From a virus, in the IMG/VR virus record IMGVR_UViG_3300018043_000001, positions 1-50,412 of that record: 50,412 nt of DNA. One strand, given 5' to 3'. The notes below the pieces were generated by a model, which saw only the letters and a program-made list of their open reading frames with translations, did not search any database and was not told the DNA's origin. Each line of letters begins with the position of its first letter. Positions within the stretch are counted from its first letter, which is position 1. Made by a program: the position numbers and the translations under genes. This document shows positions 1-50,412 of this stretch, piece after piece.

Positions 1-102
1 AAGCGACGCAACAAGCGCGTGTCCATCTCGACAACCCCGAGCGACCCGCGGGCGGTGGCGAACCTCCGGGCGAGCCTGCGCCGCGTGGGCGCCCCCGTCT
101 AG
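1..102 (+). CDS. C-terminal fragment of an unknown protein
   Basis: An open frame enters from the left edge and ends at TAG (100-102), giving 33 residues that are rich in Arg (start KRRNKRVSIS, end RRVGAPV). The composition is basic, as in a nucleic-acid-binding tail, but there is no motif to name it. It lies about 100 bases upstream of the next plus-strand gene and reads in the same direction, so it is probably the last part of a left-arm gene. The gene start is outside the window. Confidence 0.45.
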   Translation, partial: KRRNKRVSISTTPSDPRAVANLRASLRRVGAPV

Positions 103-208
103 AACATCCGTCTAATCGAGGACGTCTCCCAAGGCGAGCGGTGAAATTGCCCTATATCTAGAGCAACGCACCACTCGCCCTGACCCACACCCATCACTCG
201 CCCACATC

Positions 209-670
209 ATGCCACAGACCGACCCCTTCAACGCAGTCCTCGGAAACACCCGCGGTACCGGCCAGGCGCCCCGCCCGGTGGACCGTCGCGACAGCCAGGT
301 CGCCGCCGCCAACCCGGTGCTCACGCGCCAGGAATGGATTCACGTCCAGAACATCATCCGGCTGACCAAGGAACTCGACCGCGTGACCCACGCGACCCAG
401 CACACCGAGACCATCGCGCACTTCGTCACGAGCATCGAGAGCGAGATGTCGCTGCTCAACGACGACATCGCTCAGGACGCCTTCGTCGCGGGGCTGCTCT
501 CCATCGGCGAGAAGCGCGTAAGGAACCGCGTCCACCCGCGCCTCTACCAGGGAGGCGCCTCCAAGACCTTGACCAACATCGCCGCCGCCTTCACCCGCGG
601 CGCGCTGATGTGGTCAAACCCAACCAGCGGGCGTCCCTGCTGGAACCAACAACCCAAAGGACAGCAGTGA
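209..670 (+). CDS. Hypothetical protein, 153 aa
   Basis: Function not recognised. The protein is soluble, without membrane segments; after a Pro/Arg-rich N-terminus (about residues 1-40) it is mostly predicted helical, with a central stretch around TRQEWIHVQNIIRLTKEL. The ATG at 209 has no clear Shine-Dalgarno sequence in front. The stop overlaps the start of the next gene (GTGA at 667-670), which supports the frame and translational coupling. It begins a tight run of three overlapping small genes, the usual arrangement of phage accessory or early genes. An alternative frame across the same bases is less likely because it lacks this coupling. Confidence 0.6.
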   Translation: MPQTDPFNAVLGNTRGTGQAPRPVDRRDSQVAAANPVLTRQEWIHVQNIIRLTKELDRVTHATQHTETIAHFVTSIESEMSLLNDDIAQDAFVAGLLSIGEKRVRNRVHPRLYQGGASKTLTNIAAAFTRGALMWSNPTSGRPCWNQQPKGQQ

Positions 671-963
671 AAACCCAACCCACACCCAAGCCCCAGCACG
701 TCTCCCACGCCACGCTCGACTGGCTGCGGCAGCTGACCAGGCAGAGCCTGCGCGCCGGCATCGCGCTCTCCGAGCAGTACCCGCCCGACGAGCTGTACGC
801 GATGGCGGTGATCTTCCGCGAGCTGCTGCTCGAAGGCGACTCGCTCGTCGACCTCGACCTGGAGAACGACTTGCCGCTGCTCGTGCTCGCGCTCGGCCGG
901 GAGAACGACGACGCCATCGCGATGAGGCTCATCGACGCCTTCGAGAGCAGGCTGACCCGATGA
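667..963 (+). CDS. Hypothetical protein, 98 aa
   Basis: Function not recognised. The start is the GTG at 667, inside the stop of the previous gene and 5-10 bases after AAAGGA, a reasonable ribosome binding site; a longer reading in this frame would overlap the previous gene by over 300 bases and is less likely. The C-terminal half is strongly acidic and leucine-rich (LLLEGDSLVDLDLENDLPLL) and predicted all-helical. It ends at 963, overlapping the next gene start by four bases (ATGA). Small acidic proteins of this kind are common in actinophage arms, sometimes as inhibitors of host enzymes, but nothing here shows a target. Confidence 0.6.
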   Translation: MKTQPTPKPQHVSHATLDWLRQLTRQSLRAGIALSEQYPPDELYAMAVIFRELLLEGDSLVDLDLENDLPLLVLALGRENDDAIAMRLIDAFESRLTR

Positions 964-1343
964 GCGCCTCAGAGCGCCGCATCGCCGAGTTGGAGCGAGA
1001 GGTCAAGAAGCTCGAATACCTGCTCAGCCAGCAGCTCCGGACAGGCGACGGCATCTGGTGGGAGTCGATACTCAGCCACCAGGACGGCACCCCGAGGGTC
1101 CGCGTCAGCTGGGGAGACATGGGCACCGAGATGTCGACGGACGATGCCCGCCAGATGGCCGTGGACATCATCGCCGTAGCCGACGCGGCCGAGTACGACA
1201 AGGCGTTCATCGACGCGCTCACCAAGCCCGAGCCGGAGGGGCCGGGGCTGGGGATGGGGCACGTCGCCGCGATGCTCTCGATGATGCGCAAGGAACGCTG
1301 GGGCTCAGACCTCGCGAGCGGGCGCGGCGGCAACACCGAGTAG
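960..1343 (+). CDS. Hypothetical protein with N-terminal coiled coil, 127 aa
   Basis: Residues about 3-26 (RIAELEREVKKLEYLLSQ) form a short heptad coiled coil. They are followed by a compact domain with alternating strands (PRVRVSWGDMGTEM) and a helix with the pattern STDDARQMAVDIIAVADAAE. That helix pattern (acidic turn, Ala-Arg, Ala-rich helix) recurs in unnamed small actinophage proteins in my recollection, but no function is known to me. The C-terminus is Gly/Met-rich. ATG overlaps the stop of the preceding gene by four bases. A stem-loop terminator begins 27 bases after its stop, so it may close the first small operon. Confidence 0.6.
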   Translation: MSASERRIAELEREVKKLEYLLSQQLRTGDGIWWESILSHQDGTPRVRVSWGDMGTEMSTDDARQMAVDIIAVADAAEYDKAFIDALTKPEPEGPGLGMGHVAAMLSMMRKERWGSDLASGRGGNTE

Positions 1344-1369
1344 CTCGTACATACGTCCAGCGCAGGTCC

Positions 1370-1410
1370 GTAGCCCCGGTCAGCGAAAGCGCCGGGGCTA
1401 CGGTGCTTTT
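1370..1410 (+). terminator. Rho-independent terminator
   Basis: A perfect 10-bp stem (1370-1379 GTAGCCCCGG with 1392-1401 CCGGGGCTAC) with a 12-base loop is followed by GGTGCTTTT. It ends the 209-1343 gene group and sits 29 bases before the next plus-strand start. Confidence 0.8.
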
Positions 1411-1438
1411 ACACCCCCAACCCAGAGAGAAGGTTCCG

Positions 1439-2011
1439 ATGTTCCCCATCATTCACGTCACCCCCGCCTCGCAGCTCCCCGCCCAATTCGACGCGCTGAT
1501 CGCCAAGTCCGCCGTAGCCGCGAAGTGGGAGCTAGCCGACTGGCTCGTGGCCAACGAGGGCGCCGCACGCCTGACCGAGCTGGTAGAGCGCGAGGGCGCT
1601 CCGAGTCTGAGCTGGCTGCTGGCGATGCGCGTCACCGCCGAGCGCTTTCCGGCCGGCGTGCGCGTGCCCGGCGTCAGCGTCCGCGTACACATGACCTGCT
1701 ACTCGAAGTACGGCTCGGTCGACGGCGCGCTCTTGGCCATCAGAGCGTTCGGTGGGCGCCTACGCGACCACGGAGCGGCGATGGAGAGCCTGGATGCCTG
1801 CAAGCGCAATCTGCTCGCCAGAACGGCGCAGGAGCGCGCTGAGCTGGTCAAGGCGCTGATGGCAGACGCGAGCGTCGCCGCGTTCGTGGCGATGGACGCA
1901 GAGCACGCGGCGAGCGAAGCTCAACAGCTCGCGCGCTGTGAGCGGGTGCAGTACTCGGCGCTGACCGAGCTGGCGCAGACGCTGACGGCTCGGCTCGTCA
2001 GAGCAAGCTGA
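1439..2011 (+). CDS. Hypothetical helical protein, 190 aa
   Basis: Function not recognised. The ATG at 1439 is preceded by AGAGAAGG at good spacing, and follows the terminator at 1370-1410, so a read-through or its own promoter is needed. A longer reading through the terminator exists in the same frame but is not credible. The protein is soluble and mainly helical. One stretch (SVRVHMTCYSKYGSVDGALLAIRAFGG) looks like a small alpha/beta domain, and residues 110-190 are Ala/Glu-rich helices. Its last 14 bases overlap the end of a minus-strand gene (1998-2216), so the two are convergent. Confidence 0.6.
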   Translation: MFPIIHVTPASQLPAQFDALIAKSAVAAKWELADWLVANEGAARLTELVEREGAPSLSWLLAMRVTAERFPAGVRVPGVSVRVHMTCYSKYGSVDGALLAIRAFGGRLRDHGAAMESLDACKRNLLARTAQERAELVKALMADASVAAFVAMDAEHAASEAQQLARCERVQYSALTELAQTLTARLVRAS

Positions 2012-2216
2012 GCTGCTGGGCCTGCTGGGCTCGTTTCGACATCTGCGGGACGAGCCCAGCGACCTCCACACAGCGCACGCACAGCACCGTGTGCTCGCCC
2101 TTCGTATGCCTGTAGGCGAGCTGGTTGCCCTTGGGAATCCAGCGGTCGCAGTTGCTGCAGGGCTGTGGGAAGCGCGTGTACGTCCACCACCAGCCAGGTC
2201 TCAGCGGTTCGGACAT
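1998..2216 (-). CDS. Small zinc-ribbon-like protein, 72 aa
   Basis: The sequence has two CxxC pairs (CSNC near residue 20 and CVRC near residue 46) separated by about 25 residues, with His/Tyr between them, typical of a small treble-clef or zinc ribbon that binds one zinc. Small proteins of this type are frequent in actinophages and usually unassigned; DNA or protein binding is the usual guess. The gene is isolated, convergent with the plus-strand gene ending at 2011, and has no partner on its own strand nearby. ATG at 2216 has AGGAG-like bases upstream only weakly (GCTCCTAACC). Confidence 0.55.
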   Translation of the reverse strand: MSEPLRPGWWWTYTRFPQPCSNCDRWIPKGNQLAYRHTKGEHTVLCVRCVEVAGLVPQMSKRAQQAQQLSLL

Positions 2217-2314
2217 GGTTAGGAGCTTACAGATAGTTAGGAGTTGGTAGTAGGGGCCTTACGCGCGCGAGGTCTGCTGTAGACGTATCTACCCTGATGC
2301 CTTTGTTCCAGCCT

Positions 2315-2348
2315 GAGACCAGCCCTATGCGGACTGGTCTCGCTTTCT
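2315..2348 (+). terminator. Hairpin, terminator-like
   Basis: GAGACCAG (2315-2322) pairs with CTGGTCTC (2334-2341) around an 11-base loop and is followed by GCTTTCT. The T-run is weak, so a terminator is plausible but not certain. No gene ends directly upstream on plus except the one stopping at 2011. Confidence 0.45.
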
Positions 2349-2670
2349 AGGACCTGTACGTCGCCTAGCACAAAGACCGGTCGCTGAGATCCTTGCGGAC
2401 CGATGGGCCACCGCACGTTCCACGATCATGCTCCGTGGTACACGCTCCCCTCAGCTACTCGCCCTAGCCGGCTCAGCATTCGATGTCCGGCTACCGGTGG
2501 TGAGGGACAACCAATCCACTACGGCCGTCTGAAACCCACGCGAGTGCTCCGGACGCTCACCCGAGCTGTCCAGGGATTCGATCCCCCACCCCCGACGCAG
2601 ATGGCGGCCAGGTGGGCATCCCCGCATGGTAGGGCTGGGCCGGATTGGTCCCCCTACTGCGCTGCCTGCA

Positions 2671-2698
2671 TTCAACTTCTCAGAGGATCTGTTATGCT
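2671..2698 (+). promoter_or_regulatory. Putative promoter with extended -10
   Basis: TTCAAC (2671-2676), a 16-base spacer and TG-T-TATGCT (extended -10, 2690-2698). A transcript starting near 2705 would run into the hairpin at 2734-2765 almost at once, giving an RNA of about 60 bases. Inference from motif only. Confidence 0.3.
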
Positions 2699-2733
2699 GG
2701 CTCCGTTCTTTTGTTTGCCGCTAGGAACCTTAG

Positions 2734-2765
2734 CAAGCCGCTCGCTCCGGGCGGCTTGTTTCGTT
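2734..2765 (+). terminator. Hairpin with T-rich tail
   Basis: CAAGCCG (2734-2740) pairs with CGGCTTG (2752-2758), loop CTCGCTCCGGG, followed by TTTCGTT. It is a credible intrinsic terminator on plus, with no protein gene upstream; it may end a short RNA from the promoter-like site at 2671-2698. Confidence 0.5.
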
Positions 2766-2917
2766 CTAGGGCCGCTTCGCCCACGAAAAAGCCCCGCCGC
2801 TCTGGTGCGCGAGGGCAGATCAGGGAGGGAAGGCATGGTCGCCACCAGCCTAGCGCAGGCGATGGCTCCCGTTCAGCCAGGGCCTCGATGGTCAACCTCT
2901 CCACCCGAGTGGACAAG

Positions 2918-2993
2918 TCGCCGCTCGGGCGGCGTGATAAATGCAACCCGGGTTGCAGATTCTGGGCGAGCGTGAGCATCGCCGCTCGGGCGG
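2918..2993 (+). repeat. 15-base direct repeat, two copies
   Basis: TCGCCGCTCGGGCGG occurs exactly at 2918-2932 and 2979-2993. Each copy can fold as a short CCGC/GCGG hairpin; the second is followed by TTTTGCT, so it also resembles a weak terminator just upstream of the promoter at 3023. A looser relative (CCGCTCGCTCCGGGCGGC) lies at 2738-2755. Confidence 0.6.
2942..2957. promoter_or_regulatory. Perfect 16-bp palindrome, operator-like
   Basis: TGCAACCCGGGTTGCA at 2942-2957 reads the same on both strands. It lies between the two direct repeats and about 65 bases before the putative start of transcription of the ParB-like gene, a position suiting a dimeric regulator. No repressor is seen in the window. 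Confidence 0.45.
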
Positions 2994-3022
2994 TTTTGCT
3001 CCATTTGGTCCCGATACTCGTG

Positions 3023-3040
3023 TTGCGTATGTGATATATT
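3023..3040 (+). promoter_or_regulatory. Extended -10 promoter, possibly leaderless
   Basis: TTGCGTATGTGATATATT: TG-A-TATATT is a textbook extended -10 (3032-3040). Transcription would start near 3047, at or next to the ATG at 3048, so the message may have almost no leader. The 18-base layout (TTG, six bases, TG, N, TANNNN) recurs at 46985-47002, 47122-47139 and 28833-28850 on minus. Confidence 0.6.
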
Positions 3041-3047
3041 GGTGGGC

Positions 3048-3893
3048 ATGGCTATACCCACCACCACACCACCTCTCGACGACGTACATGTCGAAGCGTC
3101 CATCGTGACGATGACGCCCGAGCGAGCGCTCGGCCTGCTCGACCGCAACACCCACAACCGAGCGTTCAAGCGCACGGGGCTCCAGCGCTTCGAGAAGCTG
3201 CTGAGCACCGGGCACTGGCATCTGACCTGGGATGCTGTCGCAATCAGCGACGACGGGACGCTGCTCAACGGCCAGCATCGTCTCTGGGCGATCGTCCAGA
3301 CCGGGATCTCCGCCCCTGTGCTGTTCGTCTCAGGGCTGCCGGCCGCCTCTCAGAACGTCGGCGACAGCGGCATCCGGCGCCAGATCCGCGATCAGCTGCA
3401 GATCGCGGGAGCGCCCAATCCCAAGGCGCTCGCGGCCGTCGCGCGCCTGGGGCTGCTGTGGGAGACGACGGGCTCGCCGCTGACCGGCCGCATGACCGTC
3501 GAGATGGACGACATCAACACGCACATCGAGGCGCACCCCGAGATCCACCAGGCAGTCGAGCTGGCGCTCGCCACGCGCAAGTCGATCCCGAACTTCCCGC
3601 TGGCGATGTTCGGCGTTCTGCTCTGCCACCTGCTCGTGATCGACGGGCCGATGACCGTCGAGTTCGTGCGGGGCGTCTCCAGCGGCCAGGGGCTGAGCGC
3701 CGGCGATCCGCGGCTGGTGCTGCGTAACCGCGTCATCTCCCAGCGCCGCACGCGCGAGTTGGGGCAGGCGCCGTTCCTGTCGTTCGCGATTCGTGCGTGG
3801 AACGCCTACCGCAAGGGCGAGGCGATCGTGAAGTTCCAGTACAACGGCGGCGCCCTGCCCGCGATCAGCGGCGAGCAGAAGCCCCGCACCTAG
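3048..3893 (+). CDS. ParB/Srx-fold-like protein, 281 aa
   Basis: The first 110 residues carry the pattern seen in phage proteins annotated as ParB-like: an Asn-Arg pair after an opening helix, GHWHLTWDAVAISDDG, then LLNGQHRLWAI, then a Val-rich strand and a Gly-Asp-Ser/Arg turn (VGDSGIRRQIRDQL). The GQHR motif matches the conserved box of the ParB/sulfiredoxin fold, which can bind nucleotides and act as nuclease or CTPase; the activity here is unknown. The rest (about 125-281) is helical and may be DNA-binding. The ATG at 3048 is chosen because the promoter predicts a start of transcription there; TTG (3039) and GTG (3042) lie in or next to the -10. It is transcribed with or just ahead of the lipoprotein gene. 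Confidence 0.6.
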   Translation: MAIPTTTPPLDDVHVEASIVTMTPERALGLLDRNTHNRAFKRTGLQRFEKLLSTGHWHLTWDAVAISDDGTLLNGQHRLWAIVQTGISAPVLFVSGLPAASQNVGDSGIRRQIRDQLQIAGAPNPKALAAVARLGLLWETTGSPLTGRMTVEMDDINTHIEAHPEIHQAVELALATRKSIPNFPLAMFGVLLCHLLVIDGPMTVEFVRGVSSGQGLSAGDPRLVLRNRVISQRRTRELGQAPFLSFAIRAWNAYRKGEAIVKFQYNGGALPAISGEQKPRT

Positions 3894-3910
3894 CCGAACG
3901 GATAGTTCAG

Positions 3911-3930
3911 CGCCTGGCGCCAGGTTTTCC
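3911..3930 (+). terminator. Hairpin after the ParB-like gene
   Basis: CCTGGCGCCAGG (3913-3924) is a perfect palindrome directly followed by TTTTCC. A competing pair also exists: AGCGCCTG (3909-3916) with CAGGCGCT (3937-3944). Either a terminator or a switchable leader structure ahead of the lipoprotein start at 3959. Confidence 0.5.
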
Positions 3931-3958
3931 CGACGTCAGGCGCTACATCCTCTCCATC

Positions 3959-4432
3959 ATGAAAAAGCTCATCCCCACCCTCATCGCCAGCGTCGCCCTC
4001 ACGGGCTGCGCCTCGGCCATCGCTCGAACCCCTCATCCCAGCCACGGCCAGGGCATCGGCGTCGTCAGCGTCGCCCCCCGGTTCCAGTCCCGCTCGGATT
4101 CCATCAACACGCAGGTCGTCGGCCACATCCCGTCCACCGCCACCAGCGAGGGCGGCGTGCGCTTCAGCTGGGTCTCGCACTCCACCGACGCGCCGATGAT
4201 GGTCATTGCCACGCTCAACAACATTCGCACCGGCCTCGTCGTGGGCGACGCCTACGACTGCATCGCGTTCCCCACGAGCTACGGGCCGGGCTCCTACGAC
4301 GGCACCTGGGGCCTCGGAGCGCCCAACGGCACCTACACTCTGCGCGTCTATTTCTACTCGCGCGCCGGCTACATCCGCCATGACCCCGACTCCTACGTGG
4401 CTTGGGACATCGCTAAGGTCCGCATCGCGTAA
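3959..4432 (+). CDS. Putative phage lipoprotein, 157 aa
   Basis: The N-terminus is a typical lipoprotein signal: MKKLIPTLIASVALTGC, with basic residues, a hydrophobic core and a lipobox ending at Cys17, which would be lipidated. The mature part is about 140 residues, rich in Gly, Ser and aromatic residues with alternating strands, so it is probably a small beta domain on the outer face of the membrane. Phage lipoproteins made from a promoter separate from the late genes often act as superinfection-exclusion or lysogenic-conversion factors; this is inference from type and position. No Shine-Dalgarno is visible, only a structured leader. A strong terminator follows 28 bases after the stop. Confidence 0.6.
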   Translation: MKKLIPTLIASVALTGCASAIARTPHPSHGQGIGVVSVAPRFQSRSDSINTQVVGHIPSTATSEGGVRFSWVSHSTDAPMMVIATLNNIRTGLVVGDAYDCIAFPTSYGPGSYDGTWGLGAPNGTYTLRVYFYSRAGYIRHDPDSYVAWDIAKVRIA

Positions 4433-4459
4433 CACCACCCACCACCCCTAGAACGAACG

Positions 4460-4493
4460 AAGGCCCCGAGCTTGACCGGCTCGGGGCCTTCTT
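4460..4493. terminator. Strong bidirectional terminator
   Basis: AAGGCCCCGAGC (4460-4471) pairs perfectly with GCTCGGGGCCTT (4479-4490), loop of seven bases. It separates the plus-strand lipoprotein gene (ends 4432) from the long minus-strand late operon (ends 4563), and would serve both. Confidence 0.88.
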
Positions 4494-4562
4494 CATGTTC
4501 GGGGCCGGCAGGCTCTCTGCCTCTGGCCCTTGCTCTTGGCAATGAGAAGCTCTGCGGCGAGG

Positions 4563-5000
4563 CTAGCGCACCGCGTTGCTCGAAGGGCTCTCAGGACCCA
4601 CCTCGGAGGCGGGGGCCGGAGTCGGGGCGGGCGCCGGGGTGGGCGCCAGATTGCCGAGCGTCCTGACCGCGGCGTCCGCCGTCTGTGCGGCCGACTCGAT
4701 CGCCTCGACGGCCGGATCGAGTGCGTCGGCTGCGGCCTGCAGCGCGGTCAGGTCAGCGGTCTGGTCACCAGCGGCGAGGCTGTTGATCAGAGTCTGCAGC
4801 GTGGTCTGCACGGTCGCGATGTCGCTGGCGACGCCCGAGAGCGTCGTCGAGAGCGTCCCAAGATCCGTGCCTACGATGCCAAGCTCGGCGGTGAGGCTGT
4901 CAATCTGGCCTTGGAGAGAACCTTCCATTTGGACCATCCTTCGCGATAGGTTGTCGATCGCCTGCCAGATGGCATGCGAGTCGGTGGGTGACATGGACAT
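4563..5000 (-). CDS. Coiled-coil protein ending the late operon, 145 aa
   Basis: Residues about 8-90 are helical with regular hydrophobic spacing and Leu/Thr heptads (LTAELGIVGTDLGTLSTTLS), predicting a long coiled coil; the tail from about 115 is a Pro/Ala linker (APTPAPAPTPAP). No membrane segment is seen. Short coiled-coil proteins just after lysis genes are common in actinophages, but their job is unknown; they might scaffold spanin- or holin-like complexes. Start is the ATG at 5000 overlapping the TAA of the upstream gene (TAATG); a second in-frame ATG lies two codons in. It is the last gene before the bidirectional terminator. Confidence 0.6.
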   Translation of the reverse strand: MSMSPTDSHAIWQAIDNLSRRMVQMEGSLQGQIDSLTAELGIVGTDLGTLSTTLSGVASDIATVQTTLQTLINSLAAGDQTADLTALQAAADALDPAVEAIESAAQTADAAVRTLGNLAPTPAPAPTPAPASEVGPESPSSNAVR

Positions 5001-5401
5001 TAGACCCCCGGAGTTGGTTCCGCGTCCCCCTGAGAAAAAGGGGCTGTGGGCTCGCTGGAGCCCGCCTGAGGCCCCTGTAGCTCGCGGGCGATGTGAACGA
5101 TGTCCTGCGCGGACAGGCCGGCAGAGGGCGTTAGGTGGATTGAGACAGGTGGGGGGCTCTGCGAGAGCTCCCCGGAGATCTCGTGCAGCTCGCCGGGGAT
5201 GATCGTGCCCGCGCGGATGCTCGCGTGAGCGATGATCGCGTTGGCGAGCGGCAGCACCGCGACGAGCACCGCGGTGACGAGCACGATCAGGTTGCTCGTC
5301 TGCTGTTTGAGGCTCGGCACGAGCGCCACGAGCAGGCCCACGACTGCGACCGCGACGCTGCCGATCGTGACCTCCTGGGATGTGAAGTGCTGGCGGCTCA
5401 T
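5000..5401 (-). CDS. Two-TM membrane protein, possible holin
   Basis: Two hydrophobic segments lie near the N-terminus (VAVAVVGLLVALVP and LIVLVTAVLVAVLPLANAI), joined by a short polar loop containing KQQ, followed by an 80-residue soluble tail with a proline-rich end. Start is the ATG at 5401, which overlaps the stop of the peptidase gene (ATGA). Its place right after a peptidase and lysin, with two TM helices, makes a holin or accessory lysis protein likely, but the long soluble tail is not typical of a minimal holin. The gene at 6123-6551 is a competing holin candidate. Confidence 0.55.
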   Translation of the reverse strand: MSRQHFTSQEVTIGSVAVAVVGLLVALVPSLKQQTSNLIVLVTAVLVAVLPLANAIIAHASIRAGTIIPGELHEISGELSQSPPPVSIHLTPSAGLSAQDIVHIARELQGPQAGSSEPTAPFSQGDAEPTPGV

Positions 5402-6126
5402 GCCGGTGCCTCCCACCCTAGCGCCGTGCGCGGGATTGTGGCGTCGCCTCCCTGCTGTAGCAGCGCCTCCCAGGTGTTCCAGCCCATCGAGAAGCAGCCG
5501 GTGCTCAGCGAGCCGTAGGCCACGCCCCAGTCGCCCCAGGAGTTGGCGAACCAGACCAGCTCCTTTATCGCGTCGATGCCGATGGCGACGATCTCATGCC
5601 CGCCGCGGATCGTGGCGTCCGGCGTGATCGCCACGAGCCCGTTGTCGTCGGGCGTATCGAAGCTCGTGTACCAGTTGACGCCGGTGATCACGGGTCGGAT
5701 CACGAGCGCCGCGAGGGCCTGCTGGACGCCGTTTGCGACCTGGAAGCCGTCGAGCCACTTGACCTGCTTGCCGGCGATGCAGACCTCCTGCCCGGAGCCT
5801 CCGATGTCATTGGGGGGCCAGCCGTTGCCGGGGTCCTCCAGCTGCGTCTCGACGCTGTAGAGCCCGTAGGCCTGCGATTGCCCGAGCGTGCGGCGCCCCG
5901 GCGCCCAATGGGGCATCGTGTTCAGCGCGCCGCACAGCGCCTCCGCGCTGCATGACCCGACGTCGCCCTGGTTGAGCGGCAGGCCGCCGCCCTGGTGCGT
6001 GACGGAGACGATCTGGGCGGCCGTTTCGGGTGGGTAGCTGTCCCAGTACGGGTCGCGGTAGACGTGGCGCCCGAGGCGCTTGCCCGCGACGATCGTCTCG
6101 GGGATGGGCTGGCGGATGGGGGTCAT
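5398..6126 (-). CDS. Papain-like (C1 family) cysteine peptidase
   Basis: The papain triad is visible in order: Cys59 in LNQGDVGSCSAEAL, His177 in RGGHEIVAIGID and Asn195 in WFANSWGDWG, with the Gln of the oxyanion hole at 53 (NQG). At 242 residues it is one catalytic domain with no signal peptide. C1-type peptidases are found in many actinophages near lysin genes, with unproven substrate: peptide bridges of the cell wall, host proteins or virion proteins are all possible. It lies between a holin-like gene and another small membrane gene with 4-base overlaps on both sides, so it is made with the lysis proteins and may serve as an auxiliary endopeptidase. Confidence 0.75.
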   Translation of the reverse strand: MTPIRQPIPETIVAGKRLGRHVYRDPYWDSYPPETAAQIVSVTHQGGGLPLNQGDVGSCSAEALCGALNTMPHWAPGRRTLGQSQAYGLYSVETQLEDPGNGWPPNDIGGSGQEVCIAGKQVKWLDGFQVANGVQQALAALVIRPVITGVNWYTSFDTPDDNGLVAITPDATIRGGHEIVAIGIDAIKELVWFANSWGDWGVAYGSLSTGCFSMGWNTWEALLQQGGDATIPRTALGWEAPA

Positions 6127-6551
6127 GCGGTTCCTTTCAGATGAGCTTCAAGCAGGTCGATACGGTCGATCACGGCCTTGATCCCGCCGTCCGTGTTCTC
6201 GTCAACGCGATCGAGGATCTGCTCAGTGTCAGCGAACATGCGATCGGCGTGCTCTTCGGCGACACGGCCCTGCAGCCGCTGGCCGACGAGCAGTGCCGGG
6301 AGCAGGATCAGCTGGAGCCAGTTCGAGCTGACCCAGTTGATCAGGATGACCGGCTTGCCCGCGCTGATCGCGGACGGGGCGCTGACGAGTGCGATCCCGT
6401 TGAATGCCCAGAACGCCCACATGGTTCCCACGAGCCCGGTCAGCAGGATCGCGGCCTTGGCGTTGAAGCCTTCGACGGCCGCGAGATCCCGCTTGATCGC
6501 GAGCGGGCTGATCCGGACGACGGCGGGCAGGTGTCGATGGCGTGCGCTCAC
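6123..6551 (-). CDS. Holin-like two-TM membrane protein
   Basis: Two TM helices (about residues 33-58, ILLTGLVGTMWAFWAFN, and 70-90, WVSSNWLQLILLPALLVGQ) precede a charged cytoplasmic helix ending in heptads (TEQILDRVDENTDGG). The second helix pattern, Trp-Val-Ser-Ser followed by LQLxLLPxLxVGQ and then an Ala/Glu-rich helix, is one I associate with small membrane proteins beside actinophage lysins. It follows the lysin gene with a GTGA overlap and precedes the peptidase gene with ATGA. A holin role is inferred from topology and position. Confidence 0.6.
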   Translation of the reverse strand: MSARHRHLPAVVRISPLAIKRDLAAVEGFNAKAAILLTGLVGTMWAFWAFNGIALVSAPSAISAGKPVILINWVSSNWLQLILLPALLVGQRLQGRVAEEHADRMFADTEQILDRVDENTDGGIKAVIDRIDLLEAHLKGTA

Positions 6552-7234
6552 TTACCGGCAGGCTCCGAGGCGACGCCCCAGGCGCCGTCCTTGTTGTTGA
6601 GCGAGAGCTTGGCCTCCCAGAGCTTGGGCGCCGAGCCGGGGGTGAAGTCGCCGGGCTCGCCCTTGATCGTCCAGTGGCCGGTCAGCAGGTCGACCTCGCC
6701 GGAGAACTTCGCCACGCCGCGCGCGTTGGCGGGCGCGGGCAACGCCGGGAAGAAGTCCGCCGTCGCGTAGTCGATGTCATAGGGGCCAGCGTCGCGGATC
6801 TGCTTGGCCGCGCAGCCCGCGGGGATCGCGCTGTTGCCATCCCAGTCGGCCAACCAGCAGCTGAACTGACCGGGGTGCAGGCCAGCCGCCACGAGCCGCG
6901 CGCGGCACTCGACGATCACCGGGCCGTTACCGTACGGCCCTGGTCGGTAGATGCCGTGCGCGAGCCCGTCCTTGACGAACTCCACGATGTCGTCCGGGGT
7001 GCCGGGGTTGCCCTCTTCGATGTCGAGGATGCGCGCTCGCGTGCTCGGCAGCGCCGCGATCGAGACCAGGCGGCCGATCGCGAGCAGGTGCGGGAAGCGG
7101 GCGCACAGATGGCCCCAGGATGCGGCGTAGGCCAGGTCGCAGTAGGTGGCCGCGGCTTCGGTGTTGGCGGGGATCGAGTAGACGTCGATCGCGTCGAAGA
7201 ACTCAACCTCGGCGCCTGTGAGAAACGGATGCAA
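6548..7234 (-). CDS. GH25-like (glycosidase-type) endolysin
   Basis: Landmarks of the GH25-like fold common in actinophage lysins appear in order: FFDAIDVYSI near the N-terminus, RILDIEEGNPG, then HGIYRPGPYGNGPVIV, FSCWLADWDGN and QIRDAGPYDIDYATADFF. The DIEEG motif holds the candidate catalytic acids. Such enzymes cut the glycan strand of peptidoglycan. The last 55 residues form a strand-rich extension (KLSLNNKDGAWG) which may bind the wall. Start is TTG at 7234, preceded by AAAAGGA at good spacing. The neighbours are a frameshifted membrane gene upstream and the holin-like gene downstream. Confidence 0.72.
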   Translation of the reverse strand: MHPFLTGAEVEFFDAIDVYSIPANTEAAATYCDLAYAASWGHLCARFPHLLAIGRLVSIAALPSTRARILDIEEGNPGTPDDIVEFVKDGLAHGIYRPGPYGNGPVIVECRARLVAAGLHPGQFSCWLADWDGNSAIPAGCAAKQIRDAGPYDIDYATADFFPALPAPANARGVAKFSGEVDLLTGHWTIKGEPGDFTPGSAPKLWEAKLSLNNKDGAWGVASEPAGK

Positions 7235-7274
7235 GATGGTCCTTTTGTGGGATGGTGCGCTAAAGCCTACGTGC

Positions 7275-7749
7275 TCAGGAGCCCGGCGGATACTTGTAGG
7301 AGTCCGGGTCGCGAGCCGTCAGGATGAAGTGCTCGAAGACCTTCGTCTGTGCTGCCGTTAGGGGTGTGGCCGCGCCGCCGTCCAGGTTCGGGACGCAGTT
7401 GTAGAGCGGCAGCGCCCGACCGGCGTACTCTTCGCGGTCGGTGTCGTCGAGGATGTTCTGATCGAGGTCCCCGCGCAACAACCATCTGCCGGAAGCAGAT
7501 GCGGTAGTCGGCGTCCTCGATCGCCCTCTGGTTGGCCGCGATGTGCTTGGTGTTCGCCTGGACGCTACGCAGGAGCACCAGCGTGCCGATGCTGAGCGCG
7601 AGCGCCACGAGGACCACCAGCACGAGCGCCGCGCCCTGGTAGCGCGAACGGCCGCCGGCACCTCCCTGGCCTCCCGTGCCGCCGGTCCCGCCGCCGAGCG
7701 CGCCGGGCTCCCCCGGCTGCCCCGGCTGGCCTTCTTCACCAAAACTCAT
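7275..7749 (-). CDS. Collagen-like membrane protein with +1 frameshift
   Basis: The 5' part starts MSFGEEGQPGQPGEPG, a Gly-X-Y collagen-like stretch to about residue 33, followed by a TM helix (AALVLVVLVALALSIGTLVLL) and ANTKHIAANQRAIEDADYRICF. This frame then turns into Arg/Pro-rich nonsense, while the +1 frame becomes a normal sequence (DLDQNILDDTDREEYAG through YNCVPNLDGG to SYKYPPGS) ending at 7275. The switch falls at a run of four G on the minus strand (7469-7472). It could be a programmed +1 shift, a real mutation, or an indel error. ATG at 7749 overlaps the preceding stop (ATGA) and AAAGG sits upstream. Function unknown; topology suggests an N-in, C-out membrane protein. Confidence 0.6.
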
Positions 7750-7955
7750 GGCTTACCTTTCAGCTCACTTTGAATGTCCAGGAGCAGGGCGTGGGTTTTC
7801 TGGCTGTTTTGCTGGGCCATCTGGTCCAGCCTCTCCAGCCTGACAGTGTTGGACTCGACCCTCTCCGCGAGGATGAACACGGTCACCGCCAGCACGACTC
7901 CGATCACCAACAATAGGGTCACCAGCCTCGCCATCGCCACTTGACGGTCGATCAT
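7746..7955 (-). CDS. Single-TM protein, 69 aa, holin/spanin-like size
   Basis: The first 30 residues include a TM segment (LVTLLLVIGVVLAVTVFIL), followed by a 35-residue helix with charged heptads (ERVESNTVRLERLDQMAQQ). Start is ATG 7955, with AAGG at eight bases; a GTG three codons earlier is possible. The gene overlaps about half of the previous gene in another frame. In context (membrane genes just before the lysin) it might be an antiholin or a spanin-like accessory protein, but nothing decides this. Confidence 0.5.
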   Translation of the reverse strand: MIDRQVAMARLVTLLLVIGVVLAVTVFILAERVESNTVRLERLDQMAQQNSQKTHALLLDIQSELKGKP

Positions 7956-8151
7956 CGTTGTCACCTTCGAATCGTTTGATGGTGGAGCCCCCAGTGAACA
8001 TGTATGCCGCGGCGAAGAGCATCACCGGGGTCGCCGCGACGGTGCCCGAATAGTTGCTCGTGAGCAATGCGATCAGATATCCGACCACCCACAGGATGGT
8101 GACGATGGTCGCGATTGCGAAGCGCAGGCTGGACTTGTCGAGTGGAGTCAT
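7765..8151 (-). CDS. Two-TM protein with long overlapping tail
   Basis: The first 65 residues look like a real small membrane protein with two TM helices (FAIATIVTILWVVGYLIAL and AATPVMLFAAAYMF). After KRFEGDNDD the same frame continues as a charged, Pro/Gly-rich tail that is coded over the 7746-7955 gene in another frame, for about 63 codons. Either the tail is real and the two genes overlap, or a frameshift joins the two TM helices to the next protein. Start ATG 8151 is one base before the previous stop. Function unknown; lysis or membrane role from context. Confidence 0.45.
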   Translation of the reverse strand: MTPLDKSSLRFAIATIVTILWVVGYLIALLTSNYSGTVAATPVMLFAAAYMFTGGSTIKRFEGDNDDRPSSGDGEAGDPIVGDRSRAGGDRVHPRGEGRVQHCQAGEAGPDGPAKQPENPRPAPGHSK

Positions 8152-9069
8152 TCACAGTCTCACGAACACGTAAATCTCGATCGCCGACATGCCGTAGACC
8201 CACGGGACCCAGATCCGCAGCGCCCCGGCGAGCAGCAACAGAGGCGCCAGCAGGATTGTCGAGAAGACGATCGCACGCACCGGCGTCGGCCACCTCAGGT
8301 CGCGCAACCTGATCGCTCGATCGGAGATGGCGGCCATCTCCGGATGCAGCGCCGCCGCCCCGAAGAAGATGAACGAGAACGAGTACGTCTGATCGCTCAG
8401 GCTGAACGGCACGCCCGCGGAGGACAGCTGCTGGTAGCCGGAATAGATGTCGCCGGCAATCCAGCACATGAAGCCCAGGGAAAGCAGCACCCCCGCGATG
8501 TTGACGCGATCCTGCGCGATGGCCAACCGCGCGAGCAGCCCCAGCAACACGATGTCGGCGGCCGGGTAGATGATGGCGAAGTTACTGCCTACGCCCATCG
8601 GCGTGGGCGCCATGATCAGCGCGAGCGCGATCACCGCAATCCCCATCACGCATCCGTCGATGATCGGCCCGGATGATCCCCTGGGCTCGTACTGACAGTT
8701 GAAGATGATCAGCGCCGCGGCGAAGCAGAGGTACGTGAGCACGCTGGGCACATCCGCCCAGCTGGGCAATGGGATCTGGACACCAAACAGCGCCTGATAG
8801 TTGGTGGCCATGATGCCGTTGGCGTAGGAGAAGAGCACCGCGGTGGCCAACAGGCACCACGGCCAGCGCCAGAAGCTCCGCGGCGGCAGCCAGATGCGCA
8901 TGCCGGCCATGATCGCGACAAAGCACAAGCTCTCGGTCGGGAGGTTGAGGAAGATCTGGTTGGAGACGAACCCCCGCAGGAAGCTGTCGATATGGATTCC
9001 GAAGGCCCAGAACAACGAGAGCAGCGAAGCTCCAGCCAGCCACCACCACCACCAGAGCTTCTGCTTCAC
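8152..9069 (-). CDS. Eight-TM sensor-like membrane protein, no output domain
   Basis: The protein is almost entirely hydrophobic, with about eight TM helices, a run of tryptophans at the N-terminus, and a helix containing IIDGCVMGIAVIALALIMAP followed by FAIIYPAADIVLLGLLARL. This Asp-initiated helix plus Tyr-Pro-x-x-Asp pattern is characteristic, in my recollection, of the membrane sensor halves fused to GGDEF diguanylate cyclases in Actinomycetota. Here no GGDEF, EAL or kinase domain follows: the gene ends after a last TM. GTG at 9069 overlaps the fibre gene stop. It may be a captured host domain that alters c-di-GMP signalling or serves the membrane in lysis; both are inference. Confidence 0.55.
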   Translation of the reverse strand: MKQKLWWWWWLAGASLLSLFWAFGIHIDSFLRGFVSNQIFLNLPTESLCFVAIMAGMRIWLPPRSFWRWPWCLLATAVLFSYANGIMATNYQALFGVQIPLPSWADVPSVLTYLCFAAALIIFNCQYEPRGSSGPIIDGCVMGIAVIALALIMAPTPMGVGSNFAIIYPAADIVLLGLLARLAIAQDRVNIAGVLLSLGFMCWIAGDIYSGYQQLSSAGVPFSLSDQTYSFSFIFFGAAALHPEMAAISDRAIRLRDLRWPTPVRAIVFSTILLAPLLLLAGALRIWVPWVYGMSAIEIYVFVRL

Positions 9070-10499
9070 AGCGCACGAACCAGATGGTTGACCGCCAGTG
9101 CGGGCTGCACGTTGCTGTGAGCGGCGTCGGCGTTACGAGCCGCCAGCGAGTGCCCGTGGCCGGTGTCGCTGACAGAGTGATTATGCCCGCTGTCCCAGAC
9201 GGAGTGATAGTGGTTCAGGGCGCCGCCGGTCGAATTATAGATACCGCCAGAGCGCCCGAGGCTGGCGTAGGCAGTTGCCGTCCCGGGGCTGGTCGCGAAG
9301 GGGCCGTTGCTCGCCATCAGGATGCCTGAGCCGGTGACGCCGGTCGCGGTTCGGGTGCTGATCCCCGACTGGCTCTCGACGAAGTTGGTATCGGCGGCAG
9401 CGCCGTGGCTATGGCCGTTGTCACCGAAGGAGATGTTGTCGCTGTGAGTGTGCTGGGCATCGCTCGTCGAGGTCATGCTCACACCGTTTGAGCTGGTGAT
9501 CGCCGCGGCTGTCGTCCCAGTGGACCCGCTGGAGAACTGCGCATAGCCGGTGTTCGTGCCACCGTTGCCGTTGACGCCCGATTGGCTGGCCGTGAGCGTG
9601 ACCGTCTCGCCACCGAACTTCGACAGCAACGCGGGCCTGTTGGTCGGTAGGTTCACACCCGAGGGGTCCTTCTGTACGAGCGCCAGCCCCGCGGCGTTGG
9701 GGATGTTGAAGTTCGCGCCCGAGCCGCCCTGGGAGTAGCCGAGGACCGCGAACAGCGCCGGATAGCTGGCGACCGCGAGCGAGCGGCCGTCCATGATCAG
9801 CCAGGCCGCGGTGTCCGAAACCTGATCGGTGGAGGCCAGCGACTGGATCACCGATCCGACTGGAGGCGTGCCGGCCGCCTGGATCCCCAGCTCCGTCTGG
9901 GGCATGTAGGGCACGCCGGACGTCGGGTCCGCCGTGCAGATCATCGCCGAGGTGATCGCGGTCACGCCCGCCAGCACGAGAATGTGCGCGAGCGGGACAC
10001 AGACCGACGTCGCCAGCGAGCCGCCGAGCGTCGCCGCGTAGGAGTTGATCTGCGCCGTCGTGAGCGCCGTGACGCTGGAGCTGGGCGTTCCGGTGGCCAC
10101 GCCGAACTGAGCGCCGCCACCGCCGTCAGGTGCGCCGCTGGAGGCATCGTCGACCTGGAAGTACACGGTGTCGATGCGCCCGAGGCCCGACCCCGAGGCC
10201 GGAGCGGCGCTGACGCCGACGCTGGTGGTGGCGTCGTTCTCGGCGTAGTACTGCCCGAGCGGCGAATAGGCGGCGCCCACCGGCGGCGCCACGAGCGTGC
10301 CGCGGCACGGCCACCAGATCCGGCCGGGGCCGATGTTGACCATCATCCCCGGCACCGCGAGCGCGCTCACCTGCAGGTCATTCTGGGCGATCGTGCCGCC
10401 GCCGGGAGCGAGGATCGAGGCGAGCGCCTGGCGGAAGATGCTCGCGGGGTGTAGCACGCCGGACGCTTCGACGACGTACGGCGGTGTGGTCAGGGTCAT
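9066..10499 (-). CDS. Tail-collar-type fibre (receptor-binding) protein
   Basis: The middle has the collar-domain pattern: PPVGSVIQSLASTD...WLIMDGRSLAVASYPALFAV, with a Gly/Asn-rich strand (GSGANFNIPNAAG). The C-terminal third is rich in HxH pairs (DAQHTHSD, GHSHGAAAD, HYHSVWDSGHNHSVSDTGHGHS) and ends NVQPALAVNHLVRAL, as in the metal-threaded tip of short tail fibres (T4 gp12-like) and microcystin-dependent-protein relatives. This suggests a trimeric adhesin binding the host surface. At 477 residues it lacks a long shaft; the N-terminal 150 residues probably attach it to the tail tip. It overlaps its neighbours by four bases on both sides. Confidence 0.72.
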   Translation of the reverse strand: MTLTTPPYVVEASGVLHPASIFRQALASILAPGGGTIAQNDLQVSALAVPGMMVNIGPGRIWWPCRGTLVAPPVGAAYSPLGQYYAENDATTSVGVSAAPASGSGLGRIDTVYFQVDDASSGAPDGGGGAQFGVATGTPSSSVTALTTAQINSYAATLGGSLATSVCVPLAHILVLAGVTAITSAMICTADPTSGVPYMPQTELGIQAAGTPPVGSVIQSLASTDQVSDTAAWLIMDGRSLAVASYPALFAVLGYSQGGSGANFNIPNAAGLALVQKDPSGVNLPTNRPALLSKFGGETVTLTASQSGVNGNGGTNTGYAQFSSGSTGTTAAAITSSNGVSMTSTSDAQHTHSDNISFGDNGHSHGAAADTNFVESQSGISTRTATGVTGSGILMASNGPFATSPGTATAYASLGRSGGIYNSTGGALNHYHSVWDSGHNHSVSDTGHGHSLAARNADAAHSNVQPALAVNHLVRAL

Positions 10500-10837
10500 C
10501 GGCGCATCCTCGCAATCGCGGCCAGGTGGGTTTCGATCGCCGCCAGACGATCCTCGATCGAAGGCTCGGGCGGCGCGGGGGGCGGACCTGAGAGGTAGAG
10601 GCGCATCCGGTACTCGGCCCCCGCGGCGATCTCCTGGATGCGCTCGAACGCACCCTCGTCAGCCGGGATCGGCACCTCCACGAATAGCTCGTCTTCGCGT
10701 TCGTCGAGGTCGTTGATCTTCGGATCCAGCTTGCGCTTGCGCGCTACGGGCTCGAAGCCGGCGACGTTCAGCGCTCGCGTGCAGTCCGAGAAGCGCCGCG
10801 CGCTGCCGCCGAGGATCGCTGTGGGTAGTTGCTCCAT
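10496..10837 (-). CDS. Small tail-region protein, 113 aa
   Basis: The protein has no recognised family. Residues 30-60 are strongly charged (RKRKLDPKINDLDEREDELF), the middle is an alpha/beta stretch, and the C-terminus is a Pro-rich linker followed by a helix with heptads (IEDRLAAIETHLAAIARMRR) that may oligomerise. It has a strong ribosome site (AGGAG before ATG 10837). Set between tail-tip proteins and the collar fibre, it is probably a fibre-attachment or tail assembly protein; this is inference from position. Confidence 0.55.
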   Translation of the reverse strand: MEQLPTAILGGSARRFSDCTRALNVAGFEPVARKRKLDPKINDLDEREDELFVEVPIPADEGAFERIQEIAAGAEYRMRLYLSGPPPAPPEPSIEDRLAAIETHLAAIARMRR

Positions 10838-10844
10838 GTCTCTC

Positions 10845-11360
10845 CTAAAGCTCGATCAGGATGAGGTTGCGCTGCCCGGTCGGGCTGACCACCGTGTTCG
10901 CCGCGGCGTTGCACTGCCAGGCCATCTGCAGCTTGGAGCCGGCCTTGCCCGCGGGGAGCGTGACCATCTGCATCACCGAGCCAGCGTAGAGGTCGCTGGA
11001 GCCTCCCGGCGAGCCGCCCGCGACCGCGTACATCTGGAAGCCCGGCTCGACCATCGAACCACCCGCGGGTGTGAACTGCGCCTGCAGGGCCAGGCCGTTC
11101 GCGGGCCACGTCGAGCCGGTGTAGTAGACGTCGATCTCATAGATGATCAGCGCCGAGCCGCCACGGAAGGTCTTCGTGATCAGCGCGTCGGCGATCGGCG
11201 TCATCGACGCGCCCGCGTTGTAGACCGTGCCGGATCCCAGCACACTGGTCACGAGCGGCAGGTGCGCGCGCACGTAGGTCTCCAGCGCGCCGATGCGCTG
11301 ATCGAGCGTCGCCAGCAGCGTTGCGAACGCGAGCCGCGCCGGATCGGAGTTGTTAGGCAC
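10845..11360 (-). CDS. Virion/tail-tip protein, paralogue A
   Basis: The first 25 residues (MPNNSDPARLAFATLLATL, then DQRIGALE) closely match those of the next upstream gene (MPNNPDPARLAFATALAALDQRI...), so the two are tandem paralogues. The rest is a strand-rich domain (IYEIDVYYTGSTWPANGLAL; MVTLPAGKAGSKLQMAWQ) of jelly-roll type composition. Likely role: tail tip or fibre accessory, with the N-terminal helix as the shared docking element. The 8-base overlap with the upstream gene fits coupling. Confidence 0.55.
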   Translation of the reverse strand: MPNNSDPARLAFATLLATLDQRIGALETYVRAHLPLVTSVLGSGTVYNAGASMTPIADALITKTFRGGSALIIYEIDVYYTGSTWPANGLALQAQFTPAGGSMVEPGFQMYAVAGGSPGGSSDLYAGSVMQMVTLPAGKAGSKLQMAWQCNAAANTVVSPTGQRNLILIEL

Positions 11361-11925
11361 TGGTGCTCAGCTCGATCGTCGTAAGCTGGATCTGATCCTG
11401 CCAGCCGAGCACGGAGTTGGGCACGCTCGTGCCGGGTGTGTAGAACAGGGGTGTGATCTGGACATTTTCCTGCGCCGCGACGCCCAGCACCTGCGTCAGG
11501 CACACCGTGTAGATCGCGCCCGAGCCTCCCGCGACGCCTCCGGGCACAGCCTGCATGGCGGCCCCGAGCGCTGCGAAGCTGAGATCGTTGAACGTCTGAT
11601 AGAGCTGCGCCTGCAGTCCCCCCGCCGGCCAGGGATTGAGCGTGCAGTAGACGTTGAACACCAACGACAGCAATGTCTGCCCCGTGCGCAGGTCGACCCC
11701 CTCTGACTCGGAGGGGTTCAGCAGCGTCCATACCGTGCCGGTGAACGGGTCGATGCCGTTGGCGAACTGGTTGAAGCTCATCGAGAACCCGACGCCATAG
11801 TCGATCGCCGGCAGGGCGTTGGGCACCTGCATCCGTGCCAGCACTTCGAGCGAGCTGATGCGCTGGTCGAGCGCCGCCAGCGCTGTTGCGAACGCGAGCC
11901 GCGCGGGATCCGGGTTGTTGGGCAT
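11353..11925 (-). CDS. Virion/tail-tip protein, paralogue B
   Basis: Start ATG 11925 (MPNNPDPARLAFATALAALD) is preferred because it matches the paralogue at 10845-11360; a longer reading in this frame would overlap the upstream hub-like gene. The body has the same overall plan: helical N-terminus, then strand-rich segments such as LLSLVFNVYCTLNPWPAGGL and ENVQITPLFYTPGTSVP. Beyond the N-terminus the two paralogues are well diverged, which suggests different binding surfaces on a common anchor. Located between the hub-like protein and the fibre genes. Confidence 0.55.
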   Translation of the reverse strand: MPNNPDPARLAFATALAALDQRISSLEVLARMQVPNALPAIDYGVGFSMSFNQFANGIDPFTGTVWTLLNPSESEGVDLRTGQTLLSLVFNVYCTLNPWPAGGLQAQLYQTFNDLSFAALGAAMQAVPGGVAGGSGAIYTVCLTQVLGVAAQENVQITPLFYTPGTSVPNSVLGWQDQIQLTTIELSTSA

Positions 11926-11927
11926 GG

Positions 11928-13190
11928 CTAGAGCGGCGGGGCCGGGGGCGGCACGGTCTGCAGCGGCGGGATCCCGAGGTCGAGCGTCACGGTCGCGGCG
12001 CCCGAGTCGGCCACCTGGCAGGTCCAGCCGATGATCCTCCACTCGAAGCTCATGCCGTTCGGGAAGCGCGGGTCCGTGTTCTCTCCGGCGCCGGAAACGG
12101 GGTCGATGGTCATGAGCAGATCGTCGCCGAGCCCCCAGCTCCCAAAGGGCAGCGTCGCGGTCGGCGGGATCACGCCCGCGGCGTTGGGCGGGGTGACCCT
12201 GAACTTGAAGGTGGGGGTGACGACGGGGTAGCAGAAGATGCCCAGATCGCCCTCGGCCACGTTGGTGAGCGTCGCCTGGTCGGTGATCTGGGTCCGGGAG
12301 AAGGTGCGCTCCACGAGCGGGTAGCCGGGGATCGCGGCAGAGATCGCCACCGGCGAGATCCCACCCGTTCCCGAGCCCGTCTCGGCGACGCCCGTGGCCT
12401 GTTGAGAGCCATCCTCCGGGTAGGTGTAGCTGCCGTCCTTGATCGTGAATATCTGCAGGCCCTTCTGAGCGAATGTCTGCCCCTGGCGCGGGAACCAGAG
12501 GTTCATCACCACGCTCGGCACCTTCGTCACGATCGCCGCCGCGCCGACGCCCGTGGTCGTGTAGATGTAGGCCACGTCGAAGGAGTAGTCAAAGCCGGCC
12601 TGGTAGCCCATCTGCGAGAGCAGGCTGACGATGGAGTCGATCGTCTGCAGGCTCGTGCCGGGGTAGCTCGGAGCGACCTGGAAACCGTTGGAGGGCGCCG
12701 AGAGCGAGTAGGGCGAGTTGAGCACGAGCGTCATCCCGGCCATCCCCAGCAGCGGCGTGTTGGTCGCGTTGGTCGCGTTGTTGGAGTTGGCGTCGGAGAT
12801 GATCTGCTGCACGATCAGCATGGGATCCTCGCCGCTGGCGAAGGTCGTCCCGTAGTCCTTGGACTGCACGCGGCGCTGCCAGTAGGAGCCGAACTCGCTG
12901 GCGCCCACCTTCAAGGCTCTCATCGGATCGGCGCTGTCATAGGAGCGCGTCCAGTTGATCCCTCCCCAGACGAGCGTTCCGTTGTAGTCGACGAAGGTGC
13001 AGCTCGACGTCGGCGCGCTCGCCTGGTCCCAGCCCAGGGCCTGCACGCGCGGATCGTTGAGCGAGATCTGCCCCGTCCACGGTCCGGGCTGGTTGAGCGA
13101 CTGGCCGAAGCTCACTCCCTGGTAGGGCAGCGCCGCCGTCACCTTGCCGGTGAGCAGGTTGAGCGCTGGATATGTGAACGGGTTGGGCAT
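11928..13190 (-). CDS. Tail hub / minor tail protein, 420 aa
   Basis: The order tape measure, distal-tail-like protein, then this gene fits a tail-hub (baseplate hub, Tal-like) role, which connects tube and fibre. The sequence has WTGQISLNDPRVQALGWDQ near residue 40, then GTLVWGGINWTRSYDSAD, both typical of hub barrel domains in minor tail proteins, and a later region with EGDLGIFCYPVVTPTFKFRV. It ends in a Pro-rich tail (LQTVPPPAPPL). It has no peptidase motif. Length (420 aa) is short against hubs with enzymatic tails. TGATG overlap with 13190-14134. Confidence 0.6.
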   Translation of the reverse strand: MPNPFTYPALNLLTGKVTAALPYQGVSFGQSLNQPGPWTGQISLNDPRVQALGWDQASAPTSSCTFVDYNGTLVWGGINWTRSYDSADPMRALKVGASEFGSYWQRRVQSKDYGTTFASGEDPMLIVQQIISDANSNNATNATNTPLLGMAGMTLVLNSPYSLSAPSNGFQVAPSYPGTSLQTIDSIVSLLSQMGYQAGFDYSFDVAYIYTTTGVGAAAIVTKVPSVVMNLWFPRQGQTFAQKGLQIFTIKDGSYTYPEDGSQQATGVAETGSGTGGISPVAISAAIPGYPLVERTFSRTQITDQATLTNVAEGDLGIFCYPVVTPTFKFRVTPPNAAGVIPPTATLPFGSWGLGDDLLMTIDPVSGAGENTDPRFPNGMSFEWRIIGWTCQVADSGAATVTLDLGIPPLQTVPPPAPPL

Positions 13191-14134
13191 CAGAGCGTCA
13201 ACCAGGCATTAGCCCATTGGACTTCCATCGTGCCCGCCACCCACGCCGCGTCGCTCGTGTTGAACTCGATCGTGTTGGAGCCCGGCGGCAGGTTGAACCA
13301 CGTCGAGTAGGCGCTGAGCGCCGAGCGCCGCGAGACGCCTGTGGTCGTGCCCGCGGTGGTGTAGATCACGGTCTGCAGGTCGGTGTCCACGACGAGCGTG
13401 TCGCCTGCGTTGAGTGTGATCTGGAATGAGAGGTAGGGCGCTCCGGCGATCGAGAGGTTGCACACCGAGGGGTTCGTGCAGGGGCCGGTGAAGGTGATCA
13501 GCGGCCGCGTCTCGAAGCCGCCCGCGTTGACGCACGTCGCCAGACCCCCGAGCCCGCCCGCGCCGAACCCGAGCGCGAACGCGAACGGCAGCGGCGCACC
13601 GCCCGCGCTGGTGGGCAGCCCGACCGTCTCCGAGAGGCTCGGCACGCCATAGAAGCGCGGATCGGTCGCGTGCAGCAGCGAGGTCGCGATCACGCCGCCG
13701 GCGAACACGCGGTTGATGTCAAACGGGCAGTTGTGCTTGCGGGCGCGCGCGTTGGCGGCATAGCAACCGGAGGGCAGCTGAATGAACAGCGGCTGCTCGA
13801 TCGCGCCGCTGGGGCCGAGCACACTGCCGAGCAGGCGCATGTTTGACTCCAGCGCCTGCGCCGCCGCGGTGGTGGGCAGCGCGCCGGTCGCGAAGTAACC
13901 GCTCGATACCAGCTGGGTGATCGTGATGTCGCGACCGGGCAGCACATCGAACCCGGCCAGCTCACCCTGATCGAGCGCTCGCTGCGTGTCCCCCGCGGAG
14001 ACGCTGGGCATATCGAGCACAAGGCTCTGCAGAAAGGTGGGCTTCGTCTTGTCAATGCCGCCGAAGGTGACGCCGCCGAACTGCAGCTGATAGGACTCCA
14101 GCGTCGGAGCCGCGCTGAGGATCGGGAAGCTCAT
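13190..14134 (-). CDS. Distal tail (Dit-like) protein
   Basis: It follows the tape measure directly, as distal tail proteins do. The N-terminus (TLESYQLQFGGVTFGG) resembles the start of Dit-like N-terminal barrels, and the C-terminal half carries NPSVCNLSIAGAPYLSFQITLNAGD and strand-rich GxNTIEFNTSDAAW, typical of the galectin-like domain of such proteins. It would form the ring that joins the tail tube to the hub. Start ATG 14134 overlaps the tape-measure stop (TGATG). Confidence 0.62.
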   Translation of the reverse strand: MSFPILSAAPTLESYQLQFGGVTFGGIDKTKPTFLQSLVLDMPSVSAGDTQRALDQGELAGFDVLPGRDITITQLVSSGYFATGALPTTAAAQALESNMRLLGSVLGPSGAIEQPLFIQLPSGCYAANARARKHNCPFDINRVFAGGVIATSLLHATDPRFYGVPSLSETVGLPTSAGGAPLPFAFALGFGAGGLGGLATCVNAGGFETRPLITFTGPCTNPSVCNLSIAGAPYLSFQITLNAGDTLVVDTDLQTVIYTTAGTTTGVSRRSALSAYSTWFNLPPGSNTIEFNTSDAAWVAGTMEVQWANAWLTL

Positions 14135-17100
14135 CAGGCACCTACCGCGGGCGCGGCGGCGATCGGCAGCGCGCCGATCTTCAAGTTCCAGGCAACCTCA
14201 GCCATCAGATCGGACGCTGACATGCCCGCGCCGTTGATCGTCATGTAGACATCACCTCCCGTGGTCGTCGTGGTCGTGCTCGACGAGTTGCCCTGCGCGC
14301 TGGCGGCGGCGCTGGCCTCATCGAGCACGCTCTGAGCCTGAGCCTCTTGGATCGCCGCCGTCGCCTGCGCCTGCGCGAGCGCCGCGGCAGCCTGCGCCTG
14401 CGCCGTCTGAGAGCCGCCCGCGGCCTGATCGACGGCGATCTGAGCGGCGTCGATCGTCTGGTTGGCGGCTGCCGTCACCTGATCGAGCTGCGTCTGCGCG
14501 GCGTCCGCCGCGGCCTGTGCCAGAGATACCGTGCTCCCCGCGGCGTTGTCGGTGACGCTCTTCTGCTGGTCGAGATAGATCTTCGTCTGATCGGCGATGG
14601 CGTCCGTCTGCGCCTTCGTCTGATCGCTCATCACCTTCGTGGCGTTGTTGATCGCGTCGGCCGAAGCCTGGTCGGCTTGCGCGGCGGCCTGAGCGGCTGC
14701 GGTGGCGGCGTCCTGAGCCGCTTGAGCGGCAGCGGTGGCGGCAGCGTCGGACGCCTGCTTGGCGGCAGCGGCGGTCGCTGCGGCAGCTGCGGCGGCGCTC
14801 GCCGCGGCCTGCTTCTCGGCCGCGGCGCTCTGGGCGGCCACCTGCGCCATCGCCGCCTTGTGGACCGCGACGAGCTGCGTGCTCAGGGAGGCCATCGCCG
14901 TGCCGTGAACGCCGGTGAGGGACTTCTCCACGGTCACCAGCCCGCTGCTGTGAGTCGCGGTCAGCTCCTTCTCGATCGTGGTGAGCGCCGCGCCGTGCAG
15001 GCCTTCGACCACCTTGGCGAGCGCCGCCATCGTGCTCTGGTGGACGCTCGTGACGCCCTTGGCCAGGATCGACGCGCCGCCGCTGTAGCTCGCGGTCAGC
15101 TGCTTGGTGAGCGTGGTCAGGTTGCTCGCGTGGACGCTCGTCAGCGCCTTGTTCAGGGTGCTCAGAGCGCTGCCGTGCAAGCTCTCGACGGACTTGCCGA
15201 GCGCCGCCATGCCCTGGTTGTGGACGACGTTGAGCGTGGACTCGATCTTCGAGAGCCCGGCATTGTGCGCGCTGATCAGCGCCGACTGCAGCGTTTTGAG
15301 CGAGCCCGAGTGGATCGCCGAGACGAGCGAGTTGAGCTGCTTGGAGCCGGTGTTCACGGCGGCCGTCTGAGCGTTCATCGCGGCCTTCTGGGATGCCGTC
15401 TGGGTCCCGAGGTGCGAGACGTACTGAGCGACGATGTTCTCCAGCTGGGCCTTCTGCCCGGTCACCTGAGCGTCGAGCGACTGCTTCTGCTGGGAGATCT
15501 CCGTCTTGGTCGCCGCCTGCTGAGCGGCGCTGTAGGTGATCCCGATGCTCGCCAGGAAGGACGTGTTGGTGGTGGACGCCGTTTCCTTGGCCGCGGTCGC
15601 CTTGAAGGTGGACTGCTCCTTGGGGATCGCCGCGGAGATCGTCGTATAGCTCTTCGCGAGCCCGTCCAGCACCTTCTGCAACGCGACCTGCGCCGCCGTC
15701 AAGGGGACCATGCCAGCGGCGCCAGAGCCGCCCCCAGGGCCTCCCAGGGCCTGTGGCGTGACGTGGTACTCCTGGAAGCCGCCGCCGCTCAGCTCCTGCT
15801 GCGCCTGGGCCGCGGTGAGCTGGGTCGTGCGCGAGCTTGGGTTCACGGCCGTCTGCCCGCCGGTCATGAACCAGCTGGCGACCCCGTTCTTGACGATCTC
15901 CATGAACTCGTGGGCGTCGCCGCTCGTACGGTCGAAGACGTTGACCTGATTAGCGCCGCTGCCCGCACCCTTCGCGATCCCCGGCGTCGATGGCAGCCCG
16001 GCGGTGTTCGTCGCGTTGGTGAGCACGCCCCCGGCTTCGAGGATCCGGTCCACCATGCCCGAGCAGTCCGTGCCGAGCTGCTTGATCTGAGCGGCCGTCT
16101 CGTTGTAGGAGAGCGTGTGCTGCTCGCCCGTCGCGTACGGTGAGCCGATCAGCGACTTCGCCATCGCGAGCATCGCGTTGATCGACGCGGGCACCGTGCT
16201 CGTGCTCGCTCCGGGGATGCTCGCGGCGGAGATCTTCGTGCCCGTGGTGGTGACCTGATTCCCGAATGCCACCAGCGCCGCCGCGGCCGAAGACTCGCGG
16301 TTGTTAAGGTTGGCGCTCGGGTCGGTGTTGGGGCTCGATACAGTCGCGTTCGTCGCTGTTCCGGCGTCGCGCTCGAACAGGTTGGAGAAGGCCAGCGCCG
16401 CCGACGAGGCGCTCGTGGTCGACGTCAGGAACTCTTTGAGCGCCGGGGGCAGCTCGGAGAGGATCTGCGCCGCCTGCGCCGCCGTGTTGCCGAGCTGCAC
16501 CTGTCCCAGCTCGCCCGAGGCGGAAGTCCACGACGCGAGCCCTTCGCCCTGTGTCGGCCCCGCGTTCATGCTCGGGTTCAGCGAGCTTTCCTGCATCAGG
16601 TTGCCGACGATCCCCGCCGCGCCGGCCGCGCTCAACCCGGCCTTCTGGAAGACGCCCATGAGCTGCTGGGCGACGGCCGTCTCCTGCGCGCTCCACACGC
16701 CCGCGGCGCTGGAGATCATGTCGCTCGCCATCTGCCCGACCGCACCGCTGGCGGTCTTGGTGGTCGCGTTGATGCCTGCGGCGATGCCCTCGGGGATCGG
16801 CTCGCCGACATCGGATGCGAACTTCTTCGACGGCGAGCCGATCCCGAGGAAGCTCGTCACATCGCTGATACCGCCCTTGACGACGTTCACCAGCGAGCTG
16901 CCGACACTGCCGGCAACGTTCCCAATCCCCGAGATGATCCCGTTGATGATGTCCTCGCCGATCGTCTCGAAGTCCGAGGCGATGTTGCTGAGCGCGCTGA
17001 GGATCTGTCCCGGCAAGCCGGTGAAGTCGCCCACGATGGACGAGATAGTGCTGGTGACGCCAGAGGTGACCTGCGTCCAGATGCCGGCGATGTCGCTGAC

Positions 17101-20100
17101 GATCACGCCGATGCCCGCGAGGATCTGGCCGGGCAACGCCTCGAAGTCCGAGACGACGCCGCTGATCAGGTTGCCAGCGGCGCTGCTGATCTCACTCCAG
17201 ATGTTCTGAACGTCGGAGAGGATGCTCTGCAGGAACCCGAGGATCTTGCCCGGCAGCTCACCGAAGAAGCCCGCGATCGTGCTGAGGACACCCTCGATGA
17301 AGCTCTTGATGTTATTGAAGACGCTCTCGTAGTAACCGAGGATCTGCGTCAGGAAGCCGAGCAGCTTACCTGGCAGCTGTGCGAAGAAGCTGACGATCGT
17401 GTTGACAACACCGTCGAGGAAGCTGCGGATCGTGTTGAAGATGCTCTGGAAGCTCGACAGGATCGTGTTGAGGAACCCGAGGATCTTGCCCGGCAGTGTC
17501 GAGAAGAACGTGCCGATTGCGTTGACAACAGTGGTGGTAGCTGTTGACACCGACTGCCAGACGTTCTTGACAAAATCGAAGATGTCAGTGAAAACCTGCT
17601 CGATCGTCCCCTTGAACGTCGTGAACAGGTCGATGACAACACCGATCGGGCCGAGGAAGATCGCAGCGAAGACCTCCCAGTGGTCCTTGACGAAATCGAA
17701 CGCGTCGGTGGCGACACCCTCGATCGTATCAAAGGCACCCGAGAGCGCGTCGACCACGGAGTCGAACGCACCCGAGATGACACCGGCGACATCACTGACA
17801 ACACTCTCGATCGCACCCCAGACTTCCTTCCAGTGCGTGACCAGCTCATAGATGCCGACCACGAGCGCGGCGATCGCAGCCGCGATCCCGACCACGAGCG
17901 CGACCACCGGCACGGCATCAAGCGCCCAGGCCGCGACGGTCATCACATCGAAGCCGCCGCCCGCGGTGTCACCGGCCGCTCCGAGCGCTTCGACACTGAC
18001 AGCCGTCTCGTCAGCCGCCGCACCGAACAGCGCCATCTGCCCGGCGGCGCCGTCAGCGGAAGCGCCCACCGCGTCGATGCTGCCCGCGGTGGTGTCCATC
18101 TCCACGCCGGTCGCTTCGGTATCCGCTCCGAGGCCGGTGATCGCCGTGACCAGCTTCGGGATCCCCGAGACGAGCTTGCCCACGTTCTCGGTGGCGGTCA
18201 TGAAGCTCTTGCCGAACGCCACCATCTTGTTGATGGTGAACACGGCGATCGCCGTAGACAGGATCCCGCCGACGACGACACTGAGCGCCACCAGCACATC
18301 CTTGTGGCCGATTACGAACTTCGTGGCGTCCAAAAAAACGCCCGCCATCTTCGTGACGATCGGGATGACGATGGTGCCGATCTTGCCTGCCAAGTCCTCG
18401 CTGGCAGCCTCCAGCGTCTCCAGCTCGCCTTTGAGCGTGTGCGCCTTCTTCTCGGCGGCGTCGTGCGCGGCGCCCTGGCGGTTGACAGCATCGGTCGCCC
18501 TGTCATAGGCCGGCACCCCGGCGAGGATCACGGCTGTCATCTGCCGTGCCGCGGAGGCTCCGAAGATCGTCGTGGCCGTCGCGAGCTGCTGGGCCTGGGT
18601 CATCTTCGCGAACCGCGGCCCGAGCTGGTCGATGATCGAGCCCATGCCGACGAATTGACCGCGGCTGTTGAAGACCGTGACTCCGATGTCCTTGTACTTG
18701 ATGTTCGCGGTCTCGATCGCGGTGGTGGCGGTCGTGAACTGCTTGGCGAGCGCGGCCTGCATCGGCGGCAGGCCGGCGGTGTCGGAGGTGAACTGCTTGG
18801 CGGTGATCGAGCCGCTCAGGTAGCCCTGCGCGAGCCGCTGCAGGCTGGGCGACATCTGATCGAGCACCGTGTTCTGCTCCTGTTGAGCGGTGCTGACGCC
18901 GGAGGCCGTCTTCTCCAGCGTGTTCATCGTGCCGTTGAGAGCGGTCATCGCCGAGCGGCCGGTGACGCCGTGCTCGGTCATATCGACCAGCAGCCCCGAG
19001 AGATCGCCGACGCTGCCCGAGGTGTCGCCTAGCTTGGAGCGGATCTTCGCCAGCGATGAGGCGAGGGACTCGACGCTCTGCCCGGTCGCGGTGCTGGCCG
19101 AGTACAGGACGTCGGTGACGTGCGCGGCGTCCGAGGTCTTCAAGCCGAACGCCTGCAGGATGTCCACCGTGGCGCCGGTGGTGGTGTTCAGATCCTCGCC
19201 TGTGGCCGATGCCAGCTCGGCGCTGGCGGTCATCAGATCGAGCGCCTGCTTGGAGTTGAGCGCCTGCCCTTCGGTGGCCTTCATCTGCCCCGCGACGCCC
19301 GCGTAGGCGGCCATCATCGCGTTGCCCGAGGACTCCAGCTGCAGGCCCGTGTTGTCGAAGGCGTCGCCGATCTTCGCGGCGGAAGCGACGCTCGTGTCCG
19401 TGGCGCCGGCAACGGCCGCCTCGGAGGTCTGCATCTTCTCGCCGACGTCCAGCCCGGCGGCGGCAAGCGCGCCGAGGGAAGCAACCACACCGAGCGTCGC
19501 TGCGCCGCCGAGGTGGTCAAGCGTAGCGCCCAGCCCCGCGACCTCGCCACCGCCCTCTTCGGCGGCGTCGCCCGCTCGCTCCAGGCCGACCTGCAGCTGC
19601 TCCAGCGGCAGGCCCGTCATGCCGAGCAGGCCAGCGAGCTTCGAGAGCCCCTTGCCGATCCCCTCGCTGATCCCGCCGCCAGCTTCCTCGGCGTCCTTAC
19701 CGACGTCCTCGGCGAGGTGCGCGGTCTCGTCGGTGACGCCCTCGCGCAGAGCCAGCCCGCCCGTTGTCCCAACCGCGGCGAAATCGTCCTCCACGCCCGT
19801 CGTGGCGTCCCTCAGGCCACCGCGCAGCTCCGTCCCTGCTCCGGTGCCCACCTGGCCGAGATCGCCCTCCAGGCCGCTCGCAGCGTGCGAGAGCTGGTCT
19901 CGCATCGCGATCCCGCCGGTCTGGCCGATCGAGGCGAAGTCGTTCTCGATGTCCGAGGCAGCGTCCGAGACGCCGGCGCGCAACGCGCCACCCGACGCCT
20001 GCCCGACGTCCTCCAGGTCGCCTTCGAGATCCTTGACACCTTCCTTGACGCCCTTGCGCATCGCCAGGCCGGAGTCCTGCCCGACGTCGCCGAGGTCGCC

Positions 20101-20277
20101 TTCGAGCTTGGAGGCCTCGTCGGTGACGCCCGTGCGCAGCGCCTCGCCGGCGTCCTGCCCGGCGGCCTGTGCGTCCTTCTTGAAGCCGGAGAGCGCGGCG
20201 TCGTTCTCAGCCTTCAGTTCGGCCGCGAACGCCTCGGAGTTGGGGACGACAAGGATCTCGACTGTACCGACGAGCAT
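14134..20277 (-). CDS. Tape measure protein with lysozyme and NlpC/P60 domains
   Basis: At 2047 residues it sets tail length (tape measures run at roughly 1.5 angstrom per residue, predicting a very long tail of about 300 nm). Order: six imperfect ~28-residue repeats (about residues 30-200, e.g. GEALRTGVTDEAS); hydrophobic core (about 610-800); five ~36-residue repeats with FF..LPGKILGFL (about 915-1100); a tail-lysozyme-type domain (about 1190-1330, GIVGNLMQESSLNP); an NlpC/P60-like domain (Cys1405 in DCSGMV, His1456 in DAHEFMEI); eleven 15-residue repeats (about 1650-1812); then an Ala/Gln coiled coil. Two wall-degrading activities would open the cell wall during DNA injection. GGGAGG precedes ATG 20277. 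Confidence 0.88.
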   Translation of the reverse strand: MLVGTVEILVVPNSEAFAAELKAENDAALSGFKKDAQAAGQDAGEALRTGVTDEASKLEGDLGDVGQDSGLAMRKGVKEGVKDLEGDLEDVGQASGGALRAGVSDAASDIENDFASIGQTGGIAMRDQLSHAASGLEGDLGQVGTGAGTELRGGLRDATTGVEDDFAAVGTTGGLALREGVTDETAHLAEDVGKDAEEAGGGISEGIGKGLSKLAGLLGMTGLPLEQLQVGLERAGDAAEEGGGEVAGLGATLDHLGGAATLGVVASLGALAAAGLDVGEKMQTSEAAVAGATDTSVASAAKIGDAFDNTGLQLESSGNAMMAAYAGVAGQMKATEGQALNSKQALDLMTASAELASATGEDLNTTTGATVDILQAFGLKTSDAAHVTDVLYSASTATGQSVESLASSLAKIRSKLGDTSGSVGDLSGLLVDMTEHGVTGRSAMTALNGTMNTLEKTASGVSTAQQEQNTVLDQMSPSLQRLAQGYLSGSITAKQFTSDTAGLPPMQAALAKQFTTATTAIETANIKYKDIGVTVFNSRGQFVGMGSIIDQLGPRFAKMTQAQQLATATTIFGASAARQMTAVILAGVPAYDRATDAVNRQGAAHDAAEKKAHTLKGELETLEAASEDLAGKIGTIVIPIVTKMAGVFLDATKFVIGHKDVLVALSVVVGGILSTAIAVFTINKMVAFGKSFMTATENVGKLVSGIPKLVTAITGLGADTEATGVEMDTTAGSIDAVGASADGAAGQMALFGAAADETAVSVEALGAAGDTAGGGFDVMTVAAWALDAVPVVALVVGIAAAIAALVVGIYELVTHWKEVWGAIESVVSDVAGVISGAFDSVVDALSGAFDTIEGVATDAFDFVKDHWEVFAAIFLGPIGVVIDLFTTFKGTIEQVFTDIFDFVKNVWQSVSTATTTVVNAIGTFFSTLPGKILGFLNTILSSFQSIFNTIRSFLDGVVNTIVSFFAQLPGKLLGFLTQILGYYESVFNNIKSFIEGVLSTIAGFFGELPGKILGFLQSILSDVQNIWSEISSAAGNLISGVVSDFEALPGQILAGIGVIVSDIAGIWTQVTSGVTSTISSIVGDFTGLPGQILSALSNIASDFETIGEDIINGIISGIGNVAGSVGSSLVNVVKGGISDVTSFLGIGSPSKKFASDVGEPIPEGIAAGINATTKTASGAVGQMASDMISSAAGVWSAQETAVAQQLMGVFQKAGLSAAGAAGIVGNLMQESSLNPSMNAGPTQGEGLASWTSASGELGQVQLGNTAAQAAQILSELPPALKEFLTSTTSASSAALAFSNLFERDAGTATNATVSSPNTDPSANLNNRESSAAAALVAFGNQVTTTGTKISAASIPGASTSTVPASINAMLAMAKSLIGSPYATGEQHTLSYNETAAQIKQLGTDCSGMVDRILEAGGVLTNATNTAGLPSTPGIAKGAGSGANQVNVFDRTSGDAHEFMEIVKNGVASWFMTGGQTAVNPSSRTTQLTAAQAQQELSGGGFQEYHVTPQALGGPGGGSGAAGMVPLTAAQVALQKVLDGLAKSYTTISAAIPKEQSTFKATAAKETASTTNTSFLASIGITYSAAQQAATKTEISQQKQSLDAQVTGQKAQLENIVAQYVSHLGTQTASQKAAMNAQTAAVNTGSKQLNSLVSAIHSGSLKTLQSALISAHNAGLSKIESTLNVVHNQGMAALGKSVESLHGSALSTLNKALTSVHASNLTTLTKQLTASYSGGASILAKGVTSVHQSTMAALAKVVEGLHGAALTTIEKELTATHSSGLVTVEKSLTGVHGTAMASLSTQLVAVHKAAMAQVAAQSAAAEKQAAASAAAAAAATAAAAKQASDAAATAAAQAAQDAATAAAQAAAQADQASADAINNATKVMSDQTKAQTDAIADQTKIYLDQQKSVTDNAAGSTVSLAQAAADAAQTQLDQVTAAANQTIDAAQIAVDQAAGGSQTAQAQAAAALAQAQATAAIQEAQAQSVLDEASAAASAQGNSSSTTTTTTGGDVYMTINGAGMSASDLMAEVAWNLKIGALPIAAAPAVGA
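14830..15325 (-). repeat. Eleven 15-residue repeats inside the tape measure
   Basis: Units read like SVHASNLTTLTKQLT, SLHGSALSTLNKALT, GLHGAALTTIEKELT: a His at position 3 in nearly all copies (one reads ASYSGG...), hydrophobic residues at 7, 10 and 14. The DNA has diverged, so these are old duplications kept for structure. Confidence 0.75.
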
Positions 20278-20302
20278 CTGCCCACCTCCCTTCCGGACGC
20301 AA

Positions 20303-20337
20303 AAGCGCCGTCCCGATTACCGAGACGGCGCTTGCTG
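20303..20337 (-). terminator. Terminator/attenuator in front of the tape measure gene
   Basis: A perfect 10-bp stem (20303-20312 with 20324-20333, 11-base loop) is followed on minus by TTTTGCG. It lies between the LamG gene stop (20454) and the tape measure start (20277), downstream of a promoter-like site, so it could reduce transcription of the tail genes. Confidence 0.7.
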
Positions 20338-20411
20338 AGTGCTGCGATGGAGCGACCCGAAGGCCGCGGTTACGTTAGAGCGAGCTGACGTCCCCGGTGA
20401 GCAGTGCTGCC

Positions 20412-20438
20412 TTGCGTATATCACAGTAGCATACGCAA
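20412..20438 (-). promoter_or_regulatory. Inverted repeat with extended -10 motif
   Basis: TTGCGTAT (20412-20419) and ATACGCAA (20431-20438) are a perfect 8-bp inverted repeat separated by 11 bases. On minus the right half begins TTGCGTATGC and TG-A-TATACG (20423-20415) is an extended -10. The half-site TTGCGTAT also starts the promoter at 3023. A promoter overlapping an operator for the tape measure transcript is the simplest reading. Confidence 0.5.
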
Positions 20439-20453
20439 TCAGCAGTCTCAACC

Positions 20454-21461
20454 TCAGGCCGTCCAGCTACCCGGCTGGCCGTTGTCGAGCGCCTCGTGAA
20501 TCGCCTTCAAGGCCGCGTTGACGGACTCGTAGGCGGTCGTCACGCTCGCGACGGTGACGTGGTACTGAGTCCTCGGGGTCGGCGTCGGGGTCGGCGTCGG
20601 CGTGGGCGTCGGAGTCGGCGTGGGCGTCGGAGTCGGGGTCGGGGTCGGCGTGGCCGTCATGATCGAGTAGAGGTTCGCGATCTGCGCCGCGGTGAGCGCC
20701 GCGGGGACCACTGCCAGCTTGCCGATCGAGCACTCGCCGTAGCCGACCGTGCCCTCGTTGTCGGAACCGAGCGGCGTGGCCGAGCCCCATCCGCCCGAGC
20801 CGATCGTGAGCGGGCTCGTGGTGTGGGCCGGCTCGATCGCATCCGCGCTGCCGGCGGAGGCCACCATCGGGCACGAGTTGACCAGATTGCCGTTGAGGTA
20901 GAGCTTCACCGAGCCGCTCGCGCCCGCGCCCTCATAGACAACCGCGTAGCCGTACCACGGCCCAACCGTCTTGACCACATGGTCATCGAATCCCGCGCCG
21001 AAGCCGCAGTCCTTCGAGAAGGCATAGCCGCACACGTTGGTCGGCGCATTCCCTGAGTCCGTGCTGTTCGCGTTGTAGTAGCGGAAGGCGTACTCACAGC
21101 CGTCCGTGGCGACCTCGCCAGAGCTGGACTCGATCGCCTTGGAGATGATCTCCGTGCCACCCTCCAGCCCCGGTGCCGGGTGCGGGAAGTTGAGCGTCGC
21201 GAACTGCACCCAGAACAGCAGCGTCAGCGCTCCCTTCGTGGAGATCGACAGCGAGCCGTCGGCGGGGTCGGCGACGATGATGAAGTTGTCGACGCCGTTG
21301 AAGACATGCGCGTTGTCCCCATTGGGCAGGGTCGGCGCGACCGTCACGTCATTGATGTTCTCGATGCTCAGCGTCTCGGTGCCGGCGTTGGCCGTGGGCG
21401 TGGCGCCCGTGAGGTAGAGCGCCGGATCGAGTGCTGCCACTGCGGTGTCGTATGCGGACAC
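20454..21461 (-). CDS. LamG-domain protein with Thr-Pro linker
   Basis: Residues about 15-260 follow the plan of a concanavalin/LamG sandwich: HVFNGVDNFIIVADP, then GALTLLFWVQFATLN, SVKLYLNGNLVNSCP, and the closing strand IGKLAVVPAALTAAQIANLYS. Such domains bind sugars or other surfaces. A linker of about 13 Thr-Pro dipeptides follows, then a 40-residue end (TVASVTTAYESVNAALKAIHE). The gene lies between the tail chaperones and the tape measure, an odd place for an adhesin, so it may decorate the tail tube. GGAGGATCC precedes GTG 21461. Confidence 0.7.
   Translation of the reverse strand: MSAYDTAVAALDPALYLTGATPTANAGTETLSIENINDVTVAPTLPNGDNAHVFNGVDNFIIVADPADGSLSISTKGALTLLFWVQFATLNFPHPAPGLEGGTEIISKAIESSSGEVATDGCEYAFRYYNANSTDSGNAPTNVCGYAFSKDCGFGAGFDDHVVKTVGPWYGYAVVYEGAGASGSVKLYLNGNLVNSCPMVASAGSADAIEPAHTTSPLTIGSGGWGSATPLGSDNEGTVGYGECSIGKLAVVPAALTAAQIANLYSIMTATPTPTPTPTPTPTPTPTPTPTPTPTPRTQYHVTVASVTTAYESVNAALKAIHEALDNGQPGSWTA
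20574..20655 (-). repeat. Thr-Pro coding tandem repeat
   Basis: A simple repeat of ACGCCGACx units (minus) codes about 13 Thr-Pro dipeptides in the LamG protein. Near-identical units such as GGCGTCGGAGTC make it prone to slippage and length change. Confidence 0.8.
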
Positions 21462-21476
21462 GGATCCTCCAGAGCG

Positions 21477-22120
21477 TTAGGTGTCGGCGAACAGCTTATC
21501 GGTCGCCTCCTGCTGAGCGAGAGCCTCGGGCGACATGCCCCAGTGCTCGCGCTTGTACTCCTGGGCCTCTTCTGCGTCGAAGGGCTCTTCGAGCGCCTCT
21601 GTGAGCAGCCTGCGCGCCTCTGAGCGCTTCCCGGCCGTCTCGTCCAGCAGATATGACCAGATGATGTCTAGGCAGGTGACAATGGGCTCAGCTTCGAGCG
21701 TGATGCCGCGGCGCGCGCAGCGCCCGTTGAGGTCCGCTTCCGCTGAGAAGTACCAGAGGATGAGCCGGACCGCGGCTTGGTAGGGCGCGCTGCCCAGACC
21801 TCCGTGACCGTCTGGTAGACGTCGGAGATCAGCTGCGCCTCGATCATGAGGTCGTCGCGATCGAGGAACTCCAGGAAGCGCTCGCGATCCTCGGACATCA
21901 GCGACTTGGAGAGGAAGTCCAGGATCGGAGCGGTGGCCAGGATCCCATTGGGCTGGATCGCACGGAACGCGCGGATCACCGCCCCGGCCGGCATCACCGG
22001 GCGGAAGCTGAACTCTTCGATGACTTCGGTGCCGTCGAGCTTGTAGGCGGCGACGGGCACGATGATCGGCTCCAGCGCGTCCGGTGCGGACTCGCGATGA
22101 CCGACGATTTCGGTTCTCAT
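21477..22120 (-). CDS. Tail assembly chaperone, long (gpGT-type) frameshift product
   Basis: The first frame starts at ATG 22120; after ...TVTEVWAARP a -1 shift enters the other frame, which continues YQAAVRLILWYFSAEADLN and ends EALAQQEATDKLFADT, stop TAA at 21477-21479. The likely slip is at C-CCT (codon 21784-21782, CCT to CCC, both Pro), though it is not a canonical heptamer. In long-tailed phages the G and GT proteins hold the tape measure unfolded while the tube grows. The second frame has no good start of its own, which supports the frameshift. Confidence 0.7.
21668..22120 (-). CDS. Tail assembly chaperone, short (gpG-type) product
   Basis: The unshifted product of 150 residues. Start ATG 22120 with AAGGAG five bases upstream. 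The body (FSFRPVMPAGAVIRAFRAIQ, then LMSEDRERFLEFLDRDDLMIE) has the acidic helical plan of phage tail chaperones, while the last 30 residues are Ser/Arg-rich, usual for the tail end of gpG. It lies upstream of the tape measure with only the LamG gene between, as expected for its role as a tape-measure chaperone. The unusual insertion of a LamG gene between chaperone and tape measure is noted separately. Confidence 0.7.
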   Translation of the reverse strand: MRTEIVGHRESAPDALEPIIVPVAAYKLDGTEVIEEFSFRPVMPAGAVIRAFRAIQPNGILATAPILDFLSKSLMSEDRERFLEFLDRDDLMIEAQLISDVYQTVTEVWAARPTKPRSGSSSGTSQRKRTSTGAARAAASRSKLSPLSPA

Positions 22121-22188
22121 GGGACTCCTTGGGATGGGTGGGATGGTTTAGGCTGCGAGCGCGGCACCATCCCGCGCCGCGCCCGCAG

Positions 22189-22587
22189 TCAAAGAGCGAG
22201 ACGTAGATTGTCGCTCAGGAAGCGATTGGGCTTCACAGCCTTGGACTTCATCGAGAAGACCGGCCCGCCGACGCCCATCCAGCGCAGCGCGTGCGCGGTC
22301 ACGGGGCGCACCTCGCCACGGCCGTTGTGAATGATCTCCGAGTAGCTCTGGCGCGTCGGGGAGCACGGCGTCGTGTCGGACTGGATCATCACGGCGAAGC
22401 TGCCGTTGACGGTCACGTAGCGCTTGACGATCGTGTCCTGCAGGCAGCCTGTGCGCCGGGGCGCCTGGCGCTTGGCGCCCATCTGCACGCGCTGCGCACG
22501 AGCCATGATGTCGCGCCCGACCATACCGTCAGGGCTCCTCAGCACCACCTGCAGGACGGCGCCGTCGATGATCAGCTCGTCGCTCAT
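22189..22587 (-). CDS. HK97 gp10-like tail-completion protein
   Basis: Short basic protein of 132 residues with the plan seen in the HK97 gp10 family: an N-terminal helix (IMARAQRVQMGAKRQAPRRTG), a loop with the PRRTG turn, a strand-rich middle (YVTVNGSFAVMIQSDT) and the closing HNGRGEVRPVTAHAL. Such proteins sit at the head-tail interface or on the tail end and complete assembly. Start ATG 22587 overlaps the stop of 22584-23090 (ATGA). Its position between connector and chaperones fits. Confidence 0.6.
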   Translation of the reverse strand: MSDELIIDGAVLQVVLRSPDGMVGRDIMARAQRVQMGAKRQAPRRTGCLQDTIVKRYVTVNGSFAVMIQSDTTPCSPTRQSYSEIIHNGRGEVRPVTAHALRWMGVGGPVFSMKSKAVKPNRFLSDNLRLAL

Positions 22588-23090
22588 GCGAGCGCGATCT
22601 CCAGCAGCAGGCGCGTCGCGGCCATCCCGCCCTCAGGGCCGACGGTCTGCAGCGCGCTCATCACGAACGTCTCGCCCGGCCCGGTGACCATGTAACCGAC
22701 AGCGATGGCGCTGGTGGCCATGATCATCGCCTGCGCGTCGGAGACGGCGTTGGCGCCCGCGGCGTTCAGCTGCTCGGCGCTCGGCACCATACCCTCGGCG
22801 AAGGGCGCGTCCACGTTCAGCGCGGAGGTGACGCGCACGAGATTGATGACCCAGCTGGCGTGGTACTGGACCGCGGACGGCGGGAAGTAGCCGCCGCCCC
22901 AGCCGGCGCCCGGTTGGCCCTGGGCGATCGAGACCAGGTTGACCGACAGCTGCTCGCCATCCCACACGAGATCTGACCCGGCGGCGACGAACTGCCGCTC
23001 GGGGAGAACGACGCCCTGCGCCGCGAGCTGAGAGGCGTATGCCTCCAGGATGCTCTGTGCGGCCCCAGGAAGGTCAGCTAGGCTGGCCAA
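22584..23090 (-). CDS. Head-tail completion / minor structural protein
   Basis: The N-terminal helix (SLADLPGAAQSILEAYASQL), a strand-rich middle (FVAAGSDLVWDGEQLSVNLVS) and a C-terminal Ala-rich domain (MVTGPGETFVMSALQTVGPE) fit a small head-tail completion protein. TTG at 23090 is the start; it overlaps the preceding gene by 17 bases. No specific family is recognised; the placement between connector and gp10-like gene is the evidence for the role. Confidence 0.55.
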   Translation of the reverse strand: MASLADLPGAAQSILEAYASQLAAQGVVLPERQFVAAGSDLVWDGEQLSVNLVSIAQGQPGAGWGGGYFPPSAVQYHASWVINLVRVTSALNVDAPFAEGMVPSAEQLNAAGANAVSDAQAMIMATSAIAVGYMVTGPGETFVMSALQTVGPEGGMAATRLLLEIALA

Positions 23091-23361
23091 CCGTTCCTGC
23101 CTCCGGCACGCTGGCGGGCTCCTGAGCGGGCTCGGGGGCGCTCTCGGCTACCGTATCGGCAACGGGCTCGGGCTCGACCACTACCTGCTGCGTGCGATGC
23201 GCGGAGAGCAGAGCCTTGATCGCGACCTCTGAGAGCGACGCCAGACGCGACTCGATCGAACGCTGGCCCTGCTCGCTGGAGACGTTGAAGTGATTGACGA
23301 AGTACGCGACCTCGGCCTCGGTCGCGCCCGCGGAGCGGAAACGGCTAACTGGGAAGGACAA
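23074..23361 (-). CDS. Small structural-cluster protein, 95 aa
   Basis: TTG at 23361 is chosen because AAAGG lies about eight bases upstream and the product begins SFPVSRFRSAGATEAEV, a normal sequence. The protein has a helical 60-residue domain (VAYFVNHFNVSSEQGQRSIESR) and an acidic Pro/Glu-rich tail (VVEPEPVADTVAESAPEP). It starts inside the stop region of the 43-residue protein. Unnamed; small proteins at this place in actinophage head-tail clusters are often required for connector assembly. Confidence 0.5.
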   Translation of the reverse strand: MSFPVSRFRSAGATEAEVAYFVNHFNVSSEQGQRSIESRLASLSEVAIKALLSAHRTQQVVVEPEPVADTVAESAPEPAQEPASVPEAGTVGQPS

Positions 23362-23476
23362 TCGGGGGGCCTTTCGTCGGCTTGGGCTTGGGGTCCGCCG
23401 CGGGCGCCGGTGACGGCTCAGGGGCCGGGATGACCTTCGGCGGATCGGGCGGGGCGAACGGGTTGGTCTCGGACAT
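23345..23476 (-). CDS. Proline-rich 43-residue protein
   Basis: ATG 23476 with TAGGAG four bases upstream; product begins MSETNPFAPPDPPKV and ends TKGPPIVLPS. More than a third of residues are Pro, so it is probably disordered, like the small proline-rich proteins found beside phage connectors. It overlaps the start of the next gene by 17 bases. Short, but the strong ribosome site and lack of stop make a real gene likely. Confidence 0.5.
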   Translation of the reverse strand: MSETNPFAPPDPPKVIPAPEPSPAPAADPKPKPTKGPPIVLPS

Positions 23477-23483
23477 CGTGCTC

Positions 23484-24368
23484 CTAGAGAGTTGTGACGG
23501 TGGCCTGGCGCTTGACGGGCGAGACGTCCGGGGACCACACCGAAGCCTTGGCCTGCAGGCAGTGAGGGTTGAATGCTCGCAGGAACATGTCCACCTCCCA
23601 GATGCCCGTCTGGCCGCTCTTCAACAGGTCCAGCGCCGAGGCGACCTGAACGGCGACGCCTTGGCGAGTGACCTGCGAGACGCGATGGGGGTAGTGCGTG
23701 CTGTCGCCGAGCTGTGGGAGAGCCAGAAAGAGTGCGAGTGCTCGCGCCGCAAGCTGCCCAGAGGCGGGTGGCGCCGTGCCGAACATGAACGTGACCCCGA
23801 AGGTGCCCAGCTCCGTGAGTGGGAGGTCGGGGATCTGCGACGTCGGCCATCCGTAGCGAGCTGTGGGAACAGCATCAGCAGCTATGCGGAGCCGAACGAG
23901 CACATGACCGGCGCGCAGCTCATACTCATCCGGAGGGATAACCTCTCCATCAATCATCACCTCTGTGATGCTGTTGATCTGGAACGGGAAGCTGATCTCG
24001 GGCGCGTCCTTACGGCCATAGCTCGACACCACACCCGGCATCGCCGTGCCGTAGCTCGACGCCGGCCCCGCCGAAGAGAAGAACCCCATCGGCGAGAGCC
24101 TGCCCCAGCCACGCAGGTCGAGATCCGTGGGGCGGCTCACCGGGCGCGCGGTGACAGGCCCGCACTCGCCGGTGAACTGCTTGCCGCTCATCCGGTAGAG
24201 CGCCTCTGAGGCCGCGGTGGCGGCCTCGGCGCAGATGGCCTCCAGCTGTCCTGACTGGAGGCCTCCTGAGGTTGCGAGCTTGGCCGCGGCGGCCTGCACC
24301 CACGGATGAGCTTCGATCTCCGAGCCTACGCACCACGGCGCGCAAGGCCCAGTGCGTAGGCTTGGCAT
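23484..24368 (-). CDS. Head-tail connector (adaptor) protein, 294 aa
   Basis: After an opening PSLRTGPCAPWC the helical N-terminal third (LEAICAEAATAASEALYRMSGKQFTG) matches the start of actinophage head-to-tail adaptors, where a helix ends in Leu-x-x-x-Ser-Gly. The middle has a strand-rich insert (PPDEYELRAGHVLVRLRI), and the C-terminal half is helical. The protein would form the ring between portal and tail. It lies between the tube-like gene and the small connector genes. Confidence 0.62.
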   Translation of the reverse strand: MPSLRTGPCAPWCVGSEIEAHPWVQAAAAKLATSGGLQSGQLEAICAEAATAASEALYRMSGKQFTGECGPVTARPVSRPTDLDLRGWGRLSPMGFFSSAGPASSYGTAMPGVVSSYGRKDAPEISFPFQINSITEVMIDGEVIPPDEYELRAGHVLVRLRIAADAVPTARYGWPTSQIPDLPLTELGTFGVTFMFGTAPPASGQLAARALALFLALPQLGDSTHYPHRVSQVTRQGVAVQVASALDLLKSGQTGIWEVDMFLRAFNPHCLQAKASVWSPDVSPVKRQATVTTL

Positions 24369-24375
24369 GTCGCGC

Positions 24376-25641
24376 TCAGATCAGAGCGGGCGCGCCCACC
24401 GGCACGACGCCGACGCTGTTGACCGACGCACCTGCCGGCAGCACCTGAGCACCGCAGCGAGCGCGCTGGAAGACCTTGGTCGTGTCGAACGGGAAGTCGT
24501 TGGCACCACCCGAGCCCCAGTTGCTGTTCTGGAAGGCCTGACCCTCGTAGATGCTCTGCGCCGCCGCGTTGGTGAGGTCCAGCGGCATGCGGTGCGAGTT
24601 GGCGACGCGCGGCAGCACCCAGTGGAAGTAGGGCAGCACCGCGGCCTGGTAGCCGTTGACGATCGCCTTGCTCCAGAACTCGACGCTGACGCCGGTCGGG
24701 TTGGCGACCGACAGCAGGGCCGGAGCCTGGTAGCCGACGGCGCCCGGACCAGCCGAGGTGTCCGTGGTCGGCGCGCCGCCGCCCGAAGGCGTGACCGAGC
24801 CGTTGTCCACGAACACAGGGATGATGGTCGGGTTGCCGGTGCCGGCGATGGCAGCCTGCGTGACGTCCGGGGAGGCGTAGATCAGCGAGCTGCCCGGAGC
24901 GCCGTACTGGGTCACCGTCCACACCGCGGTCGTCGCGGAGACGATGAAGGTGGTGCCGATCGGGATGGCCTTGGTGAGCGGCGCCTGGCTCGGGATCGCC
25001 TGCGTGGCACCGGCCACGAGAGCCGCCGTGCCAGCCGTGGCGAGCGCCGGGCCGTCGATGTTGGGGATCGTCCCAATGAGCTGCTCGACGCCGACGTTGC
25101 GCCCGTACACGCGGATCCCGAGTGCGCTCGAAGACGAGAAGCCGGGCTCGACGGGCTCGACGATCACGGCCTGGTTGGCGGTCGGGGTGACCGTCATCTC
25201 AGCCGAGGGAACGCCCTCGCCGTAGGTGTTGTAGAACGTCGTCTTGTAGGCGTAGAGCTGGTTGCCCAGGGTGCTCGTGGGGCCGGTGACGGCAGCCACG
25301 GTCGGCGTCGCGGGAGCGCCCAGCGCGGCCGTGGTGGTGTCGTTGTAGACGGTGCCACCGCAGAGCGCGGCCTCCAGGTTCGGATCCGGAGTACCCAGCT
25401 CGATCGAGACCGTGTAGTACTTCGGGATGTCTCCGTGCTTGGCTGCTACCACCAGCTCGCCGGAGGCGCCCTTCAACTCGATGTCATCGCCCGTGGTCAC
25501 CACCGGCGTAATCGTCGCCTTGATCAGCTGGTTGGTGACATACGTGGTCGTGCCGGCGTCCACGGCGCCGGTTGCGTCGAGCGGGGAGATGCGTGTTGCC
25601 ACAGCCCAAACCGCGGCAGCGCCATCAGGTAGTTGCGTCAT
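24376..25641 (-). CDS. Major tail tube-like protein with Fn3-like insert
   Basis: Start ATG 25641 with GAGGAA upstream (the frame is open further but without a start signal). The N-terminal 100 residues match the tail-tube plan: GDDIELKGASGELVV, then KYYTVSIELGTPDPNLEAAL. An inserted fibronectin-like module follows (TSTLGNQLYAYKTTFYNTYG, RVYGRNVGVEQLIGTI). The C-terminal third (HRMPLDLTNAAAQSIYEGQ) closes the tube domain. At 421 residues it is large for a tube subunit because of the insert. The gene is placed before the connector gene rather than after it, an unusual order. Confidence 0.62.
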   Translation of the reverse strand: MTQLPDGAAAVWAVATRISPLDATGAVDAGTTTYVTNQLIKATITPVVTTGDDIELKGASGELVVAAKHGDIPKYYTVSIELGTPDPNLEAALCGGTVYNDTTTAALGAPATPTVAAVTGPTSTLGNQLYAYKTTFYNTYGEGVPSAEMTVTPTANQAVIVEPVEPGFSSSSALGIRVYGRNVGVEQLIGTIPNIDGPALATAGTAALVAGATQAIPSQAPLTKAIPIGTTFIVSATTAVWTVTQYGAPGSSLIYASPDVTQAAIAGTGNPTIIPVFVDNGSVTPSGGGAPTTDTSAGPGAVGYQAPALLSVANPTGVSVEFWSKAIVNGYQAAVLPYFHWVLPRVANSHRMPLDLTNAAAQSIYEGQAFQNSNWGSGGANDFPFDTTKVFQRARCGAQVLPAGASVNSVGVVPVGAPALI

Positions 25642-25664
25642 TTCTTGGTTCCTCTGGGTTGTGG

Positions 25665-27014
25665 CTAGCTGGCAAGTTGAACGCGCACCGCGAAGTGGCA
25701 CGCAGCGTCGAAGTAAGCGCAGGCAAAGCGCATCGCTCGGAAGGTGGCGGAGTTGGGATGCCCGCCCTGCCCGCGGTCGACCGCCTCCGAGAAGGAGTCG
25801 GGGATCACGGTGCTCTGCGCCTCGGAGCGGACCATCACGAGATCGGTGGCGAACATCACGGCGGTATTCGTCTGCGTGACGCCCGAGCCGACCGCCGGGG
25901 CGCTCCCCGGATATCCGGCGCCGGGCACGATCACGTTGTCGAACATATCGAGCAACAGCGGCCCCACGCGTCGGGCGCTGAGCAGCGAGACGGTGCTCTG
26001 AGCCTGCGTGTGGATCATGCCGACGCCGCCGAAGCCGCACTGCTGCAGGGCGTCCTGCAGGAGCTGCATGCCGCGGGTGACGCTCGGCGCGCTACCGCTC
26101 GCGGGCGTCAGGTCGGTGTAGCTCGCCGCGTTGGTCAGGTAGTTGTTGGGCCAGCTGTTGGCCTGCGCCAGCGCGCCGGTCCAGAACTCGCGCTCGATCG
26201 CGGCCGGCGTGGCGTTGTCGCAGAGCCGCTGCGCGCGGCCCTTGAAGTCGCGCTCGTCGAAGCCCCACGTCGAGCAGGTGTCCTGCGCGAGCACGAGCCA
26301 CGGGATCACCTGCACGATCGGCAGGTTGCTGTAGGAGCCGATCCCGCCGGTGGTGTTGCTCGACGGTGGCACCGCACCGGCGCTCGCCGCTCCGGTGTCC
26401 GTCCACGAGAGCGTCTCGTCGCCGCTCTCCCCGATGAACACGACGCCGGTCACGCCCGAGGCGAGCTTGCCGGGCGTGGCGCCGCGGCCGTAGACGTTGT
26501 AGTCGACGCCCTCGGAGACCGCCTGCCAGCTCACCTTGACGCTCGCGGTGCCGCCGCCGCCGGCAACGACGATCTGGGCAGCGGCAGGCGCCGTGCTCTC
26601 GCCGTTGTAGTTGGTCACCGTCACCGTGTAGTGATAGGTGCCGTCCGCCAGCGTGCCGCCGGTGCCCTGCGTGAGCACGATGTTGCCTGGCGCGGGCAGC
26701 GGGGGCGAGTCGATGTCGGCGCTGTCGAAACCCGAGCGGGGCTCTGCGGCCCAGTGGTTCTCGGGTGCGTAGGTGAAGCCCCTCGTCCAGGCGTCGCCCT
26801 TGCGAGCGTTCAGCTCTGTCTTCAGCTCGTCGGGGAGGATCGCGAGCTGCTCGTCTCCGAGCGCGAAGATCGGGCTGGCCGGGTCGGAGCTGTCACCCGG
26901 CCGCACCGCGCAGGCCATCAGGCTGAGCGCGGGCGGCTTGGGCGGGATCGCCGGGACGACGAGCGCTGGCGGCAGGCTCGTAGCGGGGTAGGGGCTGCTC
27001 GACAGAGGGCTCAT
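25665..27014 (-). CDS. Virion protein with Fn3-like insert, 449 aa
   Basis: Residues about 120-230 are a fibronectin-type module (TYHYTVTVTNYNGESTAP, VDYNVYGRGATPGKL) like the one in the next gene. The flanking halves (DERDFKGRAQRLCDNATP; MQLLQDALQQCGFGGVG; VPGAGYPGSAP) are conserved-looking in style with actinophage virion proteins downstream of the major capsid, and could form a capsid-associated or minor capsid protein. No membrane segment or signal peptide. Direct neighbour of the major capsid gene, probably made in high amount. Confidence 0.5.
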   Translation of the reverse strand: MSPLSSSPYPATSLPPALVVPAIPPKPPALSLMACAVRPGDSSDPASPIFALGDEQLAILPDELKTELNARKGDAWTRGFTYAPENHWAAEPRSGFDSADIDSPPLPAPGNIVLTQGTGGTLADGTYHYTVTVTNYNGESTAPAAAQIVVAGGGGTASVKVSWQAVSEGVDYNVYGRGATPGKLASGVTGVVFIGESGDETLSWTDTGAASAGAVPPSSNTTGGIGSYSNLPIVQVIPWLVLAQDTCSTWGFDERDFKGRAQRLCDNATPAAIEREFWTGALAQANSWPNNYLTNAASYTDLTPASGSAPSVTRGMQLLQDALQQCGFGGVGMIHTQAQSTVSLLSARRVGPLLLDMFDNVIVPGAGYPGSAPAVGSGVTQTNTAVMFATDLVMVRSEAQSTVIPDSFSEAVDRGQGGHPNSATFRAMRFACAYFDAACHFAVRVQLAS

Positions 27015-27044
27015 CGTCTCGGGGGATCCTCAGTTGACCTCGGC

Positions 27045-28757
27045 TTACGCGCAGTGCGAGACGGCCGCGGTGGCGCCGCTCGCGCCGTTGGCGCAGAGGG
27101 TGAGGGTGAGCTGCACGGCGCCTCCGGAGTACCCGCGGAAGGCCAAGCCTTCGAATGTCTCGACGAACAGCTCGTAGTCGTTCTGGCTGTCGAGGGTGGA
27201 GTCGCGCACGACGCCCAGGTCCAGCCGCCCGCCGTCGAGGAACTGAATGTGCCCCTCCGGGTAGATGTAGAGCGTCACGGTGGACGGGAACGCGACGATG
27301 TTGCCGTTCGCTGCCGCCATCGTGAAGAACTGGTTGTTCTGCACGCCGTTGGAGCCCGACGCCTGACCGTCCAGGTGGTAGACGACGTTGACGCCGCGGC
27401 TGGACATCAGCTCGTCGACCTGAGCGTCGGTGAGCTGCAGCTGGTCGCGGCTGCCGGCGTTGTCATGCGCCAGCTCGCGGGTGAGGTCGGCTCGCAGCAG
27501 ATCCTTGATCCAGTCGGGCGCGATCAGCGTGAAGCTCTGCGAGCGCGCGAGACGGTGGACGTTGCGGTGCCCGGCCAGGAACTGATCGAGGAACACGAGC
27601 AGGTCGCGCGTGGCCCCGAGCACCTGGTTGGCGTTGGAGACGTTCTGCGTGCAAACCTGGGCGAGCAGGTTGAGCAGGTTGTTGTCCGCGATCCGGGCCG
27701 CCGCGGCGATCGACAGGTCGGTGTTGGCGGCGGTCTGCTCCGGCGCGAAACGCCCGAACATGTTCCCGAACTGCAGGCGGGTCGAGACCGCTTCGACGAG
27801 CGTGGTCACCTCGCTGCCGCAGACAATCTGCAACACCGGCTTGGTCTGCTCACCGGGCGCCAGGTCGGTCGCCTCGGTCCAGATGCCGGTCGCTCCCGCG
27901 AGCTGCGAGATGTCCGGCGGGGTGACGTAGGTGACACCTCCGCGGCTCGCCTGGAAGGCTGGCAAACCGTCACGCACCGGGCGGTCTGGAATCGACCAAA
28001 CCGGCACGGAGTAGTCCACGTTCACGGGCGCGCAGATCCCGCCTGTCGCGACCAGAGCCTGAGGTGAGAGCACCTTCTGGAAGATGCGCTCGTTGGCCCA
28101 CGGGTCACGCCCGAGCTGACGGTCCTCGGGGTAGTTCCAGCGGGCGCTGGCGACGATCGTGTCACCGCGCGGGGCGCCGTGGCGGGGAAGCCGCTCGATC
28201 GTCTCGGTGAGAGCGCTCGCGAACTCTTCGGGATCGGTGATCGGCTCGTTGCCGTTGGCGAGCCCGCGCAGCGCGCCGGTTGCCATCAGCACCGCGCGCT
28301 GGCGGTCGGGCAGGGCCTCGGGGGAGGGCTTGGGGCGATTGCCGGCCATGCGCGCGACGGTGCCGCGCTTGCCGGGCGTGGCGGCGGCGGTGACCGCTTC
28401 CTGCTCGGCCTCCTGCTCGGTCACCTCCTGACCCTTGCCTTCCTCGTCCTCGTCCTCTTCGACCTCAGCGCCAGCCTCGGCCTCGCCGGCCGCGGGCGGG
28501 TTCAGAGCCGAGACGCGCTCGCGCGCTGCCTCTCGGGCCTGCTGAGCTTCGGCCTCCTGGGTCTCGCGGTTGCCCTGCTCGGTCATGACCGCATCGGCAG
28601 CCTCGGCCAGTTCTTGCATCTGGCTGACGATCTCGGCGGTGACCGCCTCTTCGCCATCGAGCCGGTTGAACTCGTCGGTGATCGCTTGCCGCAGGTTGGC
28701 CAGCTCTTCGGGAGTGCATGTGGCCAACCGGGCTAGCAGTTCGCGGATTGTCTCCAT
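27045..28757 (-). CDS. HK97-fold major capsid protein with N-terminal delta domain
   Basis: The first about 130 residues are helical and acidic (ITDEFNRLDGEEAVTAEI, then EDEDEEGKGQEVTEQEAE), the delta-domain scaffold expected to be cleaved off during maturation. The body has the major capsid plan: WNYPEDRQLGRDPWANE, GIWTEATDLAPGEQTKPVLQ, VEAVSTRLQFGNMFGRF and GHIQFLDGGRLDLGVVRDS. The subunit builds the shell; the cleavage site is probably near residues 130-140 (PGKRGTVARM). AGGAG precedes ATG 28757, and an extended -10 promoter lies at 28833-28850. Confidence 0.82.
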   Translation of the reverse strand: METIRELLARLATCTPEELANLRQAITDEFNRLDGEEAVTAEIVSQMQELAEAADAVMTEQGNRETQEAEAQQAREAARERVSALNPPAAGEAEAGAEVEEDEDEEGKGQEVTEQEAEQEAVTAAATPGKRGTVARMAGNRPKPSPEALPDRQRAVLMATGALRGLANGNEPITDPEEFASALTETIERLPRHGAPRGDTIVASARWNYPEDRQLGRDPWANERIFQKVLSPQALVATGGICAPVNVDYSVPVWSIPDRPVRDGLPAFQASRGGVTYVTPPDISQLAGATGIWTEATDLAPGEQTKPVLQIVCGSEVTTLVEAVSTRLQFGNMFGRFAPEQTAANTDLSIAAAARIADNNLLNLLAQVCTQNVSNANQVLGATRDLLVFLDQFLAGHRNVHRLARSQSFTLIAPDWIKDLLRADLTRELAHDNAGSRDQLQLTDAQVDELMSSRGVNVVYHLDGQASGSNGVQNNQFFTMAAANGNIVAFPSTVTLYIYPEGHIQFLDGGRLDLGVVRDSTLDSQNDYELFVETFEGLAFRGYSGGAVQLTLTLCANGASGATAAVSHCA

Positions 28758-28832
28758 CGCTGGCTCCTAGTAGATCGTTGTGACTGCGAAACGCGACCTA
28801 TGGGCGCAAGGCGGCTATGCCAGCTGCGCAGC

Positions 28833-28850
28833 ATCGTAGCACGCAGTCAA
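28833..28850 (-). promoter_or_regulatory. Putative promoter of the capsid gene
   Basis: On minus TTGACTGCG-TG-C-TACGAT: an extended -10 in the same 18-base arrangement as the promoter at 3023 (TTG, six bases, TG, N, TANNNN). A start near 28826 gives a leader of about 70 bases before the capsid gene. Confidence 0.5.
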
Positions 28851-28865
28851 AGGTTGTATCGTCAG

Positions 28866-29039
28866 CTATGCGCGGGGTGGAGCAGCGGAGTGCTCATCGG
28901 CCTCATAAGCCGAAGGTCGCGGGTTCAAATCCCGCCCCCGCCCTACAAACGCTCCCAGCGCGTACGCGAGCAGCAAGGGCCAGAACAGCACGGCCAGCAT
29001 CGCCACGGAGAGCGCGAGATCTCTAATCGAAGAAATCAT
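28866..29039 (-). CDS. Small single-TM protein, overlaps the tRNA antisense
   Basis: ATG 29039 (MISSIRDLALS) leads into a TM helix (AMLAVLFWPLLLAYALGAFV). From about residue 34 the frame continues through the complement of the tRNA (GRGRDLNPRPS...) and stops at 28866, just beyond its 5' end. The start overlaps the stop region of the zinc gene by 17 bases, so the TM part looks real; the last 24 residues may be fortuitous. Function unknown, perhaps part of a small membrane set with 29130-29324. Confidence 0.4.
   Translation of the reverse strand: MISSIRDLALSVAMLAVLFWPLLLAYALGAFVGRGRDLNPRPSAYEADEHSAAPPRA
28871..28943 (+). tRNA. tRNA-fMet (CAT), initiator type
   Basis: The whole cloverleaf is visible: acceptor CGCGGGG with CCCCGCC (position 1-72 is a C-C mismatch, a hallmark of initiators), D stem GAGC/GCTC, anticodon stem TCGGC/GCCGA with loop CTCATAA (anticodon CAT), and T arm GCGGG-TTCAAAT-CCCGC. 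The start CGCGGGGTGGAGCAGC is the signature opening of bacterial tRNA-fMet. The third anticodon-stem pair is C31-G39 rather than the usual G-C. CCA is not encoded. It lies on plus inside the minus-strand late operon. Confidence 0.88.
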
Positions 29040-29133
29040 CGTGCTTGCCGCAGCTCTCGCATTCGCCGCCAGGCATGTTCCAGCGGTGCAGGCCGAGCGC
29101 GCACAGCAGGCGGTCCCACCACGGGCGCTTCAC
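29023..29133 (-). CDS. Tiny zinc-finger protein, 36 aa
   Basis: GTG at 29133 overlaps the stop of 29130-29324; product begins MKRPWWDRLLCALGLHRW and ends ECESCGKHDDFFD. The pattern Cys, Leu-Gly-Leu-His, then CxxCG is a frequent mini zinc finger in actinobacteria and their phages. Longer readings in the frame would run through the upstream membrane gene in an Arg-rich sequence and are rejected. Role unknown. Confidence 0.5.
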   Translation of the reverse strand: MKRPWWDRLLCALGLHRWNMPGGECESCGKHDDFFD

Positions 29134-29324
29134 AGAACGGCGCCTCCGACGATGGCGCCGATGACGGCGCCAGTGGCCGCACCCATGAAGCCGCCCATCA
29201 TCAGGTCCCATCCCCACAGGTCGCCGCCCTCGCCTGTCTCGACACCCCACATCGCGCCGAGGATGAAGCCGATCACGCCACCGGCGCCAGCGCAGCCGAC
29301 CGCCCTGAGCACGTTCGCGATCAC
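29130..29324 (-). CDS. Glycine-zipper membrane protein, 64 aa
   Basis: Two glycine-rich hydrophobic segments, VGCAGAGGVIGFILGAMWG and MGGFMGAATGAVIGAIVGGAVL, separated by a Glu/Asp/Trp loop, as in glycine-zipper membrane proteins. GTG at 29324 overlaps the stop of the protease gene (GTGA). Set between protease and capsid genes. Such small proteins may sit in the host membrane or act in an unknown head step. Confidence 0.55.
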   Translation of the reverse strand: MIANVLRAVGCAGAGGVIGFILGAMWGVETGEGGDLWGWDLMMGGFMGAATGAVIGAIVGGAVL

Positions 29325-31612
29325 GTCGAGAGCGCCTTCACACGCTCGCGAGCGTTCCGCGCCTGCATGCCGTAGATGCGCGTGCGGGCGTCGTTGGCGG
29401 AGAGGCGCAGCAGCGGCGCCAGAGCGCGTTCGAGCGGGCTGCGCTCGGGCTCGCTCTTGGGAGCCCGCAGGCGCTGCATCATCTGCCCGCCAGCGGCCAC
29501 CAGAGCCTCCTGGCGGCCGTCCGCGACCACGGCGAGGGGGAAGCCGGGCTGGTTGACCGCGAGCGCGGCGACAAGCTCCAGCTGGCCTCCGAGCTGGCGC
29601 CAGTCACCCGAGAGTGATGAGGCGGTGAGCTTGCGGATCTGCTCGGGCTTGGCATCGGGGCGCACAGCGCCGGCGACCCAGATGCCGTACTCGTCCTCGC
29701 CGATGTTGACGTCACAGCAGGCCGTCGCCGTGTTGTCGTAGTGAGCCATCGCCGAGGCCGCGGAGATACCGTGCAGCTCGGCGTGCCCGGCGTCGCAGGT
29801 GATCACACCGACGCGCACCTTCTCGCCCTCGGCGGTCGTGATCGTCTGGCCGCGCTTGAAGTGAGCGTAGTTCACGGCCGAGGTCGGCGCCGTGACGCAC
29901 TGCCCCTGCGTGCCGGTATGGCAGACGCCCCACGGAGCCAGGTGGCCGTAGACGCGGCCAGATTCCTCCACGGTGAGCGGGCAGGCGTACTTGCCTCCGA
30001 CGGCGAGCTTGCCGCGCTTGTCCAGGATCTCCACCAGGCGCCCGTCCTCGGGCGTGAAGGCAGGATCCTCGAACCACGCCTTGGGCGGATGCACGGGAGC
30101 GCCTGAGGCGATCAGCACCTCAGCTCCACTCGCGCACGGCTCGCACTCGGCGAGCGTGAGGAAATGCACGCCCACGGCGCCCGAAGCCGTCTGGGCGGCC
30201 TGAGGGATCGCCTCAGCGATGCTGGAGCCGTCGCCCAGGACGATGTAAGCGCCTTCGAAGGCGGCGTACGGGCAGATCGTCAGTCCCAGAATGGTCCCAG
30301 CCGTCGTCTGCTCGGTCAGCTCGGTCGGCCAGCCGGTGTCGTCGATGTCGCCCACCTGCACGTCCACCTCGGAGGCGAGCACGTCAGCGCTCACGCCCAC
30401 GCGCCCCATCTGCTCGCAGAGGCTCGCGAAGTAGGCGCCGTCGTCGTTGGCCAGGAAGAAGCCCTTGGCCTGGATCACCTGCGTGTCACCCTCGCCGGGC
30501 ACGCGCTCGAAGCTGTCGATGCGCCCGCAGATCACGGCCGGGTCGTTGAGGTCGAAGCCCATCGGATCGTGCGTCTCGGTCGAGAGGCCCATCAGCGGCA
30601 CGGGCGGCGTGCGCCAGTCCAGCGCGCCCGCAGCGATCGAGCGGCCGTCGCCCGTGGGCTGGCCCTCGATGATCGCGACCGGGATGAAGAACGCCGGGCC
30701 GACGTTATCGCCACCGGGGATGGCCGGCGGCTCGTTCAGCGTGGGCGGCTTCTCGGGCGAGGGCTCCGCTGGCCCAGGCGCGTCGGGCACAGCGCCAGGA
30801 GGGGCCAACGCGAAATCCCCCTCGTCCTCGTCGATGGCGCCAGGCGAGTTGCCGCCCGTGCCCTTGTTCGGACTCTCGGAGAGTTGCATGCCCAGGCACG
30901 CGCAGCTCGTCATCTGGCACGCGCCGGTGTTCTTGCCGTTGGTGTCGTCGTCGAGGTGAGAGCTGGCGAGATGCCCGCAGTCGGCGTTGGCGCACTTGGC
31001 GTCGTCGTCGATGTCGCCCGTGTCGGGATCCTGCTTGGGCGCGGGCACGTCCTTGGGCGCGGGTGGAGGTGGAGCCCCCGCGGCCGTCTGGGCGGCTTTC
31101 GGCGGCGCGGGGGCTCCTGGCTTGTCGCCGACGGGCGGCGTCTTGGTCGTACTCGGGGGCGCGTGCTCGGCGCTGTCGTCGGACTGGTCCTGGGTGAGCT
31201 TCTGCACAGCCTCGTTGATCGAGTCGAGCGCGGCGGCGATCGTCTCGTCCTTCGGGTCGCTCGTGTCAGGGTCGGCCTTCTGAGCGGCGATCGCAGCTTC
31301 GACGGCCTTGGCGATGCCGGCGATGGCGTCGCTCACCGCGCTGTCCGCGGCGGCCGGGTCAGCGGCCTCCGGTGCCTTCTGCGCCGCGGGAGCCTTCTCC
31401 GCGGGCGGTGGCGGCGGCGCTGCAAGAGCGTCCTCGCCATCGACGGCGCTGTTCTTCGCCTTGATCGACCCGCAGATCTTCTCCGCGGACTCCTGGCTGG
31501 CGCCGTCGGCCTTCTGGTCTGCGATGCAGTCATCCCAGGGGTAGGGCTTCCACGCCTGCTCGGCGGCGGCGATCAGCTCTGAGCGCGAACGCGCATGTGC
31601 GAACTTCGGCAT
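29321..31612 (-). CDS. Capsid maturation protease, long form, 763 aa
   Basis: It starts with a conserved element typical of actinophage proteases (KPYPWDDCIADQKADGASQE...EKICGSIK). Residues 60-300 are a low-complexity Pro/Ala and Asp/Glu-rich region with a Cys cluster (CANADCGH, CQMTSCACLG) that may bind metal. The protease-like half (about 305-650) has FIPVAIIEGQPTGDGRSI, GLSTETHDPMGFDLND, GRIDSFERVPGEGDT and MGRVGVSADVLASEV. It ends in helical segments rich in Arg. It probably cuts the delta domain from the capsid protein. Catalytic residues are not certain from sequence alone. Confidence 0.62.
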   Translation of the reverse strand: MPKFAHARSRSELIAAAEQAWKPYPWDDCIADQKADGASQESAEKICGSIKAKNSAVDGEDALAAPPPPPAEKAPAAQKAPEAADPAAADSAVSDAIAGIAKAVEAAIAAQKADPDTSDPKDETIAAALDSINEAVQKLTQDQSDDSAEHAPPSTTKTPPVGDKPGAPAPPKAAQTAAGAPPPPAPKDVPAPKQDPDTGDIDDDAKCANADCGHLASSHLDDDTNGKNTGACQMTSCACLGMQLSESPNKGTGGNSPGAIDEDEGDFALAPPGAVPDAPGPAEPSPEKPPTLNEPPAIPGGDNVGPAFFIPVAIIEGQPTGDGRSIAAGALDWRTPPVPLMGLSTETHDPMGFDLNDPAVICGRIDSFERVPGEGDTQVIQAKGFFLANDDGAYFASLCEQMGRVGVSADVLASEVDVQVGDIDDTGWPTELTEQTTAGTILGLTICPYAAFEGAYIVLGDGSSIAEAIPQAAQTASGAVGVHFLTLAECEPCASGAEVLIASGAPVHPPKAWFEDPAFTPEDGRLVEILDKRGKLAVGGKYACPLTVEESGRVYGHLAPWGVCHTGTQGQCVTAPTSAVNYAHFKRGQTITTAEGEKVRVGVITCDAGHAELHGISAASAMAHYDNTATACCDVNIGEDEYGIWVAGAVRPDAKPEQIRKLTASSLSGDWRQLGGQLELVAALAVNQPGFPLAVVADGRQEALVAAGGQMMQRLRAPKSEPERSPLERALAPLLRLSANDARTRIYGMQARNARERVKALST

Positions 31613-31620
31613 GGTGTCTC

Positions 31621-34600
31621 CTATGGTGCGACTTCATAGAGCAGCTCGGCGTCACACGAGCAGCCGGGGTGGTCTCCGGGCAGGAAATAGGCGTTGTCGG
31701 GGAAGCTGTCGGGGTTCTTCAACGCATCGTCGGTGAAGCTGTGGAACTCGACGCCATCGAGCGCCTCGTGGGGCTCGAACGGATGCACGGTCGTGGCCGT
31801 GTGGTGCCAGACGTAACGCTCGACGTTGGCGCCTCCGACGCCCGCGAGCTTCTGGATCGTGGCGCCCGAGCCGATCTGCGGCACGAACCCGGACATGCCG
31901 CCGCCCGTGCTGGCGTCGATCGTCAGAGCGCTCGATGGAGCCCCACCGGCGACCGAGAGCACGGCGCGCAGCGTGCCCACCGGCACGAGCGCGTCAGGAT
32001 CCAGCTCGGCCGGATCCTCGGAGAGCAGCTGCTGCCCGATCGTGTTGAGCGCATGCTTGAACACGTTCCAAGCGGCGTCGAGCTGCACGGCCAGCGCGTT
32101 GCCCGCCTGGTCGACCGCCTGCTGTGGGATGTCCACGAGCTTGCCGATCAGGCGCAGCGACTGTCTCTGTGCGGCGCCGGTCCAGCGCATGAACTGCTCG
32201 CGCAACGCTGCCCAATCGTCGTTCATGAGCCCCGCGGCGGTGAGCCCCGCGGCTGCCATCGCGTCCTTGCCGAGGATGAACGGAACGTGCTCGTTGCGGC
32301 GCTGGTCGATCTTCGTGCGCACCGTCTCATCCTTGCCGAGCTTCGTGCGCATCTTCGCCCCGGCGCGCTCCATCTGGCGCAACATCGCGGCGTTGGCCGC
32401 GGCCTGCAGGCGGATCCGCAGCTGACGATCGACGTCCATCAGCTGGCGGCTGATCGAAGCGCCTCCAGAAGCGGCTGTGAGCGCCGCTGGCGGCCCCGGC
32501 TTGGGCGGCACGGGGTTCTGTGCGGCGGGCGGCGGACCCGGCTGTGCGGGCGCGGGAGCGCTCACAGGCTTGTCAAGCCCGACGCCGGCATCGGCCTGAG
32601 GGCGCGTGGGCTGCGTCGGGATCAGGCCCTCGCCCATGTCCACGCCGCCGGGCTTGATCCCCGGCACCATCCCCGACACCGTGATCGGCGGCACGACGAG
32701 GGTGGGATCGAAGCGCTGCGCGTACTCCATCAGCAGGTTGAGCGGCAGCGCCCTGATGTCCATGACGCGGCGCATCTCCAGCTCTGAGACGGTCGGCGCA
32801 TCATCTTCGGCAAAGCCCGCCGCCTTGCGGTATGCCTCCGCCGAGATGATCATGTCCTCGTAGGCCTTCTGCGAGTCGGCGGTGCGGTCCGGGTGCGTCA
32901 CCAGCTCAACCGGGTCATACCAGAGCACGCAGCGACGCACCCACTCATCAGGCACGCCGTAGGACTGCAGGTAGGGCCGCAGGAACGCGCCGGTGAGAGC
33001 GTCCACCGCTTCGATCACGGCCGGCTCGACGTGATGACGGAAAACGTCGTCACTCACCTGCCAGGCCGACCAATGGTTGAGGTCGGCGATACCCATGATC
33101 ACTTCCTTGGGCAGATCGAAGCCGGTGGCAATCACGCCGATCAGCTCTTCGCGCGTCTTGGAGGCCTCCGAGTCGAAGCTGGAGGCGAAGTCGATGTGCC
33201 TGATCTTGTCCAGGAACTCGCCGGGGCCGCGAACCACCAGCGGCACGACGGACTCGGCCGTGCCCTCGTTGGTGATCGGCGCCATCATCGCCTTGGTCAA
33301 ATCAGCGATGAAGGTGTCAGCGTCGGGGTCCTGGTCGTCGTTGGGCTCGTTGGCGAAGGTGATCTCGTTGGGGAAGCAGAGCAGGCCGCGCCCTGAGAGG
33401 CGTGAGCGGCCCGTGGCGCGGATGATGCGCCGCAGGATGCAGATGGCCTCGCACTCGTCGAGCATCGCCTTCACGGGGCTGTCAGCGAGCAGGTGATAGC
33501 GAGGATCCGGCGTCCAGATGCGGCTGATCACGCAGGTGTCGGGATCGAGGTCGACCCAGGGAATTACCCCGTTGGGGTTATCTGGCATCTCGCGCAGACG
33601 CCAGCTCGTGTCGGTGACCACCAGCTCGTCGACCGAACGGATGCCCCATTCCTCTTCGCCGGTCTGCTCGTTCTGGCGCCCGAGCAACCAGCCTTCGCCC
33701 GCCACCGACAGGTTGGTGGAGAGATCGCCCATCAGGTGAGCCATCGCCATGCGGCCGTTGCCAAGCTCCTGCAGGCCCAGCTCAGCGAGCCCGGAGAGAT
33801 CCATCGGGACGCCCTCGGCGTGCGCCAGAGGGACCGGCTCGTCGCTCTCAGCGCCCGGCAGGTAGACCGCCGGGAAGAGCTTCATCCGCGCGCAGCAGTG
33901 CGCCAGGAACTTCACGGCGTAACGCAGCTCGGGGACCGATGACCTGTAGGTGTTGCCGGTGAAGTAGACCGTGCCCCGGCGACGCGCCAACCATGTGCGG
34001 TTGGCAACCATCGGACACCAAACCTGGCCGCTGTAGGTCACGCGCTTGACGACGGTGGCGTTCTCCCACTCGCGGCTGGCTGCGTCCAGCGGGTTGACGG
34101 TTGCCTTGTCGCGGATATGCAGTCGCCAGCAGCCTTCATCCTTCAAGTAGATGTGTGGAGTGCGACCAGTCAGGATGCTGGCGAGCGCCAGCGGCTCCAA
34201 GCGGGCTCGAACGGACTGCGTGACGCACACGTTGGCGCCCGTGCGCGCGTCGCGATGGCCGTCGGCATCGACAGACGTCTGAATGAAAAGCTCCAGCTGC
34301 GCCAGCGTCAGTGAGCGCACGAACCCGGTAGCCACCACCTTGTCGGGTGCGGGCGCGATAGCACCCAGCCGCTGTCCGGCATACTTATCGAGCGCGAAGA
34401 CAGCCATATCCTCGTCGGTCCCCTCGCGCCAGGCAGGGTATTGCAAGCCGCGCGTGGTCGGTACCGCAGGCCCGAAGACGGCCGTCAGAGCCGCGCGGAT
34501 ACGCGCTACGTTCTCCGGATAGACGCGCCACGATTGCGTGATGACGACAGCGCCAGACGCCTTGATGGTCCCCTCTGTCCAGAACCACGCAACCAGCTCC

Positions 34601-35214
34601 ACGAACGCATCTGTGTAGACAGCCACGTCTGGCAAGTCGGCACATGGCGCCGCCGTGATGAGGGAGTGCCGAGTGGTCAGCTCATCCGAGCGCGTCAGAG
34701 CGCACACCAAAGTCGCAGCAGGACGCGGACCATGCGCAGGAGCGGAAGGCGGCGGCAAGCCCAGCCGCTTCGCGTGACGCCGCTCGCGCCGAATGTCGAC
34801 ATCCGCCTGCGTGAATGCTTCCCGTCGTGCAACCGTGGGCCACTTGTGGTCGAGGGTCGACAGCGACGAGTGCAAGCGGCCCTGCATCGACAACATAGGG
34901 CGCTCGGAGACATCGAAGACCTTGACGGCCTTGACGGGCTGCCACTCGGACTCTCCTGTCTCCTGGTTGAGCGTCAGCGCCAAGTCGCCCGCCACAACCT
35001 CACCGTACGTCAGCCAACCGCGCGTCGTAAGAATCTCCGTCTCGGGGTCGACGCACCAGGCATCAGACTGCCAACCGGCGCGCAGCGCCTTCTGGCGCTT
35101 GGCCTCGTTGCGGTCCGAGATGTCGATGCGCGTCGCCGCGGCCGTCAGCACACGCAGGCGCGTGGCTTTCGACTTGTTCTTGAACCAGCCGGTTTGAGCT
35201 CTGGTGACGGCCAT
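31621..35214 (-). CDS. Portal-MuF fusion interrupted by an intein
   Basis: ATG 35214 overlaps the DUF1360 stop. Portal residues 1-53 end at ...RAGWQSDAW, the intein follows (368 residues), and the portal resumes with TYRSSVPELRYAVKFLAHCC. Extein total is about 829 residues. Portal features: DELVVTDTSWRLREMP, WVDLDPDTCVISRIW, DLPKEVIMGIADLNHWSAW. The C-terminal part ends PGDHPGCSCDAELLYE, the His-Pro-Gly-Cys-x-Cys signature of the MuF (head morphogenesis) domain, so portal and MuF are one chain. The portal forms the ring through which DNA enters the head. Confidence 0.82.
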   Translation of the reverse strand: MAVTRAQTGWFKNKSKATRLRVLTAAATRIDISDRNEAKRQKALRAGWQSDAWCVDPETEILTTRGWLTYGEVVAGDLALTLNQETGESEWQPVKAVKVFDVSERPMLSMQGRLHSSLSTLDHKWPTVARREAFTQADVDIRRERRHAKRLGLPPPSAPAHGPRPAATLVCALTRSDELTTRHSLITAAPCADLPDVAVYTDAFVELVAWFWTEGTIKASGAVVITQSWRVYPENVARIRAALTAVFGPAVPTTRGLQYPAWREGTDEDMAVFALDKYAGQRLGAIAPAPDKVVATGFVRSLTLAQLELFIQTSVDADGHRDARTGANVCVTQSVRARLEPLALASILTGRTPHIYLKDEGCWRLHIRDKATVNPLDAASREWENATVVKRVTYSGQVWCPMVANRTWLARRRGTVYFTGNTYRSSVPELRYAVKFLAHCCARMKLFPAVYLPGAESDEPVPLAHAEGVPMDLSGLAELGLQELGNGRMAMAHLMGDLSTNLSVAGEGWLLGRQNEQTGEEEWGIRSVDELVVTDTSWRLREMPDNPNGVIPWVDLDPDTCVISRIWTPDPRYHLLADSPVKAMLDECEAICILRRIIRATGRSRLSGRGLLCFPNEITFANEPNDDQDPDADTFIADLTKAMMAPITNEGTAESVVPLVVRGPGEFLDKIRHIDFASSFDSEASKTREELIGVIATGFDLPKEVIMGIADLNHWSAWQVSDDVFRHHVEPAVIEAVDALTGAFLRPYLQSYGVPDEWVRRCVLWYDPVELVTHPDRTADSQKAYEDMIISAEAYRKAAGFAEDDAPTVSELEMRRVMDIRALPLNLLMEYAQRFDPTLVVPPITVSGMVPGIKPGGVDMGEGLIPTQPTRPQADAGVGLDKPVSAPAPAQPGPPPAAQNPVPPKPGPPAALTAASGGASISRQLMDVDRQLRIRLQAAANAAMLRQMERAGAKMRTKLGKDETVRTKIDQRRNEHVPFILGKDAMAAAGLTAAGLMNDDWAALREQFMRWTGAAQRQSLRLIGKLVDIPQQAVDQAGNALAVQLDAAWNVFKHALNTIGQQLLSEDPAELDPDALVPVGTLRAVLSVAGGAPSSALTIDASTGGGMSGFVPQIGSGATIQKLAGVGGANVERYVWHHTATTVHPFEPHEALDGVEFHSFTDDALKNPDSFPDNAYFLPGDHPGCSCDAELLYEVAP
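33952..35055 (-). mobile_element. Intein with LAGLIDADG homing endonuclease in the portal
   Basis: The intein starts at Cys (35055-35053) in WCVDPETEILTTRGW (block A) and ends VYFTGN before Thr (N codon 33954-33952). The middle shows two dodecapeptide-type motifs, ELVAWFWTEG and LELFIQTSVDADGHR, of a LAGLIDADG endonuclease. The penultimate residue is Gly instead of the common His, and block F has VWCP. It should splice itself out to restore the portal. Confidence 0.85.
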
Positions 35215-35540
35215 CAGACACGCTCCGAGATGATGCCGGCGATGGCGCTGAACGCCAGCACGGCAGTGATGACGAGACAGGCGGATGCGGCGAGCGATCC
35301 GAGCAAGACGATCGCTACGGCGATCCAGGGTGAGACGCACCACGGGCAGGTGATGAACTCGGCGAGCTTCGGGCGCGCGACCACAGCGGCGCGCATCCCC
35401 GTCATGTCGCGACGGTCGATGTAGCGGCTGCCCGCCAGCTTCAAGCGCACGGGCGCCGTGATCGTGTCGCTGCCCACGAGTCTCGTGAGCCGGTAGGTCG
35501 CCAGGGCGTCAAGCGCCAGCAGGGTTGGGTCGCTAGTCAT
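35214..35540 (-). CDS. DUF1360-type membrane protein
   Basis: The protein follows the DUF1360 plan: LLALDALATYRLTRLVGSDTI, an Arg-rich mid-segment, then CPWCVSPWIAVAIVLLGSLA with the CPWCxSxW motif and a second TM (LVITAVLAFSAIAGI). DUF1360 proteins are frequent in actinophage genomes near structural genes, function unknown; the Cys pair may be redox-active or metal-binding. 108 residues, start ATG 35540 overlapping the previous stop. Confidence 0.68.
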   Translation of the reverse strand: MTSDPTLLALDALATYRLTRLVGSDTITAPVRLKLAGSRYIDRRDMTGMRAAVVARPKLAEFITCPWCVSPWIAVAIVLLGSLAASACLVITAVLAFSAIAGIISERV

Positions 35541-35877
35541 CTGGCTCCAGGATCGAGAAGTCGACGCTCGGCGCCCAAGCGTGCTGAATGATCACGCCGA
35601 ACGCCTTCTCGGGCGCTCCGGCGATCTGCTTGGTGACCCAGTAGTAGGTGCCCTGCGGCACCGTCGCAGCGTCGTCGTTGGCTGCCAGCTGCAGCGAGCC
35701 GCCCGAGCTGGAGACGAGCAGACCGGCGTCATTGATAATGCCGCGCACAACCTTGGGCTCGATGCTGAGCGCGCCGTTGACGAGCGTCTCGAACAGCTCG
35801 AAGTTGATCCAGCCGTGAGCCGCGTAGCCGTCAGGGCTCTTGAACGTGCCGGTGATCGTGACGTAGGTGAGACTCAT
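35533..35877 (-). CDS. Beta-rich virion-type protein, 114 aa
   Basis: Start ATG 35877 (MSLTYVTITGTFKSPDG), inside the previous stop (ATGA). The sequence alternates strands, HGWINFELFETLVN, then SLQLAANDDAATVPQG, YYWVTKQIAGAPEK, which fits a small Ig-like or bracelet domain as in fibre-base or tail-end proteins that begin ...ITGTF...PDG. It belongs to the surface-protein block and has no membrane segment. Exact role not recognised. Confidence 0.5.
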   Translation of the reverse strand: MSLTYVTITGTFKSPDGYAAHGWINFELFETLVNGALSIEPKVVRGIINDAGLLVSSSGGSLQLAANDDAATVPQGTYYWVTKQIAGAPEKAFGVIIQHAWAPSVDFSILEPDD

Positions 35878-36191
35878 CGTCCTGTCCAGGTGAAGGGCGC
35901 TCCGAGCGCTTTGAGAGGCGAACCGCAGCCACAGCCGCGACCGCGGTTGATCCACGCCGTGCGCCCATCGGCGAGCTTTGCTTCAAGGTGTCCGTGAAGC
36001 GATGAGCGGCTCGCAGGGACGCTGGAGGGCGTCGCCAGGGCGAGGTTGAGGGCAATCTCGATGACGCCTCCAGACGCGGCCCTGTAGGCCAGCAGGCGCT
36101 CATCGGTGACGAACACCCGCAGGCCCTGCGAGATCTCCCCGTCGATGGTCACTTCCGCGGGGAAGATGTCCCGCGTGAGGCGCTCAGCCAA
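35874..36191 (-). CDS. Hypothetical structural-block protein, 105 aa
   Basis: TTG at 36191 overlaps the upstream stop. The sequence has a strand pattern (EVTIDGEISQGLRVFVTDER) and a C-terminal WINRGRGCGCGSPLKALG containing CGCG, which may bind a metal. It is soluble and not recognised. The tight overlaps with neighbours on both sides indicate one transcript of the surface block. Confidence 0.48.
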   Translation of the reverse strand: MAERLTRDIFPAEVTIDGEISQGLRVFVTDERLLAYRAASGGVIEIALNLALATPSSVPASRSSLHGHLEAKLADGRTAWINRGRGCGCGSPLKALGAPFTWTGR

Positions 36192-36558
36192 CTACCTGAA
36201 CCGCCGAGGCGATGGCAGCGGCGCCACCGACCGTGACCTTGAAGAACCACCCGGCGGGCAGCTTGGTCTGCAGCGAACGGCTGAGCGTCGCGTCGCTGGT
36301 CGGGACGATCGTCGCGCCCTGTACGCCGGTGGACGCAGCGCACGCACTGGTCTGGCCGATGGCGATGGCGACGGTGCCGGCGGTGCCGCCGGTGACCGCA
36401 ACGTAGACGTTCGACGGGAAGCCCGTCTGGTCCTGTTGCGCGGTGCCCGAGACGACGGTGAGCGCCGCGGCGGATGCGTTCAGCTGCGATTCGAGCAGCT
36501 CGACGAGCGCGTCGGACTTGTCGAGGTCGGGATTGAGGATGCCTGCGGTGACGGTCAT
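36184..36558 (-). CDS. Small beta-rich protein, 124 aa
   Basis: After a helical opening (DKSDALVELLESQLNASA) the chain alternates Gly/Thr-rich strands (VYVAVTGGTAGTVAIAIG; WFFKVTVGGAAAIASAV). The composition suits a decoration or fibre-accessory domain. Preceded by AGGAG at ATG 36558. No family recognised. Confidence 0.48.
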   Translation of the reverse strand: MTVTAGILNPDLDKSDALVELLESQLNASAAALTVVSGTAQQDQTGFPSNVYVAVTGGTAGTVAIAIGQTSACAASTGVQGATIVPTSDATLSRSLQTKLPAGWFFKVTVGGAAAIASAVQVVG

Positions 36559-36565
36559 GTTTCTC

Positions 36566-37678
36566 CTATGCGGTGATTGGTCCTACGGTGTTGCTGGTCG
36601 CAGACGCCGAGTCCATGTCGATGAACTGTTCGACGACGCACTGCAGGTAGAGCCCGATGTCGGTGCTCTGAGGTTGGTAGGTGTTCGCGCCGGCCCCGGC
36701 GATGTCCGTCCAGGTGACGCCATCCGGCGAGTTTTGCCAGGTGAAGACGTATGACTCCGCGAAGCCCATGTGCGCCCACATGCCGTCCGTGACGTTGCAG
36801 GGCTCAGCGTCAGCGACGCTCAGCGAAGGCGCGGTGAGCACGGGCGCGATGAGGTTGACCGGCAGCGTGGGAACAGGGCCGACGCTGTTGCTCAGCGCGC
36901 TCGTGGACTGCCCCAACACCGTCTGCGTGACCACACAGCGCAGATAGAGCGCCCCGTCGCTCTCCTGTACCAGGTAGCCGCTGACGGTCGCCGAGGGGAT
37001 GTCCGTCCACGTCCCCTCGTCCGGGGAGTTCTGCCACTGGAAGCTGTAGGAGACCGGCGCCGGGGTCCACTGCCAGTCACCGACCGTCACCGCGGCGAGC
37101 GAGCCGCTCAGCATGGCGGCGACCGGCGGCGAGACGTTGACCGGCTCGGTGCTGAGCACCGTCTCCAGCGTGCCCTGCGTGACCGTGAGCATCGTGCCGT
37201 CGCTGGTCGTGATCTGAGCGCAGTGAATGCCATCCTCGGCAGCCAGCAGCAGGTAGGGCGCGCCAGGGCCGGGCTGGCCCAGCGGGTATTGGAAGCTGTA
37301 CTGGCAGGCGATCCCTCCAGGCGCGGCGGACGAGCCCATGCCGTTGCACGGGCCGACGATGCGCACGCGCAGCCCGTTGGGCAACAGCGGCCCCCAGGTG
37401 GTGCTGGGCTGGCTCGTGATCGTGCCGGTGCTCGTGTCCGTGCCGGCGGGCACCGTGATCTCTTCGAGCGTTGACCAGGAGCCGTCTGGCATCAGCTGCT
37501 CGACCACCAGATAGGTGTCGGCGCTCGGCCCCTGACCGGGGTTCAGCGAGATCGCCATAGACGAGCTGAGCAGCAGTGTGTAGAGCTGCAGGCCCTCGAT
37601 GATCAGGATGTCGTCGTCGACCAGCGACCCCCATTGAGTGTTGACGGAGCCGTCGATGTACGGGACGGAAAAGCTCAT
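36566..37678 (-). CDS. Protein with two Ig-like domains, 370 aa
   Basis: Residues about 190-275 and 285-370 are two related Ig-like domains, each with a YSFQWQNSPDEGTWTDI or YVFTWQNSPDGVTWTDI core and a closing LRCVV or LQCVV strand, the pattern of bacterial Ig-like modules on phage surface proteins. The first 180 residues are strand-rich (LYTLLLSSSMAISLN; DTYLVVEQLMPDGSW) with a base-plate-like composition. Likely a virion adhesin or decoration protein that weakly binds cell-surface sugars. ATGA overlap with 37675-38025. Confidence 0.6.
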   Translation of the reverse strand: MSFSVPYIDGSVNTQWGSLVDDDILIIEGLQLYTLLLSSSMAISLNPGQGPSADTYLVVEQLMPDGSWSTLEEITVPAGTDTSTGTITSQPSTTWGPLLPNGLRVRIVGPCNGMGSSAAPGGIACQYSFQYPLGQPGPGAPYLLLAAEDGIHCAQITTSDGTMLTVTQGTLETVLSTEPVNVSPPVAAMLSGSLAAVTVGDWQWTPAPVSYSFQWQNSPDEGTWTDIPSATVSGYLVQESDGALYLRCVVTQTVLGQSTSALSNSVGPVPTLPVNLIAPVLTAPSLSVADAEPCNVTDGMWAHMGFAESYVFTWQNSPDGVTWTDIAGAGANTYQPQSTDIGLYLQCVVEQFIDMDSASATSNTVGPITA

Positions 37679-38025
37679 GCCTCTGGGAAGCTCCTATAGG
37701 CGCGGAAGGAATAATCGGGAGTGGCGGCCAGGGGGTTGCCCACGGAGTCCGTACCGCGGCCCCTGTAGCGCCACAGGCCCGCCTGGTTGATCTGCACGCT
37801 ACAGGTGAACAGCCCCGAGGCGACGCTCGTGACGTTCGGCGTGCTGAGCAGCTGCGCGATCGTCGAGGGCGGGTAGAGGTCCAGCCACACGCCGGCTGGC
37901 GCGACGCCGATACCGGCGGGCAGGCCGTTGCCCGCCTCGAAGGCTGCCTGCTCGGCGCTCGTGAGCGGACGGGTGACCAGGCAGAACGTGATCACCACGA
38001 GTGATCCAACCGGGTATGTGTTCAC
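37675..38025 (-). CDS. Small Ig-like virion protein, 116 aa
   Basis: Start MNTYPVGSLVVITFCLV, then VWLDLYPPSTIAQLL and closing LFTCSVQINQAGLWRYRGRG. The opening NTYPVGSLV...T, a Pro-rich middle and the closing GLWRYR resemble the single Ig-like domain protein common in the head and tail clusters of actinophages. Soluble, 116 residues. ATGA and GTGA type overlaps tie it to 36566 and 38022 genes. Confidence 0.55.
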   Translation of the reverse strand: MNTYPVGSLVVITFCLVTRPLTSAEQAAFEAGNGLPAGIGVAPAGVWLDLYPPSTIAQLLSTPNVTSVASGLFTCSVQINQAGLWRYRGRGTDSVGNPLAATPDYSFRAYRSFPEA

Positions 38026-38207
38026 GCCTCCACCTCCATGCCGTAGCCCACGTAGCGGGCCTTCTCGATGCCATAGCCGGTGGTTTGCGCAACGTCGCTG
38101 CCGTAGCCCACGAGCACCGGCGCCTCGAACGCGCAGCCGCTGGACGGCAGGTCCATATCGGAGCCCAGGATCACCGTGGGACCGGCGCGCAGCAGTCCCA
38201 GCCTCAT
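38022..38207 (-). CDS. Hypothetical 61-aa protein
   Basis: The short sequence begins MRLGLLRAGPTVILGSDMD and carries repeats of Gly-Tyr-Gly (LVGYGSDVA, TGYGIEKA, VGYGMEVEA), which form three imperfect short repeats. It overlaps both neighbours. No family recognised; may be a small tail or adhesin linker. Confidence 0.45.
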   Translation of the reverse strand: MRLGLLRAGPTVILGSDMDLPSSGCAFEAPVLVGYGSDVAQTTGYGIEKARYVGYGMEVEA

Positions 38208-40102
38208 CGCGGCCAGAGCTGCCCGTCAGCCGGGATCGGCGTCGGTGTGCCCGCGGTCATGATCGGCACCTTGACCGTGCGCGTCGCGATCGGCTCCTGC
38301 CAGGCTGGAAGTGGCGCGGTGTACGCCGTGCCGTTCGGCCCCTGGATCGCCGGCGTGGTGACCGACACGCTGCCGTAGACGTTCGTGGCGGTGACCACGC
38401 ACTGCACATAGCCTGGGTAGTCCTCATCGAGCACGGTGAAGGTCGACTCGGAACCCGCGCCATCGACCCACGTCAGGCCGTCTGCGCTCGTCTGCCAGTC
38501 GTAGGTGAAGGTTGGGTCATTGACCCAGGTGCCGACCTCACAGGTGAGCACAAGGCTGGGGACGAGCGTGCCGGTGATGCTCGGCGCCACGTCGCACACG
38601 GGCACCGGCAGGCCGTAGTGCAGGATCAGCTGCGGCGTGGTGGCGCCGCCGATGCCCGCGTAGTGCTTCATCACGATACCGTCGGGGTTGCCCAGGCACC
38701 AGATGCCGTAGTTGGGCGTCCCGTCCAGCCACGCCTGCACGAGCGCCGTCACAGGGACGTAACAGTTACCGGGATAGGCGGGCGCCTCATAGTCGACGCT
38801 CGGGCCGACCTGCGAGGGCATCGTGTTCCAGGTCACCGTGTTGGCGGCCCACTCGGCCCCGGCCAGCGTGAACATCACAGGCTCAGCCGCACCGTACCAT
38901 GAAGGGTCACAGGCGTAGAGCACCAGCGTCGCGACGAGCAGGCTCAAACCGATCGGCGCGGGTGGAAGCGTGAAGCCGAGCAGCGTACGGAACACGCAGC
39001 CCGTGTCGCCCATCCCGACGCCCCAGTTGTCATAGTTGGCCCACGTCTGACAGCCGTAGCACATCGCGCAGCTGGTCGCGTTCAACATCTGCGAGACGGT
39101 GGTGACGACCGTGACCGAAGCTGTGAAGGGCGTACCGGTGGCAACGTCCGTGACCGTCAGCTCGTCGGTCCCCACAGGCGCGCCCACGGTGAGCGTGAAC
39201 GCCGCCACGCCTCCGTCCCACGGCGCGAACGTGTACTCGCCAGATGAGAAGATCCCGAGGTTGGCACTGTCGCTTGCCCACACGTCAGCGGCGTTGCTCG
39301 ACAGTGAGATCGTGCCGTCATAGCTCGTGCTGGCCGCCATGACCAACACCGCGATCTCGCTACCGGGAGCAACCTCCGTGCCGTCGGCCGACGTCGCGAT
39401 CGTGAACGTGGGCGTGAACGCGGATGCCGCGGTATACAGCGCCTCGATCTGCGCTCCCGTGAGCACGATGCCGTTGAAGAGCGCAGCCTCCTGCACGCGG
39501 CCGGTCCAACACACGATGGAGCTGTTGCTTGCAGGCGCCACATCCCAGCGAGCCTCCGCGCCATGAGCCGAGTAGCTCCACGGCGTGCCCGTGCCGAACT
39601 GGCCGGCCACCATCGCACCATCGACGTAGAGGGTGGCGTAGCCGACTGCCCAGACCGCCGCGTAGAAGTGCGTGGAGCCCGCGGTGATCAGCCCCGCGGC
39701 GCTGGTGAGCGTAACCGTCTCGCTGCCGTTGTAGAACTGGAAGGTGACCGAGCCATCGGCGTTGACGTACAGGTCGCTGGTGGTGTTCACGCTCGGCCCG
39801 TTGCCCACCGTTGTCACGGTGAACAACTGCTGCGAGTTATCGAGCGCGTCGAGCGTCGCCCATGCCATAGCGGTGCCGGTGGTGTCGTCGCTATAGCCGG
39901 GCGACTCCACGCAGCCGCCGGTGAAGTGCGTGCTGGACGCCTCATCGCCGGAGAGCAGGCCCATCTGCGCGAGCGTGTAGGAGCCCGTGTAAACCCCATT
40001 GGAGCCATTCCCCGACGAATCCACCGCAACGCTGCCGCTGGTGTCGTCCAGGCGGTAGTAGAAAGTCGGGGAGAGCGCTTCTACGTCAGCGGCGTAGCTC
40101 AC
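38204..40102 (-). CDS. Multi-domain surface protein: LamG, Ig-like, DNRLRE-like
   Basis: Domains in order: LamG-type sandwich (about 1-230: FYYRLDDTSGSVAVDSSGNG, HFYAAVWAVGYATLYVDGAM, RVQEAALFNGIVLTGAQIEALY), an Ig-like domain (240-335: AVLVMAASTSYDGTISLSS), a DNRLRE-like sandwich (about 340-510: FRTLLGFTLPP, AEWAANTVTWNTMPS, VTALVQAWLDGTPNYGIWCL) and a last Ig-like domain (515-600: LTCEVGTWVNDPTFTYDWQT). All are binding modules of secreted bacterial proteins. Cys-rich parts may form disulfides. It is probably a surface or tail adhesin. GTG at 40102. Confidence 0.68.
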   Translation of the reverse strand: MSYAADVEALSPTFYYRLDDTSGSVAVDSSGNGSNGVYTGSYTLAQMGLLSGDEASSTHFTGGCVESPGYSDDTTGTAMAWATLDALDNSQQLFTVTTVGNGPSVNTTSDLYVNADGSVTFQFYNGSETVTLTSAAGLITAGSTHFYAAVWAVGYATLYVDGAMVAGQFGTGTPWSYSAHGAEARWDVAPASNSSIVCWTGRVQEAALFNGIVLTGAQIEALYTAASAFTPTFTIATSADGTEVAPGSEIAVLVMAASTSYDGTISLSSNAADVWASDSANLGIFSSGEYTFAPWDGGVAAFTLTVGAPVGTDELTVTDVATGTPFTASVTVVTTVSQMLNATSCAMCYGCQTWANYDNWGVGMGDTGCVFRTLLGFTLPPAPIGLSLLVATLVLYACDPSWYGAAEPVMFTLAGAEWAANTVTWNTMPSQVGPSVDYEAPAYPGNCYVPVTALVQAWLDGTPNYGIWCLGNPDGIVMKHYAGIGGATTPQLILHYGLPVPVCDVAPSITGTLVPSLVLTCEVGTWVNDPTFTYDWQTSADGLTWVDGAGSESTFTVLDEDYPGYVQCVVTATNVYGSVSVTTPAIQGPNGTAYTAPLPAWQEPIATRTVKVPIMTAGTPTPIPADGQLWPR

Positions 40103-40103
40103 G

Positions 40104-41012
40104 TCACTCCCAGCGGATCATCGCGGACATGTTGTTCGCCCAGGTACAGGCCACGTACTGGTTGCCGTCCCAGGAGCTGCCGGTCGGCAGGTAGGTGTGT
40201 GGCGCGTCGTAGTGCTGGATCACGACTGGCACACCGGCCGCGAAGTCGGTGTAGAAGTACGTCAAGATGTCCATGCAGGGGTTGTGCAGCTGGGTGTCGT
40301 AGGGGTAGTGCGCGAACACCATGACGTCATTGCCGTCGTCGTCCATCCCCGCGCCCGATGACCAAGAGCCTGGCACCTTGCAGACGGGATAGGCGAACGC
40401 ACCATTGATCGCAGCCGTCTCGTTGGTAACAAACGGCTGCCCAACCGGTGGCAGCATTACCAAGATGCGCTGCGTTGACATCCCGTCGCCCGCACTGCCA
40501 TATCCCCAGAAGTACACATACTCCGCGGTGTCGTTGCCGCTGGCGTCCTTGGAGCGCTCAATCACGAAGATGGAGCGATCATTACCCCATATGTCCGCGT
40601 TGACGTTATTGTGGAACGCCAGCCTGGAACCATCGCCGGAGCAGGCCTGGTAACAGCCCACGGGGGCACCGTCGTAGATCGGGGAGGATTGGTAGGGAAC
40701 CGAGACGTTACCCGTCAACCCACCAGCGCCGTTGCTGCCGTTGCCGAGCAGGATTGTGAAGTACACACGCCAATTCTCGTCAGTCTCGTAGCCGAACTTC
40801 AAGTAGACGGGCAGCTCGTCCTGCAGGCTGTCCGCGAAGGCGAACATCTCGTAGCCGATGAACTGACCGCCGAAATCGATGCTGGCCGTGCTCCAATTGA
40901 TCTGCCCGGTGTCCTCTGTCTGCACGAGCCCACAGGCCTGCACCTGCTCGGAGACAGCCTGCAGATGTTGGAACCCGCCCACAGCCGAGCGCGCACGTAG
41001 GTCAACGCTCAT
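40104..41012 (-). CDS. Surface-block protein, 302 aa
   Basis: Strand-rich protein with many aromatic residues (YLKFGYETDENWRVYFTIL; RIL VMLPPVGQPF; HYDAPHTYLPTGSSW) and the ending NNMSAMIRWE, a composition of phage virion or appendage proteins. No signal peptide or TM. It overlaps 41012-41476 (TGATG) and precedes the LamG protein. Not recognised further. Confidence 0.5.
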   Translation of the reverse strand: MSVDLRARSAVGGFQHLQAVSEQVQACGLVQTEDTGQINWSTASIDFGGQFIGYEMFAFADSLQDELPVYLKFGYETDENWRVYFTILLGNGSNGAGGLTGNVSVPYQSSPIYDGAPVGCYQACSGDGSRLAFHNNVNADIWGNDRSIFVIERSKDASGNDTAEYVYFWGYGSAGDGMSTQRILVMLPPVGQPFVTNETAAINGAFAYPVCKVPGSWSSGAGMDDDGNDVMVFAHYPYDTQLHNPCMDILTYFYTDFAAGVPVVIQHYDAPHTYLPTGSSWDGNQYVACTWANNMSAMIRWE

Positions 41013-41476
41013 CAGATCCCCGCTTCCAGTGGGATGTAGACGAGCGTCACCGTGACGTCGCCCTCGGTGCCGCTGGCGGGCATCGAGACGGTCGCGGGGT
41101 AGGAGCCTGGCACCGGATCCTCCAGGCCGCCGTCGTAGGGGTCATACAGCGCCATCGCGGGAGCGAACTCCCAGAGCGTGTCATCGCCCGCGGTCAGGAT
41201 GTCCAGCAGCACGCCGGCGTTCCCGGACGGCAACGTGCCCCAGGGCCGCGACAGGTCGGCGGTCTGCTGATCGGCCGTCGTGTAGAGACGCAGGCGCACG
41301 GGCACGTTGGTCGTGAGCGTGAGCGCGAGCACACTCAGGTTCTCCAGATAGAAGATGCCCTGCCAGGCGTCGCCGCCGGGCGTGAGCGTGCCGATGTCGA
41401 ATGTCCGGGATGTACGCGCGAGTGCGCTCACTTGCACCTCTTCCTCTGTTGGGCGCCTGCGGGTGATGATCGGCAT
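41012..41476 (-). CDS. Small virion protein, 154 aa
   Basis: The N-terminus (MPIITRRRPTEEEVQVSAL) is helical and charged, followed by a beta domain (LENLSVLALTLTTNVPVRLRLY; TVSMPASGTEGDVTVTLVYIP). This plan, a docking element followed by a sandwich, is common in appendage proteins. It lies between the two largest genes of the block. Function unknown. Confidence 0.5.
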   Translation of the reverse strand: MPIITRRRPTEEEVQVSALARTSRTFDIGTLTPGGDAWQGIFYLENLSVLALTLTTNVPVRLRLYTTADQQTADLSRPWGTLPSGNAGVLLDILTAGDDTLWEFAPAMALYDPYDGGLEDPVPGSYPATVSMPASGTEGDVTVTLVYIPLEAGI

Positions 41477-42642
41477 TAGGAACTCGGTGTCGGCAGAGCC
41501 GCGACCAGGCCATAGGTGATGTTCGCCAAGGTCGCGTCCTGCGTGGTCGGAGCGATCACCGTCAGGCAGTCGCCCCAGACCAGCGTCAGCGTGCTGGAGA
41601 AGGTCACAGTACCCGTGTAGGCGCCCGGCGCGAACACGATGGTGCCGATCTGGACGTCCGTCTCCGTGCCGTGCACGCGATGGTAGATCTCGAAGGTGGC
41701 TGTCGCGGTTGCCGGCGTGTAACAGACGGCGTTGCTGATGTCGAACTCACCGGCGAGCAGTCGGCTGCCATCGGCCACAGCCGTGACAACCTGCCGCAGC
41801 CCGCAGGCGCTCGCGGCCGGCTTGCCCTCGTGCCCGCCGTCGAACTCGCAGACCTGCAGGGCGCTGATGGCACCGCTGACGCTTGCCCCGATCGAGCCGG
41901 CAACGCTGTCCACGTAATCGAGCGTCGCCAGCTGAGAGCGTTCGGTCGAGCCCTCCGGCACCTGATGGCCGCTCCAAGCGGGCGGCGTGCTGTTGGAGGA
42001 CGGCGCTCCGGTGAAGGCGGGACCGGCGAGCGGCGCCAGAGCCTCCAGGTCAGTGAGCAGCGTCCCTGTGCCGGTGTGCGACGGCAGGTCTCTCTCGATC
42101 AGGTCCACGGTCGCGCCCGAGTGGCCGTTGACCGTCTGCACGCCCGTGGACGGCACGCTCAGCGCGGTCCAGTCCGCGAGCGTGTCGCCCGAGCCCGAGT
42201 ACATGTAGCTGTAGGGCTGCGCGCTACCCGGATCGGCGTTGTTGGCCGCGATGATGTCGGTGCGGATCGCGATGTCCCCGGCGCTGAAGGTGTATGTCGT
42301 GATCGTCGAAGGGAGCGCGAGCATCGCCGCCTGCGAGCTGACCAGCTCGATGTGCTCGTAGACGGACGGGATGTTGACCAGCGGGACGTGCCCTGTGCTA
42401 TCCAGGCCGCAGATGCCGCTGGGCTGGCCGATGGTCAGGATCAACGTCGCAAGGGCTCCAGCGAGCCCTGCGAGCGTCTCAGGGCTGGTTTCGTCGCCCA
42501 CCACGGTCGAGAACAGCGCGCCCAGCGCGGTGATGACCCAGCTGGCCATCGCCGTGTCCGCGCCCTGCATCGTGGCCTCGTCCAGCTCGGTCACGAGATC
42601 CACCCAGTCATACGGCGCGCGCGAAGGGACGATGAAGCTCAT
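41476..42642 (-). CDS. Fibre-like protein next to terminase, 388 aa
   Basis: The N-terminal 100 residues (VVGDETSPETLAGLAGALATLI, PSGICGLDSTGHVPLVNIP) resemble the shaft or attachment part of tail fibres, with a STGHVP collar-like repeat, and the rest has strand-rich segments (YTPATATATFEIYHRVHG, GAYTGTVTFSSTLTLV). It overlaps the terminase stop by four bases (42639-42642), which means the surface block is transcribed with terminase. Probably a virion fibre or decoration protein. Confidence 0.55.
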   Translation of the reverse strand: MSFIVPSRAPYDWVDLVTELDEATMQGADTAMASWVITALGALFSTVVGDETSPETLAGLAGALATLILTIGQPSGICGLDSTGHVPLVNIPSVYEHIELVSSQAAMLALPSTITTYTFSAGDIAIRTDIIAANNADPGSAQPYSYMYSGSGDTLADWTALSVPSTGVQTVNGHSGATVDLIERDLPSHTGTGTLLTDLEALAPLAGPAFTGAPSSNSTPPAWSGHQVPEGSTERSQLATLDYVDSVAGSIGASVSGAISALQVCEFDGGHEGKPAASACGLRQVVTAVADGSRLLAGEFDISNAVCYTPATATATFEIYHRVHGTETDVQIGTIVFAPGAYTGTVTFSSTLTLVWGDCLTVIAPTTQDATLANITYGLVAALPTPSS

Positions 42643-44135
42643 CGCTGGCCCATCCTCGCTTCCAGGCGGCGCTGCAACAGCGTCTGGCCTGTCTCGACGC
42701 CCTGACGCACGGACTGGCGGTCACGCGGCACCTGGCCCTGAGGGATGCTCAGGCGCATCGAGGCGGGCGCTGCCAGGGACATGAGCACGGCGTCACCGCG
42801 GTCGGGGCTGCGGCCGATGCGCTTCTTGGTGTCTTCCTTCTTCTCCACAACTCTCCTGAGCTTCAAGTCGTAGGTGTAGGTCGGGGCGCAGAGATCCGCG
42901 GCCAACTGCTCGTCGCCGTCGAGGTCGAGGTCTTCGAGCTGCTCGGCGACCTCGAACCAGATCTCGCTGCGGCGGTTGGGGAACATCAGCGGGCGATGGG
43001 CCTTGGCGGCGCCGTTGAAGGGCTCCACGGGCACGCCCTGGGCTCTGAGGGCATCCGTGACGCCACCGCCCACACCCACGTCATCGACCACAACGCGGGG
43101 CTTGGAGCCGATCGCGTCGTAGTGGTGCTTGACCCTGCCCGCGGTGTGGATCGTGTCGTTGCCGACGTAGTGCTCCAGGATGCGAACGCGCTGGCCGTGG
43201 CGATGCACGATCACCGTCTCGTCGTCGCCGAAGCGTCCGACGTCGCAGCTGATCACGCTCTTGCCCTCGGGCTCGATCTCGCGAGCCTGCGCGGCTTCGA
43301 TCGCGGCGAGGCCGATCACGTTGTCCTCGCCGGCGTCGGAGAAGTCGCCTTTGACGCGCACCTGATAGATCGTGGACTTCTCGCCCCACTGCTTGCGCTT
43401 CTGCTCGGCCCAGCCGGCGTGAGGCATCGCGCGCGCCACCTCGGCCGGGACCTCTTCGCCGGTGTAGCTCGGGCTGTCGTAGACGCTGATGTGGATTTGG
43501 TTCCAGAGCGCTCGCTCGCTCGCGAAGGCGCGGTGGAACTGGCCGCCCACCCGCGTCGGGTTGCCGATCAGCAGCACCTTGGCGTGCTCGCTGGTCAAAA
43601 AGCCCTCGGCGGCGGTGAAGATGTCCTCCGCGACGCCGGACGCCTCATCGACCACGAGCAGCATGTGGCCCGTCGATGAGTGGTGGCCCTGCAGACGCTC
43701 GCTCTCGTTGGTGCTGATGCCGAGCGCGTACCACTCTTCGGTGATCGTCAGCTCGGCGTGCAGCGGCGTCGGCAGATCGAGCGCCTGCTGGCGGGCGTGA
43801 GCGCGGCGCACCTGAGCTCTGATTCCAGCCCAGAGGATCTTGACCACCTGCGTGTAGGTCGGGGCGGTCGTGATGACCCTGCTGTCGGTGTGCGTGGCGA
43901 GGAACCAGAGGACCGCCACGCCGGCCGCCGCGCTCTTGCCGATGCCGTGGCAGGAGCGCACCGCTGTGCGGTCGTTGTCGCGAACGCTTTCGAGGATCGC
44001 GCGCTGCTTGCTCCAGGGGAAGAACTGCAGCACGTCCAGCGCGTACCCAACCGGATCGGCAACGTAGGGATGCTTGGGCGGGTCGAATATGTCCGCGGCG
44101 ATCAGCCACGGGTTGGGCCGCGCTACCGCGCTCAC
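42639..44135 (-). CDS. terL: Terminase large subunit
   Basis: ATPase half: Walker A-like SCHGIGKS (residues 61-68), Walker B MLLVVDEAS (about 158-166) with acidic Asp/Glu pair, coupling GNPTR around 191. Nuclease half: Asp298 in SCDVGRFGDDE, the DDVGVGGGV motif at 351 and SPDRGDA at 443-449, the three acidic clusters expected for a two-metal RNase-H-type nuclease. At 498 residues it is full length. It cuts and pumps DNA into the head. ATG 44135 lies just after the small subunit stop (4 bases). Confidence 0.9.
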   Translation of the reverse strand: MSAVARPNPWLIAADIFDPPKHPYVADPVGYALDVLQFFPWSKQRAILESVRDNDRTAVRSCHGIGKSAAAGVAVLWFLATHTDSRVITTAPTYTQVVKILWAGIRAQVRRAHARQQALDLPTPLHAELTITEEWYALGISTNESERLQGHHSSTGHMLLVVDEASGVAEDIFTAAEGFLTSEHAKVLLIGNPTRVGGQFHRAFASERALWNQIHISVYDSPSYTGEEVPAEVARAMPHAGWAEQKRKQWGEKSTIYQVRVKGDFSDAGEDNVIGLAAIEAAQAREIEPEGKSVISCDVGRFGDDETVIVHRHGQRVRILEHYVGNDTIHTAGRVKHHYDAIGSKPRVVVDDVGVGGGVTDALRAQGVPVEPFNGAAKAHRPLMFPNRRSEIWFEVAEQLEDLDLDGDEQLAADLCAPTYTYDLKLRRVVEKKEDTKKRIGRSPDRGDAVLMSLAAPASMRLSIPQGQVPRDRQSVRQGVETGQTLLQRRLEARMGQR

Positions 44136-44138
44136 GGT

Positions 44139-44771
44139 CTACGCGGCCAGCAGGCGCAGATGCTTGGCGACGATCGCGGGCGTCTCGGGGCGCTTGTCCA
44201 CGCCCAGCTCTCGGAGGATGTCGCGGATCGTGGTGGCCAGCATCTGGCCCTGGCCTTCGGCGACCTTGACGAGCCTCTCTTCCAGCCCGCACTTGATCGC
44301 CGCGGCGCTGTAGTTCACGAGCCGGTCCATCGCCTGGTGGCGCACCTGGATCCAGACGTGCAGCTGGGGCATCTCGACTCGCGTCTCGGTGATCTGCGTG
44401 CCCTCGTCCTCCGCGCCCTTGGCGAGCTTCTTGGGGCGGTACAGCGTCGAGACGACGGCACCCACCTCGTCGCTCTCGTCCAGCTCGGCAATGCGGAAGG
44501 AGGCGTACTGCACCTCCCCCGCGGCGATCGAGATGCACTGCAGCAGAGCGTCGTGTGGCTCGATATCGAGCGGGATGCCCATGACCCTGCATTCGCGCTT
44601 GGCGAGCCAGGTGAGGCCGCTCTGAATGGCCAGGGGCGTGTTGCCGCCGTGGAGCTTGCAGCGGCCCACCCCGACGTGGTTGGTGCCCCAGCCGGATTGC
44701 TTGTCGCAGAGCTTGCCGCTCTTGGTCTTGGAGCCGCACTGGCCAAAGAAAACCGGCTCTGCGATCCTCAT
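44139..44771 (-). CDS. Terminase small subunit-like protein, 210 aa
   Basis: Begins with a Cys/His module (GQCGSKTKSGKLCDKQSGWG, then GRCKLHGGNTP) that is typical in actinophage small terminase proteins, followed by helices (LTWLAKRECRVMGIPLD, MDRLVNYSAAAIKCGLEERLV). It lies directly upstream of terL. The N-terminal zinc module and helical body fit DNA recognition and oligomer formation. 210 residues is larger than classical small subunits. Confidence 0.68.
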   Translation of the reverse strand: MRIAEPVFFGQCGSKTKSGKLCDKQSGWGTNHVGVGRCKLHGGNTPLAIQSGLTWLAKRECRVMGIPLDIEPHDALLQCISIAAGEVQYASFRIAELDESDEVGAVVSTLYRPKKLAKGAEDEGTQITETRVEMPQLHVWIQVRHQAMDRLVNYSAAAIKCGLEERLVKVAEGQGQMLATTIRDILRELGVDKRPETPAIVAKHLRLLAA

Positions 44772-44783
44772 GAGATCACCTCC

Positions 44784-45011
44784 CTAAAAAGTGGAGTACC
44801 AGGGGAACCCCGGTGTGTACGGCCCTACTCCACTCACCATCTCCACCGGGATCTGGAATGCCTCGCAGACGGCTCGCACGAGCTTGAACCGATCGCTACA
44901 GATGCAGTCGGCGTCGGCCAGCCCGCAGTCCTCGCAGACGGTGAGGGGCTCACCGCGGCCACGGCGAGCGCCGAGCAGCGGCTCGAACGGGTCAGCGGTG
45001 GTTGCGCACAT
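44784..45011 (-). CDS. Cys-rich protein, 75 aa
   Basis: ATG at 45011 (MCATTADPFEPLLGARRG) starts in the end of the upstream gene; the Cys cluster CEDCGLADADCIC probably binds zinc. The C-terminus ends EMVSGVGPYTPGFPWYSTF. Not recognised. It shares the operon with the small terminase and other small genes. Confidence 0.5.
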   Translation of the reverse strand: MCATTADPFEPLLGARRGRGEPLTVCEDCGLADADCICSDRFKLVRAVCEAFQIPVEMVSGVGPYTPGFPWYSTF

Positions 45012-45333
45012 ACAGCCGGCGTGCAGCACGGTTGAGCGGCTGGCCGTCCGGCCCCACGAGCCGCGGGGGCATCTTCTGCGCCTGCTGCTGCGCCTGGGCT
45101 TGGGCCATCAGCGCGGCCTGCATCTGGGCCTGGGCCTGAGCTTGACCGATCTGGCACCCGATCCAGTTGAGCGCGAGGTCGCGGACGTCGAGATCCTGGC
45201 CGAAGCCGATCTGCTTGGCGAGCGCGTCGGGCTTCATCTGGTCCCAGAGGTCCAGGGTGTCGAGCGTCTTCTCGACGTACTTCATCGCCCATAGGAGCGC
45301 GCGGCGCTCGCAGCTGTCCTGTACTCGTCTCAA
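44992..45333 (-). CDS. Gln/Ala-rich protein before terminase, 113 aa
   Basis: TTG at 45333 overlaps the upstream stop (TTTTGA); a later ATG 45285 (MKYVEKTLDTLDL) is an alternative. The middle is a Gln-Ala helix (QAQAQAQMQAALMAQAQAQQ), low complexity, and the end (GPDGQPLNRAARRLYVRNHR) is basic. Proteins of this composition occur upstream of terminase in actinophages. Function unknown. Confidence 0.5.
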   Translation of the reverse strand: MRRVQDSCERRALLWAMKYVEKTLDTLDLWDQMKPDALAKQIGFGQDLDVRDLALNWIGCQIGQAQAQAQMQAALMAQAQAQQQAQKMPPRLVGPDGQPLNRAARRLYVRNHR

Positions 45334-45680
45334 AAGGGTTCGTAGCTCCAATCGCCGTCGGCGTCGAAGGTGAAATCTACCGTGGTCATCGTGGGCGGAT
45401 CGTGGACTCGCACCTGCCAGCGATCGGCTGGGGAGGCCTTGTGCAGGATCGAGACGACACGCACATCCCACTTGCGGGCGAACACGTCCACGATGATGGG
45501 CATGAGCGCACGGTGGGCTTTGAGATGCAGGTGCGTCTGCACGGCGAACTGCGCCCAGCGAACGTGCGCGCGGGCGAGCGACACAGCCTCAGCGTGAGTG
45601 GGACCGGATGAATCGCCTCGCCCCGCGCCGAAGAGATCGTCGAAACGCTCATAGCGCTCAAAAGGGGGAAGGCCCGTCAA
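45330..45680 (-). CDS. Hypothetical protein, 116 aa
   Basis: TTG at 45680 (TGLPPFERYERFDDLFG) overlaps the upstream gene by 23 bases. The central helix region (VSLARAHVRWAQFAVQTHLH) and the strand-rich end (VRVVSILHKASPADRWQVRV; VDFTFDADGDWSYEPF) suggest a small alpha/beta domain. Not recognised. Confidence 0.48.
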   Translation of the reverse strand: MTGLPPFERYERFDDLFGAGRGDSSGPTHAEAVSLARAHVRWAQFAVQTHLHLKAHRALMPIIVDVFARKWDVRVVSILHKASPADRWQVRVHDPPTMTTVDFTFDADGDWSYEPF

Positions 45681-45990
45681 GGCCGTGCTCGATTGCGGCG
45701 ATCAGCCCTGGGTCGGTCGGCATGCGGTGCTCGGCGAGCGCGGTGAGCATCTCCGCGCGCAGCTTCCCGTAGAAGCTGGTGAGGTGCCTCATGTCCGTGC
45801 GCAGGGCCAGGTTCTCGCGCTGGAGGTCGCCGATCGTGCTGGCGTCGCGAATCACGATCTCCGCGGCCTCCTCGTAGCGCTCGCGCAGGTCGGAGAGCTG
45901 ACGACGCAGGTCGGCAACCTGATGGATCAGCTCGCGCGGCGTGGGGCCGCGTCCGCCGCCGAGGAGCGCGGTGAAGGCGTCAGCAGGCAT
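45658..45990 (-). CDS. Coiled-coil protein, 110 aa
   Basis: About residues 20-85 form heptads (LIHQVADLRRQLSDLRERYE; ENLALRTDMRHLTSFYGKL), so it should be a dimeric coiled coil. The end is a short helix. The gene overlaps both neighbours, in the early-late boundary region. No known function. Confidence 0.52.
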   Translation of the reverse strand: MPADAFTALLGGGRGPTPRELIHQVADLRRQLSDLRERYEEAAEIVIRDASTIGDLQRENLALRTDMRHLTSFYGKLRAEMLTALAEHRMPTDPGLIAAIEHGLDGPSPF

Positions 45991-46699
45991 GCTGGCGCTC
46001 TACAGCCAGGAACACGTCGAAGGGGCGATAGCCGGTCTCCCGCTCGGGCACGACGTAGCCGTGCAGCTCGCGCTGGCGCTTCTCGCAGCGACCCGAGCGC
46101 TCGCACAGGTAGTAGCCGTGCCAGGGGCGAAAGCAGCGCTGGCCGCGACGGCCGCAGAGCAGGCAGCTCACGAAACCGCGCTGCTTGATCTCCATGCGCA
46201 TCGCGAGCCACTCGTCAGCGCCCGCGTAGCGCTTGCGCATCCGCGGGCTCGGGTCGCTCACTGGTCCGGCTTGCGTTTGAACCACATCCGGCAGTTCACG
46301 CACAGCCAACCCTTGCGAAGCCAGAGCCGGCACGGAATCGTGTTGTGCTTGCAGTGCATTGCGTAGGTCTCGCATCCGGAAGACGTCGTAGGGGAGGTAG
46401 AAGCCGGGCTCTCCGTCGATGATGGTGCCCGTCTGCTGATTCTGGCGAAAGCGGCAAGCGCTCACCCTGCTGCACACGAACATGCCCATCACCCACGGGT
46501 AGAACCAGCCTGTGCCCCGCCGGCCACAGATCGCGCACTCGACGACGCCGGAACGCCGCAGCTCATCGAGCACGGCGCGTCGCAACCGGGGGGCGTGGTA
46601 GGAGCGTTCAAACGCGGGGAAGCCCACGTCCATAGGCACGGGCAGCGCCGCTGGGGCGGCGGCACTAGGCGCTGGACGTGCCGATGATACCGCAGTCAC
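45980..46699 (-). CDS. Protein with two tandem zinc modules, 239 aa (or 217)
   Basis: Two copies of one domain are visible: VVECAICGRRGTGWFYPWVM...FVCSRVSACRF and FVSCLLCGRRGQRCFRPWHGYYLCERSGRCEKRQ, each with CxxCGRRG, a PW pair and a later CxR.xxC, then a segment ending PYDVF or PFDVF. Each should bind one zinc. This is an internal duplication. GTG 46699 is five bases after the upstream stop; ATG 46633 (MDVGFPAFERSYHAP) is an alternative and would fit a -10-like TATCAT at 46684-46689 on minus. Role unknown; DNA or RNA binding likely. Confidence 0.6.
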   Translation of the reverse strand: MTAVSSARPAPSAAAPAALPVPMDVGFPAFERSYHAPRLRRAVLDELRRSGVVECAICGRRGTGWFYPWVMGMFVCSRVSACRFRQNQQTGTIIDGEPGFYLPYDVFRMRDLRNALQAQHDSVPALASQGLAVRELPDVVQTQAGPVSDPSPRMRKRYAGADEWLAMRMEIKQRGFVSCLLCGRRGQRCFRPWHGYYLCERSGRCEKRQRELHGYVVPERETGYRPFDVFLAVERQHAC

Positions 46700-46704
46700 A
46701 GGGC

Positions 46705-46953
46705 TCAGAACGGAGGATCAAACGCGATCGCCTCGGGCTCAACCTCCTGCCTGTGGGAATGCTCCTGATCGCTGGGGAAGACATGCGCGAGCGCCGCGCG
46801 CAGGGCGTCGGGGTCGACCTCGACCGATGCCGAGCGTGTGCGCTGACCTGCCGAGGGGATCTCGATGCGCACGAGATTGCCCTCCGTGGCGCTTACTTCC
46901 ACCTCGATGGCGGTGCCGCCGCGCACGGCGGGGACTGCAACCTTGACCTTCAT
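46705..46953 (-). CDS. Small early protein, 82 aa
   Basis: ATG 46953 (MKVKVAVPAVRGGTA) is preferred over an earlier ATG because GGAG lies five bases upstream. A small beta domain (AIEVEVSATEGNLVRIEIPS) is followed by a helix (PDALRAALAHVFPSDQE). Not recognised. The gene is first after the promoter-rich gap at 46954-47139. Confidence 0.52.
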   Translation of the reverse strand: MKVKVAVPAVRGGTAIEVEVSATEGNLVRIEIPSAGQRTRSASVEVDPDALRAALAHVFPSDQEHSHRQEVEPEAIAFDPPF

Positions 46954-46984
46954 GTGTACTCCGTCTGTGGGATGGTTTGCGTGA

Positions 46985-47002
46985 TTCATAGCACAAACGC
47001 AA
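46985..47002 (-). promoter_or_regulatory. Extended -10 promoter of 46705-46953
   Basis: On minus TTGCGTTTG-TG-C-TATGAA, matching the 18-base layout of the sites at 3023 and 47122. Start of transcription near 46978, leaving a leader of about 25 bases before ATG 46953. Confidence 0.6.
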
Positions 47003-47012
47003 GCGACATGCA

Positions 47013-47101
47013 GGCACCCAAGCGGGCGGCAGGCGCTCGCTTCACGAACGAGTCACCTTGGGCAGAAAGTAGGAGATCCGTTGACCGCCCGCTCGGGTGC
47101 C
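47013..47101 (-). repeat. 17-bp inverted repeat in the early intergenic gap
   Basis: GGCACCCAAGCGGGCGG (47013-47029) and CCGCCCGCTCGGGTGCC (47085-47101) are complementary except for one A-C position (a G-U pair if RNA from minus). The 55-base interior includes a possible 22-residue ORF (MLLPSGTRAGG...). It could be a long stem in the leader RNA of transcripts from 47122, or a binding site. No gene is coded here. Confidence 0.55.
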
Positions 47102-47121
47102 TGATGGCAACAGCATGAATC

Positions 47122-47139
47122 AATATATCACACATGCAA
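47122..47139 (-). promoter_or_regulatory. Extended -10 promoter inside the ASCH gene end
   Basis: On minus TTGCATGTG-TG-A-TATATT, differing from the site at 3023 at only two of 18 positions (G/A at 5 and A/G at 7). It overlaps the last codons of the ASCH gene and would start RNA near 47115. Confidence 0.6.
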
Positions 47140-47823
47140 GCGTCTTGTGAGGTTGGCGAGCGCGCGTTCGAGCTTCTGTAGGTCACGATGCGCCTGGCGG
47201 GTGGTCTTACCGTCGACCGACAGTGCGTCACGCAGGTGAGCGATGGCGCTGTCGGCCTTGGCGATGTGCTCGATGGCGGCGATCTTGCGTCGCAGATCGT
47301 CGCGTGTGTGAGCCTCCTTCACATACGGGGCGAGGTCCTGGACGGAGATGGCCTCGGGCTCACCCTGCAGGCCGCGGGACAGATCAGAGGTGTAGTCATC
47401 AGAGGCGGTGTCGTCGAAGGGCCAGTGATGACGGCCGCCGGCGTCACGCTCGTAGGGCACGCGGCCGGGACCGGCGCTCAACAGGCGGGGGTTGTCGAAC
47501 AGCTCGCGGTGATCACCGAACACCCAGCTGATGCACCACACCTCCAGATCCTCGGCTACGAAGCCATGTACGGCCTCGTAGCGGGCGATCACGTCGGCGG
47601 CGAAGCGAGCGCCCTGCTTGCGCACGTCAGAGCCCGTGAGGGCTCCCAGGGGCTTGCGGAGCACCTCGCTTATCGTGATCTCGGCGACGGCCGCTCGGAA
47701 GGGACCGGGACAGACGCCGTAGCGCCGCCCGACCACCACCGGCGGCTTGGGCTGGTCGGGGCGCAGGCACTGCGACTTGCGCCTGGCCCTGATCAGCGCA
47801 ATCTCATCAGCCGCGAAGATCAC
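47128..47823 (-). CDS. ASCH-domain protein, 231 aa
   Basis: Start GTG 47823 overlaps the upstream stop (GTGA) and gives MIFAADEIALIRARRKSQCL, the usual opening of ASCH proteins. Then a strand region (GRRYGVCPGPFRAAVAEITI) and ITISEVLRKPLGALTGSDVR, matching the Leu-Gly-x-Leu-Thr element of the family, and EDLEVWCISWVF. The fold binds RNA (PUA-like) and in phages is mostly unassigned. The C-terminal 60 residues are helical (RDDLRRKIAAIEHIAKADSA). An alternative start at GTG 47847 lies inside the upstream gene. Confidence 0.65.
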   Translation of the reverse strand: MIFAADEIALIRARRKSQCLRPDQPKPPVVVGRRYGVCPGPFRAAVAEITISEVLRKPLGALTGSDVRKQGARFAADVIARYEAVHGFVAEDLEVWCISWVFGDHRELFDNPRLLSAGPGRVPYERDAGGRHHWPFDDTASDDYTSDLSRGLQGEPEAISVQDLAPYVKEAHTRDDLRRKIAAIEHIAKADSAIAHLRDALSVDGKTTRQAHRDLQKLERALANLTRRLHV

Positions 47824-48080
47824 TGCTCCGCGGCGATCGGCACCCACTTGGACTCGGGCACCTGCGAGGGATGAGCGGCTTGCGGCCAGCGGCAGCGCAC
47901 ACAGCCGGGGTAGACCTTCGTGTTGCCGAAGGGCACGAAGGTGTGATCGAGCTTCGGCGACTGGCGCGGGTAGCTGTGGACGATCTCGATGACCCGCTTG
48001 ACAAGCGCCGCCTGCTCGATCGCCTCGCGCTTGACCTGCACGTCGCGGGCATAGTCCTCGGTGGATTGAACCTCAGTCAT
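47820..48080 (-). CDS. Small Cys-containing protein, 86 aa
   Basis: ATG 48080 (MTEVQSTEDYARDVQVKREA) with GAGGACT before it. The end carries HTFVPFGNTKVYPGCVRCRWPQ, with a CxxC motif that may bind zinc, typical of small actinophage proteins with a YPGCxxC end. The N-terminal half is a helix. Overlaps neighbours on both sides. Function unknown. Confidence 0.55.
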   Translation of the reverse strand: MTEVQSTEDYARDVQVKREAIEQAALVKRVIEIVHSYPRQSPKLDHTFVPFGNTKVYPGCVRCRWPQAAHPSQVPESKWVPIAAEQ

Positions 48081-48252
48081 AGTCCTCGTAGGGGCTGTGG
48101 GCGACTCGGGGCGCCGGCTCAGGCGTCCGCTCGGGTAGTACAGCATCAAGCGTAGTTTGCATCTCGGGATGCTCGCGTGCCCACTTGCGGGCCTGCTCGA
48201 TCCGCTTCTCCTGCTCCTGTGTGCGAGGCTTAGTAGAGGGCCGCTCGGACAA
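48073..48252 (-). CDS. 59-residue hypothetical protein
   Basis: TTG at 48252, seven bases after GAAGGA, begins MSERPSTKPRTQEQEK; it then has a helix (RIEQARKWAREHPEMQTTL) and ends RVAHSPYEDYD. It overlaps the upstream gene by 23 bases and the downstream gene by eight. A short charged helical protein; no family recognised. Confidence 0.5.
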   Translation of the reverse strand: MSERPSTKPRTQEQEKRIEQARKWAREHPEMQTTLDAVLPERTPEPAPRVAHSPYEDYD

Positions 48253-48457
48253 AGCAATCCTTCGCTTCGAGCAGCTTGCGCAGGCCTGTGGTCACCTCGG
48301 CGCCGTGGGGCGAGGAGGCGAGGTCGTGCGCGAAGCGGTCGGCGAGGTCGCCGATCGCCTGCGAGATGGCCTTCGCGTTGGTGTTGGTCAGGTGGCTGCT
48401 GGAGAACCAATGCAGGACCGCTTCCTGCGCGGGGTGCAGCTCGGACTGAGGGGGCAT
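48230..48457 (-). CDS. Short in-frame product: Acb2-like 75-aa protein
   Basis: ATG 48457 with a strong site (AGGAG CAAC) inside the longer reading frame yields MPPQSELHPAQEAVLHWF... ending DCFVRAALY. The family proteins are about this size, so the short form may be the functional sponge, and the longer fusion may be read-through of the upstream gene. Sharing one frame without a stop is unusual in this operon, where neighbours overlap in different frames. Confidence 0.5.
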   Translation of the reverse strand: MPPQSELHPAQEAVLHWFSSSHLTNTNAKAISQAIGDLADRFAHDLASSPHGAEVTTGLRKLLEAKDCFVRAALY

Positions 48458-48871
48458 GTTGCTCCTGTTCGTTGTGGGTGTGTCCTCGGGGAAAGCTCGC
48501 GCGAGCCCGGAGACGAGCGAGCCGAAGCCGTGCGCGTTGGGCTGTACGGCATGCCAGCGCAGGCAGAACACCAGGCGCTTGCGCTGCACGGCGCTCAGCT
48601 GGAAGGCACAGGCCTCCTGGTTGACCTGGGCGAGGCGCAGCAGCCGCAGGGCGCGCTCAGGGCCGCAGCGGTACAGCGCGTGGATCAGCCAGTACAGGCG
48701 GATCCGCTCGTACTCGGGATCCTCGCGCTCGATCGCGTCAGCGAGCATCTTGGCGCCGTCGCGGGCGCCGCGGTCGCGGATCTGGCGTTTGAGATCTGAT
48801 GCTTTCAGACGTGCGGCGTTGGCCAGCTTGATCGCCTCCAGGCGTTGGTCTTTGAGGGTCAGGACGCTCAT
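48230..48871 (-). CDS. mIHF-like domain fused to Acb2-like domain, with internal start
   Basis: Residues about 5-105 resemble actinobacterial integration host factor (mIHF): an opening helix (LKDQRLEAIKLANAARLKAS), Lys/Arg-rich (DLKRQIRDRGARDG), then WLIHALYRCGPERALRLLRL and LSAVQRKRLVFCLR, as in the helix-two-turn-helix core that bends DNA. Residues 139-213 are a separate helical domain (HLTNTNAKAISQAIGDLADR...GLRKLLEAKDCFVRAAL) like small phage proteins of the Acb2 hairpin family, known to sequester cyclic nucleotides in anti-CBASS defence. An in-frame ATG at 48457 has AGGAG four bases upstream, so the short 75-residue protein (48230-48457) is probably also made. Assignment is by pattern only. 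Confidence 0.55.
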   Translation of the reverse strand: MSVLTLKDQRLEAIKLANAARLKASDLKRQIRDRGARDGAKMLADAIEREDPEYERIRLYWLIHALYRCGPERALRLLRLAQVNQEACAFQLSAVQRKRLVFCLRWHAVQPNAHGFGSLVSGLARAFPEDTPTTNRSNMPPQSELHPAQEAVLHWFSSSHLTNTNAKAISQAIGDLADRFAHDLASSPHGAEVTTGLRKLLEAKDCFVRAALY

Positions 48872-49581
48872 CGGCGATCCGGCCCGGTCAGGACCACCTC
48901 GAACGTCATCCCGCGCAGGCGGCTGCAGGTGCGGGCATCGACGATCTGGTCCCAGTCCGATCTGGCCCAGTTGGACGCGATCAGGATGGGCTTCTCGGCA
49001 GCGTAGCGGCGGTCGATCAGCTCCGCCAGCTGCTCATGGCGCCAATCCGAACCGCGCTCGGCGCCGAAGTCGTCGAGCGCGAGGATCTCGATATTGACCG
49101 CGCGCTCCCAGGCCAGCCCGCACACGCCCACGTCATCGAAGCGCTGCAGCTCGCGCAGCCACGCGCGGATGTCCCAGAAGGCGACGTCCATGCCGCGCTG
49201 GTTGATCAGCCGTGAGCAGATCGCGGCGAGCAGGTGTGACTTGCCGCGGCCGGGAGCGCCGCAGATCGCCGGGGCGGGCAGCATGCAGTCGCCCTTGTCG
49301 TCAAACCAGTTCTTGACGCCGAACAGCGCATCCTTGTTGTGCTCGTCAGTGTCAAAGCGCCTGCCCAGAAAGCGGTCGGGGATCTTCGAGCTGACCCGGC
49401 GGCGCATCGCCGCGATGCGCGGATCGCACTGCGCCGCGGGGATTCCGAACTCGGCGCCGCAGCGCGCGCAGACGAACGTCCAGACGTCGCCCTCGGCGTC
49501 GATCAGCTCCATCTCACCGTTGCAGGGATCGTCCTGGTGCCCGCGCTGCTTCTGGATATCGCGGTGCCGGTGAGCCTTCAA
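48868..49581 (-). CDS. DnaC-like helicase loader (AAA+ ATPase)
   Basis: Walker A GAPGRGKSH (residues 108-116), Walker B ILALDDFG (166-173), sensor-like LIASNWARSDWD near 205, and arginine-rich C-terminus, as in DnaC/IstB-type ATPases. The N-terminus has a Cys pair (CARC, 38-41, and Cys20/Cys52), perhaps a zinc element that binds the helicase or single-stranded DNA. It loads the replicative helicase (host DnaB or a phage one outside the window) at the phage origin. TTG at 49581 overlaps the previous stop (TTGA). Confidence 0.82.
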   Translation of the reverse strand: MKAHRHRDIQKQRGHQDDPCNGEMELIDAEGDVWTFVCARCGAEFGIPAAQCDPRIAAMRRRVSSKIPDRFLGRRFDTDEHNKDALFGVKNWFDDKGDCMLPAPAICGAPGRGKSHLLAAICSRLINQRGMDVAFWDIRAWLRELQRFDDVGVCGLAWERAVNIEILALDDFGAERGSDWRHEQLAELIDRRYAAEKPILIASNWARSDWDQIVDARTCSRLRGMTFEVVLTGPDRR

Positions 49582-50063
49582 CGGACCGGCCTCCCATCCT
49601 CATCCCAGGCGCCCTGCCAGCCGTTGGCGGCCACCACGGACGGGCGGGACACAGAGCGCACGCGCCCGTTGCCGTTGCGGCTGGCGGGGCCTGAGGACTC
49701 CAGGAAGCGCCGGTAGCGCGCCACGATGTCGTTGCAGGGCACGTTCGCGCCGTTGCCGGCCACGAGCCAGTACTCGACCTCACGAGCGACCTTGACGTGA
49801 TCGCGGTCGGGGAAGGCGAGCAGCGCGAGGCCGATGCCGCGCACCTGCGGCTCTCTGCCGCCGCGCTGTGCCCAGATCGAGCAAAGCACCTCCCGCACCG
49901 GCGCGATGACGCTCACAAGCTCCGGAGAGAGCCCTGAGGGCACTGTCGTCTGGTCGGCGAGCTTGCTTCTGGCTCCCTGATAGCGGTAGGTGTTGGCGTG
50001 GCGCACGAGCAGCCCCGCTTCAAGCAGGACGCTGTGCGCCTGGGCCACCGTCAACTCGTCCAT
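49578..50063 (-). CDS. Replication-associated helical protein, 161 aa
   Basis: Directly upstream of the DnaC-like gene, overlapping by four bases, which is where phages keep the origin-binding or primosome protein. The N-terminal part looks like a winged-helix-type fold (LTVAQAHSVLLEAGLLVRHA), the middle is helical (PELVSVIAPVREVLCSIWAQ, VKVAREVEYWLVAG), and the end is disordered and basic. Likely a DnaD-like or replication initiator protein; no clear catalytic motif. AAGGAG precedes ATG 50063. Confidence 0.55.
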   Translation of the reverse strand: MDELTVAQAHSVLLEAGLLVRHANTYRYQGARSKLADQTTVPSGLSPELVSVIAPVREVLCSIWAQRGGREPQVRGIGLALLAFPDRDHVKVAREVEYWLVAGNGANVPCNDIVARYRRFLESSGPASRNGNGRVRSVSRPSVVAANGWQGAWDEDGRPVR

Positions 50064-50094
50064 CTGTACTCCTTCGTGGGATCGTGGACGCGGG

Positions 50095-50103
50095 AAGATA
50101 ACA
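50095..50103 (-). promoter_or_regulatory. Putative extended -10 upstream of replication genes
   Basis: On minus TG-T-TATCTT (50103-50095) in the gap between two genes, start of RNA near 50088 and about 25 bases before ATG 50063. The TTG element of the other sites is not at the same place. Confidence 0.35.
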
Positions 50104-50111
50104 GATACGGA

Positions 50112-50412
50112 TTAGCCGTGTGCGCGCTCGCCGGTGTAGCGCGTATCGACGTCCTCGTAGGTGCCCATCTCGCGGATCATGTAGGGGTCGTTGCCCGGCC
50201 CGTGGCTGGGCGCGTACGGCCGCACGCCGCCGATCATGAAGAACTCACAGGCCTCGTGGCTCTCGACTTCGAGCAGGCGATCGAGCAGCCAGCGGCGCCA
50301 CGAGCGCGCGTCATAGGCGGCGGCCGGCACGATGAAGTAGTGCGCCACCCGGTAGGTCTCACCGCGCTCGGGATGGTAGGAGTCCAGGCCCTTTGTGGTG
50401 ACCACGAACGTG
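50112..50412 (-). CDS. Partial gene at the right edge
   Basis: The frame is open to the right end of the window, so the start is missing; about 99 residues are seen (TFVVTTKGLDSYHPERG...TYEDVDTRYTGERAHG). It has an alpha/beta character (HYFIVPAAAYDARSWRRWLL; HEACEFFMIGGVRPYAPS). An internal GTG at 50405 exists but two more codons upstream are also sense, so the true start is probably outside. Function unknown. Confidence 0.45.
   Translation of the reverse strand, partial: TFVVTTKGLDSYHPERGETYRVAHYFIVPAAAYDARSWRRWLLDRLLEVESHEACEFFMIGGVRPYAPSHGPGNDPYMIREMGTYEDVDTRYTGERAHG

Follow-up and report, generated by a model that had tools for sequence, protein, structure and literature searches.

The stretch of viral DNA analysed here (50,412 nucleotides from an uncultivated long-tailed phage; hereafter the window) carries 11 open reading frames between its large terminase and portal genes, all of them on the minus strand, as are the two border genes. 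The upstream border, TerL (498 aa; 42639-44135), was identified by tblastn to annotated terminases and matches the vir525 TerL at 37% and that of the related contig L004 at 64%. The downstream border is a portal protein of phrog_776 (31621-35214), and the major capsid protein (MCP) belongs to phrog_777. The coordinates given for an eleven-gene block in an earlier note on this DNA (35214-42642) match exactly, and the whole TerL-portal interval measures 7.4 kb. Spacing within the 11-gene run ranges from -8 to +7 nt, stop/start overlaps of 1-8 nt being commonest, and GC3 stays between 0.78 and 0.90; the overall GC of one gene, C302, is 0.61 vs about 0.67 for its adjoining genes. The terL-to-portal genes form a single tight operon-like unit composed of two layers: a core of four genes, H124, I105, J114 and K108, and a window-specific cargo of seven genes, A388 to G370 (42642-36566, 6.1 kb), placed between TerL and H124. 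The earlier note had presented all 7.4 kb as unusual, a description that fits the cargo and fails for the H-I-J-K genes, which are a conserved core in relatives. The portal gene itself contains an insertion of 368 residues with intein-like ends (35055-33952, minus strand), which begins CVDPETEIL and finishes YFTGN before a Thr; it is present in the related contig L013 and missing from the L004 portal, and a Pfam search of it returned no match.

The cargo genes encode proteins with similarity to phage fibres and to surface-binding domains. A388 (41476-42642) is a fibre-like protein with the motifs 'LDSTGHVPLVNIPS' and 'VQTVNGHSGATVDL'. Its PHROG matches are weak (phrog_22757, 5.8e-9; phrog_2824, virion structural, 1.5e-5; phrog_7049, tail fibre, 0.002); it also aligns with the tail fibre of cyanophage S-B68 (35% over 100 aa), and its AlphaFold model, built from one sequence, was unusable (pLDDT 33). 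B154 (41012-41476) is a small beta protein that matches phrog_15343 (1.6e-5) and, weakly, cyanophage long-tail-fibre proteins. D632 (38204-40102) combines a LamG domain (residues 73-219), a CBM96/DNRLRE-type domain (370-493) and an Ig-like domain (500-585). The first two clear the Pfam cut-offs (Laminin_G_3, E 6e-9; CBM96, E 6e-9), whereas the third matches a protein of the Mesorhizobium phage Cp1R7A-A1 at 42%. G370 (36566-37678) may likewise contain Ig-like domains, based on weak similarity: its residues 96-368 match Cp1R7A-A1_202 at 28%, and it resembles the C-terminal domain of D632 (36% over 81 aa). Pfam searches of both proteins for Ig domains gave sub-threshold matches alone, with no Ig model above its cut-off. 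Among the domain calls of the earlier note, LamG and DNRLRE-like are thus confirmed in D632 by Pfam, while Ig-like depends on mutual similarity and sub-threshold matches. In Cp1R7A-A1, the gene for the protein matched by the Ig domains comes after those for minor tail, holin and endolysin proteins. The two small proteins between D632 and G370, E61 (38022-38207) and F116 (37675-38025), overlap each neighbour by 4 nt; F116 has no family match in Pfam or PHROGs.

C302 (40104-41012) is predicted to adopt the fold of a tail-fibre arm. An AF2 model built from 38 sequences (pLDDT 78, pTM 0.81) aligned structurally with chain K of PDB entry 8rk3, from phage JBD30 (VIA-align; Z 16.5, 267/302 aligned, rmsd 4.2, 8% identity); the runner-up was unrelated, with a Z of 3.9. 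Chain K ends at residue 318, and we assign it to JBD30 gp47 (318 aa) since its length and sequence fit that protein but neither gp48 (307 aa) nor gp54 (382 aa). The match emerged only through VIA re-alignment: Foldseek of C302 against the PDB gave none at E<=0.001, and searches of the PDB with the C302 profile and the G370 and D632 sequences returned nothing useful. Comparison of C302 with gp47 and gp48 profiles (hhalign) yielded probabilities of 0.1-2% and detected no sequence homology, so that C302 is modelled to fold like gp47, a common fold that does not establish family membership. The JBD30 tail fibres, which embrace the type IV pilus, are formed by gp47 and gp48 (PMC11445458; PDB 8RK3). 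The two are paralogues encoded in tandem, following the tape-measure gene, whereas C302 is single in the window and lies between terL and portal; elsewhere, C302 relatives do come as tandem paralogues, like gp47 and gp48.

The wider C302 family comprises 37 IMG/VR loci of mixed GC, frequently with 2-4 tandem copies, and in the scanned loci most of its neighbours fall into tail-fibre, collagen minor-tail or tail PHROGs. Homologues of B154 lie directly upstream of C302 homologues in seven loci (L096, L097, L099, L109, L110, L114 and L122), three of the seven (L097-L099) being near-identical or overlapping contigs. In phage Tunturi_5, gp30-33 are 28-33% identical to C302, and these four paralogues come after two annotated tail-fibre genes. 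The gp28-gp33 fibre cluster thereby resembles the window in setting C302 homologues among fibre genes, and differs in its four tandem copies, its 309-kb phage with an Acidobacteriota host, and its position, which is off the terL-portal site in the stretch examined. Matches in BFVD that share the C302 fold include a 'virion structural protein' of Xanthomonas phage FoX4, whose structural cassette was confirmed, at cassette level, by virion mass spectrometry (PMC9746216). The B154-C302 pair is a widespread unannotated phage module, with a fold that links it to the tail-fibre arm binding the type IV pilus in JBD30.

To place the window among its relatives, we compared the TerL-portal stretch of ~25 distinct related IMG/VR contigs, gathered by MCP, portal and core genes. 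Wherever the genes were detected, the order H-I-J-K before portal is kept. H124 (36184-36558), for which the sequence suggests an N-terminal helix and a beta-rich domain, has homologues immediately following TerL in about a dozen relatives; in some contigs a family of 209-259-aa proteins stands in its position. I105 (35874-36191) carries a GCGC cysteine motif in the alignment and is collinear in nearly all relatives. J114 (35533-35877) is a beta domain that also occurs in L088, as the N-terminal part of a 972-aa protein. K108 (35214-35540), immediately before portal, is a DUF1360 membrane protein (PF07098, 4.5e-15; hydropathy peak 2.67) and probably acts in the membrane, perhaps in lysis or entry. 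In L150, these four genes alone fill an interval of 1.6 kb. The TerL family itself varies among relatives (window type vs phrog_38 type; e.g. L012, L013, L028, L081) over the same H/I/J/K-portal genes downstream, which suggests that the packaging gene has been replaced; in L013, the other-family TerL (337-2460) is interrupted by a GIY-YIG-like ORF of 100 aa.

The interval varies greatly in content. Its length among relatives is 1.2-18.5 kb, approximate values because they were measured between tblastn matches, with the relatives' genes called by a simple codon-model caller. We found no homologues of A388-G370 among the ~25 compared relatives, and TerL-H spacing in the other H-bearing relatives is 0.7 kb or less. 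Cargo instead lies between I and J in L030 (4.4 kb), L079 (5.8 kb) and L085 (4.8 kb), the L079 cargo including a glycosyltransferase as well as a protein whose beginning is LamG-like, or between J and K in L081 and L147 (~2 kb). In G028, ~18.5 kb separates TerL (78553-76895) from portal (about 58375) and encodes 758-972-aa proteins, one with a J-like N-terminal domain, plus a GH25-type endolysin. In L080, where TerL was not found, a glucosaminidase and two large proteins (1325 and 1005 aa) are encoded next to I and K. A scan of 51 interval proteins, five from the window itself, matched tail fibre, collagen minor tail, minor tail, He_PIG Ig, CBM5/12 and LamG families in PHROGs or Pfam, as well as glycosyltransferase, methyltransferase, glucosaminidase and one integrase; this is a plain tally with no background comparison, and many of the 51 have no match.

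Published phages also carry genes here. As many as 40 ORFs separate terL from portal in phages of Microbacterium, Arthrobacter and Gordonia (PMC7302621, PMC5513430, PMC4991695), and Clown, ClearAsMud, TurkishDelight and Saguaro have genes there too, the gene right before portal being annotated in several of them as a small membrane protein. The contention that long-tailed phages normally have nothing at this site is therefore wrong for this lineage, given its relatives and these published actinobacteriophages (PMC7302621, PMC5513430). The window meets the actinophage pattern as a long-tailed phage with actinophage-type portal and MCP and extra genes between terL and portal. It shares the extra genes, and with several of them the small membrane protein before portal, with the insertions of Quhwah, Hendrix, Laroye, Clown and TurkishDelight; their inserts consist largely of small genes, unknown or for DNA modification, whereas those in the window encode large adhesion- and fibre-type proteins. 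The portal relatives, from Mycobacterium, Gordonia and Microbacterium phages, would point to an actinobacterial host. No known phage matched the region by megablast, and scans of bacterial genomes with MCP and C302 alignments found no relatives, so no host can be assigned from prophages.

Taken together, A388-G370 probably represent a cassette acquired by horizontal transfer and inserted between TerL and H-I-J-K, its late virion genes being of the fibre or receptor-binding type and serving adsorption to the host. The idea that the block encodes adhesion-type virion proteins is supported by the fibre PHROG matches, the LamG and CBM96 domains and the predicted C302 fold. Expression of the cargo would be late and driven from the terL-portal operon. 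Together with B154, C302 may form an arm or plate resembling JBD30 gp47/gp48, A388 would be the fibre, and D632 and G370, through their LamG, CBM96 and Ig domains, could bind surface glycans or lengthen the appendage. We read the cargo as resembling components of tail fibres more closely than decorations of the head, because the C302 fold and the neighbourhoods of C302, Ig-domain and, weakly, B154 homologues are tail-fibre-like; the assembly would most likely be located on the tail tip. A separate tail-tip set (Dit, minor tail and a collar-domain protein) stands at its usual place in this phage, so the cassette would be additional and is not needed as the sole receptor-binding set. Counting against this reading are that second set, the location of the genes within the genome's packaging/head region, the unusable A388 model, the sub-threshold Ig-like calls and the undetected C302-gp47 sequence homology.

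Head appendages or a capsid fringe, as the earlier note had proposed, are an unlikely location, in which LamG/CBM/Ig proteins on the capsid would aid surface sticking in the manner of Hoc, pb10 or gp8.5. The block does adjoin head genes, decoration proteins of Ig type have been described (PMC7602432), and L041 has a gene resembling H124 between those for protease and MCP (E 3.6e-6 against a profile from which L041 was left out). However, portal and protease separate the block from MCP, and H-like domains are also found in fibre/lysis regions of other lineages, so H does not settle the head-vs-tail question. We found no positive evidence for a head placement in the cargo: the sole solved structural relative of C302 is a tail-fibre arm protein, and the B154, C302 and Ig-domain relatives in other phages lie within or near tail-fibre genes. 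T4 Hoc, T5 pb10 and N4 gp17 (PMC7602432) have Ig-like domains proposed for surface binding, of the kind tentatively called in G370 and D632; the cargo differs in having partner proteins that resemble tail-fibre parts. The 'head protein' label of phrog_240 was also considered as head evidence and rejected, its Indlulamithi relative being located after minor tail genes and before the endolysin.

It is more doubtful still that the region is a mosaic insertion of random hitch-hikers at a permissive site, without common function, comparable to the unknown ORFs and methylases of actinophages. Unrelated terL-portal insertions are indeed common (PMC7302621, PMC5513430, PMC4991695), but much of the annotatable cargo in the clade is of surface or fibre type, and the B-C pair is conserved across unrelated phages. 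Least probable are non-virion proteins, that is, enzymes or surface proteins made in the infected cell or released from it, which would modify the host surface, bring about lysogenic conversion or act as decoys. Secreted bacterial proteins often contain LamG, CBM96 and Ig modules, and the relatives' intervals include glycosyltransferase, methyltransferase and lysin genes, yet the cargo has fibre-type PHROG matches, is packed inside the TerL-portal operon and has no MCP/C302 relatives in the bacterial genomes scanned, and a simple scan shows neither signal peptide nor LPxTG-type anchor. The same hydropathy scan, covering A388 to J114, found no signal-peptide-like N-terminus, on which a secreted host-surface protein was rejected, and no strong transmembrane segment.

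On this reading, members of the clade would swap attachment genes in and out between TerL and portal, an unusual location for such genes. A broader proposal, which we make tentatively and at somewhat less than even confidence, is that the interval, with H-I-J-K as its frame, is dedicated to the exchange of genes for adsorption: fibres, lectin/Ig adhesins and in some cases glycosyltransferase or lysins. It would be physically apart from the tail-tip RBP locus and amount to a second swappable attachment system of the virion, possibly at the head or neck. If the cargo is indeed virion adsorption machinery, the search for receptor-binding genes must extend to the region between terL and portal, because annotation pipelines or host-range predictors that examine the genes following the tape measure would miss them there.

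Three further features lie elsewhere in the window. A tRNA-Met gene (CAT; 28870-28944, plus strand) is located between the protease and MCP genes, on the strand opposite the virion genes. A 335-aa protein (20454-21461, minus strand), encoded between the tape measure and the connector genes, has a LamG-like match slightly under the Pfam cut-off. Finally, p229 and p171 (10845-12042, minus strand) are neighbouring paralogues with 37% identity over 147 aa.

Follow-up and report, generated by a model that had tools for sequence, protein, structure and literature searches.

Acb2 is a hexamer that binds cyclic di- and trinucleotides. Its topology consists of a short helix and two long antiparallel helices (PMC12043709), and in T4 Acb2 a ligand-stacking residue, Phe82, is described (PMC12657218). 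The sponge protein Tad2 is known to sequester gcADPR and cyclic dinucleotides (PMC12043709). Hairpins of the Acb2/Tad1 type in actinobacteriophages have already been annotated as CBASS antagonists (PMC11953737, PMC13348362). The second system of relevance is the actinobacterial IHF, mIHF/sIHF (NF041260; 6TOB, 4ITQ). Here a phage gene is described that joins in one reading frame two domains, which by profile comparison are a remote relative of mIHF and a hairpin from a remote sister family of Acb2/Tad1.

The analysed window is an entire virus record of 50,412 bases (Table 1). The fusion gene is a minus-strand frame of 213 codons, from an ATG at 48871 to a stop that ends at 48230, with zero internal stops, and the sequence-only reading had placed the boundary between its two halves correctly. 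At third codon positions the IHF-like part has a GC content of 0.87, the linker 0.83 and the hairpin 0.89, values that fit a coding frame in a phage of 67% GC. The initiating ATG has no strong Shine-Dalgarno sequence and overlaps the stop of the DnaC-like gene in an ATGA at 48868-48871. It is extremely improbable that an assembly or sequencing artefact fused two separate genes; this is a single metagenome-type virus record, and searches of viral contigs by helicase loader and by capsid protein found no close relative for comparison, but the codon-position signature continues in the same frame across the linker, and the linker is stop-free in both other frames, so that one indel would not yield two tidy genes. 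A frame error in the linker was likewise thought unlikely.

Table 1. Coordinates of the fusion gene, its parts and the preceding gene in the window.
Feature	Position	Strand	Evidence
DnaC-like helicase loader gene, upstream of the fusion gene	48868..49581	minus	phrog_50 E=1.7e-27; IstB_IS21
Whole gene, 213 aa, putative long product (IHF-like domain, linker and hairpin)	48230..48871	minus	uninterrupted ORF; coding-type GC by codon position
mIHF-like domain, residues 7-104	48560..48853	minus	NF041260 E=3.3e-6; 38 bits on the 73-sequence mIHF profile, shuffles at most 9.4; hhalign 96.6%
Linker, residues 105-138, partly disordered in model	48458..48559	minus	pLDDT <50 at residues 130-136; GC3 0.83
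Internal Shine-Dalgarno AGGAG, 4 nt before Met139	48462..48466	minus	sequence; codon-usage probability ~0.03
Hairpin domain and probable short product, Met139-Tyr213, 75 aa	48230..48457	minus	phrog_5120 E=1.8e-19; 15/15 invariant residues; model pLDDT 92

The major capsid protein of the phage matched 777 phage records, almost all of them belonging to actinobacteriophages, and the host is therefore likely an actinobacterium. Several other features of the window were recorded. A 59-codon ORF with a TTG start (48073-48252, minus), without family match, overlaps the 3' end of the fusion gene, with which it may share an operon as a small gene. For the fusion protein itself, a Pfam match to P2 GpU at E 0.12-0.18 was taken as chance. 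A 239-aa protein (45980-46699, minus) without a confident family carries the cysteine motifs CAICGRRGTGWFYPW and CLLCGRRGQRCFRPW, which resemble each other and look like an internal repeat. An ORF of 1240 aa (31621-35343, minus) matches a portal family over residues 466-1010 only and extends far beyond this match at either end, and the adjacent gene at 29321-31612 matches both portal and head maturation protease families. A tRNA-Met gene (28870-28944, plus) is oriented against the capsid and portal genes around it.

The NCBIfam model of actinobacterial IHF (NF041260) matches residues 7-101 over profile positions 7-98 of 102, and its score of 27.5 bits does not reach the curated equivalog cut-off of 60 bits. 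When the N-terminal half was searched against the PDB by phmmer, mIHF (6TOB) was the top match, at an E of only 0.78. A 73-sequence profile was built from mIHF proteins collected from actinobacterial genomes, where they are present in 138 of 150. The phage domain scored 38 bits on this profile, as against at most 9.4 for 4,871 shuffles and at most 4.2 for unrelated ORFs of the window, and hhalign extended the similarity end to end over 97 columns. The best pairwise scores of the phage domain were mostly to divergent mIHF types, and the positions invariant across these (A, R, G, QR) are present in it. Furthermore, it is strongly basic, with a pI of 10.1 and a net charge of +9, mIHF having 10.06 and +7. 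It differs from mIHF/sIHF in being phage-borne and fused to a hairpin, and in the basic loop before the last helix, which in mIHF is SRRVRGLG or a variant and here reads EACAFQL. The structure model of the N-terminal half was made without alignment depth and is unusable; with this poor model Foldseek gave no mIHF match, and Foldseek with the full-length model is meaningless for the same reason. A mixed alignment of phage and mIHF sequences was too divergent for scanning.

As judged from these profiles, the N-terminal domain is truly homologous to mIHF, remotely, and it may bind or bend DNA, with which the pI of 10.1 is compatible. The proposal that this half is an actinobacterial IHF nucleoid protein thus holds for the homology but not for 'nucleoid protein', given the sub-cut-off score and the vanished basic loop. 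Those two findings, together with the empty Foldseek result, would also fit a likeness limited to a common helical fold, in which case the N-terminal domain would bend no DNA and would serve otherwise, for example by binding the helicase loader. Such a reading is very unlikely, however, as the alignment spans nearly the whole mIHF domain and stands far above shuffles, the residues invariant in divergent mIHFs are kept, and the domain is strongly basic.

No second mIHF-hairpin fusion was found in the searches, and among 80 related loci, with flanks of up to 5 kb, none had a significant mIHF-like ORF near the hairpin. The N-terminal half had no significant relatives in viral contigs, genomes, phages or plasmids, and two mIHF queries against 50,697 phage records returned none. 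The only other phage-borne mIHF came from one viral contig, in which a standalone mIHF gene (L330:3989-4324) lies near dUTPase-like and HNH-like genes. These scans detect close peptide matches only, and the rarity is therefore a lower-bound statement. Within them, the mIHF-hairpin combination is new by sequence comparison and built of known parts. A new protein combining nucleoid and anti-defence roles had been envisaged; the fused frame is real and the sole example found, but a joint function goes beyond the evidence.

Residues 139-212 belong to phrog_5120 and phrog_1761, an unannotated phage family with the signature GLRKLLEAKDCFVRAAL. The phage hairpin is a full member, keeping every one of the 15 residues that are invariant in the 58-sequence family alignment; the polar ones among them are H22, E64, K66, D67, C68 and R71 in the numbering of the short form. 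Genes of the family occur in 507 or more IMG/VR loci and 277 or more phage records, including phages of Vibrio, Erwinia, Acinetobacter, Mycobacterium and Gordonia as well as others, and the product is almost without exception a small 'hypothetical protein'. Its gene contexts vary widely, for example beside capsid or topoisomerase genes. Members are usually standalone, whereas in the fusion protein the hairpin is C-terminal to the mIHF-like domain. The model of the hairpin (pLDDT 92) places helices at 9-18, 26-46 and 52-73, a short helix and two long antiparallel ones, so that the Acb2-type topology anticipated for the C-terminal half was recovered in the prediction.

The relation of this family to Acb2 (PF24729; T4 Vs.4 7UQ2, phage p26 8H2J) was found to be remote. 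Neither PADLOC nor the Pfam model PF24729 (Acb2_Tad1_hairpin) matched the fusion protein, and PF24729 gave one match, at E=0.05, among 58 hairpin family members. The family was compared by hhalign with 75 aligned Acb2/Tad1-hairpin proteins of viral contigs and phages, T4 Vs.4 included, which yielded 90.1% with 58 family sequences and 94.7% with 138; column-shuffled controls reached at most 12%. On the Acb2-hairpin profile, 122 of the 138 family members outscored the best of 2,694 shuffled members. The phage hairpin by itself scored only 6.0 bits there, and the Acb2 link therefore runs via the hairpin family. In a BFVD fold search the first match beyond the family's look-alikes, after five better ones, was a protein annotated as Acb2/Tad1 hairpin (probability 0.92, E not significant), and two further such proteins, also without significant E, came lower down; in the PDB fold search with the hairpin model, Acb2 was absent from the list. 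The second helix is homologous, REKSLALTKLEEAMFWANAAIAR against GPELTAGLRKLLEAKDCFVRAAL. T4 Phe82 falls at Leu212, with Tyr213 adjoining, when TKLKEASMWACRAVF is laid on RKLLEAKDCFVRAAL by eye only. These comparisons make the hairpin family a distant sister group to the Acb2/Tad1 hairpin, outside Pfam's model; the phage hairpin shares with Acb2 the predicted topology and the small size of a phage protein, but its family is a distinct one, Pfam's Acb2 model does not match it, and the stacking aromatic is apparently replaced in that by-eye alignment. Of the 'Acb2-like sponge' proposed for the C-terminal 75 residues, the homology and the topology stand, and the sponge is beyond the evidence.

Fusions of the hairpin in other phages bear on its possible role. 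A WDGH domain (PF25311) follows the hairpin in three loci (L078, L333 and L340), a Tad2-like domain (PF11195) in L078, and a crAss001_48-like domain in four (L066, L355, L373 and L378). The protein at L078:4917-5996 comprises 360 aa, with an LLEAKDC hairpin, a WDGH domain and a Tad2-like domain. In L361:1587-2192 and L409:1422-2420 other N-terminal sequence precedes the hairpin and no internal start was recognised, which shows that the family has N-terminal fusions elsewhere too; the added sequence of L361 contains a CxxC-type zinc motif. The Tad2-like and WDGH domains are missing from the fusion protein studied here, and the tie to them is one of association alone. Taken with the Acb2/Tad1 annotations, these fusions support, but do not prove, a link of the hairpin family to nucleotide-signal evasion, and by analogy the hairpin may act as a sponge.

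The same diversity of gene contexts and fusion domains fits a general adaptor, in which the hairpin would be an oligomerisation or docking module only, binding no nucleotide, and the mixing of long and short forms would set the number of DNA-binding arms per assembly for replication or DNA packaging architecture. The position directly after the helicase loader and the known Acb2 ligand residues, which are not clearly kept, agree with this possibility. It is nevertheless rather unlikely, since the six invariant polar residues suggest a conserved site, and the Tad2-like fusion and the Acb2/Tad1 homology point to nucleotide signals.

Five internal in-frame NTG codons occur in the gene, and a Shine-Dalgarno sequence precedes Met139 only. 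This ATG (48457-48455) is separated from AGGAG (48466-48462) by the spacer CAAC, 4 nt, and the phage's own spacers measure 4-6 nt, as in AGGAG-AGAC-ATG, AGGAG-TCCC-ATG and AGGAG-AAAC-ATG. Under the codon usage of the phage, Arg-Ser would be written AGG-AGY with a probability of ~0.07 x 0.42 = 0.03. Standalone homologues begin at the position of Met139, and in 99 of 139 hairpin homologues elsewhere a start with an SD before it lies no more than 25 codons from where the domain begins. The claim of a strong internal start at 48457 is thus well supported at the sequence level, by spacing, by the sole SD and by homologue starts, and the gene probably gives two in-frame products, the long form and the hairpin alone. 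Loss of a TAG stop at this site, in the TAGGAG arrangement of other genes, was rejected, as that base is out of frame here. TAGGAG, with TAG overlapping the SD, precedes the gene starts at 10837, 28757, 31612 and 36558 (minus).

An SD and start intact at the family's usual place, a poorly structured linker, standalone hairpins in most relatives and a single known example would also be expected from a fortuitous fusion of neighbours, in which the stop of an mIHF-like gene disappeared and its frame now runs on into a hairpin gene with translation of its own; the short product would then do the work, and the long one would be an mIHF-like protein with a passenger and no joint function. This account is somewhat unlikely, though a serious contender. 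It has against it that the IHF-like domain is always made with the hairpin unless cleaved, and that the hairpin has various partners in other phages, N-terminal ones included, from which it follows that fusions are kept in the hairpin family.

The best explanation of the whole, put forward tentatively, is an mIHF-type arm joined to a nucleotide-binding hairpin, made in long and short forms within the replication module. A divergent mIHF-type domain, putatively nucleic-acid-binding, a flexible linker and a phage hairpin are encoded directly after the helicase loader; the long form of 213 aa would be translationally coupled to the loader, and the short form of 75 aa, hairpin only, would arise from the SD-preceded ATG at 48457. 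By analogy with Acb2, the hairpin would most likely self-associate and bind a small nucleotide-type signal, and through the basic arm at the N-terminus part of the complex would be anchored on DNA. Direct observations are the ORF, the two homologies, the predicted topology of the hairpin and the SD with its start; the two products, oligomerisation, ligand binding, DNA binding and any coupling of these are inferred. The explanation is supported by mIHF homology across the domain with its net +9 and pI 10.1, by the kinship of the hairpin family to Acb2/Tad1 with its Tad2-like/WDGH fusions and 15/15 invariant residues, by the match of SD, spacing and position to standalone homologues, and by a capsid closest to actinobacteriophages. 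It is weakened by the lost basic loop and the sub-cut-off mIHF score, by the failure of PF24729, the 6.0 bits of the hairpin alone, a PDB search without Acb2 and Phe82 at Leu212 in our own reading, and by the fact that no second fusion shows selection for it. A more specific version is improbable, namely that the protein is a DNA-tethered binder of nucleotide signals. Its mIHF-like arm would bring the Acb2-related hairpin, as sponge or sensor, to DNA, and through the proportion of long and short forms phage replication or gene expression would be coupled to an alarm nucleotide of the host.

In conclusion, the gene pairs two protein types and presents a phage-carried relative of mIHF. Of the leads from this analysis, the unannotated hairpin family is the most useful, a whole set of candidate nucleotide-signal inhibitors that is directly testable.
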